Source of the DNA: Tessaracoccus antarcticus
GTDB taxonomy: Bacteria > Actinomycetota > Actinomycetes > Propionibacteriales > Propionibacteriaceae
DNA length: 64,000 nucleotides
Direction of reading: 5' to 3'
NCBI RefSeq assembly: GCF_003688855.1
Contig: NZ_REFW01000002.1
Location: 744,001 to 808,000, forward strand
The translations under genes and the position numbers were made by a program. This document shows, in pieces, positions 1 to 64,000 of this stretch (its first letter is position 1; every line of letters begins with the position of its first letter). The notes beneath the pieces were generated by a model. It saw only the letters and a program-made list of their open reading frames with translations. It did no database searches and was not told the DNA's origin.

Positions 1-1
1 C

Positions 2-454
2 GAGGCGAAGGAACGTGCCCTGCGACTCCTCGAGCGGGTGGGCATCCCCGACCCGGCGCGCACGTTCGCGTCCTACCCGCACCAACTGAGCGGCGGAATG
101 GCGCAGCGGGTGCTGATCGCCGGGGCCGTGTCGTGCGACCCGGAACTCCTCATCGCCGATGAGCCCACCACCGCCGTGGATGTCACCGTCCAGGTGGAGG
201 TGTTGGCGCTGCTGCGCGACCTGCAGCAGGAGCGGAACATGGGGATGATTCTGGTGACGCACAACCTCGGCGTGGTGGCCGACATCTGCGACCGTGTGGC
301 CGTGATGCGCAAGGGCCGGATCGTCGAGGAGAAACCAGTGCGGGAACTGTTCAGCAACCCGGAGCACGAATACACGCGCATGCTGCTCGCCTCAACCCTG
401 GAGGACGCACTCCCGAGGCAGCAACGCGACGACGAGATGGGGGTGACACGGTGA
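2..454 (+). CDS. Peptide/nickel ABC importer ATPase, DppD-like (5' end outside window)
   Basis: This is the C-terminal half of an ABC ATPase of the oligopeptide/dipeptide/nickel importer family; the Walker A part lies before the window. The signature LSGGMAQR, Walker B LLIADEPTTAVD and the H-loop VTHN are visible in order. The tail with NPEHEYTRMLLAS is typical of DppD/OppD proteins. It would energise uptake of small peptides through a membrane permease pair encoded upstream. The gene overlaps the next ATPase by 4 bp (GTGA), which points to translational coupling. The frame is open to the first base, so the true start is missing. The substrate cannot be told. Confidence 0.93.
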   Translation, partial: EAKERALRLLERVGIPDPARTFASYPHQLSGGMAQRVLIAGAVSCDPELLIADEPTTAVDVTVQVEVLALLRDLQQERNMGMILVTHNLGVVADICDRVAVMRKGRIVEEKPVRELFSNPEHEYTRMLLASTLEDALPRQQRDDEMGVTR

Positions 455-1290
455 CCGGCTCCACGATCGGCGCCGCACCCCTGCTCCAGGTGAGCGACGT
501 CAACGTGGTCTACCGCGGCGCTGGGTGGCGCCGTCCCACTTTCCACGCGCTGCACGACGTGTCACTGGACATTCGGGCCGGGGAAACGCTGGGGCTCGTG
601 GGCGAGTCGGGATCCGGCAAGACGACGCTGGGTCGTGCGGTTCTGGGGCTCGCCGACGTCAGCAGCGGCTCCGTGTCCTTCGACGGCGACGACATCACCC
701 GGGCCACGCGCCGGACGCGGCGGGCCCTGAGCCGCGACATCCAGGTGGTGTTCCAGGACCCGTACTCGTCCCTGAACCCAGCCATGACCGTGGCCTCCAT
801 CCTGGCGGAACCCATCACTGCGCACGGGGCCACACGCCAGGAGGCGGCGGCCCGGATCGCTGAACTGTTGGACCAGATTGGCCTCGAACCGGATGCGGGA
901 AGGCGCTACCCCCGGGAGTTCTCCGGTGGACAGCGACAACGCATCGCCATCGCCCGGGCGCTTGCGCTGCGCCCCCGGCTCATCGTGTGTGACGAACCGG
1001 TGAGCGCGCTCGACCTGTCCACACAGGCCCGCATCCTCGACCTGCTCATCGACATCCAGGTCACCACGGGCGTCGCGTACCTGTTCATCTCCCACGACTT
1101 GTCGGTGGTGCGCTACATCAGCCACCGCGTGGCAGTCATGCTGGACGGGCAGATCCTGGAATCGGGTGACGGGGACAAGGTCACGTCCACCCCGGAGCAC
1201 CCCTACACGCAGCGACTGCTCCTGGCCTCCCCCATCCCCGACCCTGCCCGGCAGGCCCAGCGCCGACACGACTACGCGAATCTCGCCTGA
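451..1290 (+). CDS. Peptide/nickel ABC importer ATPase, DppF-like
   Basis: A complete 279-residue ABC ATPase, the second nucleotide-binding subunit of the same importer. Walker A GESGSGKTT is at residues 51-59, the Q-loop is in VFQDPYSSLNP near 100-110, signature FSGGQRQR at about 157, Walker B LIVCDEPVSALD from 177 and the H-loop FISHD near 215. The VFQDPYSSLNP and EHPYTQRLLLASPIPDP segments are characteristic of the OppF/DppF branch. The GTG start is set by the 4-bp overlap with the upstream ATPase gene. It is the last gene of the operon and is followed by a strong hairpin. The substrate is unknown; peptides are the default guess. Confidence 0.94.
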   Translation: MTGSTIGAAPLLQVSDVNVVYRGAGWRRPTFHALHDVSLDIRAGETLGLVGESGSGKTTLGRAVLGLADVSSGSVSFDGDDITRATRRTRRALSRDIQVVFQDPYSSLNPAMTVASILAEPITAHGATRQEAAARIAELLDQIGLEPDAGRRYPREFSGGQRQRIAIARALALRPRLIVCDEPVSALDLSTQARILDLLIDIQVTTGVAYLFISHDLSVVRYISHRVAVMLDGQILESGDGDKVTSTPEHPYTQRLLLASPIPDPARQAQRRHDYANLA

Positions 1291-1304
1291 TCGGGGACCC
1301 AAAA

Positions 1305-1331
1305 CGCCCGGACCCCCATGGGGTCCGGGCG
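1305..1331. terminator. Bidirectional intrinsic terminator between the ABC operon and metY
   Basis: A perfect 12-bp inverted repeat (CGCCCGGACCCC and its complement) encloses a 3-nt loop. The four A residues just before it (1301-1304) become a U-tract when read from the minus strand, so the hairpin is best suited to metY, yet its position also ends the convergent ABC operon. Confidence 0.88.
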
Positions 1332-1344
1332 TCGGGTGATCCGA

Positions 1345-2631
1345 CTAGGAGAGCTGGGCGAGCCCCTGGTCGATGTCGGCGATCAGGTCATCGACGTGCT
1401 CGATGCCCACGGAGAGGCGCACCATCTCGGCGGGGACTCCGGCCGCCTGCAACTCCTCGTCGGAGAGCTGCGAGTGCGTGGTGGATGCACTGTGGATCAC
1501 GAGGGACTTCGCGTCGCCGATGTTGGCGAGGTGGCTGAACAGTGTCAACGCGCTCACAAATGTGGTGCCGGCCTCCCGTCCCGCCTTGAGACCGAACGAC
1601 ACGAGCCCACCGAACTGGCCCTCGGCCAGGACCCGCAGCGCAATCTCGTGTGAGGGACTGGACTCCAGTCCCGGGTAGTTGACCCACGCGACGGCGTCGT
1701 GGTTCTCGAGGTACTTGGCGATGGTCAGCGCGTTGGAGCAGTGCCGCTCCATGCGCAGGTGAAGGGTCTCCAGCCCCTGCAGCAGGAGCCATGCGTTCAT
1801 GGGGGCAATGGTGGCGCCGGTGTTGCGCAGCAGCACCGTGCGGGCCCGGATGATGTAGGCGGCGGGTCCGGCCGCATCGGTCCACACCACGCCGTGATAG
1901 GCGTCGTCGGGCTGGGTCAGACCGGGGAAGCGATCGGCATTGGCGGCCCAGTCGAACTTGCCGGAGTCGACGATCACGCCTCCCAGCGTGGTGCCGTGCC
2001 CGCCGATGTACTTGGTGGCGGAGTGGACCACGATGTCGACGCCGTGGTCGAAGGCGCGGGTCAGCAGCGGCGTGGCCACAGTGTTGTCAAGGATGAACGG
2101 CAGGCCGTGGTCATGGGCCGCGGTGCTCCACGCATCCAGGTCGATGACGTTGAGTGACGGGTTGCCGATGGTCTCCCCGAAGACCAGCTTGGTCTTGTCG
2201 TCGACGAATTTCGCCAGGTCCTCCGGCTTGGCCGGGTCCACGAAACGCACCTCGATGCCGAACTGCGGCAGCGTGTGCGCGAACAGGGCGTAGGTGCCGC
2301 CGTACAACGTGGACAGCGCCACGATGTTGTCGCCAGAGTAGGTCAGGTTGAGCACGGCGTAGGTGACGGCCGAGGCCCCGGATGCGGAGGCCAGGGCTCC
2401 CACGCCGCCCTCCAGTGCGTTCATCCGCTCCTCGAACACGTTCTGCGTGGGGTTCATGATGCGGGTGTAGATGTTGCCGGGCTTGCGCAGCGCGAAAAGG
2501 TCAGCGGCGTGCTCCGCGTCATCAAACGTGAACGACACCGTCTGGTAGATCGGGACTGCGCGCGCGTTCGTCGTCGGGTCGGACTGTTCCTGACCGGCGT
2601 GCACTGCCAGCGTTTCGGGGCGATACGTCAT
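1345..2631 (-). CDS. metY: O-acetylhomoserine sulfhydrylase (MetY), PLP enzyme
   Basis: This 428-residue protein belongs to the Cys/Met-metabolism PLP family. It would form homocysteine, or methionine with methanethiol, from O-acetylhomoserine in the cytoplasm. The PLP lysine is K207 in SATKYIGGHG and the PLP-pairing aspartate is D182 in FILDNT. The N-terminal TLAVHAGQ and the YTRIMNPT and YGGTYALF motifs are those of MetY rather than of cystathionine gamma-synthase, and the length of about 430 fits MetY. The start is supported by GAGGAGAA a few bases upstream. No metX or other methionine gene adjoins it. The leader holds a short inverted repeat, but I could not match a known SAM riboswitch. 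Confidence 0.95.
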   Translation of the reverse strand: MTYRPETLAVHAGQEQSDPTTNARAVPIYQTVSFTFDDAEHAADLFALRKPGNIYTRIMNPTQNVFEERMNALEGGVGALASASGASAVTYAVLNLTYSGDNIVALSTLYGGTYALFAHTLPQFGIEVRFVDPAKPEDLAKFVDDKTKLVFGETIGNPSLNVIDLDAWSTAAHDHGLPFILDNTVATPLLTRAFDHGVDIVVHSATKYIGGHGTTLGGVIVDSGKFDWAANADRFPGLTQPDDAYHGVVWTDAAGPAAYIIRARTVLLRNTGATIAPMNAWLLLQGLETLHLRMERHCSNALTIAKYLENHDAVAWVNYPGLESSPSHEIALRVLAEGQFGGLVSFGLKAGREAGTTFVSALTLFSHLANIGDAKSLVIHSASTTHSQLSDEELQAAGVPAEMVRLSVGIEHVDDLIADIDQGLAQLS

Positions 2632-2698
2632 TGGTTCTCCTCATGGACCTCAAGAATTCACGGACTGCCGTGGACAACCCCAAGGGTGGCGTCGCTAT

Positions 2699-2730
2699 TC
2701 CCACCTGCCACACTCGTCCGACTGGTGGGA
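2699..2730. repeat. Inverted repeat in the metY-nhaA divergent intergenic region
   Basis: TCCCACC at 2699-2705 pairs with GGTGGGA at 2724-2730 across 18 nt. It lies about 70 bp upstream of metY and 90 bp upstream of nhaA, so it could be an operator or part of a metY leader structure. The loop shows no SAM-riboswitch core that I can recognise. Its function is unknown. Confidence 0.4.
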
Positions 2731-2821
2731 CGATGCGAACTCCGCCGACTGCCTGTAATGTGACGGTTGGTGTGTCGGGAAGTCTGGTCGACGACGGTGT
2801 CCACCTACCCTTGGGAAACCC

Positions 2822-4111
2822 ATGAACTCTGCATCCTTGCCCCAACGCATCGCCCAATTCGTCGCACGCGACAAAGTGGGTGGGGCGTTGATGATCAGCG
2901 CCGCGATCCTTGCACTCGTGCTGGCGAACTCACCGGCAGCCGGGTGGTACACCAACCTCTCGGAGTTCCGTCTGGGGCCGTCATCCCTTCACCTGGACCT
3001 GACTCTCTCCACCTGGGCGGCCGACGGTCTCCTGGCGCTGTTCTTCTTCATCGTTGGCCTCGAGCTCAAGCACGAGCTCATCGCTGGCAGCCTCCGCTCC
3101 CCCAGCCGCGCAGCCGTCCCCGTGGCGGCCGCCATTGGCGGGATGGCGGTTCCGGCGCTGGTGTACGTGGTCATGGTGAAGGTGCTCGGTGATCCGGGTG
3201 CGACGAGCGGTTGGGCCATTCCGACCGCCACAGACATCGCCTTCGCTCTGGCTGTGCTGGCAATCTTCGGGAGCAAGTTGCCCGGTTCATTGCGCACGTT
3301 CCTGCTCACACTGGCCGTGGTGGACGACTTGTTGGCCATCATCGTCATCGCCATCTTCTACAGCTCCGGATTGAACCTGTGGTTCCTGCTCGGCAGCCTC
3401 GTCACCGTGGCGGCGTTCTCGTGGTTGGCCAAGACCCGGCGCATGCGCTGGTGGGCCATGGTGCCGCTGGCCCTGCTCGCCTGGGTACTCATGCACGAGT
3501 CGGGCGTCCACGCCACCATCGCCGGCGTTCTGCTGGGCTTTGCCGTGCCGGCTCGCCAGGTCCACGGTGAGGACGACACGCGCACCCACATGATTGAGCA
3601 CCGCCTGCGACCGCTCTCCGCCGGGATCGCACTGCCGATCTTTGCGTTCTTCTCCGCCGGGGTGGCCTTCTCCGGGGAGGGGACGGGCAACGTCCTGGCC
3701 CAGCCGGTTCTTGTGGCCATCGCCGTGGCCCTCGTCGCCGGCAAGCTCATCGGCGTCCTGGGCACCACCAAACTGGTGACCACGTTCACACGGCTACGCC
3801 TGGCGGACGGCCTCGGCGTCCGGGACCTGCTGCCCATCGGACTCCTCACGGGCATCGGCTTCACGGTCTCCCTCCTGATCGCGGAGCTCAGTTTCCCGGA
3901 CTCGGAGCACACCGCCGCCGCAAAGCTGGGGGTGCTGATCGGCACCGCGCTGGCGACCGTGCTCGCCGCGTTGGCCCTCGTCTGGGACTCCCGTCACCCG
4001 CGTGGGGACGACATGAACCTCGACGGTGTCCCCGACGTGGACACCGCCCCGTATGACAGCACCCATCCGGACTGGACGTACACCCGCAGCGATGATGCGC
4101 CGCTGCAGTAG
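2822..4111 (+). CDS. nhaA: Na+/H+ antiporter NhaA
   Basis: A 429-residue integral membrane protein of the NhaA family, which exchanges cytoplasmic Na+ for external H+ for pH and salt homeostasis. The hallmark segments are present: the unwound-helix motif IPTATDIAFAL around 133-143, and the ion-binding pair D168-D169 in VVDDLLAI, equivalent to D163/D164 of E. coli NhaA. About eleven hydrophobic helices are evident. Compared with E. coli NhaA (388 aa) it has a roughly 40-residue hydrophilic, Asp-rich C-terminal tail. The ATG at 2822 lacks a strong ribosome binding site. It is transcribed away from metY; the sulfurtransferase follows 9 bp after its stop. Confidence 0.96.
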   Translation: MNSASLPQRIAQFVARDKVGGALMISAAILALVLANSPAAGWYTNLSEFRLGPSSLHLDLTLSTWAADGLLALFFFIVGLELKHELIAGSLRSPSRAAVPVAAAIGGMAVPALVYVVMVKVLGDPGATSGWAIPTATDIAFALAVLAIFGSKLPGSLRTFLLTLAVVDDLLAIIVIAIFYSSGLNLWFLLGSLVTVAAFSWLAKTRRMRWWAMVPLALLAWVLMHESGVHATIAGVLLGFAVPARQVHGEDDTRTHMIEHRLRPLSAGIALPIFAFFSAGVAFSGEGTGNVLAQPVLVAIAVALVAGKLIGVLGTTKLVTTFTRLRLADGLGVRDLLPIGLLTGIGFTVSLLIAELSFPDSEHTAAAKLGVLIGTALATVLAALALVWDSRHPRGDDMNLDGVPDVDTAPYDSTHPDWTYTRSDDAPLQ

Positions 4112-4120
4112 GTTGCGGCC

Positions 4121-4972
4121 ATGGACAGTCACCCCCTCATCACCCCTGCGGAGCTGAGCCGCCTGCTCGCTGACTCCTCCACCGCCCCTGTGGTGTTGGA
4201 CATCCGATGGTCTGGCCCCGGTTCCGGAGACGGCCGCGAGGCGTTTCAGCAGGGCCACATACCCGGCGCCCATTTCGTCGACATGGACACGGTGCTCGCG
4301 GACCCCTCGACCGGCGGGGTCGGGGGACGCCATCCCCTTCCTGCCCCGGAGCGCTTCGAGTCCGGCATGCGAGCCGCGGGTGTGGCACAGGACCGCCCCG
4401 TGGTGGTCTATGACGACTGGAGGTCCATCTCCGCGTCACGGGCCTGGTGGCTGCTGCGCCACTTCGGGCATGACGATGTCACGGTCCTCGACGGCGGGTG
4501 GGGCGCCTGGCGCGCCGCCGGCCTCCCCGTCGAGACCGGCCCGAACGAGGGTGTCGAGCTCGGCGAATTCGTGGCCGGACCCCCACGGCTGGCCGAACTC
4601 GATGCCGACGGTGCGTCCCGGATTGCCGTGACCGGGACACTCATCGACGCCCGACCCGCGAATCGGTTCCGCGGTGAGGACGAGACCGTGGATCCCGTGG
4701 CCGGGCACATCCCCGGGGCACGGTCGTTGCCCGCGCTGGAACTGGTGGGTTCGGACGGCACGTTCCTGTCCGCCGCTGAGCTGCGCACCCGTTTCGCGGC
4801 CATCGGCGTCGACGGGGAGGCACCGGCGGCCGCGTACTGCGGCTCGGGCGTTCAGGCATGCCACATGGCGCTGGGCGCTTCGGTGGCGGGTCTGACGGAC
4901 GACCTGGGCCTCTACGCCGGGTCCTGGAGCGACTGGATCACCGACCCCGACCGGCCTGTCGCCACCGGCTGA
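4121..4972 (+). CDS. Rhodanese-type sulfurtransferase, two-domain
   Basis: A 283-residue tandem-rhodanese protein. The inactive N-terminal domain contains the LDIRW and GHIPGAHFVDMD motifs, and the C-terminal domain carries the catalytic loop CGSGVQAC with nucleophile C240. CGSGV is nearer to 3-mercaptopyruvate sulfurtransferases (CGSGVT) than to classical rhodaneses (CRKGVT), so transfer of sulfur from 3-mercaptopyruvate or thiosulfate to a thiol acceptor or cyanide is expected. It begins 9 bp after nhaA and may be cotranscribed with it. It ends 6 bp before the convergent DUF2334 gene. The donor specificity is an inference from the loop. Confidence 0.9.
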   Translation: MDSHPLITPAELSRLLADSSTAPVVLDIRWSGPGSGDGREAFQQGHIPGAHFVDMDTVLADPSTGGVGGRHPLPAPERFESGMRAAGVAQDRPVVVYDDWRSISASRAWWLLRHFGHDDVTVLDGGWGAWRAAGLPVETGPNEGVELGEFVAGPPRLAELDADGASRIAVTGTLIDARPANRFRGEDETVDPVAGHIPGARSLPALELVGSDGTFLSAAELRTRFAAIGVDGEAPAAAYCGSGVQACHMALGASVAGLTDDLGLYAGSWSDWITDPDRPVATG

Positions 4973-4978
4973 CCCGAT

Positions 4979-6761
4979 CTACGTGAGCTCCATCGCGGGC
5001 ACGAATGTGTAGCCCAGTGCCTGGATCCCCTCCACCGTCTCCCGGAGCTGTTCCACCCCGAGGAAGGGATGGTAGAAGAAGCTGGCGGTGGATTGCCTCA
5101 CGGCGAGATTGGCCCTGGCACCTCCCACGATGAAAGCCGTATCGCGCACCGCGTGGTTGTTCTGTTCTTCCTCCGTGATGTTGCCCAGGTTCTCGGGCAG
5201 CACCTTGGTGCCGTAAATGTCTCGCACCGTATAGGGGAAGAATTGATCCATTGCCCTCTGGTAGGGCGCCTGGTCCCCGGAGAGTTGCCCGGGGAAGTAG
5301 TTCGAGCGCTCGTAGCGGTACTCGAACACCTTCGAAATGGCGGTGTAGGCATTCGAGGAAGCCAGGTAGTGGGGCGTCTCGAACACGGTGACGTCGCCCA
5401 GACCCAGATCAGCGAAAACCTGCTGGCCCTCCGTGAGCCGCTGCACCCAACCGTCCACCGAGTCGGAGCCGACGGGGCCGGTGTCGACGATGTAGGAATC
5501 GTTGATGCACGGCTCGATCACAGGGGTGGGGCCGGGGGTGGCGCTGCACTCCGCCCGGTAGAACTCAAAATCGGCTCCGGAACTGCCGCTGTACGGGTTG
5601 TCGAGCGTTCCGTACTGATGTGTGGTCCCGTGCTGGATGAGCGTCCCCCCCGTGCTGTTGCATGTAGCGCAACGCCTTGACGACGTCCGGCCGGTCGCCG
5701 AGGCTGAGGCCCACCCAGGAGTCAGGGTCACCGCCCGGGGTTCTGCTGAGACGTATGGGGATCACCGCCACCTGGAAAGGGACGCCCCGCTCGTGCAGGA
5801 AGTCTGTGATGGCGTAGAGGTCCTCCGGGCTGGCCGCAGCATCCACATCCTCCAACCTCAGCGCCGCCTGCCTCACCGGTGCAGTATCCGGCGCCAACAG
5901 GTCGTAGAAAAGATCAGCGAAGGCCAGATAGCGGTCGGTCTCGTCGACGTACGTCAGTGGATTCTCACCGATGTAGGTGAGGTTCGCGGACCGGATCGCC
6001 CAAGGGTGGGTCCGGCTTCCCGTGGTTCTGGCGAGGATGTCAACCATGCCCTTGTCCGTGATCCGGGGCACGAGGACCGGTCCCGCGGCGGAACCGTTTC
6101 GGGTCAGGGAGTGCCCCTGATAGGTCACACCATCAATGTGCTCTTCTCCACTGTCCTTCGACGTCGCGGGGTCCCACCCGTAGGTCTCGATGAACTCCGC
6201 ATTGACTCGGCGGTCCGCGACGGCCGCTACCGCAATGTTTCCACCAGCCCACAGGACAGGGGTCCTGTCCTTCAGCATGTCCTTCTGGAATGCCATCGAC
6301 AGTGAACCGGCCGACGTGGAACCCATGTAGACCACACCGTCGTAGCCGGCCATGTCACCGGAGGCGTAGTCCTTCATGGGGGCGGTCTGCACGTGGCCGA
6401 AGTGCGTGGCCAGGTTGGCGGTGACGATGGCATGGGTCTCGGCGTCCGCCATGGCGGACGCGGAGCCCTCTGTGTCGTAGAGCACGAGAGTCCGGATGCC
6501 ACTGTCCGTGCCCCACGCATCCTTGAAAATGGCTTGTGGTGCCGTCCCGGGAGGTCCCGGCAGAACCTCCGTGTACTTGTGCGCGAGCGGGGAATCCTCC
6601 CCGAAATTGGCTGTCGAACTGCCAACGCCGAAGACGACGAAGACAGCAATACTGAGGGACACGGTCACGGCCACGATCCACGTGGCGCGCTGGCCGCGTC
6701 CAGGCGTCAGGTCGGCGACGGGGATGGCTCGATGCCCTCCGGGGACATTGGTTTCAGGCAT
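4979..6761 (-). pseudogene. DUF2334 polysaccharide deacetylase-like protein, frameshifted at a G7 run
   Basis: The reading frame begins at 6761 (ATG, purine-rich AAAGAGAG upstream) with one N-terminal membrane anchor and runs to 5645. The family sequence then continues in another frame from 5644 to 4979. At 5645-5651 the minus strand has seven G; with six, the protein would read through HGGTLIQHGTTHQYG, a typical DUF2334 metal-site segment. The joined product would be about 594 residues, with a flavodoxin-like N-terminal half and the deacetylase half holding LRLEDVDA and the HGTTH motif. DUF2334 proteins act outside the membrane on glycans. It is the last gene of the exopolysaccharide-like operon. 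The shift may be a sequencing error, a true mutation or slippage-based phase variation. Confidence 0.85.
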
Positions 6762-6899
6762 GGTGGGGCTCTCTTTGCGTCCAGAGCAGGGGGACGCTCT
6801 TGATGTCATGGGTTTTGCCGTGGTCGAGACACAACGATGCACCCCGTTGATCGAGGGGCATGGTCGGGTGCGCTGTGACCACCGCGATCTGGGGTGGAG

Positions 6900-7535
6900 C
6901 TAGTTGTTGCCGGGCGCGATGTGAAGGTCGTTGAAACGCACGAGGGCGTCCTCGGTGTAGAAACCGATGGAACCGCTGCGGTAGGGGGTCTCCCTGTCGA
7001 TGACGGAGGCCAGGACCTTCCCGTCGACACTGACCGTCATCTCACCATTGTCCTGCGTCACTTCCACCCGGCGACTCTCTCCGATGGGGAAGGTGGGTTC
7101 ATCACCTGTTGCGAGGTATCGCTGTTTGCCCGGATAGGCGGGGTCCTGCTTCGAGATCTCCCACCCGTTGGGTTTCAGGGCCACCGCATAGAAGTGGTCG
7201 TCGTCCGTGTGATTCCACAACACCCACCCCACCTCCCACGGGTTGGGGGGATCCTTCCTCACCTGCTGCTCCGTGGTCACCACCACGCCAAAAGTGGCCT
7301 CATCGAAAGTCTCGCGCGTGACCACCAGCCCCCCATGGGTCACGCTCAGGTCCTCGGCGGATTTCGGATGGAGAATGATCTCGGCATCGTCTCCCGTAAC
7401 CGTCCCGTAGCCGTGGTAGACGGAACGAAACTGGCCTCGCTCCTCCCCGTCCTCCCACGCCCGTGCGGCGTCGCGCGTCAGGAACAGCCCGCCGGCAGTC
7501 AGGGCAACCACCAGCACTGCAGCACTGACGGACAT
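6900..7535 (-). CDS. Membrane-anchored LamG/3-keto-disaccharide-hydrolase-like protein
   Basis: This protein of about 211 residues has an N-terminal hydrophobic anchor or signal segment (SVSAAVLVVALTAGGLFL) and one beta-sandwich domain. The run VALKPNGWEISKQDP, a later VSVDGK and GSIGFYTEDALVRFND are typical of concanavalin-like/DUF1080 domains that bind or cleave glycans. The ATG at 7535 has AAGGGAG 5 nt upstream. A GTG at 7571 overlaps the stop of the upstream glycosyltransferase gene by 4 bp and would add a basic N-terminus, so it is a credible alternative start. It sits between the GT2 synthase and the DUF2334 gene, which suggests a role in handling the polymer outside the cell. No catalytic residues are assigned. 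Confidence 0.75.
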   Translation of the reverse strand: MSVSAAVLVVALTAGGLFLTRDAARAWEDGEERGQFRSVYHGYGTVTGDDAEIILHPKSAEDLSVTHGGLVVTRETFDEATFGVVVTTEQQVRKDPPNPWEVGWVLWNHTDDDHFYAVALKPNGWEISKQDPAYPGKQRYLATGDEPTFPIGESRRVEVTQDNGEMTVSVDGKVLASVIDRETPYRSGSIGFYTEDALVRFNDLHIAPGNN

Positions 7536-7567
7536 GACGACTCCCTTGTGATGGTGCACCGTGGCCT

Positions 7568-8914
7568 TCACAGAGTCCGGACGTCTGCGCCCGAGAGCAC
7601 CAGCGATCCGTGGGCGGAGTCCAGGCGAGCCGCGGAGTCCTCCACCGTGCGGTCGGTCTTGGACCAACCGCCCTGTCGTGTGAGCACCCGCCACACTGCC
7701 CGCCACCCGGCAAGGAACCACAGGAAGGCGTACGCGACGTACAGGTCGGGCAGGGCAACCGACCGAACCCGCGACCAGCCGCTCTCCTTCTCCATGCCCG
7801 CATAGATCGATCCAAAGATGAGAGCCGGGCCGAAGGCAACCAGGTAGGACGACACCCACCACCAGGAAAAGGTGACGGATCCGAGCAGGAGACTGATGAC
7901 CAGGTCGAGCCCCCACAGCACGAATGCCACCGAGAGGAGCGAGGTCACGAGCAGGAGGAAGGGGCTCGTGAGGTGGTACATGAGGTCAACGCGGGCAGTC
8001 CCCTTCGTGTGCTTGAGCACGAACGGGATCAGCGTCCACGACTGCAGATGCCCCTGGAACCAGCGAGTCCGCTGCTTGACCCACCGTCCGACGCTGACCA
8101 ACCCCTGCTGGTGGACGGCGGCGGTGGCGCAAAAATCGGTCTTCCAGCCCGCCATGAGAAGGCGCAGACCCAGATCCAGGTCCTCGGTGAGGCTCCTGGA
8201 CCACGGCGTGTCCCCGAGACTCATGAGTGCCGAGAGCCGGACGAACTGTCCGTTGCCGCCCAGGCCCACGCTGCCCAGATGGCGACGGCCGCGCTGGAAG
8301 ATCTCTGTGTAGAGAACGAATTCGAAGTCCTGCATCCTGGCCAGGAGGTTCTTCTCCCGGTTGTTGATGCGCACGCCGATCTGAATGGCACCCATCATGG
8401 GGTCGTCGAACCGGGGCACAACGTCCACCAGCGCGTGGGGCTCAAGACGACCGTCCGCATCCACGACGCACACCAGGACATCGTCGGGGTTGTCGAACGG
8501 GATGACGGCGCCGCTCACGATGTGGGCGAACGCCGCATTCAGAGCTTCTCCCTTGCCCTTCTGGGCGTTGGGAAGTACGCGTTGCAGCAGATGAACCCGG
8601 GGGTCCGTGTTCTGGGCAACGATCCGGGCGGTGGTGTCGGATGATCCGTCATCGACGACGAGGATCTTCATGCGGGGATGGTGCAGCTCCAGCAATCGCT
8701 CGAGGCTGGTGCCCAGCACCCGGTCCTCATTGAGGCATGGCAGCACGAAGATCACGGACTTGGGTGTGCTCATGGCCAGCGGACCACTCCGCAGGCGGGA
8801 GGGTTCACGCCGGGACAGGATCATCATCGTGAGCCCGTAACACACACCCAGTCCGATGAGGGCCACGGAAAGGACGAGGACCAGGTCGACCCAGTGGCCG
8901 GAGACTACAACCAT
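7568..8914 (-). CDS. Processive family 2 glycosyltransferase (polysaccharide synthase-like)
   Basis: A 448-residue GT2 enzyme embedded in the membrane. The GT-A motifs occur in order: VLPCLNED and VVDDGSSD (nucleotide-sugar binding), VVDADG (DxD metal site), SLTEDLDLG (catalytic D in the ED motif) and QRTRW (QxxRW, the mark of processive synthases such as PgaC, hyaluronan and cellulose synthases). One hydrophobic helix precedes the domain and several follow, as in PgaC/HAS. The ATG at 8914 lies 1 bp after the stop of the small membrane protein gene and has GGAG upstream; the longer frame to 8962 is less likely. It probably polymerises a hexosamine-type glycan and exports it; the sugar is unknown. 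Confidence 0.9.
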   Translation of the reverse strand: MVVVSGHWVDLVLVLSVALIGLGVCYGLTMMILSRREPSRLRSGPLAMSTPKSVIFVLPCLNEDRVLGTSLERLLELHHPRMKILVVDDGSSDTTARIVAQNTDPRVHLLQRVLPNAQKGKGEALNAAFAHIVSGAVIPFDNPDDVLVCVVDADGRLEPHALVDVVPRFDDPMMGAIQIGVRINNREKNLLARMQDFEFVLYTEIFQRGRRHLGSVGLGGNGQFVRLSALMSLGDTPWSRSLTEDLDLGLRLLMAGWKTDFCATAAVHQQGLVSVGRWVKQRTRWFQGHLQSWTLIPFVLKHTKGTARVDLMYHLTSPFLLLVTSLLSVAFVLWGLDLVISLLLGSVTFSWWWVSSYLVAFGPALIFGSIYAGMEKESGWSRVRSVALPDLYVAYAFLWFLAGWRAVWRVLTRQGGWSKTDRTVEDSAARLDSAHGSLVLSGADVRTL

Positions 8915-8915
8915 G

Positions 8916-9188
8916 TCAGGACTGCTCCACCATGGCCGGGAAGGCCTCATGTCGAGGAACAATGGCGAGGTTCTTGTGTCGTTCCAGCGCGGTGTGGGCC
9001 CAACCCCTCACAGAGAAGACCAGCAGAGCACTCGTCATGAGCACAAGATAGGCAAGGAACAGGGTGGCTGCGATGGTGAGGACGATCCGGCCCGCTGAGG
9101 AGAGCACATCCTGGGTCTGCTCCATGAGGATCGGAACAGATACCAACAGGGGAATGACCCCGTGCTGGAACGCAACTGAGAACTGCAT
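8916..9188 (-). CDS. Small membrane protein, first gene of the exopolysaccharide-like operon
   Basis: A 90-residue protein starting at an ATG with GGGGGGAAG directly upstream. It has an amphipathic N-terminal stretch and a long hydrophobic helix pair (VLTIAATLFLAYLVLM and onward) followed by a basic, cytoplasmic-looking tail. I do not recognise a named family. Its stop is 1 bp from the GT2 start, so the two are cotranscribed; small accessory membrane proteins (for example PgaD) are common partners of processive GT2 synthases, and that is the inferred role. The open frame extends to 9347, but the upstream part looks like leader sequence. Confidence 0.7.
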   Translation of the reverse strand: MQFSVAFQHGVIPLLVSVPILMEQTQDVLSSAGRIVLTIAATLFLAYLVLMTSALLVFSVRGWAHTALERHKNLAIVPRHEAFPAMVEQS

Positions 9189-9312
9189 GCTTCCCCCCGG
9201 AAGTGTTGTGATGTCGACCATCACCATCGAGTCGACTGCGGTGGTGTGAACCAGCAGGACTGCGAGAGGATGGGAATCAACTGTGGGGGACTTGGTGTCT
9301 CCCTCAGTTGTC

Positions 9313-9342
9313 ACAGTAGCGACCCTGGGGTGTTGTTGACAA
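9313..9342 (-). promoter_or_regulatory. Candidate promoter for the exopolysaccharide-like operon
   Basis: On the minus strand TTGTCA (9342-9337) and TACTGT (9318-9313) are separated by 18 nt, about 125 bp upstream of the first gene. The same bases read TTGACA on the plus strand, facing the old yellow enzyme operon. Both are matches to sigma-70-type boxes only; nothing else supports them. The gap 9189-9497 otherwise holds the OhrR-type operator and no gene. Confidence 0.3.
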
Positions 9343-9423
9343 TTCAATCATCGCCGGGCGTGTCGCGGTTCAGGCTGATCCACCGTAGTCAGAGGGTGGA
9401 CGACGCCACCGGAACGATTAGTT

Positions 9424-9444
9424 GTGCACGATTGAATCGTGTAC
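9424..9444 (+). promoter_or_regulatory. Near-perfect 21-bp palindromic operator, probable OhrR/MarR site
   Basis: The half-site CACGATT mirrors AATCGTG around a central G at 9434, and the palindrome extends to 21 bp with one mismatch pair. A TACTAT box at 9442-9447 overlaps its right arm, so a bound repressor would block a promoter. It lies 54 bp before the first gene of the operon that also encodes an OhrR-type repressor. Confidence 0.75.
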
Positions 9445-9497
9445 TATCGAACCTGTACGAACTTGCCCATCACCGCAGAGCTTCACAGGAGCCACAC

Positions 9498-10574
9498 ATG
9501 GAACGTCTCTTCACCCCCATCCGCATCGGCAACATGGATCTCCCCCAGCGCTTCGTGATGGCGCCACTGACCCGCAACCGTACGGGTGTCGGCATGGCCC
9601 CCACACCCCTCAACGCCGAGTACTACGCCCAGCGTGCGGGTGCAGGCCTGATCGTCTCCGAGGGCACCCAGCCCAGTGCGGTGGGCCAGGGATACCTCAA
9701 CACTCCCGGCATCCACACACCCGAGCAGATCGCCGGCTGGCGCCTCGTGGCGGACCGCGTCCACGAGAATGGCGGTCATATCTTCGTGCAACTCATGCAC
9801 GCTGGTCGGATAGCGCACCCTGACAACAAGCAGGGCCTCGAGTCCATCGCCCCCAGCGCCATCCCCGCCCCAGGAGAAGTCGTCACCGCCAAGGGATCGC
9901 TCCCCATGACTGTGCCCCGCGCCCTCGAGGCCGACGAGATCCCCGGCGTAGTGGCGGACTATGTGCACGCTGCCCGTTGCGCAGTTGAGGCAGGGCTTGA
10001 CGGCGTGGAGATCCATGCAGCGAACGGCTACCTCCTCCACCAGTTCCTGGCCCCCTCCTCCAACCAGCGTGACGACGGCTACGGCGGCTCCCCTGCCAAC
10101 CGGGCCCGCCTCACGATCGAAACCGTCAAGGCGGTCGCCGAGGCCATCGGTGCCGAGCGGGTCGGTGTACGGATTTCCCCCGCCCACAACATCCAGGGCG
10201 TACTGGAGAAGGACCCCGCCGATACCCGCGAGACCTATGAAGCGCTCCTCGACGGCATCGCCGGCCTGTCCCTGGCCTACCTCAGCATCCTCGCCGACCC
10301 GGCCGCCGAGCTGACCACCGACCTGCGTTCACGCTTCGACGGACCCGTCATGACCAATTCGGGTTTCGGTACGGTCACCACTCGGGAATCAGCTGCGGCC
10401 ATCATCGACAACGGCCAGGGCGAACTCGTCGCGGTTGGGCGACCGTTCCTGGCCAACCCCGACCTTGCGGAGCGGTGGCGCACCGATGCATCGCTCAACA
10501 CTCCCGACCAGACGACCTTCTACGGCGGCGGCGCCGAGGGCTACACCGACTACGCCAGCCTTGACGCCGCCTGA
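9498..10574 (+). CDS. Old yellow enzyme-family alkene reductase (NemA-like)
   Basis: A 358-residue FMN-dependent TIM-barrel ene-reductase that would reduce electrophilic alkenes, quinones or nitro compounds with NAD(P)H. FERRED-type features are present: LFTPIRIGNMDLPQR at the start, MAPLTRNR, the FVQLMHAGR FMN segment, and GVEIHAANGYLLHQFL followed by RDDGYGGS, which are OYE signatures. The length matches NemA/YqjM-class enzymes. The ATG at 9498 has AGGAG 7 nt upstream and replaces a longer open frame from 9246. The gene is followed after 1 bp by the ohrR-type gene and then an NADP reductase, giving an electrophile/peroxide stress operon under the palindrome at 9424. Confidence 0.93.
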   Translation: MERLFTPIRIGNMDLPQRFVMAPLTRNRTGVGMAPTPLNAEYYAQRAGAGLIVSEGTQPSAVGQGYLNTPGIHTPEQIAGWRLVADRVHENGGHIFVQLMHAGRIAHPDNKQGLESIAPSAIPAPGEVVTAKGSLPMTVPRALEADEIPGVVADYVHAARCAVEAGLDGVEIHAANGYLLHQFLAPSSNQRDDGYGGSPANRARLTIETVKAVAEAIGAERVGVRISPAHNIQGVLEKDPADTRETYEALLDGIAGLSLAYLSILADPAAELTTDLRSRFDGPVMTNSGFGTVTTRESAAAIIDNGQGELVAVGRPFLANPDLAERWRTDASLNTPDQTTFYGGGAEGYTDYASLDAA

Positions 10575-10575
10575 G

Positions 10576-11010
10576 ATGGTCACGGCCCCACGGCTGGACG
10601 AGCAGCTCTGTTTCGCCCTGTACGCCTCGTCCCGCGCCATCACCAACGCCTATCGGGCGGGCCTCGCTGACCTGGGACTCACGTACCCGCAGTTCGTCAC
10701 CCTTCTCGCGCTCTGGGAGAACGACGACCTGACCGTGAAGGAACTGGGTGAGCGGCTGCACCTGGACAGTGGCACGCTGTCCCCGCTCCTCAAGAGACTG
10801 GAGACACTGGGCTACCTCACGCGGCACAGGGCCACCGATGACGAGCGCCGGGTACGCGTCCTGCTGACGCCCTCCGGCACCGCCCTGCAGGGCCCCGTTC
10901 TGGAGGTCCAACGTGCCGTCGCGTCCCAGCTCACCCTTACGCCTGAAGAGAGCGACCTGCTGCGCACCCTGGCCCGTCGCCTCACTGGCGATGGACCCGT
11001 CACAGCCTGA
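10576..11010 (+). CDS. OhrR-type MarR-family organic-hydroperoxide sensor/repressor
   Basis: This 144-residue winged-helix repressor closely follows Bacillus OhrR. It has LDEQLCFALYASSR with the reactive peroxidatic cysteine at C12, LTYPQFVTLLALWE, and the DNA-recognition part LHLDSGTLSPLLKRLE followed by the wing with DDERRVRV. Oxidation of C12 by organic hydroperoxides or reactive electrophiles should release DNA. There is no second cysteine near the C-terminus, so it fits the 1-Cys class that is oxidised by mixed disulfide. The ATG is 1 bp after the stop of the ene-reductase gene. It very likely autoregulates through the 9424-9444 palindrome. No ohr peroxidase gene is adjacent, which is unusual for OhrR. 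Confidence 0.92.
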   Translation: MVTAPRLDEQLCFALYASSRAITNAYRAGLADLGLTYPQFVTLLALWENDDLTVKELGERLHLDSGTLSPLLKRLETLGYLTRHRATDDERRVRVLLTPSGTALQGPVLEVQRAVASQLTLTPEESDLLRTLARRLTGDGPVTA

Positions 11011-11060
11011 GCGGTCATCCCCCATCTACCACGACCCCGATCCGGAAGGATTACCACCTC

Positions 11061-12071
11061 ATGACACAACTTCCCCGCACAACCCGCCAGATTCTCCTCG
11101 CATCCCGCCCTGAGGGGTGGCCGACACAGGAGAACTTCACGCTCAGTGACGCCACTCTCCCCGAGCTGGGCATCGACCAGGTCTTGGTGCAGAACCACTA
11201 CATGTCCGTGGATCCCTACATGCGTGGCCGGATGAACGACAGCAAGTCCTACACCGCGGCCTTCCAGATCGGCGAGCCCCTTGAGGGAGGTGCCGTGGGC
11301 GTCGTGCTCGCGTCCACGAGCCACGACGTGCCGGTGGGGGCGACTGTCCTGCACAACCTGGGGTGGCGTGAACACGCAGTGGTCGAGGCTGCAAACGCCA
11401 AGCTCGTGGACCCGTCGCTCGCCCCGGAGTCCGCCTACCTCGGCGCACTCGGCATGACGGGCCTGACCGCCTATGCCGGGCTGATGTATGCAGGCCAGTT
11501 CCAGGAGGGCGAGACCGTCTTCGTCTCGGGCGCAGCGGGGGCCGTCGGCTCCATCGTCGGGCAGATCGCCAAGCTGTCCGGTGCCTCCCGAGTCATCGGC
11601 AGCGCCGGCTCGCCCGAGAAGGTGGCACGCCTCATGGAGCTCGGCTTCGACGCCGCCTTCAACTACCACGACGGTGACGTGTCCGAGCAGTTGCAGGCCG
11701 CAGCGCCTGACGGCATCGACGTCTACTTCGACAACGTCGGCGGTGACCACCTCGAGGCGGCCATCACCTCGCTGAAGGTTCACGGCCGGGTGGCCATGTG
11801 CGGCGCCATCTCGCAGTACAACGCCACGGAACCCACCTGCGCACCCCGCAACCTCAGCTCGGCCATCGGCAAGCTCCTCACCATCCGGGGCTTCCTCGTC
11901 GGAGAGTTCTCCGACAAGGCCGACGAGTTCGCCCAGAAGATGGCGGGCTGGCTGTCCGACGGATCACTCACGTTTGACGAGACATTCCGCGAAGGCCTGG
12001 ACAACGCCCCGCAGGCATTCATCGACCTCCTCAAGGGGGCCAACACCGGCAAGATGGTCGTCCGTCTGTAA
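11061..12071 (+). CDS. NADP-dependent medium-chain reductase, CurA/prostaglandin-reductase type
   Basis: A 336-residue zinc-independent medium-chain dehydrogenase/reductase. Visible features are NHYMSVDPYMRGRMND near the N-terminus (the PTGR/CurA hallmark), GMTGLTAYAGLM in the middle, the Rossmann motif VSGAAGAVGSIVGQIAK and YFDNVGG. These enzymes reduce the double bond of alpha,beta-unsaturated ketones and aldehydes with NADPH, which fits the ene-reductase upstream. AAGGA precedes the ATG by about 10 nt. It follows ohrR by 50 bp and closes the operon; a strong hairpin follows. Confidence 0.92.
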   Translation: MTQLPRTTRQILLASRPEGWPTQENFTLSDATLPELGIDQVLVQNHYMSVDPYMRGRMNDSKSYTAAFQIGEPLEGGAVGVVLASTSHDVPVGATVLHNLGWREHAVVEAANAKLVDPSLAPESAYLGALGMTGLTAYAGLMYAGQFQEGETVFVSGAAGAVGSIVGQIAKLSGASRVIGSAGSPEKVARLMELGFDAAFNYHDGDVSEQLQAAAPDGIDVYFDNVGGDHLEAAITSLKVHGRVAMCGAISQYNATEPTCAPRNLSSAIGKLLTIRGFLVGEFSDKADEFAQKMAGWLSDGSLTFDETFREGLDNAPQAFIDLLKGANTGKMVVRL

Positions 12072-12095
12072 TCCGACCTGACGCACGGCACGCAC

Positions 12096-12129
12096 GAGCG
12101 GCGCCGCCCCGCCCGGGGTGGCGCCGCTC
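12096..12129 (+). terminator. Strong hairpin terminator of the OhrR-controlled operon
   Basis: Bases 12096-12110 pair with 12115-12129 in a 15-bp stem (one G-T pair) around a 4-nt loop. No T-tract follows, as is common in high-GC actinobacteria. It lies 25 bp after the reductase stop. Confidence 0.8.
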
Positions 12130-12160
12130 CTGCGTCCACGGGCAGGGCACACTTGCCACC

Positions 12161-13594
12161 ATGCGCGACGTGACGGTGGTGGGTAGCGGCCCCAACGGCC
12201 TGGCTGCAGCCATCGCCATGGCACGCCATGGGCTGGAGGTGGTGGTCCTCGAGGGTGCCGAGTCAATCGGTGGTGGCCTGCGCACCCGTGAACTGACGCT
12301 TCCCGGGTTCCGCCACGACGTGTGCTCCGCCATTCATCCGGCCGCCGTGACGTCGCCGTTCTTCCGCGAGATCGGTCTCCTGGAAGCCCTGGACTGGCTC
12401 ACGCCGGAGGCGTCCTACGCCCACCCCCTCGACGACGCACCCGCCGCCGTGGCGTGGCACGACCTGGACCGCACCGTCGAGGGCCTCGGCAGCGATGGCG
12501 ACATGTGGCGTCACGCCATGGAGCCGCTGGTGCGACACGTCGACGGTGTGGTGGACCTGACGGGCCACCAACTGCTGCGTGTCCCCCATGACCTGCGCGC
12601 GACGGCCCACTTCGGGCTCCGCACGCTCGCTCTGGGTACCGGGCTGGATCGACACCTCCTCCGCGGCGACGGCGCAGCAGCCCTGCTGGCCGGTTGCATG
12701 GCGCATGCTGCGGGCCGGATGCCCTCGCTGGCACAGGCGGGTGCCGGCCTGCTGCTCGCGGCCCACGGCCATGCCGGGGGCTGGGGCTATCCGAGGGGTG
12801 GCTCGCAGGCCATCGCCGACGCCATGGTGGAGGAACTGGCCCGTCACGGGGGGCGGGTCGAGACGGGGCACTTCGTCACGGACCTCCGCGAACTGGAGAC
12901 CAGCCGCGCCGTGCTGCTCGACACGTCCCCCGAGCTCCTGCGCACCTCACCCACCTCACCGGCGTCCTACCGCCGGGCCCTGAACCGGTACCGCTACGGC
13001 TCCGGCGTCGCCAAGGTGGACCTCGCCCTGTCCGGACCCGTTCCGTGGCTCGACCCGCCTCTGGCGCTGGCACCCACCCTCCACCTGGGCGGTTCCCGGG
13101 ACGCCATCACGGCCTCCGAGAATGCCGTCGCGCGGGGGCGGGTGTCCCCCCGGCCGTACTTCCTCGCCGCCCAGCCGTCGAACCTTGACGATTCACGAGC
13201 ACCAGGCAGCGGCCACACCTTCTGGGCCTACATGCACGTTCCCCGTAACTCCACGGTCGATCCGTTGCCGCTCCTACTGTCGGAACTGGAGCGGCACGCC
13301 CCCGGGGTCAAGGAGCTGGTGTTGGCATCCTCCACCCGGCGCGCCCATGACTTGGAGGCGTACAACCCCAACCAGGTGGGCGGCGACATCTACACCGGGG
13401 AGCTGTCGCTTCTGCAACTGGTGAGGCGGCCGGTGGTCTCGCGCGCACCGTGGCGCACACCGATCCCCGGTGTGTACCTGTGCTCGAGCGCCACCCCACC
13501 GGGACCCGCAGTCCACGGCATGAACGGCTGGTACGCAGCACAACTGGCACTGCGAGACATGTTCGGCGTCAGCGCGCAGATCCCATCCGCCTGA
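12161..13594 (+). CDS. FAD-dependent phytoene-dehydrogenase-like oxidoreductase
   Basis: A 477-residue flavoprotein. The N-terminal dinucleotide-binding motif VVGSGPNGLAAAIAMARHG with the acidic end LEGAESIGGGLRTRE binds FAD, and the C-terminal LCSSATPPGPAVHGMNGW segment is the second FAD contact typical of the CrtI/amine-oxidase group. Uncharacterised actinobacterial relatives are annotated as NAD(P)/FAD-dependent or phytoene dehydrogenase-related enzymes. No carotenoid genes adjoin it, so a carotenoid role should not be assumed. It begins 31 bp after the preceding terminator and stands alone. The substrate is unknown. Confidence 0.85.
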   Translation: MRDVTVVGSGPNGLAAAIAMARHGLEVVVLEGAESIGGGLRTRELTLPGFRHDVCSAIHPAAVTSPFFREIGLLEALDWLTPEASYAHPLDDAPAAVAWHDLDRTVEGLGSDGDMWRHAMEPLVRHVDGVVDLTGHQLLRVPHDLRATAHFGLRTLALGTGLDRHLLRGDGAAALLAGCMAHAAGRMPSLAQAGAGLLLAAHGHAGGWGYPRGGSQAIADAMVEELARHGGRVETGHFVTDLRELETSRAVLLDTSPELLRTSPTSPASYRRALNRYRYGSGVAKVDLALSGPVPWLDPPLALAPTLHLGGSRDAITASENAVARGRVSPRPYFLAAQPSNLDDSRAPGSGHTFWAYMHVPRNSTVDPLPLLLSELERHAPGVKELVLASSTRRAHDLEAYNPNQVGGDIYTGELSLLQLVRRPVVSRAPWRTPIPGVYLCSSATPPGPAVHGMNGWYAAQLALRDMFGVSAQIPSA

Positions 13595-13704
13595 TCCCGG
13601 GCATGCGCGGACGGCGGTGCGGGGCGCGTCACCTCCGCGCGGCTCCGGCCCTTCGTTGGCGAGGCTGAATTAGGTTCGGCCCGTGGACCTGTAGCGTTGC
13701 GCCA

Positions 13705-15936
13705 ATGACAAGGCACGTAGAAGACCGTCCGGACGAGGCCCGCACCAACATCGCTGACGACATCAGCGACGAGCTCCCCGAGCTGAGTTTCGACGACCAC
13801 CGGTTTGCTGCCCGGCCCTCGAGACTCAGGCCCAAGGCACGGCGGCGCGAGGATGATGCCAGCCCCATCACCCCGCCGTTCGAGCCGGTGGGGTCCAACC
13901 GTGCCTACGTCGACTGGTTGGAGGACCAGTCGATGCTCCATGACGCCACGCAGGTGTCCCGGCAACTGGCGGGCACCCATGCCATGTGGGCCAACCCGTA
14001 CGCCCACCCGGATCCGCGCGCCGCGCTGGCGCAGGCGTCGGTCTGGTACACGGCCTACCCACTGTCCCACATCACGGAGCCGGGCACCTCGTTCCTTGGC
14101 GCCCTGGGGTCCGCCGAGTTGTGGGAGGCGTTCTCGCAGATCGGCATCGACGCCCTCCACACCGGGCCCGTGAAATTGGCCGGCGGCCTCGACGGGTGGG
14201 AGCCCACCCCCAGCGTCGATGGGCACTTCGACCGGATGAGCATGGCCATCGACCCGCTCTTCGGGACCGAGGCAGAGTTCCGTGCCATGTGTGAAACGGC
14301 TGCACGCCACAACGGCACCGTCATCGACGACGTCGTCCCCGGTCACACGGGCAAGGGCGCCGACTTCCGCCTCGCCGAGCTCAACTACCGGGACTACCCC
14401 GGGATCTACCACATGATCGACATCCCCCGGGCCGCCTGGCACCTGCTGCCGGACGTGCCCGAGGGGCGCGACTCCGTCAACCTCAGCACCGAGGCCGAGG
14501 AGGCGCTCGCCGAGGAGGGCTACATCATCGGCGCGCTCCAACGCGTCATCTTCTACGAACCGGGGGTGAAGGAGACCAACTGGTCCTGCACGCCGCCCAT
14601 CACCGACACCAAGGGCAAGGTGCGCCGCTGGGTCTACCTTCACTACTTCAAGGAGGGCCAGCCCACCATCAACTGGCTGGACCCCACGTGCGCCGGAATG
14701 CGCCTCGTCATGGGGGATGCGCTCCACTCCCTCCTGGATCTTGGCTCAGGTGGGCTCCGTCTGGATGCCAACGGTTTCCTCGGCGTGGAGAAGACCTACG
14801 GTCAGTCCCCCGCGTGGTCCGAGGGCCACCCCATGTCCCAGGCGGCCAACCAGCTCATCGGCTCCCTGGTGCGCAAGGTGGGAGGGTTCACCTTCCAGGA
14901 GCTGAACCTGGGCATCGACGACATCCAGCGCACCGGCGCCGTCGGACCGGACCTGTCCTACGACTTCATCACCCGGCCGGCCGCCCAGGTGGCGCTGTGC
15001 ACCGCCGACACCGAGTTCCTGCGCCTCGTGCTGCGCGAAGCCATGGAGCTGGGGATTGACCAGGCGTCGCTGGTGCACGCACTGCAGAACCATGACGAAC
15101 TGACCTACGAACTCGTCCACTTCGCCGCAGCGCACCGAGACGACATCTACACCCTCGGCGGCGAGGAGTTCACCGGTGCCGAACTGGCGCACCACATCCG
15201 CCAGGTGATGCGGGACAAGTTGACCGGTGACGCGGCCCCGTACAACTCCGTTTTCACCCAGAACGGCATCGTCAGCACCACGGCGTCCATCGTCACGGCC
15301 ACGCTCGGCATCACCGACCTGGATGCCATCACCGACGCCGACGTGCGCCGCATCACCTCGGCCCATTTGTTGATGTGCATGTACAACGCCTGGCAGCCCG
15401 GCGTGTTCGCCCTGTCCGGCTGGGACCTCGTGGGCGCGCTCCCGTTGGATCGGGACCAGGTGAGGGCACTCATCAGTTCCGGCGACACCCGGTGGATCGA
15501 ACGTGGCGCCTACGACGTCCTCGGCTCCGCCCCCGACGTCAAGAAGTCCTCCTCGGGCATGCCCCGTGCCCGGACGCTCTACGGCCCCATCCCGGAGCAG
15601 CTGAAGCGTGAGACGTCGTTCGCGTCGCGCCTGGCGGCCATCCTCAAGGTCCGCAAGCGCAACGGACTGGCGTCGGCGAAGCTCATCGACATCCCCGAGG
15701 TGGGTAACAAGTCACTGCTCGTTCTGGTCAACGAGTTGGAGATCGGCGCCATCCAGATCACCGCGTTGAACTTCAGCGCAGAGAAGATTGAGGCCCGCAT
15801 CCAGTCCGAGCACCTGCCCACAGGCAGGGCCTTCGACCTCAGCACCCGCCGCAAGGTGGGCACGGTCGACGACCTCCGCGGCTTCTCCGTGGAACTGCCC
15901 GCCTTCGGTGGACTGGCCATGATCATCCGCGACTGA
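13705..15936 (+). CDS. GH13 alpha-amylase-superfamily enzyme, trehalose synthase-like
   Basis: A 743-residue member of GH13. Conserved regions are in order: region [15 protein letters not shown], region [11 protein letters not shown] with nucleophile D354, region III FQELNLG with acid/base E399, and region [10 protein letters not shown] with transition-state D464. Such proteins isomerise maltose to trehalose or act on short alpha-glucans; the assignment to trehalose synthase is from overall similarity. Region I has PGH where most GH13 enzymes have NH. The first ~55 residues are polar and probably disordered. The C-terminal beta domain ends in [12 protein letters not shown] diverged 40-bp copy of this end lies at 18351-18390, beyond a decayed sugar locus. 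Cytoplasmic, with no signal peptide. Confidence 0.82.
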
Positions 15937-16016
15937 GTGCTCCCCTCAACGGCGACCCTGAGTTGATCACGCCGGCGAAGGTCGTCACCCGGTCTCCAGT
16001 GTGGAATCCGAGCGCG

Positions 16017-18195
<2,179 letters not shown>

Positions 18196-18236
18196 GCCGA
18201 GATGGCCACCCCGGTTGCATGTCGGGTCAGGAGGGT

Positions 18237-18258
18237 GCGGACCCCTACAGGGGTGCGC
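18237..18258 (+). terminator. Weak hairpin after the GH51 remnant
   Basis: GCG-G-ACCCC pairs with GGGGT-G-CGC across TACA, giving 8 pairs with one mismatch. It lies about 40 bp after the GH51 stop and probably ended that gene. Confidence 0.45.
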
Positions 18259-18350
18259 TGACCGGATGTGCTGTTCAGCGTGCGAGGAAGGGGTCAGCCC
18301 ACCGATGCCACTCATCAGTGCCCGCACGGGATTCACCATGGGACGAGGTG

Positions 18351-18390
18351 GCCTGCCTTCGGCGGATTGCCGATGATCATCCGCGACTGA
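18351..18390 (+). pseudogene. Diverged copy of the 3' end of the GH13 gene
   Basis: This 40-bp segment matches 15897-15936, the last 13 codons of the GH13 gene, at 35 of 40 positions and ends in the same GACTGA. In the same frame it reads AFGGLPMIIRD then stop. Most differences are at third codon positions, so it looks like the end of an old paralogue and not a fresh duplication. No further similarity was seen upstream of it in 18196-18350. Confidence 0.65.
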
Positions 18391-18452
18391 CCCGTTGTGT
18401 GGTGCGCCACCCGCGACGAGAATCGCGGGTGGACCACCGGAGGGGATACCTT

Positions 18453-19847
18453 GTGCCGGTGGCCCACGAAGCAACCCCGGGACGGCGGATGACGCTGCCA
18501 GCCGGACGGAAGTCCCGCCGTCGCTTCCTGCGCTCGCCCGGGCAGGTCATTGTCTCCGCGTTCGCCCTGGTGGTGGTGATCGGCACCGTGATGCTGATGT
18601 TGCCCATCAGCCGCAGCGGCCCCGGTGGGGCCCCCTTCATCACAGCCCTGTTCACGGCCACCAGCGCCGTCTGTGTGACCGGACTCATCACCGTCGACAC
18701 GGCCACCTACTGGACGGGGTTCGGTCAGGTGGTGATCATGGCGCTCATCCAGGTGGGTGGGCTGGGAATCATGGCCCTGGCGTCGCTGGTGGGTCTACTG
18801 ATGTTTCGCCGCATGGGTCTGCGGACTCGCCTGACCGCCGCGCAGGAGACCAAGAGCTCCGGCCTCGGGGACGTCCGCGCCCTCCTGCTGGGGGTCGCCA
18901 AGGTGAGTCTGGCCATCGAGGCGTTGGTGGCGATCCTCCTGACGGGCCGTTTCCTCTTCGGCTATGGGGAGGCCCCCGGCCGGGCGCTCTACCTCGGCGT
19001 GTTTCACGCCGTCTCGGCGTTCAACAATGCAGGATTCGCCCTGTACTCGAACAACCTCGTGGGATTCGCTACCGACCCCTGGGTGTGCCTTCCCATCGCT
19101 GCGGCCCTCATCCTCGGCGGTCTGGGATTTCCTGTGCTCCTGGAACTGCGGCGGGAGCTGAACCGCCCCAACAAGTGGAGCATCCATACCCGACTCACCC
19201 TGTCCACCTACTTCGCCCTGCTGGTCATCGCCGTGGTCTTCGTCACCGCGAACGAGTGGAACAACCCCGCGACCCTGGGACCGCTCGAGCCGCCCGGCAG
19301 GCTCCTGGCGGGCTTCTTCCAGGGGGTCGTCCCCCGCACCGCAGGATTCAACAGCCTCGACTACGGGCAGATGAAGGACGGCACCATCCTCGCCACGACG
19401 GTGCTCATGTTCATCGGTGGCGGCTCGGCGGGCACGGCGGGTGGCATCAAGGTCACCACCTTCATCATCCTGCTCTTCGTCATCCTCGCCGAGGTGCGTG
19501 GCGGTCGTGACGTCAACATCGCCGACCGACGCATCGGGTCACGGGTCCAGCGTCAGGCGCTGGCCGTCGCACTGCTGGCGGTGGGTCTGGTGATGTCCGC
19601 CACGCTGCTGCTGCTGGAGATCACCTCACTGCCGCTGCGCGATGTCCTGTTCGAGACGGTGTCCGCGTTCGCCACCGTGGGATTGTCCACGGGCATCACG
19701 GCCCAGCTCCCGGTGCTGGGACAATTGGTACTGGCCGGGATGATGTTCGTCGGACGGCTCGGACCCATCACACTGGTGTCAGCCCTCGCTCTGCGCGAGA
19801 AGCAACTCGGATACACCCTCCCGGAAGGACGGCCCCTCATTGGCTAG
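18453..19847 (+). CDS. trkH: TrkH/KtrB-type potassium uptake channel subunit
   Basis: A 464-residue membrane protein of the TrkH/KtrB superfamily that forms the K+-conducting pore. The four M1-P-M2 repeats are recognisable by their selectivity-loop segments: SAVCVTGL, SAFNNAGFAL, RTAGFNSLD and SAFATVGLSTG. The length is nearer KtrB (about 450) than E. coli TrkH (483). I chose GTG at 18453 because GGAGGGG (18439-18445) lies 7 nt upstream; an in-frame ATG at 18489 gives 452 residues. The partner trkA overlaps its 3' end by 8 bp. The pair would take up K+ with nucleotide-dependent gating. Confidence 0.93.
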   Translation: MPVAHEATPGRRMTLPAGRKSRRRFLRSPGQVIVSAFALVVVIGTVMLMLPISRSGPGGAPFITALFTATSAVCVTGLITVDTATYWTGFGQVVIMALIQVGGLGIMALASLVGLLMFRRMGLRTRLTAAQETKSSGLGDVRALLLGVAKVSLAIEALVAILLTGRFLFGYGEAPGRALYLGVFHAVSAFNNAGFALYSNNLVGFATDPWVCLPIAAALILGGLGFPVLLELRRELNRPNKWSIHTRLTLSTYFALLVIAVVFVTANEWNNPATLGPLEPPGRLLAGFFQGVVPRTAGFNSLDYGQMKDGTILATTVLMFIGGGSAGTAGGIKVTTFIILLFVILAEVRGGRDVNIADRRIGSRVQRQALAVALLAVGLVMSATLLLLEITSLPLRDVLFETVSAFATVGLSTGITAQLPVLGQLVLAGMMFVGRLGPITLVSALALREKQLGYTLPEGRPLIG

Positions 19848-20511
19848 ACACAAGCTCCCCACCGACGCACCCGTGGTGGTCGTGGGGCTCGGACGCTTCG
19901 GGAAGTCACTGGCGCTCGAGCTGGTGGAGGAGGGTGTCGAGGTGCTCGGCATCGACCAGGACATCAAGGTGGTGCAGTCGCTCGCCGGGCGGCTCACCCA
20001 CGTCGTCGAGGCCGACACCACCAACGCGGAGGCCATGCGGCAGCTGTCGGTGCACGAGTTCGACAGGGCCGTCATCGGTATCGGCACCAACCTGGAGTCC
20101 AGCATCCTGTCCGCTTCAGTGCTGCTCGAACTCGGCGTCCCCCACATCTGGGCGAAGGCCGTCACTGCCTCCCACAGCCGCATCCTCACCCGGCTCGGGG
20201 TCCACCACGTCGTGCGTCCCGAGCACGACATGGGAAAGAGGGTGGCGCACCTCGTGCGAGGCCGGATGCTCGACTACATGGAGTTCGACGACGGCTACGC
20301 CATCGTCAAGACCCGACCTCCTCGGAGTATGTGCGGCCTGTCCCTGGGTGAGTCCACCGTGCGCACCCAGTACGGCGTGACGGTGGTGGGCGTCAAGCGG
20401 GCAGGACGGGGGTTCACGCACGCCACCGCCGAGACCGTGGTGGAGGACGGGGACCTCATCATCGTCTCCGGCACCGCCGACGACGTGGAGCACTTCAGCA
20501 CGCTGCGGTGA
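19840..20511 (+). CDS. trkA: TrkA/KtrA-type regulatory subunit of potassium uptake
   Basis: A 223-residue cytoplasmic RCK protein. The N-terminal Rossmann domain VVVGLGRFGKSLALELV ends with an acidic residue in GIDQD and binds NAD(H) or ATP; the C-terminal TrkA-C domain follows from about residue 140. Such a single-RCK protein forms an octameric ring that gates the TrkH/KtrB pore. The start is TTG at 19840, overlapping the trkH stop by 8 bp, with GGAAGGA upstream. The overlap implies coupled expression. In KtrAB systems the ring is also a c-di-AMP target; nothing in this sequence confirms that here. Confidence 0.93.
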   Translation: MARHKLPTDAPVVVVGLGRFGKSLALELVEEGVEVLGIDQDIKVVQSLAGRLTHVVEADTTNAEAMRQLSVHEFDRAVIGIGTNLESSILSASVLLELGVPHIWAKAVTASHSRILTRLGVHHVVRPEHDMGKRVAHLVRGRMLDYMEFDDGYAIVKTRPPRSMCGLSLGESTVRTQYGVTVVGVKRAGRGFTHATAETVVEDGDLIIVSGTADDVEHFSTLR

Positions 20512-20550
20512 ATTGGTGGCGTCCTGCCCCATATGCCACCATGGCGCATC

Positions 20551-21267
20551 ATGAACGAATCGAGCGTGGTCGAGCATCCTGTGGCGCGCAGGTCCGAGGT
20601 GCGTGCCGGGGTTCGCGCGTCTCTGGCGGCTGGGCTCGGCCTCTTCCCCTTGGGCGTGGCTTTCGGCCTCCTGGTGATCAACTCGGGGTTGTCGTGGTGG
20701 GTGGCGCCCGCCCTGTCGGTGGCGGTGTTCGCCGGATCGATGGAACTGCTGCTGGTGGGACTGCTGGTCGCAGCCACTCCGCTGGCGACGATCGCCCTGA
20801 CGACACTGCTGGTGAATTTCCGGCACGTCTTCTACGCCTTCTCGTTCCCGTTGCAGGTGGTGCGCCACCCGGTGGCACGTGCGTACTCGGTGTATGCGCT
20901 CATTGATGAGGCGTGGGCCATCACGAACGCACGACCCCAGGGGTGGACGTCCTGGCGGCTGGTGTCGATGCAGCTGGCACTTCAGGGCTACTGGCTGGTG
21001 GGCGGCCTCGTGGGGGTCGTTGCGGCGCGACTCATCAACCGCCCCATAGAGGGACTGGGATTCGCTCTGTGTGCACTGTTCGTCACCCTTGCGCTGGACG
21101 CCTTCCGTTCCCGCCGGCAAGTCCCTCCCGTGGTCCTTGCGGGGCTCAGCTTCACCGTCGCGGTCGTGGTGGCGCCCGGCTCCGCGCTCTTCGTGGCCCT
21201 GCTGCTGTTCGTGGGCGCCCTGGTGGCGTTCCACCTCCTGAGCGGACGGAGCGACGCACGTGCCTGA
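20551..21267 (+). CDS. azlC: AzlC-family branched-chain amino acid exporter, large subunit
   Basis: A protein of about 238 residues with six or so hydrophobic helices. The conserved AzlC parts are GLFPLGVAFGLLV, FAGSMELLLVGLL and LLVNFRHVFYAFSF near the middle, followed by YALIDEAWAITN. AzlC with AzlD (E. coli YgaZ/YgaH) exports valine, leucine and isoleucine or analogues. The ATG at 20551 is preferred to the one at 20533; neither has a good ribosome binding site. The azlD start overlaps its end by 8 bp. Confidence 0.92.
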   Translation: MNESSVVEHPVARRSEVRAGVRASLAAGLGLFPLGVAFGLLVINSGLSWWVAPALSVAVFAGSMELLLVGLLVAATPLATIALTTLLVNFRHVFYAFSFPLQVVRHPVARAYSVYALIDEAWAITNARPQGWTSWRLVSMQLALQGYWLVGGLVGVVAARLINRPIEGLGFALCALFVTLALDAFRSRRQVPPVVLAGLSFTVAVVVAPGSALFVALLLFVGALVAFHLLSGRSDARA

Positions 21268-21586
21268 CCTCTCCTACGTGATGGCCGCTCTCGCCATTGC
21301 CTTCGTCATCACCGTGTCGCTGCGGGCGGTCCCGTTCCTGCTCCTCAAGCCGCTGCGCGAGTCCACGTTCGTCCGCCACATGGCGTTCTGGATGCCCGCG
21401 GGCATCCTGTGCATCCTGGCGGCCACCACGTTTCGTTCCTCCGCATTCGGAGAGGTCACGCACCTGTGGGAGGCCGCCGTCGCCACCGCCGTCACCGTGG
21501 TGGTGCATCTGGGGTTCGGGCGCCGCACGCTCCTCAGCGTGGGTGCCGGCACGGCCGTCTTCGTGACGCTCGTCAACCTCGTGTGA
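21260..21586 (+). CDS. azlD: AzlD-family branched-chain amino acid exporter, small subunit
   Basis: A 108-residue membrane protein with four hydrophobic segments and the family motif LRAVPFLLLKPLRES near the N-terminus. It pairs with AzlC, whose stop it overlaps by 8 bp from a GTG start. The last codons run into the convergent DUF4031 gene by 14 bp. Confidence 0.9.
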   Translation: MPDLSYVMAALAIAFVITVSLRAVPFLLLKPLRESTFVRHMAFWMPAGILCILAATTFRSSAFGEVTHLWEAAVATAVTVVVHLGFGRRTLLSVGAGTAVFVTLVNLV

Positions 21587-21863
21587 AGTGCCGCGTGGCA
21601 GGCCACTCATGCTTGCGCCTGCGCAGCCCGCTGGCGATGAGCCGCTGCACCAGATCCTTGGAACGCACCGGAATGGCTCCCATGGTCACGAGCTGGTCAT
21701 ACATGTGGGCGGGGACGTCGTAGTGGTCCCGGTCGAACGCACGGGGCGACACCTCGGCCCGTTCGGCGAAGTTGTGCAGTTCCTCGTGTGACACATCCGA
21801 AACCAGGTGCGAGAACGTCGTGCCGTGCGCGGGCCAGATGGGTGGGTCGATGAGGATTGCCAT
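21573..21863 (-). CDS. DUF4031 protein
   Basis: A 96-residue protein that closely matches DUF4031: the conserved IDPPIWPAHGTTFSHLVSD start, DRDHYDVPAHMYD in the middle and RSKDLVQRLIASGLR near the end. The function of the family is not known. The ATG at 21863 is chosen because the conserved domain begins there. It is short, lacks a signal peptide and is rich in His and Trp. It is convergent with azlD and divergent from the DUF2254 gene. Confidence 0.88.
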   Translation of the reverse strand: MAILIDPPIWPAHGTTFSHLVSDVSHEELHNFAERAEVSPRAFDRDHYDVPAHMYDQLVTMGAIPVRSKDLVQRLIASGLRRRKHEWPATRHFTRG

Positions 21864-21910
21864 GGCACAAGGATGCCCTCCCGTTGATGGGGCGGCCCTA
21901 GTCTGGGGGG

Positions 21911-23248
21911 ATGAACCGACTCTCCAGCTGGTGGTACAGGTTGCGCGAATCCTTCTGGTTCGTGCCACTGGTCTGCCTGGTGGCCGCCCTGGTGCTGGCC
22001 CAGACAATGGTGTCACTGGACAAGGCTGTCACCGATGACCTCTCCTCGGCGTGGTTCGCCTGGGTGTACGGCGTCGGGATAGACGGTTCCCGGGCCATGC
22101 TGGGCGCCATCGGCACGTCCATGTTGGCCGTGGCAGCCACCGCGTTCTCCATCACCATCTCGGTGGTGGTGACCGCGAGCGCCACCTATGGCCCACGGCT
22201 CGTGGGCAATTTCATGGCCGACCGCGGCAACCAGATCGTGCTGGGGGTGTTCGTGGCCACCTTCGTGTACTCGCTGATGGTGCTGCGCACCATCCGTTCC
22301 GAGGCGGACGACCAGACGTCGTTCGTCCCCCACCTGGCGGTGAACCTCGCCGTGCTCATGGCCGTGGCCGACGCGGTGCTGCTCGTGTGGTTCATCCACC
22401 ACATTGCGGCGTCGGTGCGGGTGGAAACGTTGGCCCACGGTGTTCGAACCAACTTCCGGGCGGTGGTGGAGCGCATGCACCCCCGGGAAGCACCGGAGGA
22501 CGTCACGCTGACGAGTGCACTGCGGGCGGGTGGTACGGCTGTCACGGCCGGTGCGGTCGGCTACCTCGTCGAGATTGACTTCCACCGCCTGCGGAACGTG
22601 GCCGAGGAGTCGGATGCGTTCATCGAGGTGGTCCCGCGCGTCGGGGACCACATTCTGGCGCGCGAGCCTCTGGCACGCATCTGGCCCGGGGAGGCCACCG
22701 ACGATGACGAGACGGTGGAGAAGATCCGCGACTGCGTGCGCATCGGGGATTCGCGGTCCGTCTACCAGGACATTCGGTTCGCCGAACAGCAGGTGCTGGA
22801 GCTGGCGGTCCGTGCCCTCTCCCCCGGTACCAATGATCCCTACACCGCTGTCAACGCCATCGAGGAGGTGGCTGCGGGCATCGTGATGGCGGTTTCGCAG
22901 GACCGACCGGGCAATACCCTGCTGGACAAGGGAACGGCGCGGGTCCACTTCGGGACGGTCAGCCTCGAGGAGATGGTCGACATGCCTTTCGACCAGGTCC
23001 GCCCCTACGCCCTGGATCACGTCATGGTGCTCACGGCGCTCATCGACCTGGCCACCCGCGTCACACTCGCGACGATCCACCCCGAGATCGCTGACCGAAT
23101 GCAACACCAGGTGGAGGTGTTGGTGGAGTGCTTCCGCGCCACCGACCCGCCCGCCCACGACATGTCGCGGTTGGAGGAGCACTTCGACGACCGTCGGGGT
23201 GCGCTGTCACGGCGTGGCAGGACAGCTGATCAGCCGACGACCTCGTAG
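21911..23248 (+). CDS. DUF2254 membrane protein
   Basis: A 445-residue membrane protein of the DUF2254 family. Four hydrophobic segments lie in the first ~175 residues ([28 protein letters not shown], then [15 protein letters not shown] and [16 protein letters not shown]). A soluble cytoplasmic domain follows with the family motif [12 protein letters not shown] near residue 305. The biochemical role is unknown. It stands alone, 47 bp from the divergent DUF4031 gene, and its 3' end overlaps the convergent wall-protein gene by 19 bp. Confidence 0.88.
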
Positions 23249-24420
23249 GCGACCTTGACCACTCCGGAGGAGGTGCCACCGATCTGCTGCATGGCGGCGG
23301 TGGACAGGTCCAGGCAGCGCCCGGAGATGTAGGGGCCGCGGTCGTTGATTCGCACGACGGCACTCTTGCCGTTGGCGAGGTTCGTGACCTTGACCATCGT
23401 GTTGAATGGCAGCGACTTGTGGGCGGCCGTCATGGCGTTGGTGTTGAACTGTTCGCCGTTGGCGGTCGGCTGGGCCTCCCAGTAGTACGAGGCCATGCAG
23501 GTGCTGCCGGATGCCGGGGTCAGGTTGTTCGACCCGGTGGGGGCTGTTTTCTTCACTCCGGGGTCTGCGACCTCCACCTTCGGGGCAGGCTCCTTCGTGC
23601 CGAGCGTGGTGACTTCGTGGACGGGCTGCCGTGAGATCACGGACTTGGCCAGCGTGGAGCTGACCAGCCTCCCGTCGTGGTAGACGTCGGTGTAGGTTTC
23701 GCGCGACATCCCCACGGCACCCTTGGTGGTGATCTTCTTCTCGCCCTTGGCCATCGTCTCAGAGCTGGTGGTCGTCTTCTTGAACGGGATGTCGACCTCC
23801 TTGGCGCTGGTCTTCACCTCGACGTCCACGAACGTGATGGCCAGACCGTCGGTGAGCGTGGTGTCGGCTGCTGGGGTGAGGGTGTCGTCTGCGTCGGGTG
23901 TCACCCCTGCCTCTGCCAGGGCATCGGCGACCGTGCCGGCCACGGTGAGCTGGGTGGTCTTGCCAGCCACTGTCAGGGTGACGTCCTTCGCCGTGGCGAT
24001 GTCCACGGACAACCCCTGGCGGGAGATACCGGTGGAGCGCGACGTCGAGAGCTTCGAATCCTGTGCGTCGAGGTTGAGGAATGCCAGCGCCTGGCCGACG
24101 TCGGGGGCCGTGGTCCACACGGTGCGCTTCACGCCGTCCACGCTCAAGTCCAGCGGCCGACCGTAGGCCACGGTGATTTCCATCCCCTGACTGATGCGTG
24201 TCTCCGGCCCTGGCAGCACGATGTCATGCTCCCCCAGCTCGATGCCCTCCAGTTCCAGCACAGCGGCCACGGTGTCCTCGCGCACGGCGATGGACGTGGC
24301 GGAATTGTCAACGACAAGTTCCACGTCATTCTTGTGCAGAGCAGTGGCAAGGCCTGCGGTGGTGACCAGGGCCAGGGCGGAGATGCCTGCGACGGCGGGG
24401 ATCAGGAGTGTGCGTGCCAT
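23230..24420 (-). CDS. Secreted DUF348-G5-RlpA cell-wall protein
   Basis: A 396-residue secreted protein with the layout of actinobacterial Rpf and YabE proteins: a basic N-terminus and signal helix ([20 protein letters not shown]), three DUF348 ubiquitin-like repeats between about 35 and 205, and a G5 domain near 205-280. A Pro/Thr linker leads to a C-terminal double-psi barrel of the RlpA type instead of an Rpf lysozyme-like domain. The barrel has [19 protein letters not shown] and the catalytic-type [10 protein letters not shown]. RlpA-type barrels cleave glycan strands, so a peptidoglycan remodelling role is likely. The ATG at 24420 has GAGGAAG upstream; an in-frame ATG at 24501 would hide the signal peptide. 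Confidence 0.88.
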
Positions 24421-24542
24421 GTGGCGGGACTTCCTCGTGCGGGGCGATGTGCCGGGGTGGACCGGCAACATCAGCGTAACTCCGACCTGAATATTTCCCA
24501 AAGAATTCCTGAGAGAATCTCAGAACTGCGGCGTGTCGTGCA

Positions 24543-25475
24543 TCAGTGGTGGCCTTCACGCTCATGACGCAGGCGCTCGGGGTGCTCGAACTGGAAGGTG
24601 GAGTGCTCGATGCTGACGTCAAAGTGTTCGGCCACGCAGTGCTGCATCCGATCCAGCAGTCCCGGGAGCGAGCCGTCCTCGAAGGATGAGGGCGACACCA
24701 CAACGTGCGCTGTCAGGACCGGAAGTCCCGTTGCGATCTGCGACGCGTGGAGGTCGTGGACCTCCAGCACGTCCGGCAGGCCCAGGAGGTGCTGCCGCAC
24801 CTCGGAGAGCGCCAGGCCGGGAGGAGTGGACTCCAGGAGCACGTTGGTGGTCTCGATGAGCAGTCTGATGGCGCGCGGGATGATGAGGATGCCGATCAAC
24901 AGGCCGGCGAGCGAGTCGGCGCCTCCCCACCCAGTGGTCGCGATGACGATGGCTGCGGCGATGACCGCAACGGAGCCCAGTGCATCATTGACCACCTCCA
25001 GGAACGCAGCCCGCAGGTTGAAGTTCGCGTTGCGACTGGAGGCGAGGACCAGCAGTGAGGCCACGTTGCCGACGAGGCCGATGATGCCAAAGATCAGCAG
25101 CTCCGTGGACGGGATGGTGGGTGGCTCGGAGAGCCTGCCGATGCCCTCGACGATCACGAAGAGCCCCACCCCCAGCAGCACTGCGGCCTGTGCGGTCGCG
25201 GCGAGTACCTCGGCTCGACGAAAGCCCCACGTCCGCCGGTCGCTCGCGGCCCGGGTGCTGAGGTGCGAGGCTGCCAGCGCCATGGCAAGGCCCCCCGCGT
25301 CGGTGAGCATGTGTCCGGCATCCACGAGCAGTGCCAGTGACCCCGTCCAGATGGCGCCCACGACCTCGGCCAGAAGGATCGCCACGGTGATCCCGAACGT
25401 CACCATGATCCTCGTACGGTGCGTCCGCGCGGCGTCGGCGAAGTCACCGAGCGCAGTGCCGTGCGAGTGTGCCAT
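24543..25475 (-). CDS. CDF-family divalent cation efflux transporter
   Basis: A 310-residue cation diffusion facilitator, which exports Zn2+, Co2+ or a similar metal in exchange for protons. Six helices are evident, with the metal-site motifs LLVDAGHMLTDAGGL (helix II, HxxxD) and AAFLEVVNDALGS (helix V, in which the first D/H is N). The HSHG start and the HHEREGHH-type tail supply further metal-binding His. The pattern (H in helix II) fits CzcD/ZitB zinc exporters. The ATG at 25475 is favoured; one 18 bp upstream is also possible. It is divergent from sulP. Confidence 0.9.
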   Translation of the reverse strand: MAHSHGTALGDFADAARTHRTRIMVTFGITVAILLAEVVGAIWTGSLALLVDAGHMLTDAGGLAMALAASHLSTRAASDRRTWGFRRAEVLAATAQAAVLLGVGLFVIVEGIGRLSEPPTIPSTELLIFGIIGLVGNVASLLVLASSRNANFNLRAAFLEVVNDALGSVAVIAAAIVIATTGWGGADSLAGLLIGILIIPRAIRLLIETTNVLLESTPPGLALSEVRQHLLGLPDVLEVHDLHASQIATGLPVLTAHVVVSPSSFEDGSLPGLLDRMQHCVAEHFDVSIEHSTFQFEHPERLRHEREGHH

Positions 25476-25856
25476 GGCCACAAAATAGCGCATGCATCCA
25501 CGCCGTCCGGGCTTGCGCACTCCCCCCACGGTCGAGGATGTGCCCATGGACGCCGTGATCCTCCGGGCACCACGGTGAGGTGGACGAACGCCTTCGACGA
25601 CGGTCCCTCCGCCCCTGCCGCCGTCGTCACAGACGCCGTGAGCACACTGGTGGGTTTCTGTTCCACCTGCTGACGTTTCTGTGGGACTGGGCCCGACGCA
25701 TCGGGCTTGCGGCATTCGGCGGTCGAAGGCGCCGCTGTGTATCGTCGGTGATGGCCTGTTCACATTCCCGGCCCGTCCTGCTCCGCCGTCGCCGGTGGAT
25801 CGTGCGCTGTGAGCCCCCCGCCAGTCGACACCCCGTACGCCCCAGGAGATCTTGCC
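25476..25856. other. Divergent intergenic region between the CDF and SulP genes
   Basis: This 381-bp gap contains no gene I can support. One plus-strand frame ends at 25673 and includes PGTTVRWTN, a short resemblance to cupredoxins, but nothing else of that fold. Promoters for both flanking genes must lie here; I could not place them with confidence. Confidence 0.5.
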
Positions 25857-27374
25857 TTGACAGCTGTTCGCCATGCCCAGGACCACACGTCGCGGTATGC
25901 ACCCGACCCCTCCGTGCTGACGGCGCTCCGCACCCCGCGAATCCTCGTGCGGGAGGTGTTGGCCGGGCTCGTCGTGGCAATGGCCCTGATCCCGGAAGCC
26001 ATCTCGTTCTCGATCATCGCCGGGGTGGACCCGCGGTACGGGTTGTTCTCGTCGTTCGTGATGGCCGTCTCCATTGCGTTCCTGGGAGGCCGGCCGGCCA
26101 TGATCTCGGCCGCAACCGGCGCCGTCGCGCTCGTCATTGCCCCGGTGGCGCGCGACCACGGGATCGACTACTTCCTCGCGACCGTGATCCTCGCCGGCAT
26201 CTTCCAGGTGCTTCTGGCTGCACTCGGTGTGGCCAAGCTCATGCGGTTCATTCCCCGCAGCGTCATGGTCGGATTCGTCAACGCCCTCGCCATCCTGATC
26301 TTCGCTGCCCAACTGCCGCACCTCATCGGTGTGCCGTGGCTGGTGTATCCGCTGGTGGCCGGTGGGCTGTTGCTGATGGTCGGCATGCCCAAGATCACCA
26401 AGGTGGTCCCCGCGCCACTGGTGTCCATCGTGCTCACCACCGTGGCTGTGGTGGTCCTGGCCATCAACGTCCCCACCGTCGGGGACCAGGGTGAGTTGCC
26501 GAGAAGCCTGCCGCAGTTCCTCTTCCCCGACGTGCCCCTGACCCTGGACACCCTCAGGATCATCGCTCCCTATGCCCTGGGAATGGCTCTCGTGGGCCTG
26601 CTGGAGTCGCTCATGACGGCGAAGCTCGTCGACGACGTGACCGACACTCACTCCCGCAAGAGCCGGGAGGCCTGGGGTCAGGGTGTGGCCAACGTCCTCT
26701 CGGGGCTCTTCGGCGGCATGGGTGGCTGCGCCATGATCGGCCAGACGATGATCAACGTGAAGGCGTCCGGCGCCCGGACACGGATCTCCACGTTCCTGGC
26801 CGGTGTGTTCCTGCTCATCCTGGTGGTGGGTCTGGGTGACCTGGTCGGCGCCATCCCCATGGCGGCGCTCGTGGCAGTGATGGTCATGGTCTCGGTGGGC
26901 ACGTTCGACTGGCACAGCATCCGCCCCAGAACCCTCATGCGCCTGCCGCGCAGCGAGACCGCCGTGATGCTCATCACGGTGATCACCGTCGTCCTGACGA
27001 GCAACCTCGCCATCGGTGTGGTCGTGGGCGTACTGGCCGCGTCCGTGTTGTTCGTGCGCCGCGTCGCCCATTTCGTGACGGTGGACAAGACGATCATCGA
27101 CGGGGGGGCCACTGCGCACTACGCAGTCAACGGAGAGCTGTTCTTCGCCTCCAGCAACGATCTGACCACCCAGTTCGACTACACCGAGGACCCGCAGCAC
27201 GTCATTATCGACATGTCGCGCTCACACATCTGGGACGCCTCGACGGTGGCCGCACTGGACGCGATCGTGACGAAGTACGAGCGTCTGGGCACGTCCGTGA
27301 CGTTCGAGGGCCTCAACGGCCAGGCCAGCCGCTTCCACGCCAACCTGACAGGCAATCTCGGCGCCGGCCACTGA
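25857..27374 (+). CDS. SulP-family anion transporter with STAS domain
   Basis: A protein of about 505 residues in the SLC26/SulP family, with ten or more hydrophobic helices and a C-terminal STAS domain. Recognisable parts are LVVAMALIPEAISFSIIAG with the DPRYGLFSSF loop, SAATGAVALVI, LLESLMTAKLVDD and GGCAMIGQTMINVKASGARTR. The STAS part includes HVIIDMSRSHIWDASTVAALD. Substrates of the family include sulfate and bicarbonate; none can be assigned. I prefer TTG at 25857, with AGGAG 8-10 nt upstream, over the in-frame GTG at 25809. Confidence 0.92.
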   Translation: MTAVRHAQDHTSRYAPDPSVLTALRTPRILVREVLAGLVVAMALIPEAISFSIIAGVDPRYGLFSSFVMAVSIAFLGGRPAMISAATGAVALVIAPVARDHGIDYFLATVILAGIFQVLLAALGVAKLMRFIPRSVMVGFVNALAILIFAAQLPHLIGVPWLVYPLVAGGLLLMVGMPKITKVVPAPLVSIVLTTVAVVVLAINVPTVGDQGELPRSLPQFLFPDVPLTLDTLRIIAPYALGMALVGLLESLMTAKLVDDVTDTHSRKSREAWGQGVANVLSGLFGGMGGCAMIGQTMINVKASGARTRISTFLAGVFLLILVVGLGDLVGAIPMAALVAVMVMVSVGTFDWHSIRPRTLMRLPRSETAVMLITVITVVLTSNLAIGVVVGVLAASVLFVRRVAHFVTVDKTIIDGGATAHYAVNGELFFASSNDLTTQFDYTEDPQHVIIDMSRSHIWDASTVAALDAIVTKYERLGTSVTFEGLNGQASRFHANLTGNLGAGH

Positions 27375-27398
27375 CCCGTCTCCACCAAATGGTTGACG

Positions 27399-27413
27399 AC
27401 TGGTTCAACCGGT
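27399..27413 (+). promoter_or_regulatory. 15-bp palindromic operator candidate upstream of the MMPL gene
   Basis: ACTGGTT-C-AACCGGT is symmetric except for one pair. It follows directly after TTGACG (27393-27398), a good -35 box, and so fills the promoter spacer. An additional GGTTGA at 27391-27396 makes a second inverted arrangement. It is probably the site of a TetR/MarR-type repressor not encoded nearby. Confidence 0.5.
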
Positions 27414-27447
27414 TTGGCGATGCCCGGACCCCCTCCTGCGGGGTGGG

Positions 27448-29559
27448 ATGGGTTCCATGGCACACCTACGCATTCCCACACGCCTTCCTGAACGCCTCAC
27501 GTCCCGACGTGGGGCCTGGATCTCGCTCGCAATCGTCCTCGTCGTCTTCGTCGCCCTCTTCGGGGCCTTCGGGCGGGCCACAGCCCCTGCCGGCAACGAC
27601 ACGGCACCACCTGACTCGGAGTCCGCGCAGGCCTCGGCACTCCTCGCGGAGTTCCCCGACGCCGATGAGCAGTCGGTCCTTGTCGTGGGCTCACGTGCCG
27701 ACGGTGCGGCACTCACCGCGCAGGACCTGGCCTCGATTAGTGAGCTCGTGCCGGCGCTGGACGGCCAGACTGGCCACACCGCCACCGGCCCCATGCCCAG
27801 CGAGGACGGCCGTGCGGCCGTCATCATCACGCCCATCACTGTGGGTTCCGACAATGCGGAGACAGCGCAGGCCATCAAGGACCTTCGCGCCATCATCGCC
27901 GACCAGCCCGTGCAGGGCGTTGACCTGCAGGTGACCGGCGGTCCCGCTTTCGGCGCCGACGTCACGTCCTCCTTCGACGGCGCAGACTTCACACTGCTGC
28001 TGGTCACCATCCTCATCGTGGCGGTGCTTCTCATCGCCACGTACCGCTCCCCCGTCCTGTGGCTCCTGCCACTGCTGGTGGTGGCGTTCGCCGACCAGTT
28101 GGCCAACAAGGTGACCGCCGCCGTGGGCACGGCACTGGAACTGCAGTTCGACGCAGGCATCATCAGCGTGCTGGTCTTCGGCGCTGGCACCAACTACGCA
28201 CTCCTGCTCATCTCCCGTTACCGGGAGGAACTGCTCCAGTCACACGACCACCGCGCGGCCCTGGCCTCGGCATGGCGCAAGACCGTGCCGGCCATCCTCG
28301 CCTCCAACCTCACCGTGGTGCTGTCCCTGCTGACCCTCGCGTTCGCCGTGATCCCCGGCACCCGCGGACTCGGCATCTCCTCCGCGGTTGGTCTCCTCAT
28401 CGCCCTTGTCGCTGTGCTGTTCGCGCTGCCGCCGGTGCTCGCGGTGTGCGGACGCAAGGCGTTCTGGCCATTCGTCCCCCAGCCCGGCTCCGCCGCGAAG
28501 CATGGCAAGGGCTGGCGAGCCGTTGCCTCCTACGTCGTGCGTCGCCCGCTCGTGGGGCTCGGCGCCGGCCTCGCACTGCTGGCCGTCATGGCCACGGGGC
28601 TGTTCGGCACGCAGGTGGGTCTCAGCCAGGTGGAGAAGTTTCGTGTGGCCTCGGAGTCCGCAGTCGGCCTCGAGGTGCTCTCCGAGCATTTCCCTGCCGG
28701 TGAATCGCAGCCCATCCTCATCGTCGCCGCGTCGTCGCAGGCGCAGTCCGTCACCGATGCCGCCGCCGGCATCGACGGTGTCATCCGCGCCACCATCACC
28801 GGTCGGACCAGCGACGGTACGTGGTCGCGCATCATGGTGACGGGCGAGTGGGCCCCCAGCACACCCGAGAGCCTCGAGCTCGTCACTGACCTGCGAGACG
28901 CCGTCCACGACATCGACGGCGCCGAGGCACAGGTGGGTGGCGCCACAGCGACGGATCTCGACGCCCGTACCGGCAACTCCAGGGATCTTCTCGTCATCGC
29001 CCCGCTGGTGCTGGCGGTCAGCTTCGTGGTGCTGGTCCTGTTGCTGCGCTCGCTCGTGGCGCCGCTGCTCCTCATGCTGGTCAACCTCGTGAGTGCTGCC
29101 GCGGCCATCGGAGCCGGATCCTTCCTCAGCGGCATCCTCTTCAAGCAGGATGCACTGGACCTGCAGGTGCCACTGCTGTCGTTCATGTTCCTCGTGGCAC
29201 TGGGGATCGACTACACGATCTTCCTTGTCCACCGTGCCCGCGCCGAGGCGCAGGTGGTGGGCACCCGCCGGGGCATGGTCAACGCCGTCGCCCACACCGG
29301 GGGCGTCATCACCAGCGCAGGCATCGTGCTGGCGGCCGTCTTCGCGGCACTGGGTGTCCTGCCGCTGGTGACCCTGGGTCAGCTCGGCCTGATCGTGGGG
29401 CTCGGCGTCCTGGTGGATACGCTCGTGGTGCGCACCATCATCGTTCCGTCACTGTTCGGTCTCTTCGGTGACAGGATGTGGTGGCCGCGATCCATCGAAC
29501 GAGACGTCGACCAGGTGGGGGAAGCAGCACATGAAGAGGAACCCGTCCTCGTGGGTTGA
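27448..29559 (+). CDS. MMPL/RND-family membrane exporter
   Basis: A 703-residue MMPL-type RND transporter. It has two halves, each with one helix, a large extracytoplasmic loop and a bundle of five helices. The helix-4 proton-relay type segments are FGAGTNYALLLISRYREEL in the first half and LGIDYTIFLVHRARAE in the second. At 703 residues it is the compact actinobacterial form; mycobacterial MmpLs are about 950. Such proteins export lipids, siderophores or drugs. An in-frame ATG at 27457 is an alternative start. The histidine kinase gene overlaps its 3' end by 29 bp, so exporter and sensor are coupled. Confidence 0.92.
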   Translation: MGSMAHLRIPTRLPERLTSRRGAWISLAIVLVVFVALFGAFGRATAPAGNDTAPPDSESAQASALLAEFPDADEQSVLVVGSRADGAALTAQDLASISELVPALDGQTGHTATGPMPSEDGRAAVIITPITVGSDNAETAQAIKDLRAIIADQPVQGVDLQVTGGPAFGADVTSSFDGADFTLLLVTILIVAVLLIATYRSPVLWLLPLLVVAFADQLANKVTAAVGTALELQFDAGIISVLVFGAGTNYALLLISRYREELLQSHDHRAALASAWRKTVPAILASNLTVVLSLLTLAFAVIPGTRGLGISSAVGLLIALVAVLFALPPVLAVCGRKAFWPFVPQPGSAAKHGKGWRAVASYVVRRPLVGLGAGLALLAVMATGLFGTQVGLSQVEKFRVASESAVGLEVLSEHFPAGESQPILIVAASSQAQSVTDAAAGIDGVIRATITGRTSDGTWSRIMVTGEWAPSTPESLELVTDLRDAVHDIDGAEAQVGGATATDLDARTGNSRDLLVIAPLVLAVSFVVLVLLLRSLVAPLLLMLVNLVSAAAAIGAGSFLSGILFKQDALDLQVPLLSFMFLVALGIDYTIFLVHRARAEAQVVGTRRGMVNAVAHTGGVITSAGIVLAAVFAALGVLPLVTLGQLGLIVGLGVLVDTLVVRTIIVPSLFGLFGDRMWWPRSIERDVDQVGEAAHEEEPVLVG

Positions 29560-30775
29560 TCCCTCGCGTCCCCGTACGGCAACCGCCACCCTGCGGTCCA
29601 TGCAGGTGGGGCAGCATGTGATCGCGGTGGTTCTGGCGGTGGTCGGCGCGGCGAGGGCCTTCGCGGGGAATCCTGCCGGGGCCCCGGTCGTCGCGGCAGC
29701 CGCCATCCTGCTCTGGTACGGAGCCGGCGTGGTGCTGTCCCGCCGCTTCGACGGGCCCGTCGCGGCCCGATGGTGGCTCGTGGGCCTCACTGCACTCTGG
29801 GCGGTCGCCGTCGTGGTGGTGTCGCCGGAGTTCGTCTGGTTCGCGTTCGTGCTCTGGTTGCTCTCCGGCCACCTCCTCACACGTTGGTCCTCCGTCGCCT
29901 TCGCCCTGCTCGTGTTCGGAGTCGTGGTGGTGGCCAATGTGGATCCCTCGGGCACCACCACCTACGCCGCTCTCTTCGGCCCCCTGATCGGTGGAGTGTT
30001 CGCACTCGGGGTCTCTCGTGGTTACCTCGAACTGCGCCGCGACGCGCGTGAGCGCGAGCACCTGGTGGAGTCGTTGACGCTGGCGCAGGCCGAAATGGCG
30101 GGGCTGCAGGAGGAACTGGCGCACACCCAGCGGCATTCCGGTGCGATCGCGGAGAGGACGCGCCTGTCCCGCGACATCCACGACACCATCGCCCAGGGCT
30201 TGTCCTCCATCCGGCTGCTCGCCCGGGCAGAACTGGACCGGGACGGCAGCGGGGACGCGGGCCGCACACTGGCGCAGGTGGAGGCGCTCGCGGGCGACAA
30301 CCTCGCCGACGTGCGCCGCATCGTCGCCGAGCTGACACCCTCAGAGCTGGAGGACAACGCGTTGGCGGCTGCACTCGCCCGCATGCTGGAGCGTTTTGCG
30401 GCGGAGACCGGCATCGAGACGGACCTCCGCGTGGACGACACACTTCCCACGCTCGCGACCGCCCATGAGGTCGCACTGTTGCGCACCGCACAGTCCGCCC
30501 TGGCCAACGCACGGCAGCACGCGGGCGCCGGCCGTGTGGTGGTGAGTCTGTTGGACGGCGGCGACAGCGTGCGTCTCGACGTCGTCGACGACGGCCACGG
30601 CTTCGATGTTGGCGCATGGACCAACGAGCCGTCCTCCCCCGGGTCCAGTTACGGACTGAGGTTCATGCGTTCCCGGCTGCGGGAGCAGGGCGGCGGCCTG
30701 GACATCGAGAGCAGTCCCGGTGACGGCACCGCACTGTCTGCGCACCTGCCCATCTCCACGGCGAGGGGAAGCTGA
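29531..30775 (+). CDS. NarL-type sensor histidine kinase (HisKA_3)
   Basis: A 414-residue membrane sensor kinase. The N-terminal ~150 residues hold five or six hydrophobic helices with almost no external loop, so it probably senses the membrane. A coiled-coil linker precedes the HisKA_3 dimerisation helix LSRDIHDTIAQGLSSI, with the phospho-acceptor at H217. The HATPase domain contains SALANARQHAGAGRV (N box) and VVDDGHGFDV (G1). The ATG at 29531 follows GGGGGAAG and overlaps the MMPL stop. The response regulator starts 1 bp after its stop. The trio resembles stress modules in which the exporter's cargo or drug is sensed in the membrane. Confidence 0.92.
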   Translation: MKRNPSSWVDPSRPRTATATLRSMQVGQHVIAVVLAVVGAARAFAGNPAGAPVVAAAAILLWYGAGVVLSRRFDGPVAARWWLVGLTALWAVAVVVVSPEFVWFAFVLWLLSGHLLTRWSSVAFALLVFGVVVVANVDPSGTTTYAALFGPLIGGVFALGVSRGYLELRRDAREREHLVESLTLAQAEMAGLQEELAHTQRHSGAIAERTRLSRDIHDTIAQGLSSIRLLARAELDRDGSGDAGRTLAQVEALAGDNLADVRRIVAELTPSELEDNALAAALARMLERFAAETGIETDLRVDDTLPTLATAHEVALLRTAQSALANARQHAGAGRVVVSLLDGGDSVRLDVVDDGHGFDVGAWTNEPSSPGSSYGLRFMRSRLREQGGGLDIESSPGDGTALSAHLPISTARGS

Positions 30776-30776
30776 C

Positions 30777-31409
30777 GTGGCCGTGGGTGTCCTGCTCGTC
30801 GATGACCATCCCGTGGTGCGCACGGGCCTCCGCGCCGTCATCGGGTCGCGTCCCGGCGTCGAAATCCTCGGGGAGGCCGCCACCGGGGAGGAGGCCGTCG
30901 TCCTGGCGGGGCACCTCCGCCCCGACGTGGTGTTGTGCGACCTGCGGCTGGGTGACGGCATGGACGGGGTGGCCACCACGTCGGCGCTCAGGGCGCTGTG
31001 CCCGGCACCGGCCGTCATCATCCTCACCACATTTGACCGTGACGTCGACATCCTGCGGGCCATCGAGGCCGGGGCAGCCGGATACCTCTTGAAGGACGTG
31101 TCCCCCGACACCATCGTTGATGCCATCTCGGCGGCGGCCCGCGGCGACATGGTTCTGGCCCCAGAGCTCGCCACCCGCGTCATGCGTGGGATGCGCAACC
31201 CTGCCCCTCGTCTGACGCAGCGGGAACTGGAGGTGCTGCACCACCTCGCCACGGGATCGTCCAACAGAGAGATTGCCAGGGCGTTGTTCGTCAGTGAGGC
31301 CACCATCAAGAGCCACCTCGTGCACATTTTCACCAAACTCGACGTGGACAGCCGCGCCCGCGCCATCCATGTGGCCAGGGAGACGGGCATCCTTCGCCCC
31401 GGGCACTGA
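30777..31409 (+). CDS. NarL/FixJ-family response regulator
   Basis: A 210-residue regulator with an N-terminal receiver domain (acidic pair D9-D10 in LLVDDHPVVR, phospho-acceptor D55 in VVLCDLRLG, K in GYLLKDV) and a C-terminal LuxR-type HTH. The HTH contains LTQRELEVLHHLATGSSNREI and ATIKSHLVHIFTKLDV. It is the partner of the kinase whose stop lies 1 bp upstream. The GTG start at 30777 has GAGGGGAAG a few bases before it. It probably activates the MMPL operon, but no binding site could be recognised. It converges on the malic enzyme gene with a 19-bp gap. Confidence 0.93.
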   Translation: MAVGVLLVDDHPVVRTGLRAVIGSRPGVEILGEAATGEEAVVLAGHLRPDVVLCDLRLGDGMDGVATTSALRALCPAPAVIILTTFDRDVDILRAIEAGAAGYLLKDVSPDTIVDAISAAARGDMVLAPELATRVMRGMRNPAPRLTQRELEVLHHLATGSSNREIARALFVSEATIKSHLVHIFTKLDVDSRARAIHVARETGILRPGH

Positions 31410-31428
31410 CGTCTGTGCGTGGTCCCGA

Positions 31429-33156
31429 TCAGACCGGGATCACCGGGTGGTAGGCGCTCACCCACATGGCGTCGGTGATGCGCTGCTCCAGGTGTTGGTC
31501 TGCGGGCACGTCCGCAAGTCCCTCCACCGTGGCCTGCTGGGCCACCGCGCGCGCGACCACGATCGAGGTGGTGCGCAGCTCGATCATCTGCGGCAGCAGA
31601 GATGCGCCGCGGCTTGTCGTGTCCACCTGTCCTGCCACCGCCTGTGCCGCCGCCAGCAGCATGCCGTCGGTGAGGCGTCGCGCACGGGAGACGATCACGC
31701 CGAGCCCGAGACCGGGGAAGATCAGGGCATTGTTGACCTGTGCGATGTCGTAGGTGGTGCCCTCCAGGCTGACGGGACGAAAAGGGCTGCCGGAGGCCAC
31801 CAACGCCCGACCTTTGGTCCAGGCCAGGAGGTCCGCCGGAAACGCCTCGGCAAGGCTCGTCGGGTTGGACATCGGCATGATGATGGGCCGCTCCACGTGT
31901 GCGGCCATCTCGGACACGATCGCTTCAGTGAACACCTGCGGTCGCCCGGACGTGCCGATCAGCACTGTGGGATGGACCCGCCTCACCACCTCCGCGAGGC
32001 TGATGCCACCGAGTCGCTCATCGGTGGCCCAGTGCGAGACCTCCGCCGCCGGGCGTGCGTAGGGCGACTGGAAGTCACGCAGATCGCTGCGATCATCGAC
32101 GAGCAACCCGTGCCGGCCAATGCACCAGAACCGGCGTGTCGCCTCCTCGTGGGTCAGGCCGGCCACGCACATCGCGTCGCGCAACTGGTCGGCGATGCCG
32201 ATCCCAGCCGTCCCGGACCCATGAACGATCACGCGATGGTCCTGCAGTGGGACGCCGCTGATCTGACTGCCTGAGAGCACTGCGGCCAGACTGACGGCGC
32301 CGGTGCCCTGCATGTCGTCGTTGAACGTGAGGATCCTGGAGCGGTAGCGCTCCAGGACACGGCGGGCGTTGCTGGTGCCGAGGTCCTCCCAGTGCAGCAG
32401 CGCATCGGGAAACAGTGCGCCAGTGGTCGTGACGTAGCGGTCGATGAACGCGTCGTAGGCGTCGCGACCAACACGCTCGTGTGAGACCCCGAGGTAGAGC
32501 GGATCGTCGAGGAGTTCCTGCCGGTTGGTGCCCACGTCGAGCATCACCGCCAGGGTCCGCGCCGGATTGATGCCCGCCGCCGCCGTGTAGACGTTGAGTT
32601 TCCCGACGGCAATCTCGATGCCGCCCACGCCCCAGTCGCCGATGCCCAGAATGCCTTCGGCGTCCGTGGCGATGATCAGGTCGATGTCCCGCGAGCCCTG
32701 CGTCGCTGCCAGCAGGGCCTGCTCCATCGTGTCGACATCGGCGATGGAGAGGTACACCCCGTGTGGCCGCCGGTATTCGTGGCTGTAGCGCTGGATGGCC
32801 TCCCCCACCGTCGGTGTGTAGACGATGGGCAGGAACTCCGACAGGTGATCACTGAGAAGCCGGTAGTACAGCACCTCGTTGCGGTCGCGCAACGCGGTGA
32901 GGAACACGTTCTTCGCCAGGTCGGTGGGCTGTTCGAGGTAGAGCAGGTAAGCCCTGTGAGCCTGCTCGTCGATGGTCAGGACACGTGAGGGCAGCAGTCC
33001 TATGAGCCCCAGATCCTCGCGCTCCTGCACGGTGAAACCGGTGCCTTTGTTGATGCGGGGTTCGCTGAGGACGGCGCGCCCCCGCAACGTCGACTCCCAG
33101 ACCTGCTTGAGAGGATTCCACCGGGTTGCGCTCTGCATCTGCTCTGATGTGGCCAC
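31429..33156 (-). CDS. NAD-type malic enzyme, large form
   Basis: A protein of about 575 residues in the long malic-enzyme family (E. coli MaeA/SfcA, plant and animal type), which decarboxylates malate to pyruvate with NAD(P)+. Visible motifs are LPIVYTPTVGEA and IATDAEGILGIGDWG (substrate and metal region), FNDDMQGTGAVSLA (metal ligand Asp pair), the Rossmann motif VHGSGTAGIGIADQL and SNPTSLAEAFPADL. The length agrees with MaeA and rules out the short MaeB type. The GTG at 33156 is chosen over a longer frame; an ATG lies 18 bp further in. It follows the alpha/beta hydrolase gene after 62 bp. Confidence 0.93.
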   Translation of the reverse strand: MATSEQMQSATRWNPLKQVWESTLRGRAVLSEPRINKGTGFTVQEREDLGLIGLLPSRVLTIDEQAHRAYLLYLEQPTDLAKNVFLTALRDRNEVLYYRLLSDHLSEFLPIVYTPTVGEAIQRYSHEYRRPHGVYLSIADVDTMEQALLAATQGSRDIDLIIATDAEGILGIGDWGVGGIEIAVGKLNVYTAAAGINPARTLAVMLDVGTNRQELLDDPLYLGVSHERVGRDAYDAFIDRYVTTTGALFPDALLHWEDLGTSNARRVLERYRSRILTFNDDMQGTGAVSLAAVLSGSQISGVPLQDHRVIVHGSGTAGIGIADQLRDAMCVAGLTHEEATRRFWCIGRHGLLVDDRSDLRDFQSPYARPAAEVSHWATDERLGGISLAEVVRRVHPTVLIGTSGRPQVFTEAIVSEMAAHVERPIIMPMSNPTSLAEAFPADLLAWTKGRALVASGSPFRPVSLEGTTYDIAQVNNALIFPGLGLGVIVSRARRLTDGMLLAAAQAVAGQVDTTSRGASLLPQMIELRTTSIVVARAVAQQATVEGLADVPADQHLEQRITDAMWVSAYHPVIPV

Positions 33157-33218
33157 CTTGACCAACCTATCAGCGCACCTCGCGGCACCTACGGGCGCAC
33201 GGTCGTTGGGCCAACCGG

Positions 33219-33905
33219 CTACTGCTGGAGGGCTGCCCGGGCGATGATCCCGGCCAACTCCTGCGGCCTGGTGACCATGGGCCAATGCCCGGAATCAATG
33301 TCCACGAGCGTCACATGCCTGGTTCTGGTCAGCTCCGGGACCTGACCGGCGTCGATCCATTCCTGGGCGTCGGAGGGTGAGTACTCGGGGCACACCACAG
33401 TGACGGGCACGTCGAACCTTCGGTCGTCGGAGAGGGAGACCACCCCATGACAGACGCCTTCCGGCACTGCCACGGCGTTGTCCTCGATGCTGCGGCGCGC
33501 CTCATCGTCGAGATCGGCGGAGTCGGCTCCAGCGAATGGTTCCCATCCGGGGAAGGGCATCTGGCCGTCGACCAGGGGAAAGAAGTTGGCGTAGGGCTTC
33601 CCGTCCTCCACCGGCATGCCCCCGATCATGACCACACCCACCACGGAATCGGGACGGGCATCGGCCACGATCCAGGCGAGCGCCGAGGCGGCCGAGTGCC
33701 CCACGACCAGAACGGGGGCGCTGGCGGCGTCAATGGTGGCCACGACGGCGTCCACCTGGTCGCGCAGGGTCGCGTCGGCCCTGCCGTCGCCCTGCCCCGG
33801 CAGGGTCACGGCCTGCACCCGGTGGCCGGCGCGGGTCAGTTCACTTTCCACATCGGACCATGCGTCGCCGCGGAGCCACAGGCCCGGTATCAGGATGATG
33901 TCCAT
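33219..33905 (-). CDS. Alpha/beta hydrolase
   Basis: A 228-residue cytoplasmic alpha/beta hydrolase. The oxyanion segment is LIPGLWLRG near the N-terminus, the nucleophile S71 lies in VVGHSAASA, and the catalytic histidine is H207 in DSGHWPM; the acid is probably in VVCPEYSPSD. Close relatives act on small esters or amides, and no substrate can be named. It lies between the LLM flavoprotein gene and the malic enzyme gene on the same strand, with gaps of about 60 bp, so cotranscription is possible but not shown. Confidence 0.88.
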   Translation of the reverse strand: MDIILIPGLWLRGDAWSDVESELTRAGHRVQAVTLPGQGDGRADATLRDQVDAVVATIDAASAPVLVVGHSAASALAWIVADARPDSVVGVVMIGGMPVEDGKPYANFFPLVDGQMPFPGWEPFAGADSADLDDEARRSIEDNAVAVPEGVCHGVVSLSDDRRFDVPVTVVCPEYSPSDAQEWIDAGQVPELTRTRHVTLVDIDSGHWPMVTRPQELAGIIARAALQQ

Positions 33906-33961
33906 GTGGCGACGCTATACCGACACCGGCCCAGCAGACCTGGAAGACGGTCGGTCAGGAC

Positions 33962-34978
33962 TCAGCGCCACCCGAGCCCCGGAGCGACATGGCGGATGAT
34001 GTTGTCCAGCACCTGGGCGTTGTAGTCCACGCCGAGCTGGTTCGGCAGAGTCAGCAGCAGGGTGTCGGCCGCCGCGATGGCCTCGTCCTCCGCCAGTTCC
34101 CGGACCAATTGGTCCGGCTCCCCGGCGTAGGACTTGCCGAAGCGGGCGGCACCCCCGTCGAGGTGGCCCACCTGGTCATGGCTGCCCGCTTCGCCCCCGA
34201 AGTAGGCGCGATCCAGGGCGCTGACAATCGGGAAGATGCTGCGGCTCACGGAGACACGGGGCTCGTGGGTGTGTCCAGCAACCTTCCAGGCGTCGCGAAA
34301 CATCTGAATCTGTTCGGCCTGCAGTTGGTGGAACGGCACCCCCGTGTCCTCGGTGAGCAGTGTCGAGCTCATGAGGTTCATGCCCTGCTGAGCGGTCCAC
34401 TCGGCTGTCGCTCGCGATCCGGCACCCCACCAGATCCGCTCCCGCAGCCCCGGGGAATGCGGCTCCAGGCGCAGCAGGCCGGGTGGGTTCGGGAACATGG
34501 GGCGCGGGTTGGGCGCCGCGAAGCCCCTGCCCTCGAGCTGCTCCAGGAAAATCTTCGTGTGGGTACGGGCCATGGCGGCGTGGTCGCCGTCGGCGGGTTC
34601 GTGGCCGAAGTGGCGGAACCCGTCGATCACCTGTTCGGGCGATCCCCGGCTGATCCCCAACTGCAACCTTCCACCGGAGATCAGGTCGGCGGCGCCTGCC
34701 TCCTCCGTCATGTAGAGGGGGTTCTCGTAGCGCATGTCGATCACCCCGGTGCCGATCTCGATGCGACTCGTCCGGGCACCGACGGCGGCGAGCAGCGGGA
34801 ACGGCGACGCCAACTGTCGCGCAAAGTGGTGCACCCGGAAGTAGGCGCCGTCGGCCCCCACCTCCTCCGCGGCCACGGCGAGGTCAATGGACTGCAACAG
34901 CGCGTCGGACGCGCTCCGCACCTGGGACTGTGGTGAAGGGCTCCAGTGGCCGAAGGACAGAAAACCGATCTTCTTCAT
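33962..34978 (-). CDS. LLM-class flavin-dependent oxidoreductase (luciferase-like)
   Basis: A 338-residue bacterial luciferase-fold enzyme that uses FMN or F420. Family features are the KKIGFLSFGHW start, ADGAYFRVHHFARQLASPFPL, the ARTSRIEIGTGVIDMRYENPL block and LISGGRLQLGISRGSPEQV. No signal peptide. The ATG at 34978 begins at the first conserved residues but lacks a clear ribosome binding site; the frame is open to 35035. The hairpin that ends the preceding secreted hydrolase gene overlaps that extension, which favours the shorter start. The substrate is unknown. Confidence 0.9.
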   Translation of the reverse strand: MKKIGFLSFGHWSPSPQSQVRSASDALLQSIDLAVAAEEVGADGAYFRVHHFARQLASPFPLLAAVGARTSRIEIGTGVIDMRYENPLYMTEEAGAADLISGGRLQLGISRGSPEQVIDGFRHFGHEPADGDHAAMARTHTKIFLEQLEGRGFAAPNPRPMFPNPPGLLRLEPHSPGLRERIWWGAGSRATAEWTAQQGMNLMSSTLLTEDTGVPFHQLQAEQIQMFRDAWKVAGHTHEPRVSVSRSIFPIVSALDRAYFGGEAGSHDQVGHLDGGAARFGKSYAGEPDQLVRELAEDEAIAAADTLLLTLPNQLGVDYNAQVLDNIIRHVAPGLGWR

Positions 34979-35021
34979 GTCAGGCACAACGAATCCGGAC
35001 GCCAACTTCTTCCCGACGCAA

Positions 35022-35060
35022 CGAGGTCCGCACACCCCTCGCAGGAGAGTGCGGACCTCG
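35022..35060 (-). terminator. Intrinsic terminator of the secreted hydrolase gene
   Basis: A perfect 12-bp stem (35022-35033 with 35049-35060, CGAGGTCCGCAC) with a 15-nt loop lies 34 bp beyond the hydrolase stop. There is no long T-run. Confidence 0.75.
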
Positions 35061-35094
35061 ACGTGTGTTCGGTCACCAGCCGGCAGGCTGGGCG

Positions 35095-36867
35095 TCAGGG
35101 GATGTCGGACTGCTTGGCCTCCTTGATCAGTGCTTCACCGTCGGACCTGGTGATGAAGCGCTGGCTCACCAACGACTCGGTGTCCTTCCTGACCTTCTTC
35201 ACGTAGTCGTTGTGGCTCGGGTACAGGCCAGCCAGTGCTGACGCTGAGAAGGGGACCTCGTGACCTGCAATGAAGCAGAACGATGCACCCGTTGATGTGC
35301 CGAACCAGGTGCTGGTGGGCACATCCAGGTACGGGGACCGGAGACCCCCAAGCACGTTGCCGAACTGGTCCGTCACCGGCGCGCCGTTGACCACCACGAT
35401 GGGTGAGCCATGTGGTGGGGCTATGTCCTTGCGCACCCACTCGTCAAGGTTGCGCAGGATGGCGTCGAAGAAGATGTGGCTCGGGAACCGACTTCTCGGT
35501 CCCTCGTTGCAGGACATGGGCGGCACTGGCTGGCCCGCCCTGATGATGTCCGCCGGCTGGGCCGCGTAGTTGAGCTCGTCCGGCGTGGCGTGTCCAGCCC
35601 CGGCCATCTCGTACTGCCTGTACCTGTCGATGGGTGCATCGCTGTCGGGGCGGCGTCCGGCGATGCCGATGAGGTAGTCGGACTGTGACATCACGTGCAT
35701 GATCGGAACGCCCACGCCGGAGAACTGGTAGCGCGGGTCCGTCACGGGGGGCACCGTGGCGCACTGGTTGATGGGTACGTTGCCGACGAACGCCCCGGCG
35801 GCCACGGCAACGATGTAGCCGTCGTAGATGGGCTTGCCGGGTGAACTCTCCGCGAGGGGCCGGATCCCGTTGATGTAGTCGTACATGTAGCCGCCGGTCT
35901 GCGAGTACCCGAAGCCGTAGACCTCCTCGGTGCGGTGCTTGGCGCCGTACCTGACGGGGTTGCGGGCGTCCGTGCTGCGTACCAGCTGGCCCACCTGGCT
36001 GATGATGTCCCAGGCCAGTCCATTTTCGGAGGCCCGGTCATCGGTGCCTGTCACCTGACAGTTCAGAGGGTCGTCGAGGCTGAGCGGGTTGGCCATTGCA
36101 AGGGACCCGTAGCGACCGGGATCAAACTTCTTCAGAGCCACGATGGAGACGGGCTTGACGGTCACACCCACCCACACGTCCCCGTTCTCCACCATCTGGC
36201 GATTCATCATGGCCCAGCCGATGTTGAGGTCGAACAGGTTGGAGGGGTTCATGGGCTCCACCACGACGTTGCCACTGAAATCACGGCCGTTGATGGGTTT
36301 CCGCACGAGGATGCGGGTGGTGTAGGGGGCATCCGTTGTGCGCACCACAGCTGGTCCGGGTGCGGGCCAGTCATACACGTCTGCGGCACCGCTGATGATG
36401 TACTCCTCCTCCACGTAGCCCTTCTTCTGGAGGTTCTCGGGTACCCCTTGGAACTTGGCCGCCCCGAACGGATGCGACTTCTTGGTGGAGGCCAGGGGGC
36501 CGACGACTTTCGGGATGGCGACGACAGTTGGTTCACCGGGGTTGGCCGTCGGATCCGGCGACGGTGTGACAGTGGGAGTCTGCGACGGCGACGTGGAGGC
36601 CACGACGGTTGCGGACGGCGCGGCACTCACACTGGCGGATGCGGATGCGGATGCGGATGCGGATGGCGACATGGTCACGGGCGCGGTGGGGCGCACGTCG
36701 ACTTCAGTGGAACGCGAGACGCTGGGGGAGGGAGTCGACTCCACGGCAACGGCTGTCGGAACGACGACGCCCGCAGCAAGGACTGCGACGCTGACGGCTG
36801 TGAGCACGCGGCGGAACCGGGGACGGGTTCCGGGCTCTGCCCTGCGGAGTGATGATGAAACGCGCAT
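35095..36867 (-). CDS. Secreted alpha/beta hydrolase-domain protein with Ser/Ala/Thr-rich linker
   Basis: A 590-residue exported protein. A basic N-terminus and hydrophobic segment (VLTAVSVAVLAAGVVVPTAVA) form the signal peptide. Residues ~45-115 are a low-complexity Ser/Ala/Thr/Pro linker that includes an (Ser-Ala)-type repeat encoded by a tandem hexanucleotide. The rest matches the large alpha/beta hydrolase-domain family (Abhydrolase_10), with the nucleophile S322 in GFGYSQTGGYMYDY and a candidate His in AGAGHATP. AGAGGAAG precedes the ATG. The linker suggests a stalk spanning the wall. The substrate is unknown; an esterase or lipase activity would be the first guess. Confidence 0.83.
   Translation of the reverse strand: MRVSSSLRRAEPGTRPRFRRVLTAVSVAVLAAGVVVPTAVAVESTPSPSVSRSTEVDVRPTAPVTMSPSASASASASASVSAAPSATVVASTSPSQTPTVTPSPDPTANPGEPTVVAIPKVVGPLASTKKSHPFGAAKFQGVPENLQKKGYVEEEYIISGAADVYDWPAPGPAVVRTTDAPYTTRILVRKPINGRDFSGNVVVEPMNPSNLFDLNIGWAMMNRQMVENGDVWVGVTVKPVSIVALKKFDPGRYGSLAMANPLSLDDPLNCQVTGTDDRASENGLAWDIISQVGQLVRSTDARNPVRYGAKHRTEEVYGFGYSQTGGYMYDYINGIRPLAESSPGKPIYDGYIVAVAAGAFVGNVPINQCATVPPVTDPRYQFSGVGVPIMHVMSQSDYLIGIAGRRPDSDAPIDRYRQYEMAGAGHATPDELNYAAQPADIIRAGQPVPPMSCNEGPRSRFPSHIFFDAILRNLDEWVRKDIAPPHGSPIVVVNGAPVTDQFGNVLGGLRSPYLDVPTSTWFGTSTGASFCFIAGHEVPFSASALAGLYPSHNDYVKKVRKDTESLVSQRFITRSDGEALIKEAKQSDIP
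36635..36664. repeat. Tandem hexanucleotide, five copies of GCGGAT
   Basis: Five perfect copies lie head to tail within the linker of the secreted hydrolase; read on the minus strand they encode alternating Ser and Ala. A change of copy number would keep the frame and alter only the linker length. Confidence 0.9.
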
Positions 36868-37043
36868 GAAGCACTTCCTCTTCGTTGAGGCGGTTGGGAA
36901 GCACAGTTCAATTCACGCCGTGTCAACATGTCAAGGGATGTGTGCTGGCTCAACTCCAAAGTCACTCAACCAGTTACCCCGTGGAGATGCGGGCGCACCA
37001 CGTTCGCGTGGGCATGGCCTGAGCATCCGCTGCCCCGGGCCAA

Positions 37044-37075
37044 CCGTGGTGAACGGGGTGCGCCGTTCACCACGG
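37044..37075 (-). terminator. Terminator after the aconitase gene
   Basis: A perfect 13-bp stem (37044-37056 with 37063-37075) closes a 6-nt loop, 8 bp beyond the acnA stop. It also separates acnA from the promoter region of the secreted hydrolase gene (36868-37043). Confidence 0.8.
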
Positions 37076-37082
37076 GAGCCAG

Positions 37083-39869
37083 TCAGTCTGCCAAAAGCTG
37101 GCGCAGCACGTACTGCAGGATGCCACCGTGCTTGTAGTAGTTGGCCTCGGCCGGTGTGTCGATGCGGACGACCGCCGTGAACGTTCGCTCCCCCAGAGCG
37201 TCGCTGACGGTCACGGTCACTTCGTGGGGTAGCTCGTCGACGTTCTCGAGCCCCGACACCGAGAATGTCTCGTCGCCCACCAGCGAGAGACTCGAGGCAC
37301 TCTCGCCGTCGAGGAACTGCAGCGGCAGGACACCCATACCGATGAGGTTGGAGCGGTGAATGCGCTCGAAGGACTCCGCGAGCACCGCCCTCACCCCCAA
37401 CAGCAGGGTGCCCTTGGCGGCCCAGTCGCGCGAGGAGCCGGACCCGTACTCCTTGCCAGCGATGATGACCAGGGGGACGTCGTCGGACAGGTACCGTTCG
37501 GAGGCCTCGAAGATGCTCACCTGCTCGTCGCTGGGGAAGTGCCGGGTGAAGCCACCCTCCACTCCCGGTACGAGCTGGTTGCGCAGCCGGATGTTGGCGA
37601 AGGTCCCCCGGATCATGACTTCGTGGTTGCCGCGACGCGAGCCGTACGAGTTGAAGTCAGCGAGATCAACCCCGTGCTGCTCCAGGTACGTGCCCGCCGG
37701 TGAGTCGCGTCGGATGGCCCCCGCAGGCGAGATGTGGTCCGTGGTCACGGAGTCGCCCAGCAGTGCCAGCACACGGGCGCCGCGGATGTCGCGCAAGGGT
37801 TCTGGATGACGTTCCATGCCGTCGAAATAGGGTGGGTTGCGCACGTAGGTCGAGTCGTCGTCCCATGCGAACATGTCCCCGACGCCCACGTCGAGGCTCT
37901 TCCAGTTGTCATCGCCGGAGAAGACATCCGCATACCCCTGCGTGAACATCTCGGCCCTCAACGATGTCCGAATGTTCTCCTGGATCTCCTCGCTGCTGGG
38001 CCAGATGTCGCGCAGGTAGACGGGTTCACCGTCGCTGCCCGTCCCAAGCGAGTCACTGAGAAGGTCGATGTTCATGGTGCCCGCCAGGGCGTAGGCCACC
38101 ACCAGGGGCGGCGAGGCCAGGAAGTTCATCTTCGTCTCGGCGTGGATTCTCCCCTCGAAGTTGCGGTTGCCGCTGAGGACGGCGCTCACCGACAGGTCCT
38201 TCACGCCGATGGCCCTGCTGACCTCGGGGATGAGCGGCCCCGAGTTGCCAATGCAGGTAGTACAGCCGTAGCCCACGAGGTTGAACCCGAGCTCGTTCAG
38301 GTAGGGGGTCAGGCCGGCCTCGTCGAAGTAGTCGGTGACGACACGGGATCCCGGTGCCAGGGACGTCTTGACCCATGGCTTGCTGCGCAACCCCTTCTCC
38401 ACGGCCTTCTTCGCAAGCAGACCCGCCCCCAACATCACGGTGGGGTTGGAGGTGTTCGTGCAGCTGGTGATGGCCGCGATCACCACATGGCCGTTGTCGA
38501 TTTCGGTGGTTTCCCCGTGCAGCTCGACGGGAACCGGGTCCGACGGCCAGGGCTCGTCCTGATAGGTCGTGGGCCACTGCTTGGGTTCCGTGTTGTCCCC
38601 GTAGTGGTCGACCGCGATGGGGTCGCTGGCGGGGAAGGACGAGTCGGAGGCGTCGTCGAGGCCCACGAGTTCCAGGGGGCTTCGGTGGGGATCGTTGAGC
38701 AGTCCCCCCACCACCCGGCGCGCCTTGGACAACGGGATCCGGTCCTGCGGGCGCCTCGGACCGGCGATGGAGGGTACGACCGCACCCAGGTCGAGTTCCA
38801 CACTGCGGGAGTAGGTCGCTTCGCGCCCCGGATCGTGCCAGAGTCCCTGCTCCTTGGCGTAGACCTCCACGAGGCGCACCTGGCTCTCGGGCCGACCCGT
38901 GAAGCGCAGGTAGGACAATGTCTCGTCGTCAATGGGGAAAATGGCACACGTGGCCCCGTACTCCGGGCTCATGTTTCCCAGGGTGGCCCGGTTGGCCAGC
39001 GGGATGTTGGCCACTCCGTCGCCGTAGAACTCGACGAAGTTCCCCACCACCCCCACCTCCCGCAACATCTGCGCGACGGTCAGCACCAGGTCCGTGGCGG
39101 TGACACCCTCCCGCAGGGCACCCGTGAGCCGGACTCCGAGCACCGGCGGCACCAGCATGCTCATCGGTTGGCCCAGCATCGCCGCCTCCGCCTCGATCCC
39201 GCCAACACCCCAACCGAGCACACCCAGTCCATTGATCATGGGGGTGTGGGAATCGGTGCCCACGAGTGTGTCCGGGTACGCCTGCACCACATCGCCCACC
39301 GTGCGGGTGAACACCACGCGGGCAAGGTACTCGAGGTTGACCTGGTGGCAGATGCCCGTGTCCGGCGGCACCACCACGAAGTCGTCGAACGCCTGCTGTG
39401 CCCACCGCAGCAGTTCGTAGCGTTCCCTGTTGCGGTGGAACTCGAAATCGGCGTTGAGCTGCAGCGCATCGGCACGGCCGAACACGTCAGCGATCACAGA
39501 GTGATCAATGACCAGTTCGGAGGGGATGAGCGGATTGATCTTCTGGGGGTCGCCACCGAGTGCGGCCATGGCGTCGCGCATCGCCACCAGATCGACCACG
39601 CAGGGCACGCCCGTGAAGTCCTGCAGCAACACTCGGGCCGGCGTGTACTGGATTTCCGAGCCGTGGTGGGCTGCCGGATCCCAGTCGCGCACAGCCTCGA
39701 TCTGCTGACGGGTGACGAGGCGTCCGTCCTCGTTGCGGAGCAGGTTCTCGAGCAGCACCTTGAGGCTGTAGGGGAGCCGCTCGGCCCCCTCCACTGCGTC
39801 CAGCCGGAAGATCTCGAACCTGTCGTCGTCGACCACCAGCGTCTTCCTGGACCCGAAGCTGTCGTGCAT
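37083..39869 (-). CDS. acnA: Aconitate hydratase A
   Basis: A 928-residue aconitase of the AcnA/IRP1 type, interconverting citrate and isocitrate in the TCA cycle. The three [4Fe-4S] cysteines are visible: C470 in [11 protein letters not shown], and C536 and C539 in [14 protein letters not shown]. Other hallmarks are [22 protein letters not shown] and the swivel-domain motif [13 protein letters not shown]. The length fits the ~900-residue AcnA class. The start is decided by AGGAGGACAAC directly before the ATG at 39869. It follows the NUDIX gene by 44 bp on the same strand. Confidence 0.97.
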
Positions 39870-39913
39870 GTTGTCCTCCTCGACTTCGCCGTCGTCTCGA
39901 TGACCTCCCATAC

Positions 39914-40381
39914 CTACCATTGTTCGGGGTCGAGAATCAGGGAACCTGACGTTTTCCCATCGCCTCGGGGCTGTCCCACCCCATCGAAGACGCCGGGACG
40001 CCGTAGGTAGCTGACCAGATCGACCGTCAGGGGCAGGGTCTCCAGGTCGTCACTGTGTACCCAGCGGGCATCGTCGGCGTCGTCCCCGGCCACCAGGTCG
40101 CCGCTGATGACCGTGGCGGCAAAGTCATGGATCTCGAACATGCGGCCGTCCGCCGTGGGTGAGCGGAGGTTCCACAATTCGCGACCGATCAGCACCCGCA
40201 GGCCAGTCTCCTCCCACGCCTCACGCGCCGCAGCCTCCTGAAGGCTCTCCCCCGGCTCGACGCTGCCACCCGGGACACTCCACCGGCCACGTTGCGGCTC
40301 CTTCCCACGTTTCACGAGCACCACCCGCCCCGCCCCGTCGGTGATGACCACCCCCACTGCCTGCACAACGCTCTCATCCAT
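39914..40381 (-). CDS. NUDIX hydrolase
   Basis: A 155-residue NUDIX protein. The catalytic box runs [20 protein letters not shown] and satisfies GX5EX7REUXEEXGU. The N-terminal [18 protein letters not shown] strand and the RWSVPGG approach are typical of enzymes acting on nucleoside diphosphate derivatives, including dihydroneopterin triphosphate and ADP-ribose. Its ATG lies inside the 3' end of the CDP-alcohol phosphotransferase gene (8-bp overlap), so the two are cotranscribed. Next to a pterin/riboflavin-like cluster, a role on a GTP-derived intermediate is conceivable but unproven. Confidence 0.9.
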
Positions 40382-41159
40382 GGGCCCAGTCCCCCTGCCG
40401 TGCGCTGCCCGGGTGTGCCTGGTCAGCGTCCCGCGGTGGTGGCGCGTCTGCGTTCTCCAAGGTGAGCACGTCACGTCCGAAGGACACCATCAGCAGTGCA
40501 AGCGACACGGCTGTGGCCACAGCGGCCACCGAAACGGGGAGCACGGGGATGAGTGCTGCCACCAGCACCCCGCCCTGGGTGCCGGCGACGATCCGCCGGA
40601 AGCGGCTGAATGCCAGTGACCCTCGCAGCGCTGGTCGCCACCAACTGGCCGCCCCGAACAGGTACCGCATGACGCCAATGCCCAGTACCCACGGACCCAC
40701 GCTCAATGACAGCGGGACGGACAGGATGAGGAACAGCACCGCGTCGGATTCCATGTCCAGCCGTCCACCGGCCGCAGAGGCCGTGTTGGTCCTGCGTGCC
40801 ACCCAGCCGTCCACCCCGTCAAGCAGATACGCCGGCAGCGCCATGACGAACAGCGGCCATGAACGGAGCGGAAGGTCGCCCCACAAGGAAAGGACCACCA
40901 GCGTCGCGCACCCGCCCGTCAGGACGATGCGGGTCAGGGTGACGCGGTCCGCCGCCGTGGTCAGGCGAGGGCGTCGTCTGAGCACGCTGATGGCCGCAAC
41001 CGTGGGGACCACGAGCCCGAACGCTGTGGCAGCGACGGCGTGGGGTGACGGCACGCCAGCACGGAGGGTCAGCGCCGCCCCCAGGATAGCCGCGCCCGCC
41101 ACAGTCAGCGCCGCATCGACGACTGCCCGCCTGCGTCCGTCTTGCTTGGTCTGGTGCAC
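40374..41159 (-). CDS. CDP-alcohol phosphatidyltransferase-family membrane enzyme
   Basis: A membrane protein of about 261 residues with five or six helices. The full catalytic motif is present: DGVDGWVARR, then eight to nine residues, GGRLDMESD, matching D-x2-DG-x2-AR-x8-G-x3-D-x3-D. Such enzymes transfer a CDP-linked group to an alcohol, usually in phospholipid synthesis; the acceptor cannot be told. The ATG at 41168 has GGGAGG touching it, whereas the GTG at 41159 has the same GGGAGG at an ideal 9 nt, so I prefer the GTG. It is transcribed away from the dehydrogenase-PTPS-glycosyltransferase operon and overlaps the NUDIX gene. Confidence 0.86.
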   Translation of the reverse strand: MHQTKQDGRRRAVVDAALTVAGAAILGAALTLRAGVPSPHAVAATAFGLVVPTVAAISVLRRRPRLTTAADRVTLTRIVLTGGCATLVVLSLWGDLPLRSWPLFVMALPAYLLDGVDGWVARRTNTASAAGGRLDMESDAVLFLILSVPLSLSVGPWVLGIGVMRYLFGAASWWRPALRGSLAFSRFRRIVAGTQGGVLVAALIPVLPVSVAAVATAVSLALLMVSFGRDVLTLENADAPPPRDADQAHPGSARQGDWAHG

Positions 41160-41278
41160 AGTGCCCATCCTCCCAGCCGCGGCAAGTCCCCGAGGGCCAA
41201 CTCCCCCGCAGCGACGCCGTGCCACCCGTGCACCCCGATTCCCGGGCGTGACGGTGCGGACAAGGGCAGAATCGACCC

Positions 41279-42307
41279 ATGTCCACGAAACGCTCCTCGT
41301 CGGGTGACGCCCTGGAGGCCACCGCATTCTGGGCGACGGGCCCCTGCCGTTCGGAGTTGCGTCGTGAACAGGTGGCTCCCCCGGCTCGGGGGGAGGCGCT
41401 GGTGCGGACCCTCTACTCGGGAATCAGCCGAGGTACCGAAATGCTGGTGCACCGCGGTGCGGTCCCGCAACGAGTTGCCCACCTCATGCGGGCCCCGTTC
41501 CAGAGCGGCGAGTTCCCGTTCCCCGTGAAGTACGGCTATCTGTCGGTCGGGGTGGTGGATCAGGGCCCACCGGGCTGGCCGGGACGACGAGTGTTCTGCC
41601 TCCACCCCCACCAGGATCGCTATGTAGTGCCCGTCGAGGCCCTCACGCTCATCCCCGACGAGGTCCCCAGCGAGCGCGCGGTGCTGGCCGGCTCGGTCGA
41701 AACAGCCATCAACGCCCTGTGGGAGTGTGCCCCGCGGATCGGGGACCGCGTCGCCGTGGTTGGGGCCGGCATCATCGGGGCGTCGTTGGCGGCCTTGTTG
41801 CGAAGGTTCCCGCTGTCGCGGCTCCAACTGGTGGATCCGGACCCGGCCAAGGGTGCCGTCGCGGAAGCCGTTGGCGTCGAGTGGGCTGCCCCGGGGGACG
41901 CCATGACCCATTGCGACATCGTCTATCACGCCTCCGCCACCGAGGCGGGGCTCGCGGGCGGTCTGGGCCAACTGGGGGAGGAGGGCGACCTCGTGGAACT
42001 GTCGTGGTACGGGACCGACTCCCCCGCCGTGCCGCTGGGCCTGGACTTCCACGCGCGCCGCCTCAGGATACGGGCCAGCCAGGTGGGGGTGATTGCGGCC
42101 CCGCGCAGAGCCCGCAGAACGCACGCCGACCGGCTCTCGTTGGCCTTCGACGCGCTCACCGACCCGGTCTTCGACGCGCTGCTGGGCGGAGCCTCCTCAT
42201 TTGCTGAACTCCCCGAGGTGATGGAATCCATGTGCCAGGGATCCCTGCCCGGCATGTGCCGCATCATCGCCTACCCGGGCACTCCATCCCACACGAAACG
42301 AGGTTGA
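41279..42307 (+). CDS. Zinc-less medium-chain dehydrogenase, first gene of the PTPS-like cluster
   Basis: A 342-residue medium-chain dehydrogenase/reductase. It carries the substrate-side motif YSGISRGTEMLVHRG, in which the usual zinc Cys is Ser, and the cofactor motif VAVVGAGIIGASLAAL followed by VDPDP. SGIS-x-GTE is also seen in the BchC-type branch, dehydrogenases of side-chain hydroxyl groups. The gene opens the plus-strand operon; the PTPS-like gene starts 5 bp after its stop. The ATG at 41279 is the only good start. Its operon suggests that it oxidises or reduces a side chain on a pteridine-like or sugar intermediate; that is inference. Confidence 0.85.
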   Translation: MSTKRSSSGDALEATAFWATGPCRSELRREQVAPPARGEALVRTLYSGISRGTEMLVHRGAVPQRVAHLMRAPFQSGEFPFPVKYGYLSVGVVDQGPPGWPGRRVFCLHPHQDRYVVPVEALTLIPDEVPSERAVLAGSVETAINALWECAPRIGDRVAVVGAGIIGASLAALLRRFPLSRLQLVDPDPAKGAVAEAVGVEWAAPGDAMTHCDIVYHASATEAGLAGGLGQLGEEGDLVELSWYGTDSPAVPLGLDFHARRLRIRASQVGVIAAPRRARRTHADRLSLAFDALTDPVFDALLGGASSFAELPEVMESMCQGSLPGMCRIIAYPGTPSHTKRG

Positions 42308-42312
42308 AACAG

Positions 42313-42693
42313 ATGTACTCCCTGACAGTCTGCGACCACATCATGATTGCCCACTCCCTGCCTGATCCGCGCTTCGGGCCCGCGCAGGGCATGCACGGCG
42401 CCACCATGGCGGTGGAGGCAACGTGGCGACGCCACGAGCTGGGTCCCCTGTCCATCGTGATGGACATCGGGGAGGCCACCTCGATGCTGGCTACGGTGCT
42501 TGACGCGTTGCGCTACGAGAACCTCGATGAACATCCGGACTTCGTGGGGCGACTGAGCACCACCGAAACCGTCGCCCGTCACATCTCCGACAAGCTGCGG
42601 GAGCGGTTCGACGAATCGGAGTTCGCCGGACTGCAGGTGCTCCTGAGGGAGCATCCGGGGGCCTGGGCCACCTACGACGTCAACTTCGGCTGA
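42313..42693 (+). CDS. 6-pyruvoyltetrahydropterin synthase-fold protein with degenerate active site
   Basis: A 126-residue PTPS/QueD-fold protein. The alignable blocks are IMIAHSLPD (H14 corresponds to the first zinc His), GMHGATM, VMDIGEATSML and LSTTETVARHI. In QueD the zinc site is completed by HGH; here it is HGA (H28, A30), so one ligand is lost. The catalytic Cys position is not Cys and the LDH Asp-His pair is replaced by LRY (R67-Y68). The conserved late Glu may remain as E113. It is therefore unlikely to make carboxytetrahydropterin. GAGG lies about 11 nt before the ATG. It sits between the dehydrogenase and glycosyltransferase genes. Confidence 0.85.
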   Translation: MYSLTVCDHIMIAHSLPDPRFGPAQGMHGATMAVEATWRRHELGPLSIVMDIGEATSMLATVLDALRYENLDEHPDFVGRLSTTETVARHISDKLRERFDESEFAGLQVLLREHPGAWATYDVNFG

Positions 42694-42705
42694 CGCGTCA
42701 CCCCG

Positions 42706-43764
42706 GTGGAGTGCGCTTTCCTGATGCCCCGCGACCTGCCAGGCCCGAGCGGCGGCACGCACTTTGACTTCGCGGTGATCAGCGCCCTGACGCAGGCCGG
42801 GCACGCCGTGCGGGTATACCAACTTCCCGGCGATTGGCCCCGCCCCACGCCCGCCGACCGGCGGGCCCTCCAGACAGCGTTGCTGGCGCAGCCGCTGGCA
42901 GTGGTGGACGGCATCGTGGCTTTGGCCGCGCCCACCGAGATCGAAGCCGCGGTCCGTATGGGTATCCGGGTGCACATCCTCGTCCACTCGCTCCTGACGG
43001 CCGACCCCGGACTTGACCACGACGCCAGATCCGCGTTCACCATGGCGGAGAGCGCCGCGCTGGCGGTGGCATCCTCCAGCAGCGTCCCCAGTCAGTGGTC
43101 GGCCACCGACATCGCGACACGCTACCCAGGCGTCCGAACTCACGTCGTGCCGCCGGGCACGTCGCCCGCGCCACCCGCGGTGGGTAGCGATCCGCCGCAA
43201 TTGCTGGTGCTGGCAGCCCTCACCCCCCTGAAGAATCAGTTGCATGCGCTGCAGGCCCTTGCGCTGCTGTCGGACCTGCCGTGGACGCTGGAACTCGTGG
43301 GCTCCGATGAGCTCGACCCCGCCTACGTGGGACGCCTGCGACACAGCATCGAGCACGACATCGGGCCCGGCCGGGTCACGCTGCGCGGGGCCGTCACGGG
43401 CGAGGCACTCGATGCTCTGTGGGAGGCCACCGACCTGCTGGTCCTGACGTCGACCAGTGAAACATTCGGCATGGTCATCACCGAGGCGCTGGCCCGCGGG
43501 GTCCCGGCCGTCGTCACGGGGGCCACCGGCGCCGCCGAAGCCCTCCGCGGGCAGGGTGTCGGGGACGGCCCGGTACCTGTCGTCGGGCTCCCGGGTGCCG
43601 TTGTGGATCCCTCTGACCCGGCCGTCCTGGCGGACACCCTGCGACTCTGGTTGTCGGAGGACGGTGTCCGCTCCTCGTGGCGGAGCGCCGCGTTGGCGCG
43701 CCGTCCTAGGCTGCAGACATGGCACCAGAGCGCAGCGGCGCTGGCACGGATCATGACCGCGTGA
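42706..43764 (+). CDS. GT-B family 4-type glycosyltransferase
   Basis: A 352-residue glycosyltransferase with the GT-B fold. The N-terminal half has PGPSGGTHFDFAVISAL (acceptor-side glycine loop); the donor half has LVLAALTPLKNQ and the EX7E motif in SETFGMVITEALARGVP. Soluble, with no membrane helix. The GTG start is 12 bp after the PTPS-like stop, and the methyltransferase gene begins within its last codons, so the genes are one operon. It would glycosylate a product of the pathway; donor and acceptor are unknown. GT1-GT4 assignment cannot be refined by eye. Confidence 0.88.
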   Translation: MECAFLMPRDLPGPSGGTHFDFAVISALTQAGHAVRVYQLPGDWPRPTPADRRALQTALLAQPLAVVDGIVALAAPTEIEAAVRMGIRVHILVHSLLTADPGLDHDARSAFTMAESAALAVASSSSVPSQWSATDIATRYPGVRTHVVPPGTSPAPPAVGSDPPQLLVLAALTPLKNQLHALQALALLSDLPWTLELVGSDELDPAYVGRLRHSIEHDIGPGRVTLRGAVTGEALDALWEATDLLVLTSTSETFGMVITEALARGVPAVVTGATGAAEALRGQGVGDGPVPVVGLPGAVVDPSDPAVLADTLRLWLSEDGVRSSWRSAALARRPRLQTWHQSAAALARIMTA

Positions 43765-44588
43765 CGCAGATCGTCCAGCGGGCCGCCAGTGACTGGTTGT
43801 CATTGCGCCGAGCCGCAGATGAAACCGCCCGCCAGGCCAGTGTGGCGGCGCTGCCAGCGCTGGACGCCCACCTGTCCTCCCGGCTGGGTCCCGGGACGGC
43901 CGTCACCGTGTGCGATCTGGGGGCCGGCACCGGCGCCAACATGGCATGGCTTGCGCCCCGTCTTGCCGTGCGGCAGCGGTGGACACTGGTGGATCGTGAC
44001 GAGGACCTCCTGCACCAGGTGCCCACTGCCGCTCCGTCGGACGCGGTCCTGGGGGTCCGTCGGATCGCTGCGGAACTGGAGGACCTGCAGCACGACGACG
44101 CAGCCGGCACCCCCGCGGACCTCGTCACCTGCTCCGCCTTCCTCGACGTCCTCACGGTGGGGCAGGTACGGGAACTGGCTGCCTTCGTGGCGCGCATAGG
44201 GGCAGCGGCACTTTTCAGCCTGAGCGTCACGGGCGTCGTCCGCATGGACCCTGTCCTGGAGTTGGACTCCCGCCTCAACGACGTATTCAACGCCCACCAG
44301 GTGCGCCACGGACTTGCCGGGCCAGGGGCCACCGCCGTGGCGGCACAGGTGCTGTGCAGCAACGGGTTCACCGTCGGACTCATCGAGACACCGTGGGTAC
44401 TGGGGGCACAGCAGGCTCCCCTGGTGGAGCGCTACCTCAGCGATCGCGTCGCAGCGGTGATCGACCACGACCCAGCCCTGGTTGAGCCGTCACGTGATTG
44501 GTTGGGGCTGCGGATGTCACAACTCCGCGACGGCCTCCTGTCGCTCCGGGTGGGCCACACGGATCTTGTGGCGCTGCCCTCCGACTAG
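43761..44588 (+). CDS. Class I SAM-dependent methyltransferase
   Basis: A Rossmann-fold methyltransferase of about 275 residues. Motif I is VCDLGAGTGANMAWL, with an acidic residue in TLVDRDEDLL ending the next strand, and LVTCSAFLDVLT is the motif-IV region. I chose GTG at 43761, which gives a GTGA overlap with the glycosyltransferase stop; an in-frame ATG at 43719 adds 14 residues. It converges on the RibA-RibD fusion gene with a 4-bp overlap. The target atom is unknown. Its fixed place in this operon suggests O- or N-methylation of the glycosylated product. Confidence 0.88.
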   Translation: MTQIVQRAASDWLSLRRAADETARQASVAALPALDAHLSSRLGPGTAVTVCDLGAGTGANMAWLAPRLAVRQRWTLVDRDEDLLHQVPTAAPSDAVLGVRRIAAELEDLQHDDAAGTPADLVTCSAFLDVLTVGQVRELAAFVARIGAAALFSLSVTGVVRMDPVLELDSRLNDVFNAHQVRHGLAGPGATAVAAQVLCSNGFTVGLIETPWVLGAQQAPLVERYLSDRVAAVIDHDPALVEPSRDWLGLRMSQLRDGLLSLRVGHTDLVALPSD

Positions 44589-45949
44589 GCGAAGGTGAAC
44601 TCCGAACAGATGTCGTTGCCGAGCAGGAAACGCCGCACAGGCGCGGTGATGGCCCCTGACAAGGCGTCGGTGCCGTCGAAACGGATACCGGGGATGCCGT
44701 CACCCACCAGCATGGGGGCTGTGGTGAGAAACAGCCGGTCCAGTACGCCGCCACGCAGGAATGTGGACACGGTCACCCCACCGCCCTCGACGAGCACCCT
44801 CTTCAGGCCCTGACGGCCCAAACGCTCCAGCACGCGAGAGGGCGCGAAAGCTTCCATCGATTCGAGCCGATGGATGTCGACATGGTCCGCAACGCGCTCG
44901 GGCACCACCGCGTCCGGCCCCACGAACCACAGGGTGGGGGCGACCGGATCACTGAGGAGCTTCGCGTCCGTGGGGATGCGGGCGTGGGGGTCCAGGACCA
45001 CCCTGACGGGGTGCGCACCGCTAACGGAGCGCACCGTGAGCTGGCAGTCGTCGGCAGTGACGGTACCGGCCCCGACGATGACGGCGTCCACCAGCGCTCG
45101 GAGGCGGTGCAGATGTTCGCGATCCTCCTCCCCGGTGACGAAGCATGCGTCTCCGGTGCGGGAGGCGATGAAACCGTCGATGCTCTGCCCCAGCTGGGCG
45201 ATGACGAGGCGTTCACCGGCCTGGACCAGTGGGCCGTAGCGGTCGACCAACTCCATCTGGAGCGGATCGAGTTCTCCGTCGGGGATCACACCGACGCTCA
45301 GTTGCTCCCACGCCTGAGGATCGGGAACGGGGTCGTGTTCCATCCGCGAGCGCTTCGCGTTGAGGTAGGCAGTGTTCTCTGCACGGTCCGGAACGTGGAG
45401 CCGCTGCCGCCCCACCACGGTGATGCCCAGCGCCTCCAACGCGATCTGCTTGGCCGGATTCGACGTCAACAGCCGCACCGTCTCGATACCCAGATCCCGA
45501 AGGATGTCGGCACCCTGCCTGTAGTCGCGTGAGTCGATGGGAAGCCCAAGATCAGTGTTGGCGTCGACGGTGTCCCGGCCGTTGTCCTGGAGCGCGTAGG
45601 CGCGGAGCTTGTTGAGGAGCCCGATGCCGCGGCCCTCATGCCCGCGCATGTAGACGAGTGCCCCGGATGTGGCACGACTGATGGTGCCGAGGGCCGCGTC
45701 GAGTTGTTCGCCACAGTCGCATCTGTAGGAGCCGAACGCGTCCCCCGTGAGGCATTCCGAGTGGACCCGGACCAGGGGCGGTTCACCAGTGAAACCGTTG
45801 TGGCTCCCCCACACCAGGGCGACGTGCTCCGCTCCAGCCAGACCCGCGTAGCCCACCATGTCGAAGGTCCCGTGGCGGGTGGGGAGTCTCGTCGTCACGA
45901 CGCGCGTCACCGTCACCGCAGCGTCTCGTCGTGCATTCTCAAGCGACAT
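44585..45949 (-). CDS. GTP cyclohydrolase II fused to a RibD-type reductase domain
   Basis: A 454-residue two-domain protein. Residues ~15-205 are a complete GTP cyclohydrolase II: the zinc cysteines C66, C77 and C79 in HSECLTGDAFGSYRCDCG, the catalytic MRGHEGRGIGL and the LLTSNPAKQ loop. Residues ~240-452 are a RibD C-terminal, dihydrofolate-reductase-like domain with IAQLGQSIDGF and VGAGTVTADDCQLTVR. There is neither a RibB domain nor a RibD deaminase domain. GTP would be opened to the diaminopyrimidine and its ribosyl group reduced without deamination, as in archaea and fungi. It lies convergent with the PTPS-like operon rather than in a rib operon, so it may serve a separate pathway. Confidence 0.92.
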   Translation of the reverse strand: MSLENARRDAAVTVTRVVTTRLPTRHGTFDMVGYAGLAGAEHVALVWGSHNGFTGEPPLVRVHSECLTGDAFGSYRCDCGEQLDAALGTISRATSGALVYMRGHEGRGIGLLNKLRAYALQDNGRDTVDANTDLGLPIDSRDYRQGADILRDLGIETVRLLTSNPAKQIALEALGITVVGRQRLHVPDRAENTAYLNAKRSRMEHDPVPDPQAWEQLSVGVIPDGELDPLQMELVDRYGPLVQAGERLVIAQLGQSIDGFIASRTGDACFVTGEEDREHLHRLRALVDAVIVGAGTVTADDCQLTVRSVSGAHPVRVVLDPHARIPTDAKLLSDPVAPTLWFVGPDAVVPERVADHVDIHRLESMEAFAPSRVLERLGRQGLKRVLVEGGGVTVSTFLRGGVLDRLFLTTAPMLVGDGIPGIRFDGTDALSGAITAPVRRFLLGNDICSEFTFA

Positions 45950-45991
45950 GGGGGAATAGTAGTTCGGGGCTCAACGATCCGTGAGCGGCGA

Positions 45992-46558
45992 TCAATCCCC
46001 CGCCGTGGCCACGGGTATCAGGACCTCGTTGCGCCGTAGGAACCACGGCTTCCATGGTGGATCGAAGCGGGCATACCGCGGGGATCCCGTCACTTCGAGC
46101 GTGGACTGCTCGCCGATCCGAACCATCAAGCCGGCCAACTGTTCGGCGAACTTCGCCTCCGTGGAGCGTCCGCTGAACTGCCGCACGGCCGCCATGTCCT
46201 CTGCCACCTCACGGATGCGGACGTTGACGTCCGTGGGTTCCGGCAGCGTGTCCATGGTGTATTCCGCTGGCATCACGAACGAGACAACGTGCTCCTGCCC
46301 GCTCGACTCGTGGAGCACGGGTGCCGTCATGGCAATCTTCTCCGGCGACGGCTTCTGCACCACGGGTGCGGTCATCGCCACCTTCTGTTTGCCGACGTTG
46401 TCGCCGAAGATGAAGGCCGCCAACATCCGAAACGCCCTGTTGACGGCGTCGTCGAACGATCCGTGCACGGTGACCTCGGCCACGAGGTGGGCCGGGTAAC
46501 GCCGCACCTCCCAGCCGTCATGTCCTGCGACAACGTCGTACTTCTGTTGTTCGGTCAT
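45992..46558 (-). CDS. SOUL heme-binding-family protein
   Basis: A 188-residue SOUL/HEBP protein. It has the conserved opening YDVVAGHDGWEVRRYPAHLVAEV, the two repeats KVAMTAPV and KIAMTAPV with VSFVMPAEY, and the closing YARFDPPWKPWFLRRNEVLIP. Bacterial members are thought to bind heme or porphyrin, but their function is not settled. No signal peptide. The ATG at 46558 fits the domain start, though no strong ribosome binding site precedes it. It is transcribed in the same direction as the RibA-RibD gene, with 42 bp between them, and is the first gene after the 344-bp gap to the left of the GNAT gene. Confidence 0.92.
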   Translation of the reverse strand: MTEQQKYDVVAGHDGWEVRRYPAHLVAEVTVHGSFDDAVNRAFRMLAAFIFGDNVGKQKVAMTAPVVQKPSPEKIAMTAPVLHESSGQEHVVSFVMPAEYTMDTLPEPTDVNVRIREVAEDMAAVRQFSGRSTEAKFAEQLAGLMVRIGEQSTLEVTGSPRYARFDPPWKPWFLRRNEVLIPVATAGD

Positions 46559-46600
46559 GTTCAAGCATTGCACGCACGCCCCAATGGCGCTCAGGGGCTT

Positions 46601-46677
46601 GGTCACAGATGCCAGCAAACGCCAGGGAGCGTCTTGTTCGTGGCGTAGGCGCTCCCCTGGGCTCGGCCACTGTGACC
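46601..46677. repeat. Long imperfect inverted repeat in the SOUL-GNAT intergenic gap
   Basis: Outer arms GGTCACAG (46601-46608) and CTGTGACC (46670-46677) and inner arms CCAGGGAGCG (46622-46631) and CGCTCCCCTGG (46650-46660) can fold into one 77-nt hairpin. The gap 46559-46902 shows no gene otherwise. It could be a structured RNA, an operator or a relic of a small mobile element. Confidence 0.55.
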
Positions 46678-46902
46678 TCGAATCCCCGCACGGTGAGGTG
46701 GGACCGCGCCACCGACATTTCCTTCATGGTGGCCTCATTCGCCCTTTCTGGGACATCGCACCACTTCCCGACGGGTCCGCAGTCGTGTGGATGATTGATC
46801 TGAGCACCGGCGGCGTCGCAGCATCTTCCGCCAGACGGAGGCGAATGCTCGAAGATGTGCGGGTGAAGTGTCCAGTGCGCTCCGTGTGCCTGCGAGACTA
46901 CG

Positions 46903-47418
46903 ATGCTCAGCGTGACCCATCCAGATGTTCCCGTGGTGATCCGCGAGGCCAGGGCCGAGGATCAGACCGCGGTGGTGGAGATCTGCCGTGCAAGCGGCCG
47001 AGACGCTTGGTCGCCGAAGGCCCTGATCCCCAGTGAAACGAGGATCGTCCTCGTCGCAACCATCGACGACGTGGTGCTGGCCGTGGCGAAGACGCACCTC
47101 CATGAAGAGGCCGATGACGACGCCCCAGCTGGCCACTACCTCGGCGGCGTCGTGGTCGATCCGCGCATGCGCCGCCAGGGGCTGGGATCAGTCCTGACGA
47201 AAGCTCGCATGCAGTGGATCGGGGAACGAAGCAATCGTGCGTTCTACTTCACCGATGAGCGCAATACAGCCTCCATCGAGATGCACAGCCAATTCGGTTT
47301 CGTTCCCATCGCCGCAGCCCTGTCGATCAGGGGGGTGTCCGCCGATGACGAGGGGGGCAACGTGGTCCTGTATGACGCATTGGCTCCCCTCGGGGTCCGC
47401 CGCCGTATCCGGCGTTGA
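46903..47418 (+). CDS. GNAT-family N-acetyltransferase
   Basis: A 171-residue GNAT protein. The N-terminal VVIREARAEDQTAVVEICR strand, motif A in VVDPRMRRQGLGSVLTKA (the acetyl-CoA pyrophosphate loop RRQGLG) and the following NTASIEMHSQFGFVP segment are all present. The ATG at 46903 is followed by an in-frame GTG at 46912 that may be the true start. Nothing in the surroundings indicates a substrate. The 248 bp between its stop and the HNH gene contain no recognisable gene. Confidence 0.86.
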   Translation: MLSVTHPDVPVVIREARAEDQTAVVEICRASGRDAWSPKALIPSETRIVLVATIDDVVLAVAKTHLHEEADDDAPAGHYLGGVVVDPRMRRQGLGSVLTKARMQWIGERSNRAFYFTDERNTASIEMHSQFGFVPIAAALSIRGVSADDEGGNVVLYDALAPLGVRRRIRR

Positions 47419-47666
47419 TCGCAGCCTGTGGGTTCCCGATGAACTCCTCCTGCTGCTGGGGTGTGATCCTCTTGATCCCCGATGCCGCTCTCTTCCCAGA
47501 TCGCGGCGACGATCATGCCCGACCAGTGGAGGATGTTCCACGGAGCGTGGGAAGGGAGGCAAGGCCCAGAATTCACGCCTTCCGCGGCTCCGCTGCCGCC
47601 CAGAGAATCAGCGTCACCGTGACGGTGACGGACTCCTCCACAGTGGGGGTTCAGTGCCACATCGCA

Positions 47667-49106
47667 TCATCCGGTGACGGCATACATCTGATCCGGCGGG
47701 GATCTGTCATCTCGTCCCCCGGCAATGTGCGGATCGCTCACGGGGGGATCGTCGGGCGCACCCCGGACGTGCTGCCGAGCCGTGAAGCGCGCGGTTCTGT
47801 TCGGCGGCGTCACCACAGCCTGACCGGTGTCCGGGTCGATGTGGATGACCCAGCGGTCCCCGGGGCGGCTCCACCGGTCCGGTTCCATGAGTTGGTGGTG
47901 ATGCGGACACAACAACACCAGATTCCACAAGGCTGTGGCACCGCCGGCCCACCACGGCTGCAGGTGGTGCGCTTCGCAGGCAGAGTCCGGGGCGCTGCAC
48001 TGGGGAAAGATGCATCCACCGTCGCGCAGGCTCAGGGCCTTCCGGATGGCCGGGGTCACCAGGCGCTGCGTGCGGCCCACGTCCAGGATCTCCGAGGGGC
48101 CGCCGAGGACGACGGGCATGAGGTCAGCGTCGCAGCACAACCTGCGCAGGTCCCCGGCGGTGATCGTGGCCCCCTTGGCCAGGACTCCGGCCCGTTCGGC
48201 ACGTTCGCGGAGGTCCTGTTCCCGGATGGTGACGACGATCCGGGGTCGGTCCCCAATGCTGGTGGGTGCGTCACGGTGGTCGGAGATGATGTGGGTGAGG
48301 GCATCGGCGCGGCGCTGCTCGGGTGTGCGGTTGATGTCCTTGGCTGCCTGGTCCCGCATCACGCGGGGTCCGGGGTCGGTGGCGCGGGTGGACCTGAACC
48401 TGTCCCTGGCCGCGCGACGATCCGACTCCACATAGGCCTCCACCAGACTGATCAGGGGTGCCGCCTCCAGATGCGGCAGGGACCCGTGCAACCACGTCGA
48501 CCCGTCCCCGTCATCACCCCACCGCAAAGACCGCTTGCTGAACGCCCGTCGGCGTTGCCGCACCAACCGGGCCGCCTCGTCCTCACCCGTGGGCACCAGC
48601 TCGGGGGCGACCTCGGCCAGGACCTGCGGCGCCAACTCCGCCAGACGCCTCGGCGTGTTCCTGGCAGCCCGGTCCAGGAACGCCTGCTCCGCCCGCAACG
48701 TCTGCTCAGCCGTCAGCGCCGACGGCAACTGCGCCATCCCCTTGCCGATGGCGGCCGCATGCCGAGACGACACCGTGCCAGCCAGGGCCGCCTCCTTGAC
48801 CGCCTTGTGCCTGGCCAGGTCGCGGGCCTGGAACACCTGCCGCGCCGCGTCGTGGGAATCCCGACCCTCATCCAACCCGATCAGCGACGTGATCGGTGTC
48901 CCCGTCGCGGCCACCGAACTCTGCGACGCCTCATCAGTGAGCACACACGCCAACGACACCGCACGATCCTCAAAACTCCGGGCCCTCTTCATCAACACCA
49001 ACCGCTCCGGCGCAGACAGCCTGACCCGCTCATCGTGATCGATCGAGGACATCACAGCCTCCAGCGCAGTCAGCGCCTCCGCCGTGGTCCGCCACCCCTG
49101 CTCCAT
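47667..49106 (-). CDS. DUF222/HNH endonuclease-domain protein (13E12 type)
   Basis: A 479-residue protein of the actinobacterial DUF222-HNH family, multi-copy in many genomes and related to the mycobacterial 13E12 repeat. The N-terminal three quarters are the helical DUF222 region. The HNH domain near the C-terminus has CIFPQCSAP, CEAHHLQPWWAGGATALWNL and LLCPHHHQLME, with the zinc Cys pairs and the catalytic His kept. The role is unproven: mobile nuclease and recombination factor have both been suggested. A stretch rich in A/T lies just before the ATG at 49106. A truncated paralogue lies 143 bp upstream. Confidence 0.9.
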   Translation of the reverse strand: MEQGWRTTAEALTALEAVMSSIDHDERVRLSAPERLVLMKRARSFEDRAVSLACVLTDEASQSSVAATGTPITSLIGLDEGRDSHDAARQVFQARDLARHKAVKEAALAGTVSSRHAAAIGKGMAQLPSALTAEQTLRAEQAFLDRAARNTPRRLAELAPQVLAEVAPELVPTGEDEAARLVRQRRRAFSKRSLRWGDDGDGSTWLHGSLPHLEAAPLISLVEAYVESDRRAARDRFRSTRATDPGPRVMRDQAAKDINRTPEQRRADALTHIISDHRDAPTSIGDRPRIVVTIREQDLRERAERAGVLAKGATITAGDLRRLCCDADLMPVVLGGPSEILDVGRTQRLVTPAIRKALSLRDGGCIFPQCSAPDSACEAHHLQPWWAGGATALWNLVLLCPHHHQLMEPDRWSRPGDRWVIHIDPDTGQAVVTPPNRTARFTARQHVRGAPDDPPVSDPHIAGGRDDRSPPDQMYAVTG

Positions 49107-49248
49107 AGAAAAACTCTACGGACCACCACTGACATTTTTTGAACAGGTGATCTATTCATCCTGAAATATTCTTCGATGCCATGCCGCCGAGATGAGTGAT
49201 GGCTCAGCTCTCCAGCCGGTTACCTTTCTCGCTGCTCATCCAGCCCGC

Positions 49249-49479
49249 TCAACAAGGTGAAACGTGTGCTGGAGACGCGCTCGATTCCTGAGCGCGGGTG
49301 GCTTCGTCGGTCAGGACACCCACCAGGGAGGCGATCCTGTTCTGCAGTTCGTCGATCCACCCCACCAGCACCACGAGCTCGGGACCGCTCAGGCTGAGGC
49401 GCTGCTCGTCATTGATGGATGCGAGCGCGTCTTCCATCACATCGAGTGCTTCTGATGTCGTGAGTCCGAACGTTTCCAT
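49249..49479 (-). pseudogene. N-terminal fragment of a second DUF222/HNH gene
   Basis: The 76-residue frame METFGLTTSEALDVMEDALA to its stop matches the N-terminus of the neighbouring DUF222 protein: a TT-x-EAL core, LSGPELVVL against LSAPERLVL, and VGVLTDEATRAQESS against ACVLTDEASQSS. Similarity stops at SASPAHVSPC, where the frame ends, so the remaining ~400 residues are lost. It is probably a decayed tandem copy. The 142 bp up to the intact gene are comparatively A/T-rich and show no gene. Confidence 0.75.
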
Positions 49480-49555
49480 GCATCGACAGTATTGAGCAGC
49501 ACTGACACTGCGATTGCGTCGGGAGGGGGTTGCAGTACTGGCGGTGACTCTTCGA

Positions 49556-51253
49556 TCAAGACCTGGCGTGCATCGGAACCCGGCCGTCGTGCTCCGGTGC
49601 GGCGCCACTGGCTGCCCGGCGGGGCGAAACAGAGCCGCCCTCAACCGAGGCCAGGGCCCCGTCGAACAGAGGCTCGGCGACGCCGTCCATGACAGGGGCG
49701 GCGTCCGCGACACCGGATCCGGACATCCTCCCTGCCGTGGGGTGTGCAGAGAGAGGTCGCTCCTCGATGAACAGGGCGAGCGCCAGACCGGCGAGCGCAA
49801 CAGGGACGGCGTAGAGGAACAGTGGAGGCATTGCTGTGGAGAAGGCGCCGGCGATCGTGCGTTGCACCGCTTCGGGGAGCCCCGCCAGAATTTCTGGGGT
49901 GAGCGAACTGATGTTTCCGCCCTGCGCGCCACCGATGGGGGTGCCGGACATCTCGGAGGTCAGCCGACTGATGAAGACGGACCCGAAGACGGCAATACCC
50001 ACAGAGGCCCCGATCTGTCGGACGTAGTTCTGTGCAGACGTTGCCGTGCCCATGACTTCACCCGGCACAGAGTTCTGCACGATCAGCGTCAGGTTCTGCA
50101 TCGCTGCGCCGACGCCCAGCCCCAGCACGACGAGGCTGGAAGCGAGGTACCAATACGGGGTGTTCTGGTCGATGCGGGACAGCATGATGAGCCCGACAGC
50201 CACGAGGGCAGTGCCGATGATGGGATAGATCTTGTACCGTCCCGTGGCGGAGATCAGTCGCCCGGAGATGATGGCGGCGAACAGGAGCCCGACGGTCATG
50301 GGGATCAGCATCAGGCCGGATTGTGTGGCGGTGACGCCGTTGACCATCTGCAGGAAGGTCGGCATGTATGCCACGGCCACGAACAGGGAGATACCGATCG
50401 TGAGGCCCACGGCGGAGGGCAGAACGAAGTTGCGGTCCCGGAACAGGGAAAGGGGGATCACCGGATCCGAAGCCCGTGTATCAACGAATATGAACAGCGC
50501 CATCCCCAGTACGGCCCCGATGATGAGGCCCACGATTACGGGATCGCCCCACTCGTAGGTGGTGCCTCCCCAGCTGGTGGTCAGCACGATGGCGGTGGAG
50601 GTGGCACCGAGCAGCACCATCCCGAGGAGGTCGATGGGCTTGCGTTGACCCGTGGGGCGGTTGGCGTGCAGAGCGAAGATGACGGTGGCCAGAGCGACGA
50701 GCCCCAGTGGCATGTTCACGTAGAACACCCACCGCCACGTCAGGTAGTCGGTGAGGAAACCGCCGATGAGCGGCCCGCCAACGGATGAGAGGCCGAAAAC
50801 CGCGCCGATGAGTCCCATGTATTTGCCGCGCTCACGAGGAGAGACGATGTCTCCGAGGATTGCCTGGGCACCAATCATGAGTCCACCGCCGCCGAGGCCC
50901 TGCAGTGCGCGGAAGGCGATCAGCTGGGTCATGTCCTGGGCGATGCCTGACAGGATCGAGCCGATCAGGAATACAACGATGGCGAAGATGAACACGGGTT
51001 TGCGACCGATCACATCACCGGTCTTCCCATAGATGGGAAGACCGATGGTGGCCGCCAACAGGTAGGCCGTCACCACCCAGGACAAGTGCTCAAGTCCGTT
51101 CAGCTCACCGACGATGGTGGGTAGGGCGGTGGCGACGATCGTCTGGTCGAGAGCGGCCAGGAGCATTGCGAGGAGGAGTCCCGTGAAGGTCCACCTGAAC
51201 TGGGAGCGTGTCAGCGGTGCGCTGCGCGAGGTGGCGCTGGCAGTGGTCGTCAT
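49556..51253 (-). CDS. DHA2-family (EmrB/QacA-type) multidrug MFS exporter
   Basis: A 565-residue, 14-helix major facilitator. DHA2 hallmarks are LDQTIVATALPTIVGEL in helix 1 (motif D1), YGKTGDVIGRKPVF (motif A) and the helix-5 antiporter motif in FGLSSVGGPLIGGFLTD (motif C). It should export drugs or toxic metabolites in exchange for protons. The C-terminal ~60 residues are polar and cytoplasmic. GAGGA lies 8 nt before the ATG at 51253. The 231-bp upstream gap contains two palindromes, consistent with repression by a TetR/MarR protein encoded elsewhere. Confidence 0.93.
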   Translation of the reverse strand: MTTTASATSRSAPLTRSQFRWTFTGLLLAMLLAALDQTIVATALPTIVGELNGLEHLSWVVTAYLLAATIGLPIYGKTGDVIGRKPVFIFAIVVFLIGSILSGIAQDMTQLIAFRALQGLGGGGLMIGAQAILGDIVSPRERGKYMGLIGAVFGLSSVGGPLIGGFLTDYLTWRWVFYVNMPLGLVALATVIFALHANRPTGQRKPIDLLGMVLLGATSTAIVLTTSWGGTTYEWGDPVIVGLIIGAVLGMALFIFVDTRASDPVIPLSLFRDRNFVLPSAVGLTIGISLFVAVAYMPTFLQMVNGVTATQSGLMLIPMTVGLLFAAIISGRLISATGRYKIYPIIGTALVAVGLIMLSRIDQNTPYWYLASSLVVLGLGVGAAMQNLTLIVQNSVPGEVMGTATSAQNYVRQIGASVGIAVFGSVFISRLTSEMSGTPIGGAQGGNISSLTPEILAGLPEAVQRTIAGAFSTAMPPLFLYAVPVALAGLALALFIEERPLSAHPTAGRMSGSGVADAAPVMDGVAEPLFDGALASVEGGSVSPRRAASGAAPEHDGRVPMHARS

Positions 51254-51373
51254 GGGGATGGTCCTCACCGTGCGGGGAGTTCGGCGGGCTCCGGATCGCA
51301 CCTTCGTTCGATGGGTGGTTCAAGCATCAACCAATTTACGTCGCCGAACCTTCCAACCACGAGGCTGTCCGAC

Positions 51374-51404
51374 CACAAAATAAATATTTTTGTGACGACG
51401 TCAC
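51374..51404 (-). promoter_or_regulatory. Paired palindromes upstream of the DHA2 exporter gene
   Basis: CACAAAA (51374-51380) mirrors TTTTGTG (51388-51394) across an A/T-rich core, and GTGACG-A-CGTCAC (51392-51404) is a perfect 13-bp palindrome that shares its last bases with the first. A looser GGTT...AACC dyad lies at 51318-51333. The A/T content is striking for this genome. They are likely repressor sites; the regulator is not adjacent. Confidence 0.55.
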
Positions 51405-51484
51405 TGTCCCCCACCTTCGCGGGCATCGGTGGCTCGTGGCCCCGGCCATCGCCGTGCATGCTGCGTGGTCCGGATGGGGTCAGC

Positions 51485-51979
51485 TCACAGGGCGCCGAGG
51501 GCGGCGGCCACCGCGATGAGGAGCGCGGGCACGGCAACAAAGGCAGCCACCCTTACAAGCCGGTTGCGCAAGAGTGCCCGTAGCACTGGAGGACGCTGAG
51601 ATCTGGCCACGGTGCCGGCGTCGTTGTCGGCCGACTTCGCCAGCACCCTGACGCGGTCGACAAGCCTGTCCACGGCTTCGATGCCGTAGCCGTTGTGTCC
51701 CTTCGGGACAGTCGTGAAGCGATGCTCCTCGATGTGGGGCAGCACGGGCACCCCGCCACGGGCAGCGAAGGCGAGTCCTGCGAAGAAGCGGTCGACGTCT
51801 CGCATCTCATAACTGCTGTCCCTGTGGCGCCCGGGAGGTAGATACGTGGCTCTCTCGATCTCCGCAAGAAGTTCCATCACCGCTGGGCTGTGGAGGGCGG
51901 CTTCCGGGTGCTGGCGAGACCGGGAACCGGTCCGGCGACGGTACGGGATTCGAGGCGGGGAATCTGCACCCTCTGTCAT
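51485..51979 (-). CDS. DivIVA-like repeat protein with C-terminal membrane anchor
   Basis: A 164-residue protein. Two short repeats, YEMRDVDRFFAGLAF near residue 58 and GYGIEAVDRLVDRVRVLA near 100, match the GYd-x2-VD-x-F-x3-L pattern of DivIVA/Wag31 N-terminal units. The extreme C-terminus is a single hydrophobic helix (AAFVAVPALLIAVAAALGAL) after a basic patch, so it is probably tail-anchored. The first 40 residues are polar and disordered. Its ATG is 11 bp after the pdxT stop, so it is the third gene of the pdx operon. A role in polar growth or division is an inference from the repeats. Confidence 0.65.
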   Translation of the reverse strand: MTEGADSPPRIPYRRRTGSRSRQHPEAALHSPAVMELLAEIERATYLPPGRHRDSSYEMRDVDRFFAGLAFAARGGVPVLPHIEEHRFTTVPKGHNGYGIEAVDRLVDRVRVLAKSADNDAGTVARSQRPPVLRALLRNRLVRVAAFVAVPALLIAVAAALGAL

Positions 51980-51989
51980 GGCAGCCAGC

Positions 51990-52640
51990 CTACCGAGCCC
52001 GCACTTCACCACCGGGAGCGCAGCCAGCAGCCGACCTCACCATGTTCACGAAGTACTCGTGGAAGCGGACATCGCCGCCCACCTCCGGGTGGAAAGCCGT
52101 GGCGAGGAGATTTCCCTGCCGGAGCGCCACAACGTGACGGACTGCGCCAACCTTCCGGCTCGTGACGGTGGCCAACACCTGGACGTCCGGGCCGGCCTGC
52201 TCCACCCACGGCGCCCGGATGAAGACTGCCCGGACAGGGTGGGTGGCACCGTCACGCAGCGCGGGCACGTGGAGGTCTTCCTCGAAGGAGTCCACCTGTC
52301 GCCCGAACGCATTGCGAACAACGGTGACGTCGAGGCCACCGAGCGTCCGCTGGCCCTCGATGCCTCCGACCACCCGGTCGGCGAGCATGATCATCCCCGC
52401 ACAGGAGCCGAACACGGGCATACCCGCCGCGATACGGGCGCGCAGGGGGTCCGCCAGGTCGAACAAGTGCAACAGCTTGTCCATGGTGGTGGACTCCCCA
52501 CCCGGGATGACCAGGCCGTCAACAGTGGCCAACTCGGAGACCCGCCTCACAGCGGCCGTGCGGACCCCCAGCTGTGTGAGCGCACGCACGTGTTCCCGCA
52601 CGTCGCCCTGCAGCGCCAGGACACCGACGGTGATGCTCAC
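51990..52640 (-). CDS. pdxT: PLP synthase glutaminase subunit PdxT
   Basis: A 216-residue class I glutaminase that feeds ammonia to PdxS. The features are [13 protein letters not shown] at the start, PGGES (47-50), the nucleophile C80 in FGSCAGM and the His-Glu pair in FHPEVGGD. The N-terminal ALQGD is specific to PdxT. The GTG start overlaps the pdxS stop by 4 bp (GTGA). The length is slightly above the typical ~195, because of an Ala/Gly-rich tail. Confidence 0.97.
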
Positions 52641-53539
52641 CAGCCGCGTTCGGAGAGCCGGTGCGGCTGCGCGATCTCCTCGACGTTGATCCCCACCATG
52701 GCCTCCCCGAGGCCCCGGGAGAACTTCGCTATCTGGTCCGGGTCGTCGAAGAAGGTGGTGGCCTTCACGATGGCGGTGGCACGCTCGGCAGGGTTGCCTG
52801 ATTTGAAGATGCCGGAGCCCACGAACACGCCCTCTGCGCCCAGTTGCATCATCATGGCCGCGTCAGCGGGCGTGGCGATGCCGCCTGCCGTGAACAGCAC
52901 GACGGGCAGCTTCCCCAGTTCGGCGACCTCAGCCACGAGGTCGTAGGGGGCCTGCAGTTCCTTGGCGGCCACGAACAGTTCGTCGTGCGACATCGACTGG
53001 AGCCGACGGATCTCGGCGCGGATGGCGCGCATGTGCCCCGTCGCGTTGGAGACGTCGCCCGTGCCGGCTTCACCCTTGGAGCGGATCATGGCGGCGCCTT
53101 CGGTGATCCTTCGCAGGGCCTCGCCCAGGTTCGTGGCACCGCAGACGAAGGGGACGGTGAACGGCCACTTGTCGATGTGGTTCACGTAATCTGCCGGGGT
53201 CAACACCTCGGACTCGTCGATGTAGTCCACACCCAGGCTCTGCAGGACTTGAGCCTCAACGAAGTGACCGATCCGTGCCTTGGCCATCACGGGAATGGAC
53301 ACTGCCGCGATGATGCTGTCAATCATGTCCGGATCGCTCATCCGGGAGACGCCGCCCTGGGCGCGGATGTCGGCGGGCACCCGTTCCAACGCCATGACAG
53401 CGACTGCGCCTGCATCCTCGGCGATCCGCGCCTGCTCAGCGGTGACCACGTCCATGATCACACCGCCCTTGAGCATCTCTGCCATGCCGCGCTTCACGCG
53501 GGCGGTTCCGGTGGTGGAGTGGTTCTGGTCAGTGGGCAC
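52637..53539 (-). CDS. pdxS: PLP synthase lyase subunit PdxS
   Basis: A 300-residue TIM-barrel enzyme that forms pyridoxal 5'-phosphate from ribose 5-phosphate, glyceraldehyde 3-phosphate and PdxT-derived ammonia. Key residues are D30 in GVIMDVV, the imine lysine K87 in VMAKARIGH and the second lysine in the [11 protein letters not shown] block. Twelve PdxS with twelve PdxT form the complex. The GTG at 53539 gives the family length; AAGG precedes it. It heads the pdxS-pdxT-DivIVA-like operon. The upstream 252 bp show no gene and no recognisable PdxR site. Confidence 0.97.
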
Positions 53540-53791
53540 GGGTGCGCCAGCCTTTGCGTGGAGGAGGATGCTTGACGTCGCGTCGGATTCGACGGCGCGC
53601 AAGAGGACTCTGCAAGTCTACGCACGCCCATCACTGGCCCGGCCGTCGTTACTGGGTGAGAACCTCACCATGTATTCCGCGACGCAGCGTTGAAAAGGTA
53701 CTCACGGGCTCAGCGTGCCCGCAGGGGCCAATAACGACGCGGCGGCGCCGCCCCATGTTCTGTGGGGCGAGGCCGTGGTCCGTGCGGCAGT

Positions 53792-54418
53792 ATGGGGCCC
53801 ATGACAGCTCGAACCGCGGGGCAGCACAGGATTCGTCCCGCACGGACGCAGGATCCCCATGAGGTGGACCGGCTCTACGACATCTGCCTGCGTACCGGAG
53901 CCAACGGGGCTGGAGCCGAGGACCTGTTCGTGGATCCCCGCCTCCTGGGCGAGATCTACCTGGGCGCGTACCTGGCGTTCGAACCCGAGCTCGCATTCGT
54001 CCTCGAGGGCGACGACGGGTCAGTGCTCGGCTACGTTCTGGGTGCACGCGACACCGCCGCATTCGAGCAGTTGCTGGAGGAGCGGTGGTGGCCCGCACTC
54101 AAGAAGTCGTACCCGCTTTCCAGTTTCCCGGCAGGCTCGCCCGACGAGGGCCTCGTGCAGATGATCCACGCCCCCTCCCGTACCGATCCCGCCACCATCG
54201 AGGCTTTCCCCGCTCATCTGCACGTCGACATCCTCGCTGAGGGGAAGGGCGGGGGCAACGGTCGTCGCCTGCTGGACACCCTTTTCACGGCGCTGCAGGA
54301 CCGTGGCGTGGAGGGAGTGCACCTGAACGTGTCGCCGGAGAACACCCATGCCATCGGCTTCTACCGGCACATGGGGTTCACGCAGGTGGACGGCAGCCTG
54401 TGGGCCAAGCCGCTCTGA
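53792..54418 (+). CDS. GNAT-family N-acetyltransferase, OGA-acetyltransferase-like
   Basis: A 208-residue GNAT protein. The HRIRPARTQDPHEVDRLYDI start, GEIYLGAYLAFEPELAFVLE and the late HLHVDILAEGKGGGNGRRLL acetyl-CoA loop followed by NTHAIGFYRHMGF mark it as the GNAT subgroup similar to the C-terminal domain of eukaryotic O-GlcNAcase. Many of these bacterial proteins have no known substrate. ATG codons at 53792 and 53801 are both possible. It is convergent with the MutS-like pair and 252 bp from pdxS. Confidence 0.88.
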   Translation: MGPMTARTAGQHRIRPARTQDPHEVDRLYDICLRTGANGAGAEDLFVDPRLLGEIYLGAYLAFEPELAFVLEGDDGSVLGYVLGARDTAAFEQLLEERWWPALKKSYPLSSFPAGSPDEGLVQMIHAPSRTDPATIEAFPAHLHVDILAEGKGGGNGRRLLDTLFTALQDRGVEGVHLNVSPENTHAIGFYRHMGFTQVDGSLWAKPL

Positions 54419-54460
54419 TCCCGACCGGTCGCTGAGGTTCACCTTCCCGGATGGTGATGT

Positions 54461-55969
54461 TCAGCCGGGCCAGACCGCGGCACTGGAGAAGACGCGGTCA
54501 TACATCTCGATACCGTTGCTGCGCGGCTCCGGTGCGCCGGTGTGCAACCTGTACGAAGCTCGACCGTCGGGCGTGAGCGTCGTACGCAGGAAGAGGTGCG
54601 ACTCATCGTGCATCTCCGCGAGGCCCTCCGCGAGTTGGTACATGTGCGTGACATAGATGACCCGCATCCCGCGACGCGTCAGGGCCAGCACGACGTTGCG
54701 GGCGATCTCGGATCCTTCCTGTTCATACGTTGAGGCAAAGGACTCGTTGAACAGGACAAGAGACCCGGCCACCAGGTCAGGAATTAGGTCACTCATGCGG
54801 GTCAGCTCCTCGTCGAGCTTCCCGCTGGTGAGGGAGGCATCCTCTTCGCGCTTGAAGTGGGTGAGGAGTTGGGGGGCTGGCGAGACCTTCATCGTCCTGG
54901 CCGGCACCGGCAGGCCCGCCTGGGTCAGGAGGTGGGCGAGCCCGACACTGCGGAGAAACGTGGACTTGCCCCCGCTGTTGGCGCCGGTGATGAGGATGAG
55001 GGATCGCCCGTCGGCGTCGAGGTCATTCGTGACGGGTGCGTCCTGCCCACGCAGGGCCAGCCCGGCGTCGCAGAGGTCGGTGAACGCCAGTACGGGCGTG
55101 GCGCTGTCGGTGGGCTTCGGGAAGCATGTGGGAACGTGTCGGCGTTGGAAGGCGTGCAGCAGGTTCAACGCCCCGACGTAGAACGCGGTTTCATGGTGCA
55201 ACAACAGCAGGTAACGCTGAACGTGTGTGGCTGAACGTTCGAGGGTGTCCGCGAGGTCGTTGAGGCTGAAGTCGCGCATGTGCCGCAAAGCGGTTGCACC
55301 AGCCTCATCACGTGGCTGGATCGTGACAACCCACGGGCTACGTTTCAACGTGCCGAAGAACTCGCGCAGTCGCCCCTGGCGCGCAGGGGGCTGGTCCACC
55401 CGGTAGTCGATGATCCCGTTGACGGGGCTGAGTCGCACAGTGGCCGGTATCCCGGTCCGGAACCGCATCGAGTCCAGGCTCAACGCGACCTGCTCCAGGT
55501 ACTCGTCTGACAGGTCCGCACTGGTGGCCGCAAGAAAGGCGCTGACACCAGCGGATCCCACCAGTGCTGTGTTCGAGTCGGCGACCTTGCGCAACTCCCT
55601 GAGGAAGTCCAGCAACAGGGACAGCAGTTCGACGCTGCTGTGCAGCCGACTCTCGGGGCGATCCGTCAGCCCCCAGATGTGTTTACGCGCCTCACGCTCA
55701 GCGCCGAGGGAGCGCGTCGTGATGTCGTGCAGGGATCGGAGCAGGGCGGGGTGCTCCATGAAATCCCGCATCACGTCCTGGCGGAAGTGAATGTCGGATG
55801 CGCTGGTGAGGGGGTGGAGCAGAGTGGCCCGCATCACGTCACGGACCACCGGGTCCCCCTCCGCGCAGGCTGAGATGACGGGTTCCAGCCCCAGGTCGAG
55901 GACGAGATCCTCCGCGTGGGGAGCTGGTGATTGTTCGGCTCCCAGAGCGTGGAGCAGGTTGACTCTCAT
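54461..55969 (-). CDS. MutS-like ATPase lacking mismatch-binding domains, second of a tandem pair
   Basis: A 502-residue protein with only the core (lever/clamp-like) and ATPase parts of MutS. Walker A is ITGANSGGKSTFLRSVG and the Walker B region reads SLVLFNESFAST, where canonical MutS has DE; here Asn replaces the Asp while the catalytic Glu remains. IYVTHMYQLAEGLA is the switch-His region. No N-terminal mismatch-recognition domain and no Smr nuclease domain are present, so ordinary mismatch repair and MutS2 ribosome rescue are both unlikely. The ATG overlaps the upstream paralogue's stop by 4 bp, so the two probably act as a heterodimer. The function is unknown. Confidence 0.85.
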   Translation of the reverse strand: MRVNLLHALGAEQSPAPHAEDLVLDLGLEPVISACAEGDPVVRDVMRATLLHPLTSASDIHFRQDVMRDFMEHPALLRSLHDITTRSLGAEREARKHIWGLTDRPESRLHSSVELLSLLLDFLRELRKVADSNTALVGSAGVSAFLAATSADLSDEYLEQVALSLDSMRFRTGIPATVRLSPVNGIIDYRVDQPPARQGRLREFFGTLKRSPWVVTIQPRDEAGATALRHMRDFSLNDLADTLERSATHVQRYLLLLHHETAFYVGALNLLHAFQRRHVPTCFPKPTDSATPVLAFTDLCDAGLALRGQDAPVTNDLDADGRSLILITGANSGGKSTFLRSVGLAHLLTQAGLPVPARTMKVSPAPQLLTHFKREEDASLTSGKLDEELTRMSDLIPDLVAGSLVLFNESFASTYEQEGSEIARNVVLALTRRGMRVIYVTHMYQLAEGLAEMHDESHLFLRTTLTPDGRASYRLHTGAPEPRSNGIEMYDRVFSSAAVWPG

Positions 55970-57561
55970 GACGGGATCCGTTCCAGGAGTTGGGGCAGGG
56001 TGAGGCCGTGTCTCGCAGCGAGCGCCAGGGCCCGGGCGGTGCCATTGGCGTGCTGGCGAGAGACTGTGAAGGTACGGCGGTTCAGATCCTCGTGTGAGGT
56101 CTGGCTGACGAGGCTGACGGTGGCCGGTCCCAGTCGCGACAGTTCGTCAACGAAGGTGACGTAGACCGCGAGCATGTCCGTGGCAATGATCTTCTCGAGG
56201 ACCCGTTTGCCCAGTTCGCGGGCGTCCTGGAGGCTGGTCGAGGTGAATGCTTCGTTGAGCACCACAAGGCTGCGAGGGGTGGCGATCTCGAGCATCCTGC
56301 GCATCCGCACCAGCTCCTCCTCCAGCTTGCCGGTGGGGTCGCCGACACCCTCCACCCGTTCGAAATGAGTGAGAACCCGGTCCACCAACGGCAACTCCAC
56401 GTCGCGGCCCGGAACAGGCAGCCCGATCGACGCGAGATGGTGCAATTGGCCGATCATGCGTGCATACGTCGTTTTGCCTCCCTGGTTGGGGCCAGTGACC
56501 ACCAGCACCCGCTCAGCTCCGTCCAGCTGGGCGTCGTTGGTCACCACGTCTTCCCCCTTCGCGACCACCTGCAGGGCCAGTGCGAGGTCGAAGGAGTCGC
56601 GGGCTTCCAGTCGCTTGCCGTCGACGGTGATCCCGGGACGGCAGAAGGCAAGGCCGGCCTCCTCCAGGGGGGCGATCTCGCCGAGGTAGGCGAGGTAGAA
56701 CCCGGCCTCCTGTGCGAACCTGACCAGCGTCTCGTCCCGGAAGTTCGCGTTCTGCCGACAGTGCTCAGCCAGCACGGTGAACGGCTTCGGCTCCATCCGC
56801 GCTGCCTGGGCCACGATCCCCGCCGTGACGTGGGTGATGCCGGGGTCCTTCTCCTGCTTACCCCCCTCCCCCCGAGGGACCGCATCGTCCTGGAACCGCT
56901 CGAAGAGCGCCGCCATCTGCTCGTTGTATGTCCCCTCCTGTTCCGCGGGCGTCACCACGATCAGTCCCATCTCCATCGAGATGCGGAATCTGACCCGGTC
57001 CAGCGCGTTGATCACTTCCCCGGTGGACCGGATCAGTTCCTCGAACTCTGGTGACGTGGCGTAGCTTTCCAGATAGGCATGCACCGCGGACATCCCGCGG
57101 GAGTGCAGGGTCACGGCGTCCAACCGGGCGCGGAGGTCCTGGACAAGATGGGTGTAGTCGGCCATCGCCTCGGCCAGCCGTCGCCGCTGTTGCCAGTGGT
57201 ACTCGCTGGGTCCTGACGTGATGGCGGAGCGCACACGCTCATCGATGCGGCCCATTCCCTGCCGGAATGTGGCCACGGCACGGCGCACCGCCGGGTCCCG
57301 CAGGTCGCTGCACACCTCCTGCCGGTACTCGACCGTATCTGCGTCCCCCGGGGGACGTGTGAACAGTTCGACCATGAGACTGTCCTTCCCGGCGTCGCTG
57401 AGGGAGGACAGAACATGGTCGAGACGCAGGTCTGTGAGTGTGTCCGGGCTGACGGGTTCCGCGACCCGCACGGGGCCTGCGGAGAGGACACTGACGTCCG
57501 GCGTCTGCAGTGGGGTGGACGGTCCTGGGGTGATGGTGCGGGTCTCACGCGAAACGCTCAT
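55966..57561 (-). CDS. MutS-like ATPase lacking mismatch-binding domains, first of a tandem pair
   Basis: A 531-residue paralogue of the following gene. Walker A is VVTGPNQGGKTTYARMIG, the Walker B region SLVVLNEAFTST again has Asn for Asp, and VYVTFVDELSRL replaces the usual VTHY-type His motif with Phe. The N-terminal ~330 residues are helical and correspond to the MutS core. The ATG at 57561 has GGAGGACGACC directly before it. Loss of the His and the changed Walker B suggest that its ATPase differs from that of its partner. It is divergent from the enolase paralogue with 158 bp between them. Confidence 0.85.
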   Translation of the reverse strand: MSVSRETRTITPGPSTPLQTPDVSVLSAGPVRVAEPVSPDTLTDLRLDHVLSSLSDAGKDSLMVELFTRPPGDADTVEYRQEVCSDLRDPAVRRAVATFRQGMGRIDERVRSAITSGPSEYHWQQRRRLAEAMADYTHLVQDLRARLDAVTLHSRGMSAVHAYLESYATSPEFEELIRSTGEVINALDRVRFRISMEMGLIVVTPAEQEGTYNEQMAALFERFQDDAVPRGEGGKQEKDPGITHVTAGIVAQAARMEPKPFTVLAEHCRQNANFRDETLVRFAQEAGFYLAYLGEIAPLEEAGLAFCRPGITVDGKRLEARDSFDLALALQVVAKGEDVVTNDAQLDGAERVLVVTGPNQGGKTTYARMIGQLHHLASIGLPVPGRDVELPLVDRVLTHFERVEGVGDPTGKLEEELVRMRRMLEIATPRSLVVLNEAFTSTSLQDARELGKRVLEKIIATDMLAVYVTFVDELSRLGPATVSLVSQTSHEDLNRRTFTVSRQHANGTARALALAARHGLTLPQLLERIPS

Positions 57562-57719
57562 GGTCGTCCTCCATGATGGTGACGAGCAGGAGCCATTGGC
57601 CACTGTGGCGTTCAACGGCGAGCCCCACCGCCGCGTTCCTCCGATTCTACGTCGGATGACCGGAATCGGGACCGACCGGGAGTAGCGTGAAAGGCACTAC
57701 GTCTTCATGGAGGTGTCCC

Positions 57720-58985
57720 GTGTCATTCACCATCACCCACCTGTCCGCCCTCGAGATTCTGGACTCCCGATCCCGACCCACTCTGCAGGTCACCCTCGGT
57801 CTGGCAGGGGGCGTCACAGTGAGTGCCGGGGTCCCGTCCGGAGCGTCAACGGGGACCCGCGAAGCGGTTGAACTCCGCGACGGCGACCCTGCGAGGTTCT
57901 CCGGGGGCGGGGTCGCAACCGCCGTCAACAACGTCAACACCGAGATCGCCGACCATCTCGTCGGACGCAACCTCACCACCCTGGCGGAGGCCGACGAGGC
58001 GATGCAGGGGCTGGATGGGACACCCAACAAGGCCCGACTCGGCGCGAACGCGATCGTCGGGGTGTCGATGGCGTTGGCCCGCGCCCTCGCTACGGCCGAC
58101 GGTAAACCGCTGCACGCCTGGTTGCCGGGCTTCGGCCAGGCTCCGCGGCTCCCGGTCCCCTGCTTCAACGTTCTCAACGGCGGCGCCCACGCGCCGAACC
58201 CCCTCGATTTCCAGGAGTTCATGGTCTGTCCCCTGGGTGCACCGTCGATGGCTGAGGCTGTCCGCTCGGGCGCCGAGGTCTACGCGGCGCTGAAGAAGCG
58301 GCTCGCTGCCGGTGGACATTCCACCGGACTCGGCGACGAAGGTGGATTCGCTCCCAACCTGGCCGAGCCCGAAGAGGTTCTGGCCATGATCGTCGCGGCC
58401 ATCACGGATGCCGGCTACACGCCCGGAACCACAGGGGTGGCGATCGCGCTCGACCCCGCCGCATCCGAGTTCCGCCAGGGCGACGGCAGCTACCGCGTGA
58501 ATGGCCAGTCGCTGTCCAGCGACGACATGATCGAGCGGTACGCGGCCATGGTGGATGCCTACCCCATCTGGAGTATTGAGGACGGCCTTGGTGAGGACGA
58601 CCACGACGGCTGGCAACGACTGACCACACGCCTCGGTGAACGCATCCAGCTCATGGGCGACGACAACTTCTGCACCAACCCGGCCATCATCTCCGAGGCC
58701 ATCAGCGACGGTATCGCCAACTCCGCCCTCATCAAGCTCAACCAGATCGGCTCCGTCACCGAGACCCTGGAGGCCATGGCAATCTGTCATCGCGCCGGGT
58801 ACACGCAAATGGTCTCCCACCGCTCCGGGGAAACACCAGACACCTTCATCGCCGATCTCGCCGTCGCCACCGGCTGCGGCCAGATCAAGACCGGCGCTCC
58901 GGCGCGCGGCGAGCGTGTCGCCAAGTACAACCGGCTCATCGAGATTGCTGCCTCCAACCCCGCCCTTCCTTTCGGTCGGGTCTGA
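57720..58985 (+). CDS. eno: Divergent enolase paralogue
   Basis: A 421-residue enolase, which interconverts 2-phosphoglycerate and phosphoenolpyruvate. Metal ligands D245, E287 and D314 and the catalytic residues H157, E166, E207 and K339 are kept, with GQIKTGAPARGERVAKYN at the end. Usually invariant stretches differ from housekeeping actinobacterial enolases: DSRSRPT for DSRGNPT, IEDGLGEDD for IEDPLDEDD and GDDNFCTNP for GDDLFVTNP. GGAGG lies 6 nt before the GTG at 57720; the frame open to 57687 is not used. It stands alone, without gap, pgk or tpi genes. It is probably a second enolase, active in principle. Confidence 0.9.
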   Translation: MSFTITHLSALEILDSRSRPTLQVTLGLAGGVTVSAGVPSGASTGTREAVELRDGDPARFSGGGVATAVNNVNTEIADHLVGRNLTTLAEADEAMQGLDGTPNKARLGANAIVGVSMALARALATADGKPLHAWLPGFGQAPRLPVPCFNVLNGGAHAPNPLDFQEFMVCPLGAPSMAEAVRSGAEVYAALKKRLAAGGHSTGLGDEGGFAPNLAEPEEVLAMIVAAITDAGYTPGTTGVAIALDPAASEFRQGDGSYRVNGQSLSSDDMIERYAAMVDAYPIWSIEDGLGEDDHDGWQRLTTRLGERIQLMGDDNFCTNPAIISEAISDGIANSALIKLNQIGSVTETLEAMAICHRAGYTQMVSHRSGETPDTFIADLAVATGCGQIKTGAPARGERVAKYNRLIEIAASNPALPFGRV

Positions 58986-59020
58986 GAGGTCTCCCTCGTC
59001 ATGTAGGGGTGGTGGGGCGG

Positions 59021-59944
59021 TCACTCCAGGACAATGTCCACGGGGTCGAGGAGTTCTCCGACGAACTCACCGTCCACCTCATCGCTGAAACCCAGCAGAC
59101 GCTGCTCTCCGTCGCCATCGGTGATGACCCTCGCGGCGTACAGCGAGTCGTGGTCAACGCGACGGGCCCTGTTGAGGTTCCACGGGCCGAGCAGCGTCTC
59201 CCCCGGAACCAGCCACACACCCCCGCCCTGCCCCGCGATGTGGAGGTCTGGGTGCAGTTCCCCCTCGGCGCAACTGAAAACCAGGTGAGGGACGCCGTCG
59301 AGTTCCACGTACTGCAGGACCTCCAGTTGCCCGAACTTTCCGGGACGAGACAGGGGCGGCCGAACCTCCCATGTGTCGAGGTCGGGACTCCAGGCGTAAC
59401 CGACGACGCCCCGGGAGAAGGCGTCCCCCTCCCTGCTGCGCGCCGTGATCAGCATGTGCCAGCCATTGCCATCCGGGTCGGGGACCACCCAGGGGTCACG
59501 GAAGGCTTCGTCATGCCAGTTGGTCCCGTCGTACTTCTCGTACCATCGGGGGTCGGCCTCGAGCAACGGGTCGTCGCCGAAGCGTTCCCACTGGATGAGG
59601 TCGTCGGAGTCTGCCCGCCCGATGCGCTGGACGGTGGCGTCCTCGACGTTCGAGGTACCGGTGTAGAAGAGGTGGTACCGCCCCGACGGCCCTTCGACGA
59701 CTGACCCCGTCCAGGTGGTCCTGTCGTCCCAGCCCGGCGTCCGTCGCGGAGCAAGGGCATCCGGCAGCACATCCCAGGTGCGGTAGTCGTCGCTGACGGC
59801 GTGACCCACCGAGGGGTTCATGTGCCGCAGGTGCGGATCTCCCAGCGATCGGTGGGCCTGGAGGTAGAACAGGTGGTGGCATCCCTGCTGGTCGTCGATG
59901 GACCACGAGTCCCACACCCACTTGTCCTCGAGTACGAGACCCAT
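59021..59944 (-). CDS. Five-bladed beta-propeller glycosidase (GH32/GH43-like)
   Basis: A 307-residue cytoplasmic glycoside hydrolase of the GH-J/GH-F type propeller. Recognisable blocks are DKWVWDSWSIDDQQG with the following HHLFYLQA at the first blade (nucleophile Asp region), TWTGSVVEGPSGRYHLFYTG and EAFRDPWVVPD, whose RDP is the classical stabiliser motif. The likely acid Glu lies in GQLEVLQYVELDG. Relatives act on sucrose, fructans or other furanosides. GGGAGG precedes the ATG at 59944. No fructan transport genes adjoin it, and the substrate is not assigned. Confidence 0.83.
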   Translation of the reverse strand: MGLVLEDKWVWDSWSIDDQQGCHHLFYLQAHRSLGDPHLRHMNPSVGHAVSDDYRTWDVLPDALAPRRTPGWDDRTTWTGSVVEGPSGRYHLFYTGTSNVEDATVQRIGRADSDDLIQWERFGDDPLLEADPRWYEKYDGTNWHDEAFRDPWVVPDPDGNGWHMLITARSREGDAFSRGVVGYAWSPDLDTWEVRPPLSRPGKFGQLEVLQYVELDGVPHLVFSCAEGELHPDLHIAGQGGGVWLVPGETLLGPWNLNRARRVDHDSLYAARVITDGDGEQRLLGFSDEVDGEFVGELLDPVDIVLE

Positions 59945-60097
59945 GGAGCACCTCCCGTTCGTCAAAGAAGGCGAGGATAGCCGACGTCGCGGGGCCGGCA
60001 GGACACAGCAGGATGGTCGGCCCCTTGTGGGAAGTCACCACCAGGGGCTCTGTAGGACCGTTGTCCATGGAATCGCTGGTGCACCAGCATCGCCTTT

Positions 60098-60327
60098 GTG
60101 AGCTCGATGCAGCAGAAGGGCGGGACGTGGGCAGAGTACGCGGTGGTGCGAGCCGACGCCTCGATCGTTGTCATTCCTGAGGGGCTCAGCTTCGAGCAGG
60201 CCGCCGCACTGCCCGTGGCCGGCAACACTGCCCTGAAGATCTTCCACGTCCTCACCAGCGTCCCGCACGGTGGATCCCTGTTCGTGGCGGCCACATCGTC
60301 GCGGCGGCCGGTACCCACCCCCGTCAG
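60098..60327 (+). pseudogene. Internal fragment of a quinone reductase/alcohol dehydrogenase gene
   Basis: The frame encodes GGTWAEYAVVRADASIVV and then IPEGLSFEQAAALPVAGNTA, the well-known middle segment of zinc-type and quinone-oxidoreductase medium-chain dehydrogenases. Neither the N-terminal catalytic half nor the Rossmann GxGxxG part is present: similarity begins near 60098 and dissolves after SVPHGGSLFVAA at about 60295. The 3' end runs into the convergent DUF1349 gene. It is a remnant of a gene eroded at both ends. Confidence 0.7.
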
Positions 60328-60929
60328 TGCAGGGAGTCATCGGCGGGGCCGCGGCGGTAGGCCGTGAATCTCACCCGCAGGTCGGGGCGGCTCGGGGCGG
60401 CGCAGAAGATGCCGGCCTCGACGACCAGGGTGGGGTCAAGGTGCGCCACCCGCACGAGTCGCCAGGGTTCGTCATCGACGCGTGCCCGGATGGTGACGGC
60501 GTCGCGGTCCCGGCTGGCACGGACGGTGACCTCGCGGCCCCGCCAGTGCGGGATCGGTGCCACCGACCAGTCCGAGGTGCCGTGGGTGACCACGGCACCC
60601 ACTTGCAGCTCCCCGTCCGAGGCTTCGACACCGGCCTTGATCCACTCGTCGTCGGCGGCGCGCAGGAAGACTCCGGCCTGGTCGAACTGCGCGGAGAAGT
60701 CGAGGAGGAACGACACCTCGACGGCCTCCGGGTTGCCGAACGGTTCCAGGAGGGCGTGCTCCGAGTCGTGCACGAACCCGTAGGACGTGTGACGCCACGC
60801 GTCGCTGCCCTCCCTTGCCGTGACGACGACATGATCGCCATCGCTCCTGATGTCCTCGGGCGCATGGGTCCAGCGTCCGCCCGACACCAACGCAGGCAGC
60901 CCCGCTCCCAGTGACTCTTCGATATTCAT
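60324..60929 (-). CDS. DUF1349 beta-sandwich protein
   Basis: A 201-residue protein of the DUF1349 family (YesU-like, concanavalin fold). Diagnostic parts are DFSAQFDQAGVFLRAADDEW, IKAGVEASDGELQVGAVVT and the closing VEAGIFCAAPSRPDLRVRF. Members are thought to bind or modify carbohydrates; activity is unproven. The ATG at 60929 has GAGGATGG upstream; one 15 bp earlier is possible. It is cytoplasmic. It lies downstream of nrdB, separated by a short hairpin, and near the beta-propeller glycosidase, which may hint at a shared glycan role. Confidence 0.85.
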   Translation of the reverse strand: MNIEESLGAGLPALVSGGRWTHAPEDIRSDGDHVVVTAREGSDAWRHTSYGFVHDSEHALLEPFGNPEAVEVSFLLDFSAQFDQAGVFLRAADDEWIKAGVEASDGELQVGAVVTHGTSDWSVAPIPHWRGREVTVRASRDRDAVTIRARVDDEPWRLVRVAHLDPTLVVEAGIFCAAPSRPDLRVRFTAYRRGPADDSLH

Positions 60930-60961
60930 GCAACCCATCCTCACTCATCGGCCAGTGCCAT

Positions 60962-60978
60962 GGTGACGGGCCGTCACC
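60962..60978 (-). terminator. Short hairpin after nrdB
   Basis: GGTGACG (60962-60968) pairs with CGTCACC (60972-60978) around a 3-nt loop, 4 bp past the nrdB stop. The stem is compact and G/C-rich; no T-run follows. A probable terminator of nrdAB. Confidence 0.5.
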
Positions 60979-60982
60979 GACG

Positions 60983-61975
60983 TCAGTGGGAGCTCCTGGC
61001 ATCCACTTCGTAGGACGTGTTGATGGACTCGAAGAAGTTCACCAACTGGAGGGTGTCGTTGGCGGTCGCCATCCACTTTGCCGGGTTCGTGACGCCGTAC
61101 TCGGGCTCGAACCCCAGTTCTTCCAACCGCCGGTCCGCCAGGTACTTCACGTACTGGTTGATGTAGTCGGCGTTCAACCCGAGAATCCCGTTCGGCAGCA
61201 GGTCCCGGTTGTAGGCCTCCTCCATCTCGACCGCATCCAGCACCATGGACCTGATCTCCTCCGCGAACTCGTCGGAGGCCACCTCGGGGTTCTCCTCCAA
61301 CACCGTGAGGATGAGGTTGATGCCGAAGTTCAGGTGCAGGCTCTCGTCGCGCACGATCCAGTCGATGAGCGACGCGAAGTTGCGCAGCAGGTTCCGCTGC
61401 CTGAACGACAGGGCCACCATGAAACCGGAGTAGAACCAGATGCCCTCGAGGATCACGTTGTAGGCCACCAGGTTGCGGACGAAGTCGCGCTTGCCCTCCA
61501 CGGTGTTGATGTCGAGGGTCTGTTCCGTCATCCTGCGGATGAACTTCACCTCGAACTCCTCCTTGGCAGCCATGGACGGCACGGTGATGTGCGACGCGTA
61601 GGCGGCCTTGCGGTCTATGGGGAAGGTCTCCAGCACGTACTCGAAGGCCATGCAGTGGTTGGCCTCCTCCCACATCTGCTTGGCAAGGTAGAGATGGCAC
61701 TCGGCGGCGTTCACGTAGGGGTAGACACCAAAGGCCAGTGCCTTGTTGACCAGCAGTTCATTGGGATTGAAGTAGCTCATGAGGTGCGTGACGGCGTGTC
61801 GCTCCTCGTCGGTGAGCCGCGCGAAGTCGGCCAGGTCCTCACCGAGCTGCACCTCGTGTGGGAACCAGGTGTTGGCGACGGCCTGGTTGTAGAGATCGAG
61901 GGCCCACGGATAGGTGACGGGCTTCAGCAGGAGCCCTTCGGCGATGCCGGTCCCGAGGATTCTGGGGTTCGTCAT
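60983..61975 (-). CDS. nrdB: Ribonucleotide reductase beta subunit, class Ic-like (Phe at radical site)
   Basis: A 330-residue R2 protein that generates the radical for NrdA. The metal ligands line up with other R2 proteins by spacing: E73, E104, H107, E177, E211 and H214 (first ligand to second 31 residues, fourth to fifth 34, EANH and DESLH motifs). The first ligand is Glu instead of Asp, and the position of the radical tyrosine, four residues after H107, is F111. Both features are those of class Ic enzymes such as the Chlamydia R2, which use a Mn/Fe centre. AGAAGG precedes the ATG at 61975. It follows nrdA after 35 bp. Confidence 0.93.
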   Translation of the reverse strand: MTNPRILGTGIAEGLLLKPVTYPWALDLYNQAVANTWFPHEVQLGEDLADFARLTDEERHAVTHLMSYFNPNELLVNKALAFGVYPYVNAAECHLYLAKQMWEEANHCMAFEYVLETFPIDRKAAYASHITVPSMAAKEEFEVKFIRRMTEQTLDINTVEGKRDFVRNLVAYNVILEGIWFYSGFMVALSFRQRNLLRNFASLIDWIVRDESLHLNFGINLILTVLEENPEVASDEFAEEIRSMVLDAVEMEEAYNRDLLPNGILGLNADYINQYVKYLADRRLEELGFEPEYGVTNPAKWMATANDTLQLVNFFESINTSYEVDARSSH

Positions 61976-62010
61976 GGTGGTGCCTTCTGGTTCTGTGGAG
62001 GTGGACGTGA

Positions 62011-64000
62011 TCACTGGCAGGACTCGCACTGGAGGAGTTCCTGTGGGTCGGTGGGACAGGCCGCGCCGTCCGCGACGCCGACCTCAACCCCGACGGAAAC
62101 GCTGGATTCCAGGAGCGGACGAACGACGACAGGGGTCACCGACGCCGGCGCACTACGGAGGGTGGCCCCACTGAACCCGAAGCCATGCCTGGCCGGGCGC
62201 GACGTCGTCGACTCTGCGTTCCCGGGACGGATCTTCTCCGCCTTGTTCACCCGCACGGTGGACTGCTCGGCGGTGTGGCGCGGCATCATGTGCAGGTAGT
62301 AGGTGGTCTTGACCCCCATCTCCCACGCTTTCAGGTACAGGGCGGCCATGCCCTGGACTGATCGATCGGCGAGGTAGATGTTCCGGCTGATCGCCTGATC
62401 TATCCACTTCTGGGCCCGGGCCGCCACGTTGATGAAGGCGTAGGGCGACAGCTGGAAGCTGGTGCGGTAGACATCCCTGAGATGGCCCGGGATCGCGTCG
62501 ATGCATGACACGTCCCCCTGGGCGGCGAGCAGGTCTTCTTTCACCTCATCCCACAGGCCGAGCTTCTTCAGGTCGGCCACCAGATTCGGGTTCACCTCCA
62601 GAAACTTCCCCGCCGACGTGGCGCGGCTGAACAGTTGTGCGAACCGGGGATCCAGTCCGGGGGTTGTTCCCGCCACCAACCCGATGGACGCCGTGGGAGC
62701 GATTGCCAGCAGCGTCGCGTTCCGCACTCCCCCTGTGACCTTGGCCCGCAGGACGTCCCAGTCGAGGCGCATCGTGCGGGGCACCTCCACAGCCACGTCC
62801 CGGTCCCGGGCCAACGCGTCGAGGGTGTCGATGGGCACGAGTCCTTTCGACCATCCCGACCCCGCAAAGTTCGGGTAGGCACCGCGATCCCGGGCAAGGT
62901 CAGCCGAGGCGTCGATGGCGTGGTAGCTGATGAACTCCATCACCTCATCGATGAGGTCATACGCCGGCTCGCTGTCGTAGGCGTGGCCACAGCGCTCGAC
63001 GATGTCGGTGAATCCCATCACCCCGAGACCGATGGCCCGGTTCGCCGTGTTGGAGGTCTGGGATTCAGGCACCGACGAGAGGGTGACGTCAATGAGGTTG
63101 TCGAGTTGACGCACGGCCGCCCGGGTGGAGTCCCGCAGACGCTCCCAGTCGATGACTGCGTCCGCGCCGGCGCCCTGCAGATGGCGGGACAGGTTGATGG
63201 AGGCGAGGTTGCAGACGGCCACGTTGTCGCGGTCCTGCGGCAAGCAGATCTCCGTGCACAGGTTGGAGAGGTGAATGGTCCCGGTGTTGTCGTTCAGTGC
63301 ACGGGTGTTGATGGTGTCCTTCCACGTCAGCCACGGGTGCGACGTCGTCTGCAGTGAGACGAGGATGGAGCGGAACTGCTCACGGGCCCGCACCATGGTG
63401 TACCGGGGCATCTTCCCCGCTTCGGCCAGTGCGACGTACTCGGCGTAGCGGGCGGAGAAGGCTGAGCCGTAGAGCTCCACGAGGTCCGGGGTGTCCAGTG
63501 GGTCGAAGAGGTACCAGGGACTGTCGTCGCGCACCCTCTTCATGAACTCGTCGCTGATCCAGACGGCCGTGTTGGCGGTGCGGGTTCGACGGTAGGGGTC
63601 CCCGGAGTTCTGTCGCAGATCGAGGAACTGGGCGAAGTCGAGGTGCCAGTTCTCCATGTAGAAGCACAGGGCGCCAAACTTCTTGCCGCCGCGGGAGATG
63701 GCGCGAAGCGTGGAGTCAATGGTGTGCATGAAGGGGATGGGACCCGTCGAGGCCGTGTTGTTGGAGTGGATCGGTGAGCCTTCGCTGCGCAACTTGGTCA
63801 TGCTCAGACCGATGCCTCCCGTGCCCTTCGTGAGCCACATCACGTCGCGCACACTCTTGGCGATGTGTTCGATGTCGTCCTCGGTCTGCATCACGAAACA
63901 GTTGGACAACTGCGGATGTGCGGTCCCTGCATTGACGAGGGTGGAGCCAGCCGCCAGGTATTCGAGCCGTGACATCCGGTGGTAGAAGTCGATGGCTGCG
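62011..64000 (-). CDS. nrdA: Ribonucleotide reductase alpha subunit (5' end outside window)
   Basis: The C-terminal ~660 residues of a class I R1 protein; the frame is open to the window edge. Features in order: QLSNCFVM with the first active-site Cys, NLCTEICLP with the catalytic Cys and Glu, NLASINLSRHL, APTASIGLVAGTTPG (the phosphate loop), TTYYLHMMP with the Tyr pair of the radical path, and a C-terminal CESCQ redox pair that is re-reduced by thioredoxin. The N-terminal ATP-cone, if any, lies beyond the window. Together with nrdB it reduces ribonucleoside diphosphates. The last ~60 residues form a long, variable tail. Confidence 0.95.
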   Translation of the reverse strand, partial: AAIDFYHRMSRLEYLAAGSTLVNAGTAHPQLSNCFVMQTEDDIEHIAKSVRDVMWLTKGTGGIGLSMTKLRSEGSPIHSNNTASTGPIPFMHTIDSTLRAISRGGKKFGALCFYMENWHLDFAQFLDLRQNSGDPYRRTRTANTAVWISDEFMKRVRDDSPWYLFDPLDTPDLVELYGSAFSARYAEYVALAEAGKMPRYTMVRAREQFRSILVSLQTTSHPWLTWKDTINTRALNDNTGTIHLSNLCTEICLPQDRDNVAVCNLASINLSRHLQGAGADAVIDWERLRDSTRAAVRQLDNLIDVTLSSVPESQTSNTANRAIGLGVMGFTDIVERCGHAYDSEPAYDLIDEVMEFISYHAIDASADLARDRGAYPNFAGSGWSKGLVPIDTLDALARDRDVAVEVPRTMRLDWDVLRAKVTGGVRNATLLAIAPTASIGLVAGTTPGLDPRFAQLFSRATSAGKFLEVNPNLVADLKKLGLWDEVKEDLLAAQGDVSCIDAIPGHLRDVYRTSFQLSPYAFINVAARAQKWIDQAISRNIYLADRSVQGMAALYLKAWEMGVKTTYYLHMMPRHTAEQSTVRVNKAEKIRPGNAESTTSRPARHGFGFSGATLRSAPASVTPVVVRPLLESSVSVGVEVGVADGAACPTDPQELLQCESCQ

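Follow-up and report, generated by a model that had tools for sequence, protein, structure and literature searches.

What does an actinobacterium make from GTP when a fused GTP cyclohydrolase II (RibA) and pyrimidine reductase (RibD_C) is encoded beside a degenerate PTPS protein, a dehydrogenase, a glycosyltransferase and a methyltransferase? We examined this for a stretch of 64,000 nt from Tessaracoccus antarcticus (GCF_003688855.1, contig NZ_REFW01000002.1, positions 744,001-808,000 of the forward strand), referred to below as the window. The cluster, which is widespread in actinobacteria, seems to redirect the opening reactions of the vitamin B2 route to a different, sugar- and methyl-decorated compound, which is probably pterin-like.

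Gene layout and conservation of the cluster

The genes that an earlier note had named in this DNA are present (Table 1), with a coding-like codon composition, and six of the seven products exceed the curated Pfam cut-off. The range 40374..45949 given for the cluster accommodates these genes with the exception of the NUDIX gene, which lies mostly outside it; by blast the NUDIX gene adjoins the cluster in only one of 20 relatives, namely L039, which is the closest to the window, and its conserved membership was not upheld. The coding character of the CDP-alcohol gene was backed by the codon model, and its start is more likely at ~41159-41168 than at 41327.

Table 1. Features of the cluster in the window (positions counted from the first nucleotide of the window).
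Feature	Position	Strand	Remarks
RibA-RibD_C fusion, 454 aa	44585..45949	-	GTP cyclohydrolase II, residues 16-181; pyrimidine reductase, residues 248-422
Codon of Tyr118 of the fusion	45596..45598	-	Aligned with Tyr105 of E. coli GCH II, chain 2bz0
Medium-chain dehydrogenase, polyol-dehydrogenase fold, BchC-like, probably without catalytic zinc	41279..42307	+	
PTPS-IV protein, FGPAQ signature, third zinc His replaced by Ala	42313..42693	+	PF01242, 76.9 bits
GT-B (GT4-type) glycosyltransferase	42706..43764	+	PF00534 (Glycos_transf_1), 75.8 bits
SAM methyltransferase; overlaps glycosyltransferase gene, start possibly downstream of 43719	43719..44588	+	PF13649 (Methyltransf_25), 31.5 bits
CDP-alcohol phosphotransferase, divergent from the dehydrogenase	40374..41168	-	CDP-OH_P_transf, 36.7 bits
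NUDIX hydrolase, neighbour, probably not a core member	39914..40387	-	PF00293, 86.9 bits

Cluster loci numbered at least 590 overall. The main comparison was made with 101 Actinomycetes-type loci (a stretch of ~20 kb each), to which were added 12 deep loci (113 in all), fetched from 29 matches outside the class whose dehydrogenases were 31-39% identical. The gene order, whose loss in relatives the earlier note had named beforehand as counting against its reading, was kept as dehydrogenase, PTPS, glycosyltransferase in 91/101 loci. The 101 loci held genes for PTPS (99), glycosyltransferase (94), CDP-alcohol transferase (75), an LPG_synthase_TM protein (71), methyltransferase (68), RibA (66), creatininase (45) and RibD (37); the chance of finding a RibA gene within a random 21 kb stretch is ~0.75%, compared with the 66/101 seen. 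RibA was not seen in the stretch of the other 35 loci, 15 of which belong to Arthrobacter or Pseudarthrobacter. Among the deep loci, RibD and the dehydrogenase occurred together in 12/12, PTPS was found by blast in 7/12 and by Pfam in 3/3 scanned of the other five, and a methyltransferase follows the glycosyltransferase in two (L184 and L187). Inclusion of the CDP-alcohol transferase in the cluster, as first proposed, agrees with its frequency and with the motif DGxxARx8Gx3Dx3D, which we take to be the catalytic motif of CDP-alcohol phosphotransferases, being invariant in 20/20 aligned sequences. The cluster is thus a true one, and its genes are not neighbours by chance. That they form a dedicated pathway of actinobacteria, found throughout the phylum, we judge, jointly with the whole mechanism proposed below, to be evenly balanced between true and false.

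Catalytic tyrosine of RibA and the creatininase-family gene

The fusion matches PF00925 (GTP_cyclohydro2) at 210 bits and PF01872 (RibD_C) at 127 bits, and RibA-RibD_C fusions occur in 12 further loci out of the 113. Tyr105 of the E. coli enzyme is presumably the catalytic position, and in the alignment this Tyr is retained by the window RibA; the cysteine-rich SECLTGD stretch (zinc-cysteine region) aligns with both 2bz0 and 4i14. As judged by alignment, the fusion has the catalytic Tyr and zinc-cysteine region of a one-step GTP cyclohydrolase II.

The residue at this position divides the cluster RibAs. A creatininase-family gene was found in the stretch in 0/26 loci with a Tyr-type RibA and in 44/45 loci with a Met-, His- or Ile-type RibA; RibD_C was detected in just 9/45 of the latter. 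Genome-wide, a close creatininase (58-67% identity, or the query itself) was present in 16/16 genomes of the non-Tyr type and in 1/16 of the Tyr type, the single case (G303) having its gene located away from the cluster. More distant relatives (31-39% identical) occurred in 6/16 Tyr-type genomes, and no member of the creatininase family was found in the window's genome. This pattern is new here, and the support for its phylogenetic independence is weak, amounting to at most five independent pairs, one of them on well-supported branches.

The split fits two routes to 2,5-diamino-6-ribosylamino-pyrimidinone 5'-phosphate (DARPP), the compound to which RibA would open GTP in the first step of the pathway. 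A Tyr-type RibA, such as that of the window, would form DARPP alone; a RibA without the Tyr would go no further than FAPy, a formyl compound, leaving the creatininase-family deformylase to complete DARPP. Spoonamore and Bandarian reportedly found that SCO6655 of Streptomyces coelicolor has Met at the catalytic position and yields FAPy, whereas the window RibA keeps the Tyr and is fused to RibD_C. SCO6655 is annotated as a GTP cyclohydrolase II in PMC2853524. The deformylation itself has precedent in BrbF, a creatininase-family protein of Sinorhizobium that converts AFRPP (= FAPy) to the diaminopyrimidine, and in archaeal ArfB, which carries out the same reaction (both described in PMC9478397). 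There BrbF serves riboflavin, and ArfB riboflavin and a deazaflavin, whereas the cluster homologues accompany RibAs of the non-Tyr type.

Dehydrogenase, PTPS-IV protein and putative decorating enzymes

For the steps after DARPP we infer a series in which the compound passes through a ribityl form to a dihydropterin that is glycosylated, methylated and, in many hosts, attached to lipid; to this proposal as a whole, from GTP onward, we would give an even chance. The ribosyl chain would be reduced to ribityl by RibD_C. The C2'-hydroxyl of the ribityl chain would then be oxidized by the polyol-dehydrogenase-like enzyme and the ketone would close upon the 5-amino group, giving a pterin like 7,8-dihydroneopterin phosphate, with PTPS-IV as a putative pterin-binding or closing factor. 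In this way a redox step would take the place of the sugar rearrangement that GTP cyclohydrolase I carries out. Thereafter the pterin would be glycosylated and methylated, and in many hosts the PgsA/PIPS-like CDP-alcohol enzyme, which may attach the lipid, and an LPG_synthase_TM-type membrane protein would fix it to the membrane. The most explicit form of this scheme, with a GCH I-independent pterin arising from RibA, C1' reduction by RibD_C and C2' re-oxidation as a hydrogen-borrowing stand-in for the Amadori rearrangement, then glycosylated, methylated and fixed to phospholipid by a PgsA/PIPS-like enzyme to give a membrane lipid with a pterin head, and with two interchangeable versions of the first step, is unlikely to be right in all its parts.

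The dehydrogenase has no Pfam match above cut-off. It scored 44.7 bits against the BchC model TIGR01202, far under the cut-off of 291.25, and was rejected as a true BchC. Its predicted fold is clearly that of a medium-chain dehydrogenase, and lies nearest to polyol dehydrogenases, the top matches being tied within ~1 Z. Cys107 and Cys327 are present in 92/101 and 96/101 of the Actinomycetes-type sequences, but the 12 deep rows do not conserve them; no alignment column has a Cys common to both sets. Because no Cys is shared by all groups, the enzyme is unlikely to use the zinc mechanism that is usual for polyol dehydrogenases, and the catalytic zinc is probably absent.

The solved structure that best matches the window PTPS is 3d7j (SCO6650; E 5.6e-30). 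The protein carries FGPAQ at residues 21-25, and among 99 PTPS rows these residues are conserved in 98 (F21), 97 (G22), 98 (P23), 97 (A24) and 94 (Q25). FGPAQ is given in PMC5445326 as the signature of PTPS-IV (COG0720), whose 561-sequence node (AGeNNT cluster-node 62) has PF00925 and PF01872 neighbours; both marks are found in the window, and both are shared with the family that includes SCO6650. The association of PTPS-IV with RibA/RibD neighbours is therefore already in print. The text of PMC5445326 on this family names no product, and mentions neither the dehydrogenase, creatininase, LPG_TM and CDP-alcohol genes nor the Tyr/creatininase link. According to the same text, PTPS-I, -II and -III (QueD, BH4, folate) carry CxxxHGH, CxxxxxHGH or ExxHGH; the window protein reads HGA, so assignment to these classes was rejected and the earlier term "degenerate" is apt.

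The catalytic His is missing from PTPS-IV, and the Actinomycetes proteins also lack the third zinc ligand (Ala30 in 95/99 rows); they may therefore have no enzymatic activity. This loss, together with the lack of any known type of cyclizing enzyme among the cluster genes scanned, favours a scheme with no pterin, in which PTPS-IV is a binding or scaffold protein and the cell glycosylates and methylates DARPP, or the ribityl compound made from it, and exports the resulting diaminopyrimidine. We regard this as possible but doubtful. Against it, the deep relatives retain His at position 30 (10/10 rows) within an HxH zinc motif (10/10; HGH in 7), and no gene accompanies the dehydrogenase more constantly than that of PTPS (99/101); this constancy and the deep motif suggest that PTPS carries out a genuine step on a compound of pterin type. 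Glu113, which we take to be the pterin-anchoring residue, is invariant (109/109).

It is rather unlikely that the product is instead a membrane lipid with a pyrimidine or pterin head group, the CDP-alcohol enzyme joining the head to CDP-diacylglycerol and the LPG_synthase_TM protein moving the lipid. The frequency of both genes (75/101 and 71/101) and the fold of the CDP-alcohol enzyme, nearest to enzymes using polyol-phosphate acceptors, are consistent with such a lipid, as is a sulfatase-like domain in 21/101 loci, which in several is joined to the CDP-alcohol domain in one predicted gene. However, Arthrobacter-type loci have the dehydrogenase, PTPS and glycosyltransferase genes without either membrane-related gene, no CDP-alcohol match was obtained by blast in the 12 deep loci, and no LPG_synthase_TM match adjoins the cluster in the window. 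Were the lipid reading true, many actinobacteria would have membrane lipids of a new class.

Flavin capacity of the host and relation to known systems

Returning to the pterin proposal, we considered whether the fusion simply feeds riboflavin or F420 synthesis, with the cluster a chance or regulatory neighbourhood. The earlier note had held that its reading would fall if the fusion were the only RibA/RibD reductase of the genome. The fusion is indeed the only PF00925 protein of the host; RibD_C is not unique (7 matches). This outcome does not refute the reading, because lumazine synthase, reported missing from the window, was found nowhere in the host genome either (the control was found in 14/14 genomes) and CofH (FO synthase) had no match there (TIGR03551, E <= 0.001), so that the fusion would not serve riboflavin or F420 in this host. 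Among 39 genomes of the genus RibA is present in six. In four of these it stands alongside lumazine synthase, which the other two, G266 and that of the window, lack; a dehydrogenase search of 31 genus genomes showed the cluster in these two only. Lumazine synthase was likewise not found in G261 and G301, and two or more RibAs were present in 30/40 cluster genomes. Three genomes (G251, G012 and G326) have no RibA other than that of the cluster and encode lumazine synthase elsewhere, so in them the cluster RibA may have a part in riboflavin synthesis too. With the linkage conserved across the phylum, the riboflavin/F420 explanation is very improbable and, for the window's genome, largely refuted; the locus comparisons and the lumazine synthase result support the earlier reading of a dedicated non-riboflavin pathway from GTP with a conserved gene order. 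A 7-deazapurine or queuosine-type pathway is scarcely credible, since PTPS superfamily membership and a weak QueD match (28.4 bits, cut-off 89) stand against HGA in place of CxxxHGH, the absence of QueC and QueE among the cluster genes scanned, and a cyclohydrolase that is GCH II and not GCH I.

The order ptps-gt-mt-lpg-cre-ribA of the Streptomyces locus appears to fit the numbering SCO6650-SCO6655. The pattern described here puts SCO6655 and SCO6650, the latter with a solved structure, in one pathway with named partners. It also predicts the intermediate and tells for which RibAs a deformylase should be required; a second natural way from GTP to a pterin would be at hand if the dehydrogenase step is true.

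Clusters of the pseudoiodinine/toxoflavin type likewise combine a RibD protein with an enzyme resembling GTP cyclohydrolase II for a specialized product, as outlined in PMC9911603. No PTPS, dehydrogenase or glycosyltransferase is among the psd genes listed there, which do include those for a sulphatase-modifying factor and a WD-40 protein; the window is the reverse, none of the nine window products scanned being a WD-40 protein or sulphatase-modifying factor. Since neither lumazine synthase nor CofH is detectable in the host, little flux of flavin or F420 precursors is expected, making it a natural test background. DARPP for assays has been produced with E. coli RibA, as in the work on 8-azaguanine (PMC7109123).

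Layout and conservation of the cluster

Cluster features (window positions)
Feature	Position	Strand	Remark
CDP-alcohol phosphotransferase gene	within 40374-45949	-	end overlapped by NUDIX gene
Medium-chain dehydrogenase	within 40374-45949	+
PTPS-fold protein	within 40374-45949	+
Glycosyltransferase	within 40374-45949	+
Methyltransferase	within 40374-45949	+
RibA-RibD_C fusion	within 40374-45949	-	convergent to + genes
TACTAT hexamer	45956-45961		6 bases upstream of fusion ATG

Predicted gene coordinates leave 5 bp between dehydrogenase and PTPS and 12 bp between PTPS and glycosyltransferase; the glycosyltransferase and methyltransferase genes overlap, and the methyltransferase and fusion genes converge with a 4 bp overlap. 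The hexamer is placed as if the fusion message were nearly leaderless.

We examined conservation with the window dehydrogenase as query. At order level (E <= 1e-15), 41 of the 293 genomes searched matched; the set includes 31 genus genomes, of which only the window's genome and G266 matched. At phylum level (E <= 1e-50), 38 of 396 genomes matched, 29 of the 38 lying outside the class. A scan of named genomes gave at least 590 loci, of which 80 (Arthrobacter, Streptomyces, Amycolatopsis, Actinomadura, Nocardiopsis, Georgenia, Kocuria and others) were retained and combined with 20 other stretches and the window into a 101-locus set. Partner genes detected there by tblastn were PTPS (99), glycosyltransferase (94), CDP-alcohol (75), the membrane protein LPG_synthase_TM (71), methyltransferase (68), RibA (66), creatininase (45), RibD_C (37) and sulfatase-like (21); from per-genome RibA counts, the chance of meeting a RibA in any 21 kb taken at random from these genomes is about 0.75%. 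The cluster is conserved: the order dehydrogenase-PTPS-glycosyltransferase was kept in 91 of the 101 loci, followed by methyltransferase in 60 and LPG_synthase_TM in 53.

Fifteen Arthrobacter-type loci (L059, L061-L064, L067-L070, L072, L073, L078, L083, L089, L115) have the dehydrogenase, PTPS and glycosyltransferase genes only (the last not found in L089); RibA, methyltransferase, LPG_synthase_TM and CDP-alcohol genes were not found within these stretches, and RibA occurs elsewhere in the genome, in 1-2 copies, for L062, L063, L064 and L072. CDP-alcohol and sulfatase-like regions share one predicted gene of about 700-780 aa, near the dehydrogenase and divergent from the cluster, in L046, L047, L049 and L051-L053, and are two separate genes in L048. 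Downstream of the cluster, many Streptomyces loci carry an ornithine-cyclodeaminase-type gene and genes of families f13, f11 and f12 (about 16493-20817 in L075).

RibA catalytic residue and creatininase

At the alignment position of E. coli Tyr105, the 71 RibA loci (66 from the 101-locus set, 5 from 12 distant, "deep" loci outside the class) carry Tyr (26 loci), Met (35), His (8) or Ile (2). None of the 26 Tyr loci has a creatininase-family gene within the stretch, whereas 44 of 45 non-Tyr loci do, the sole exception (L121) being a 13.7 kb stretch on a short contig. When 32 genomes (16 of each type, that of L099 not included) were searched with the Kibdelosporangium creatininase, all 16 non-Tyr genomes proved to have a close homologue (the query itself, or 58-67% identical), against 1 of the 16 Tyr genomes. 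Distant relatives (30-43% identity) turned up in both groups, on the Tyr side in 6 of 16 genomes. In the single Tyr-type genome that has a close homologue, G303 (locus L097), this gene and a second RibA, about 9 kb apart, lie at contig C5 457832-468324, on a different contig from the cluster. Of the first 17 Tyr loci to be scored, 16 have RibD_C, versus 9 of 45 non-Tyr loci. Each of the two traits has changed at least 5 times across the dehydrogenase tree. There are at most 5 independent Tyr/creatininase pairs, 1 of them on well-supported branches; the link is therefore strong by count and modest in independence.

The Streptomyces paralogue SCO6655 reportedly has Met at the Tyr105-equivalent position and is said to yield the formyl intermediate. 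BrbF, a creatininase-family protein of Sinorhizobium, deformylates that intermediate to the diaminopyrimidine, and archaeal ArfB does likewise, according to passages in PMC9478397. Given this precedent and the chemistry reported for SCO6655, both RibA versions should end in 2,5-diamino-6-ribosylamino-pyrimidinone 5'-phosphate (DARPP); Tyr RibA, or non-Tyr RibA plus creatininase, should be two ways to the same INTERMEDIATE.

Riboflavin and F420

The window cluster very probably serves neither riboflavin nor F420. The fusion is the sole PF00925 match in the 3.65 Mb genome, which has seven RibD_C matches; CofH was not found in that genome, nor was lumazine synthase. Across the genus, lumazine synthase was above cut-off in 4 of 39 genomes and RibA in 6. 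Four of those six RibA carriers also have lumazine synthase; the window's genome and G266 make up the remaining two. The dehydrogenase search covered 31 of the 39 genomes, and there these two alone carry the cluster. Riboflavin synthesis looks to have been lost over most of the genus. Among the 40 other cluster genomes, at least two RibA copies were present in 30, and lumazine synthase was not found in three (G266, G261, G301). Counting against a strict non-riboflavin reading, G251, G012 and G326 have lumazine synthase with the cluster RibA as their sole RibA, which may thus serve two masters there; this would also imply that Tyr-type RibA yields the ordinary intermediate.

Proposed chemistry, distant loci and literature

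By organic logic, oxidation at C2' would turn a ribityl diaminopyrimidine phosphate into the rearranged GTP cyclohydrolase I intermediate, as the monophosphate, which would then undergo ring closure to 7,8-dihydroneopterin 3'-phosphate. A reductase with an adjoining polyol-type dehydrogenase, then a pterin-binding fold, glycosyltransferase and methyltransferase, would fit this scheme. We offer C2' oxidation and closure to a dihydropterin only tentatively; the wider proposal of a dedicated, DARPP-derived, decorated, pterin-type product has about an even chance of being correct. Attachment to a lipid is likely only at loci that have the CDP-alcohol as well as the LPG_synthase_TM gene; both are absent from Arthrobacter-type loci, and LPG_synthase_TM was not found beside the window cluster.

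From the 29 matches outside the class, 12 loci were fetched (families f12, f21, f23; dehydrogenase identity 31-39%), and in all 12 RibD_C, alone or in fusion, adjoins the dehydrogenase. Seven are ordered ribD-dehydrogenase-PTPS-glycosyltransferase, in agreement with the proposed step sequence, with methyltransferase next in both of those scanned (L184, L187); in the other five a RibA-RibD_C fusion diverges from the dehydrogenase, which PTPS follows in all three scanned (L190, L191, L192). The fusion is present in 13 of all 113 loci.

A publication on the whole cluster was not found in the literature searched, whose scope left out most subscription journals. PTPS-IV neighbourhoods with PF00925 and PF01872 are reported for a 561-sequence node in the AGeNNT paper, which names no product in the passages concerned (PMC5445326); its text there labels PF00925 'GTP cyclohydrolase I / FolE2', and Pfam's PF00925 is GTP cyclohydrolase II. 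Functions are given for PTPS-I to III only in the relevant part of PMC5041015. The Streptomyces order PTPS-glycosyltransferase-methyltransferase-LPG_synthase_TM-creatininase-RibA matches, judging from gene numbers, S. coelicolor SCO6650 to SCO6655, the last listed as GTP cyclohydrolase II in an entry of PMC2853524. The pseudoiodinine cluster, as described in part of PMC9911603, is a specialised-product cluster with a GTP cyclohydrolase II-like enzyme. In deep loci L184-L189 and L193, the PTPS relatives have the FGPA signature together with a complete HGH zinc motif, a likely ancestral state of PTPS-IV.
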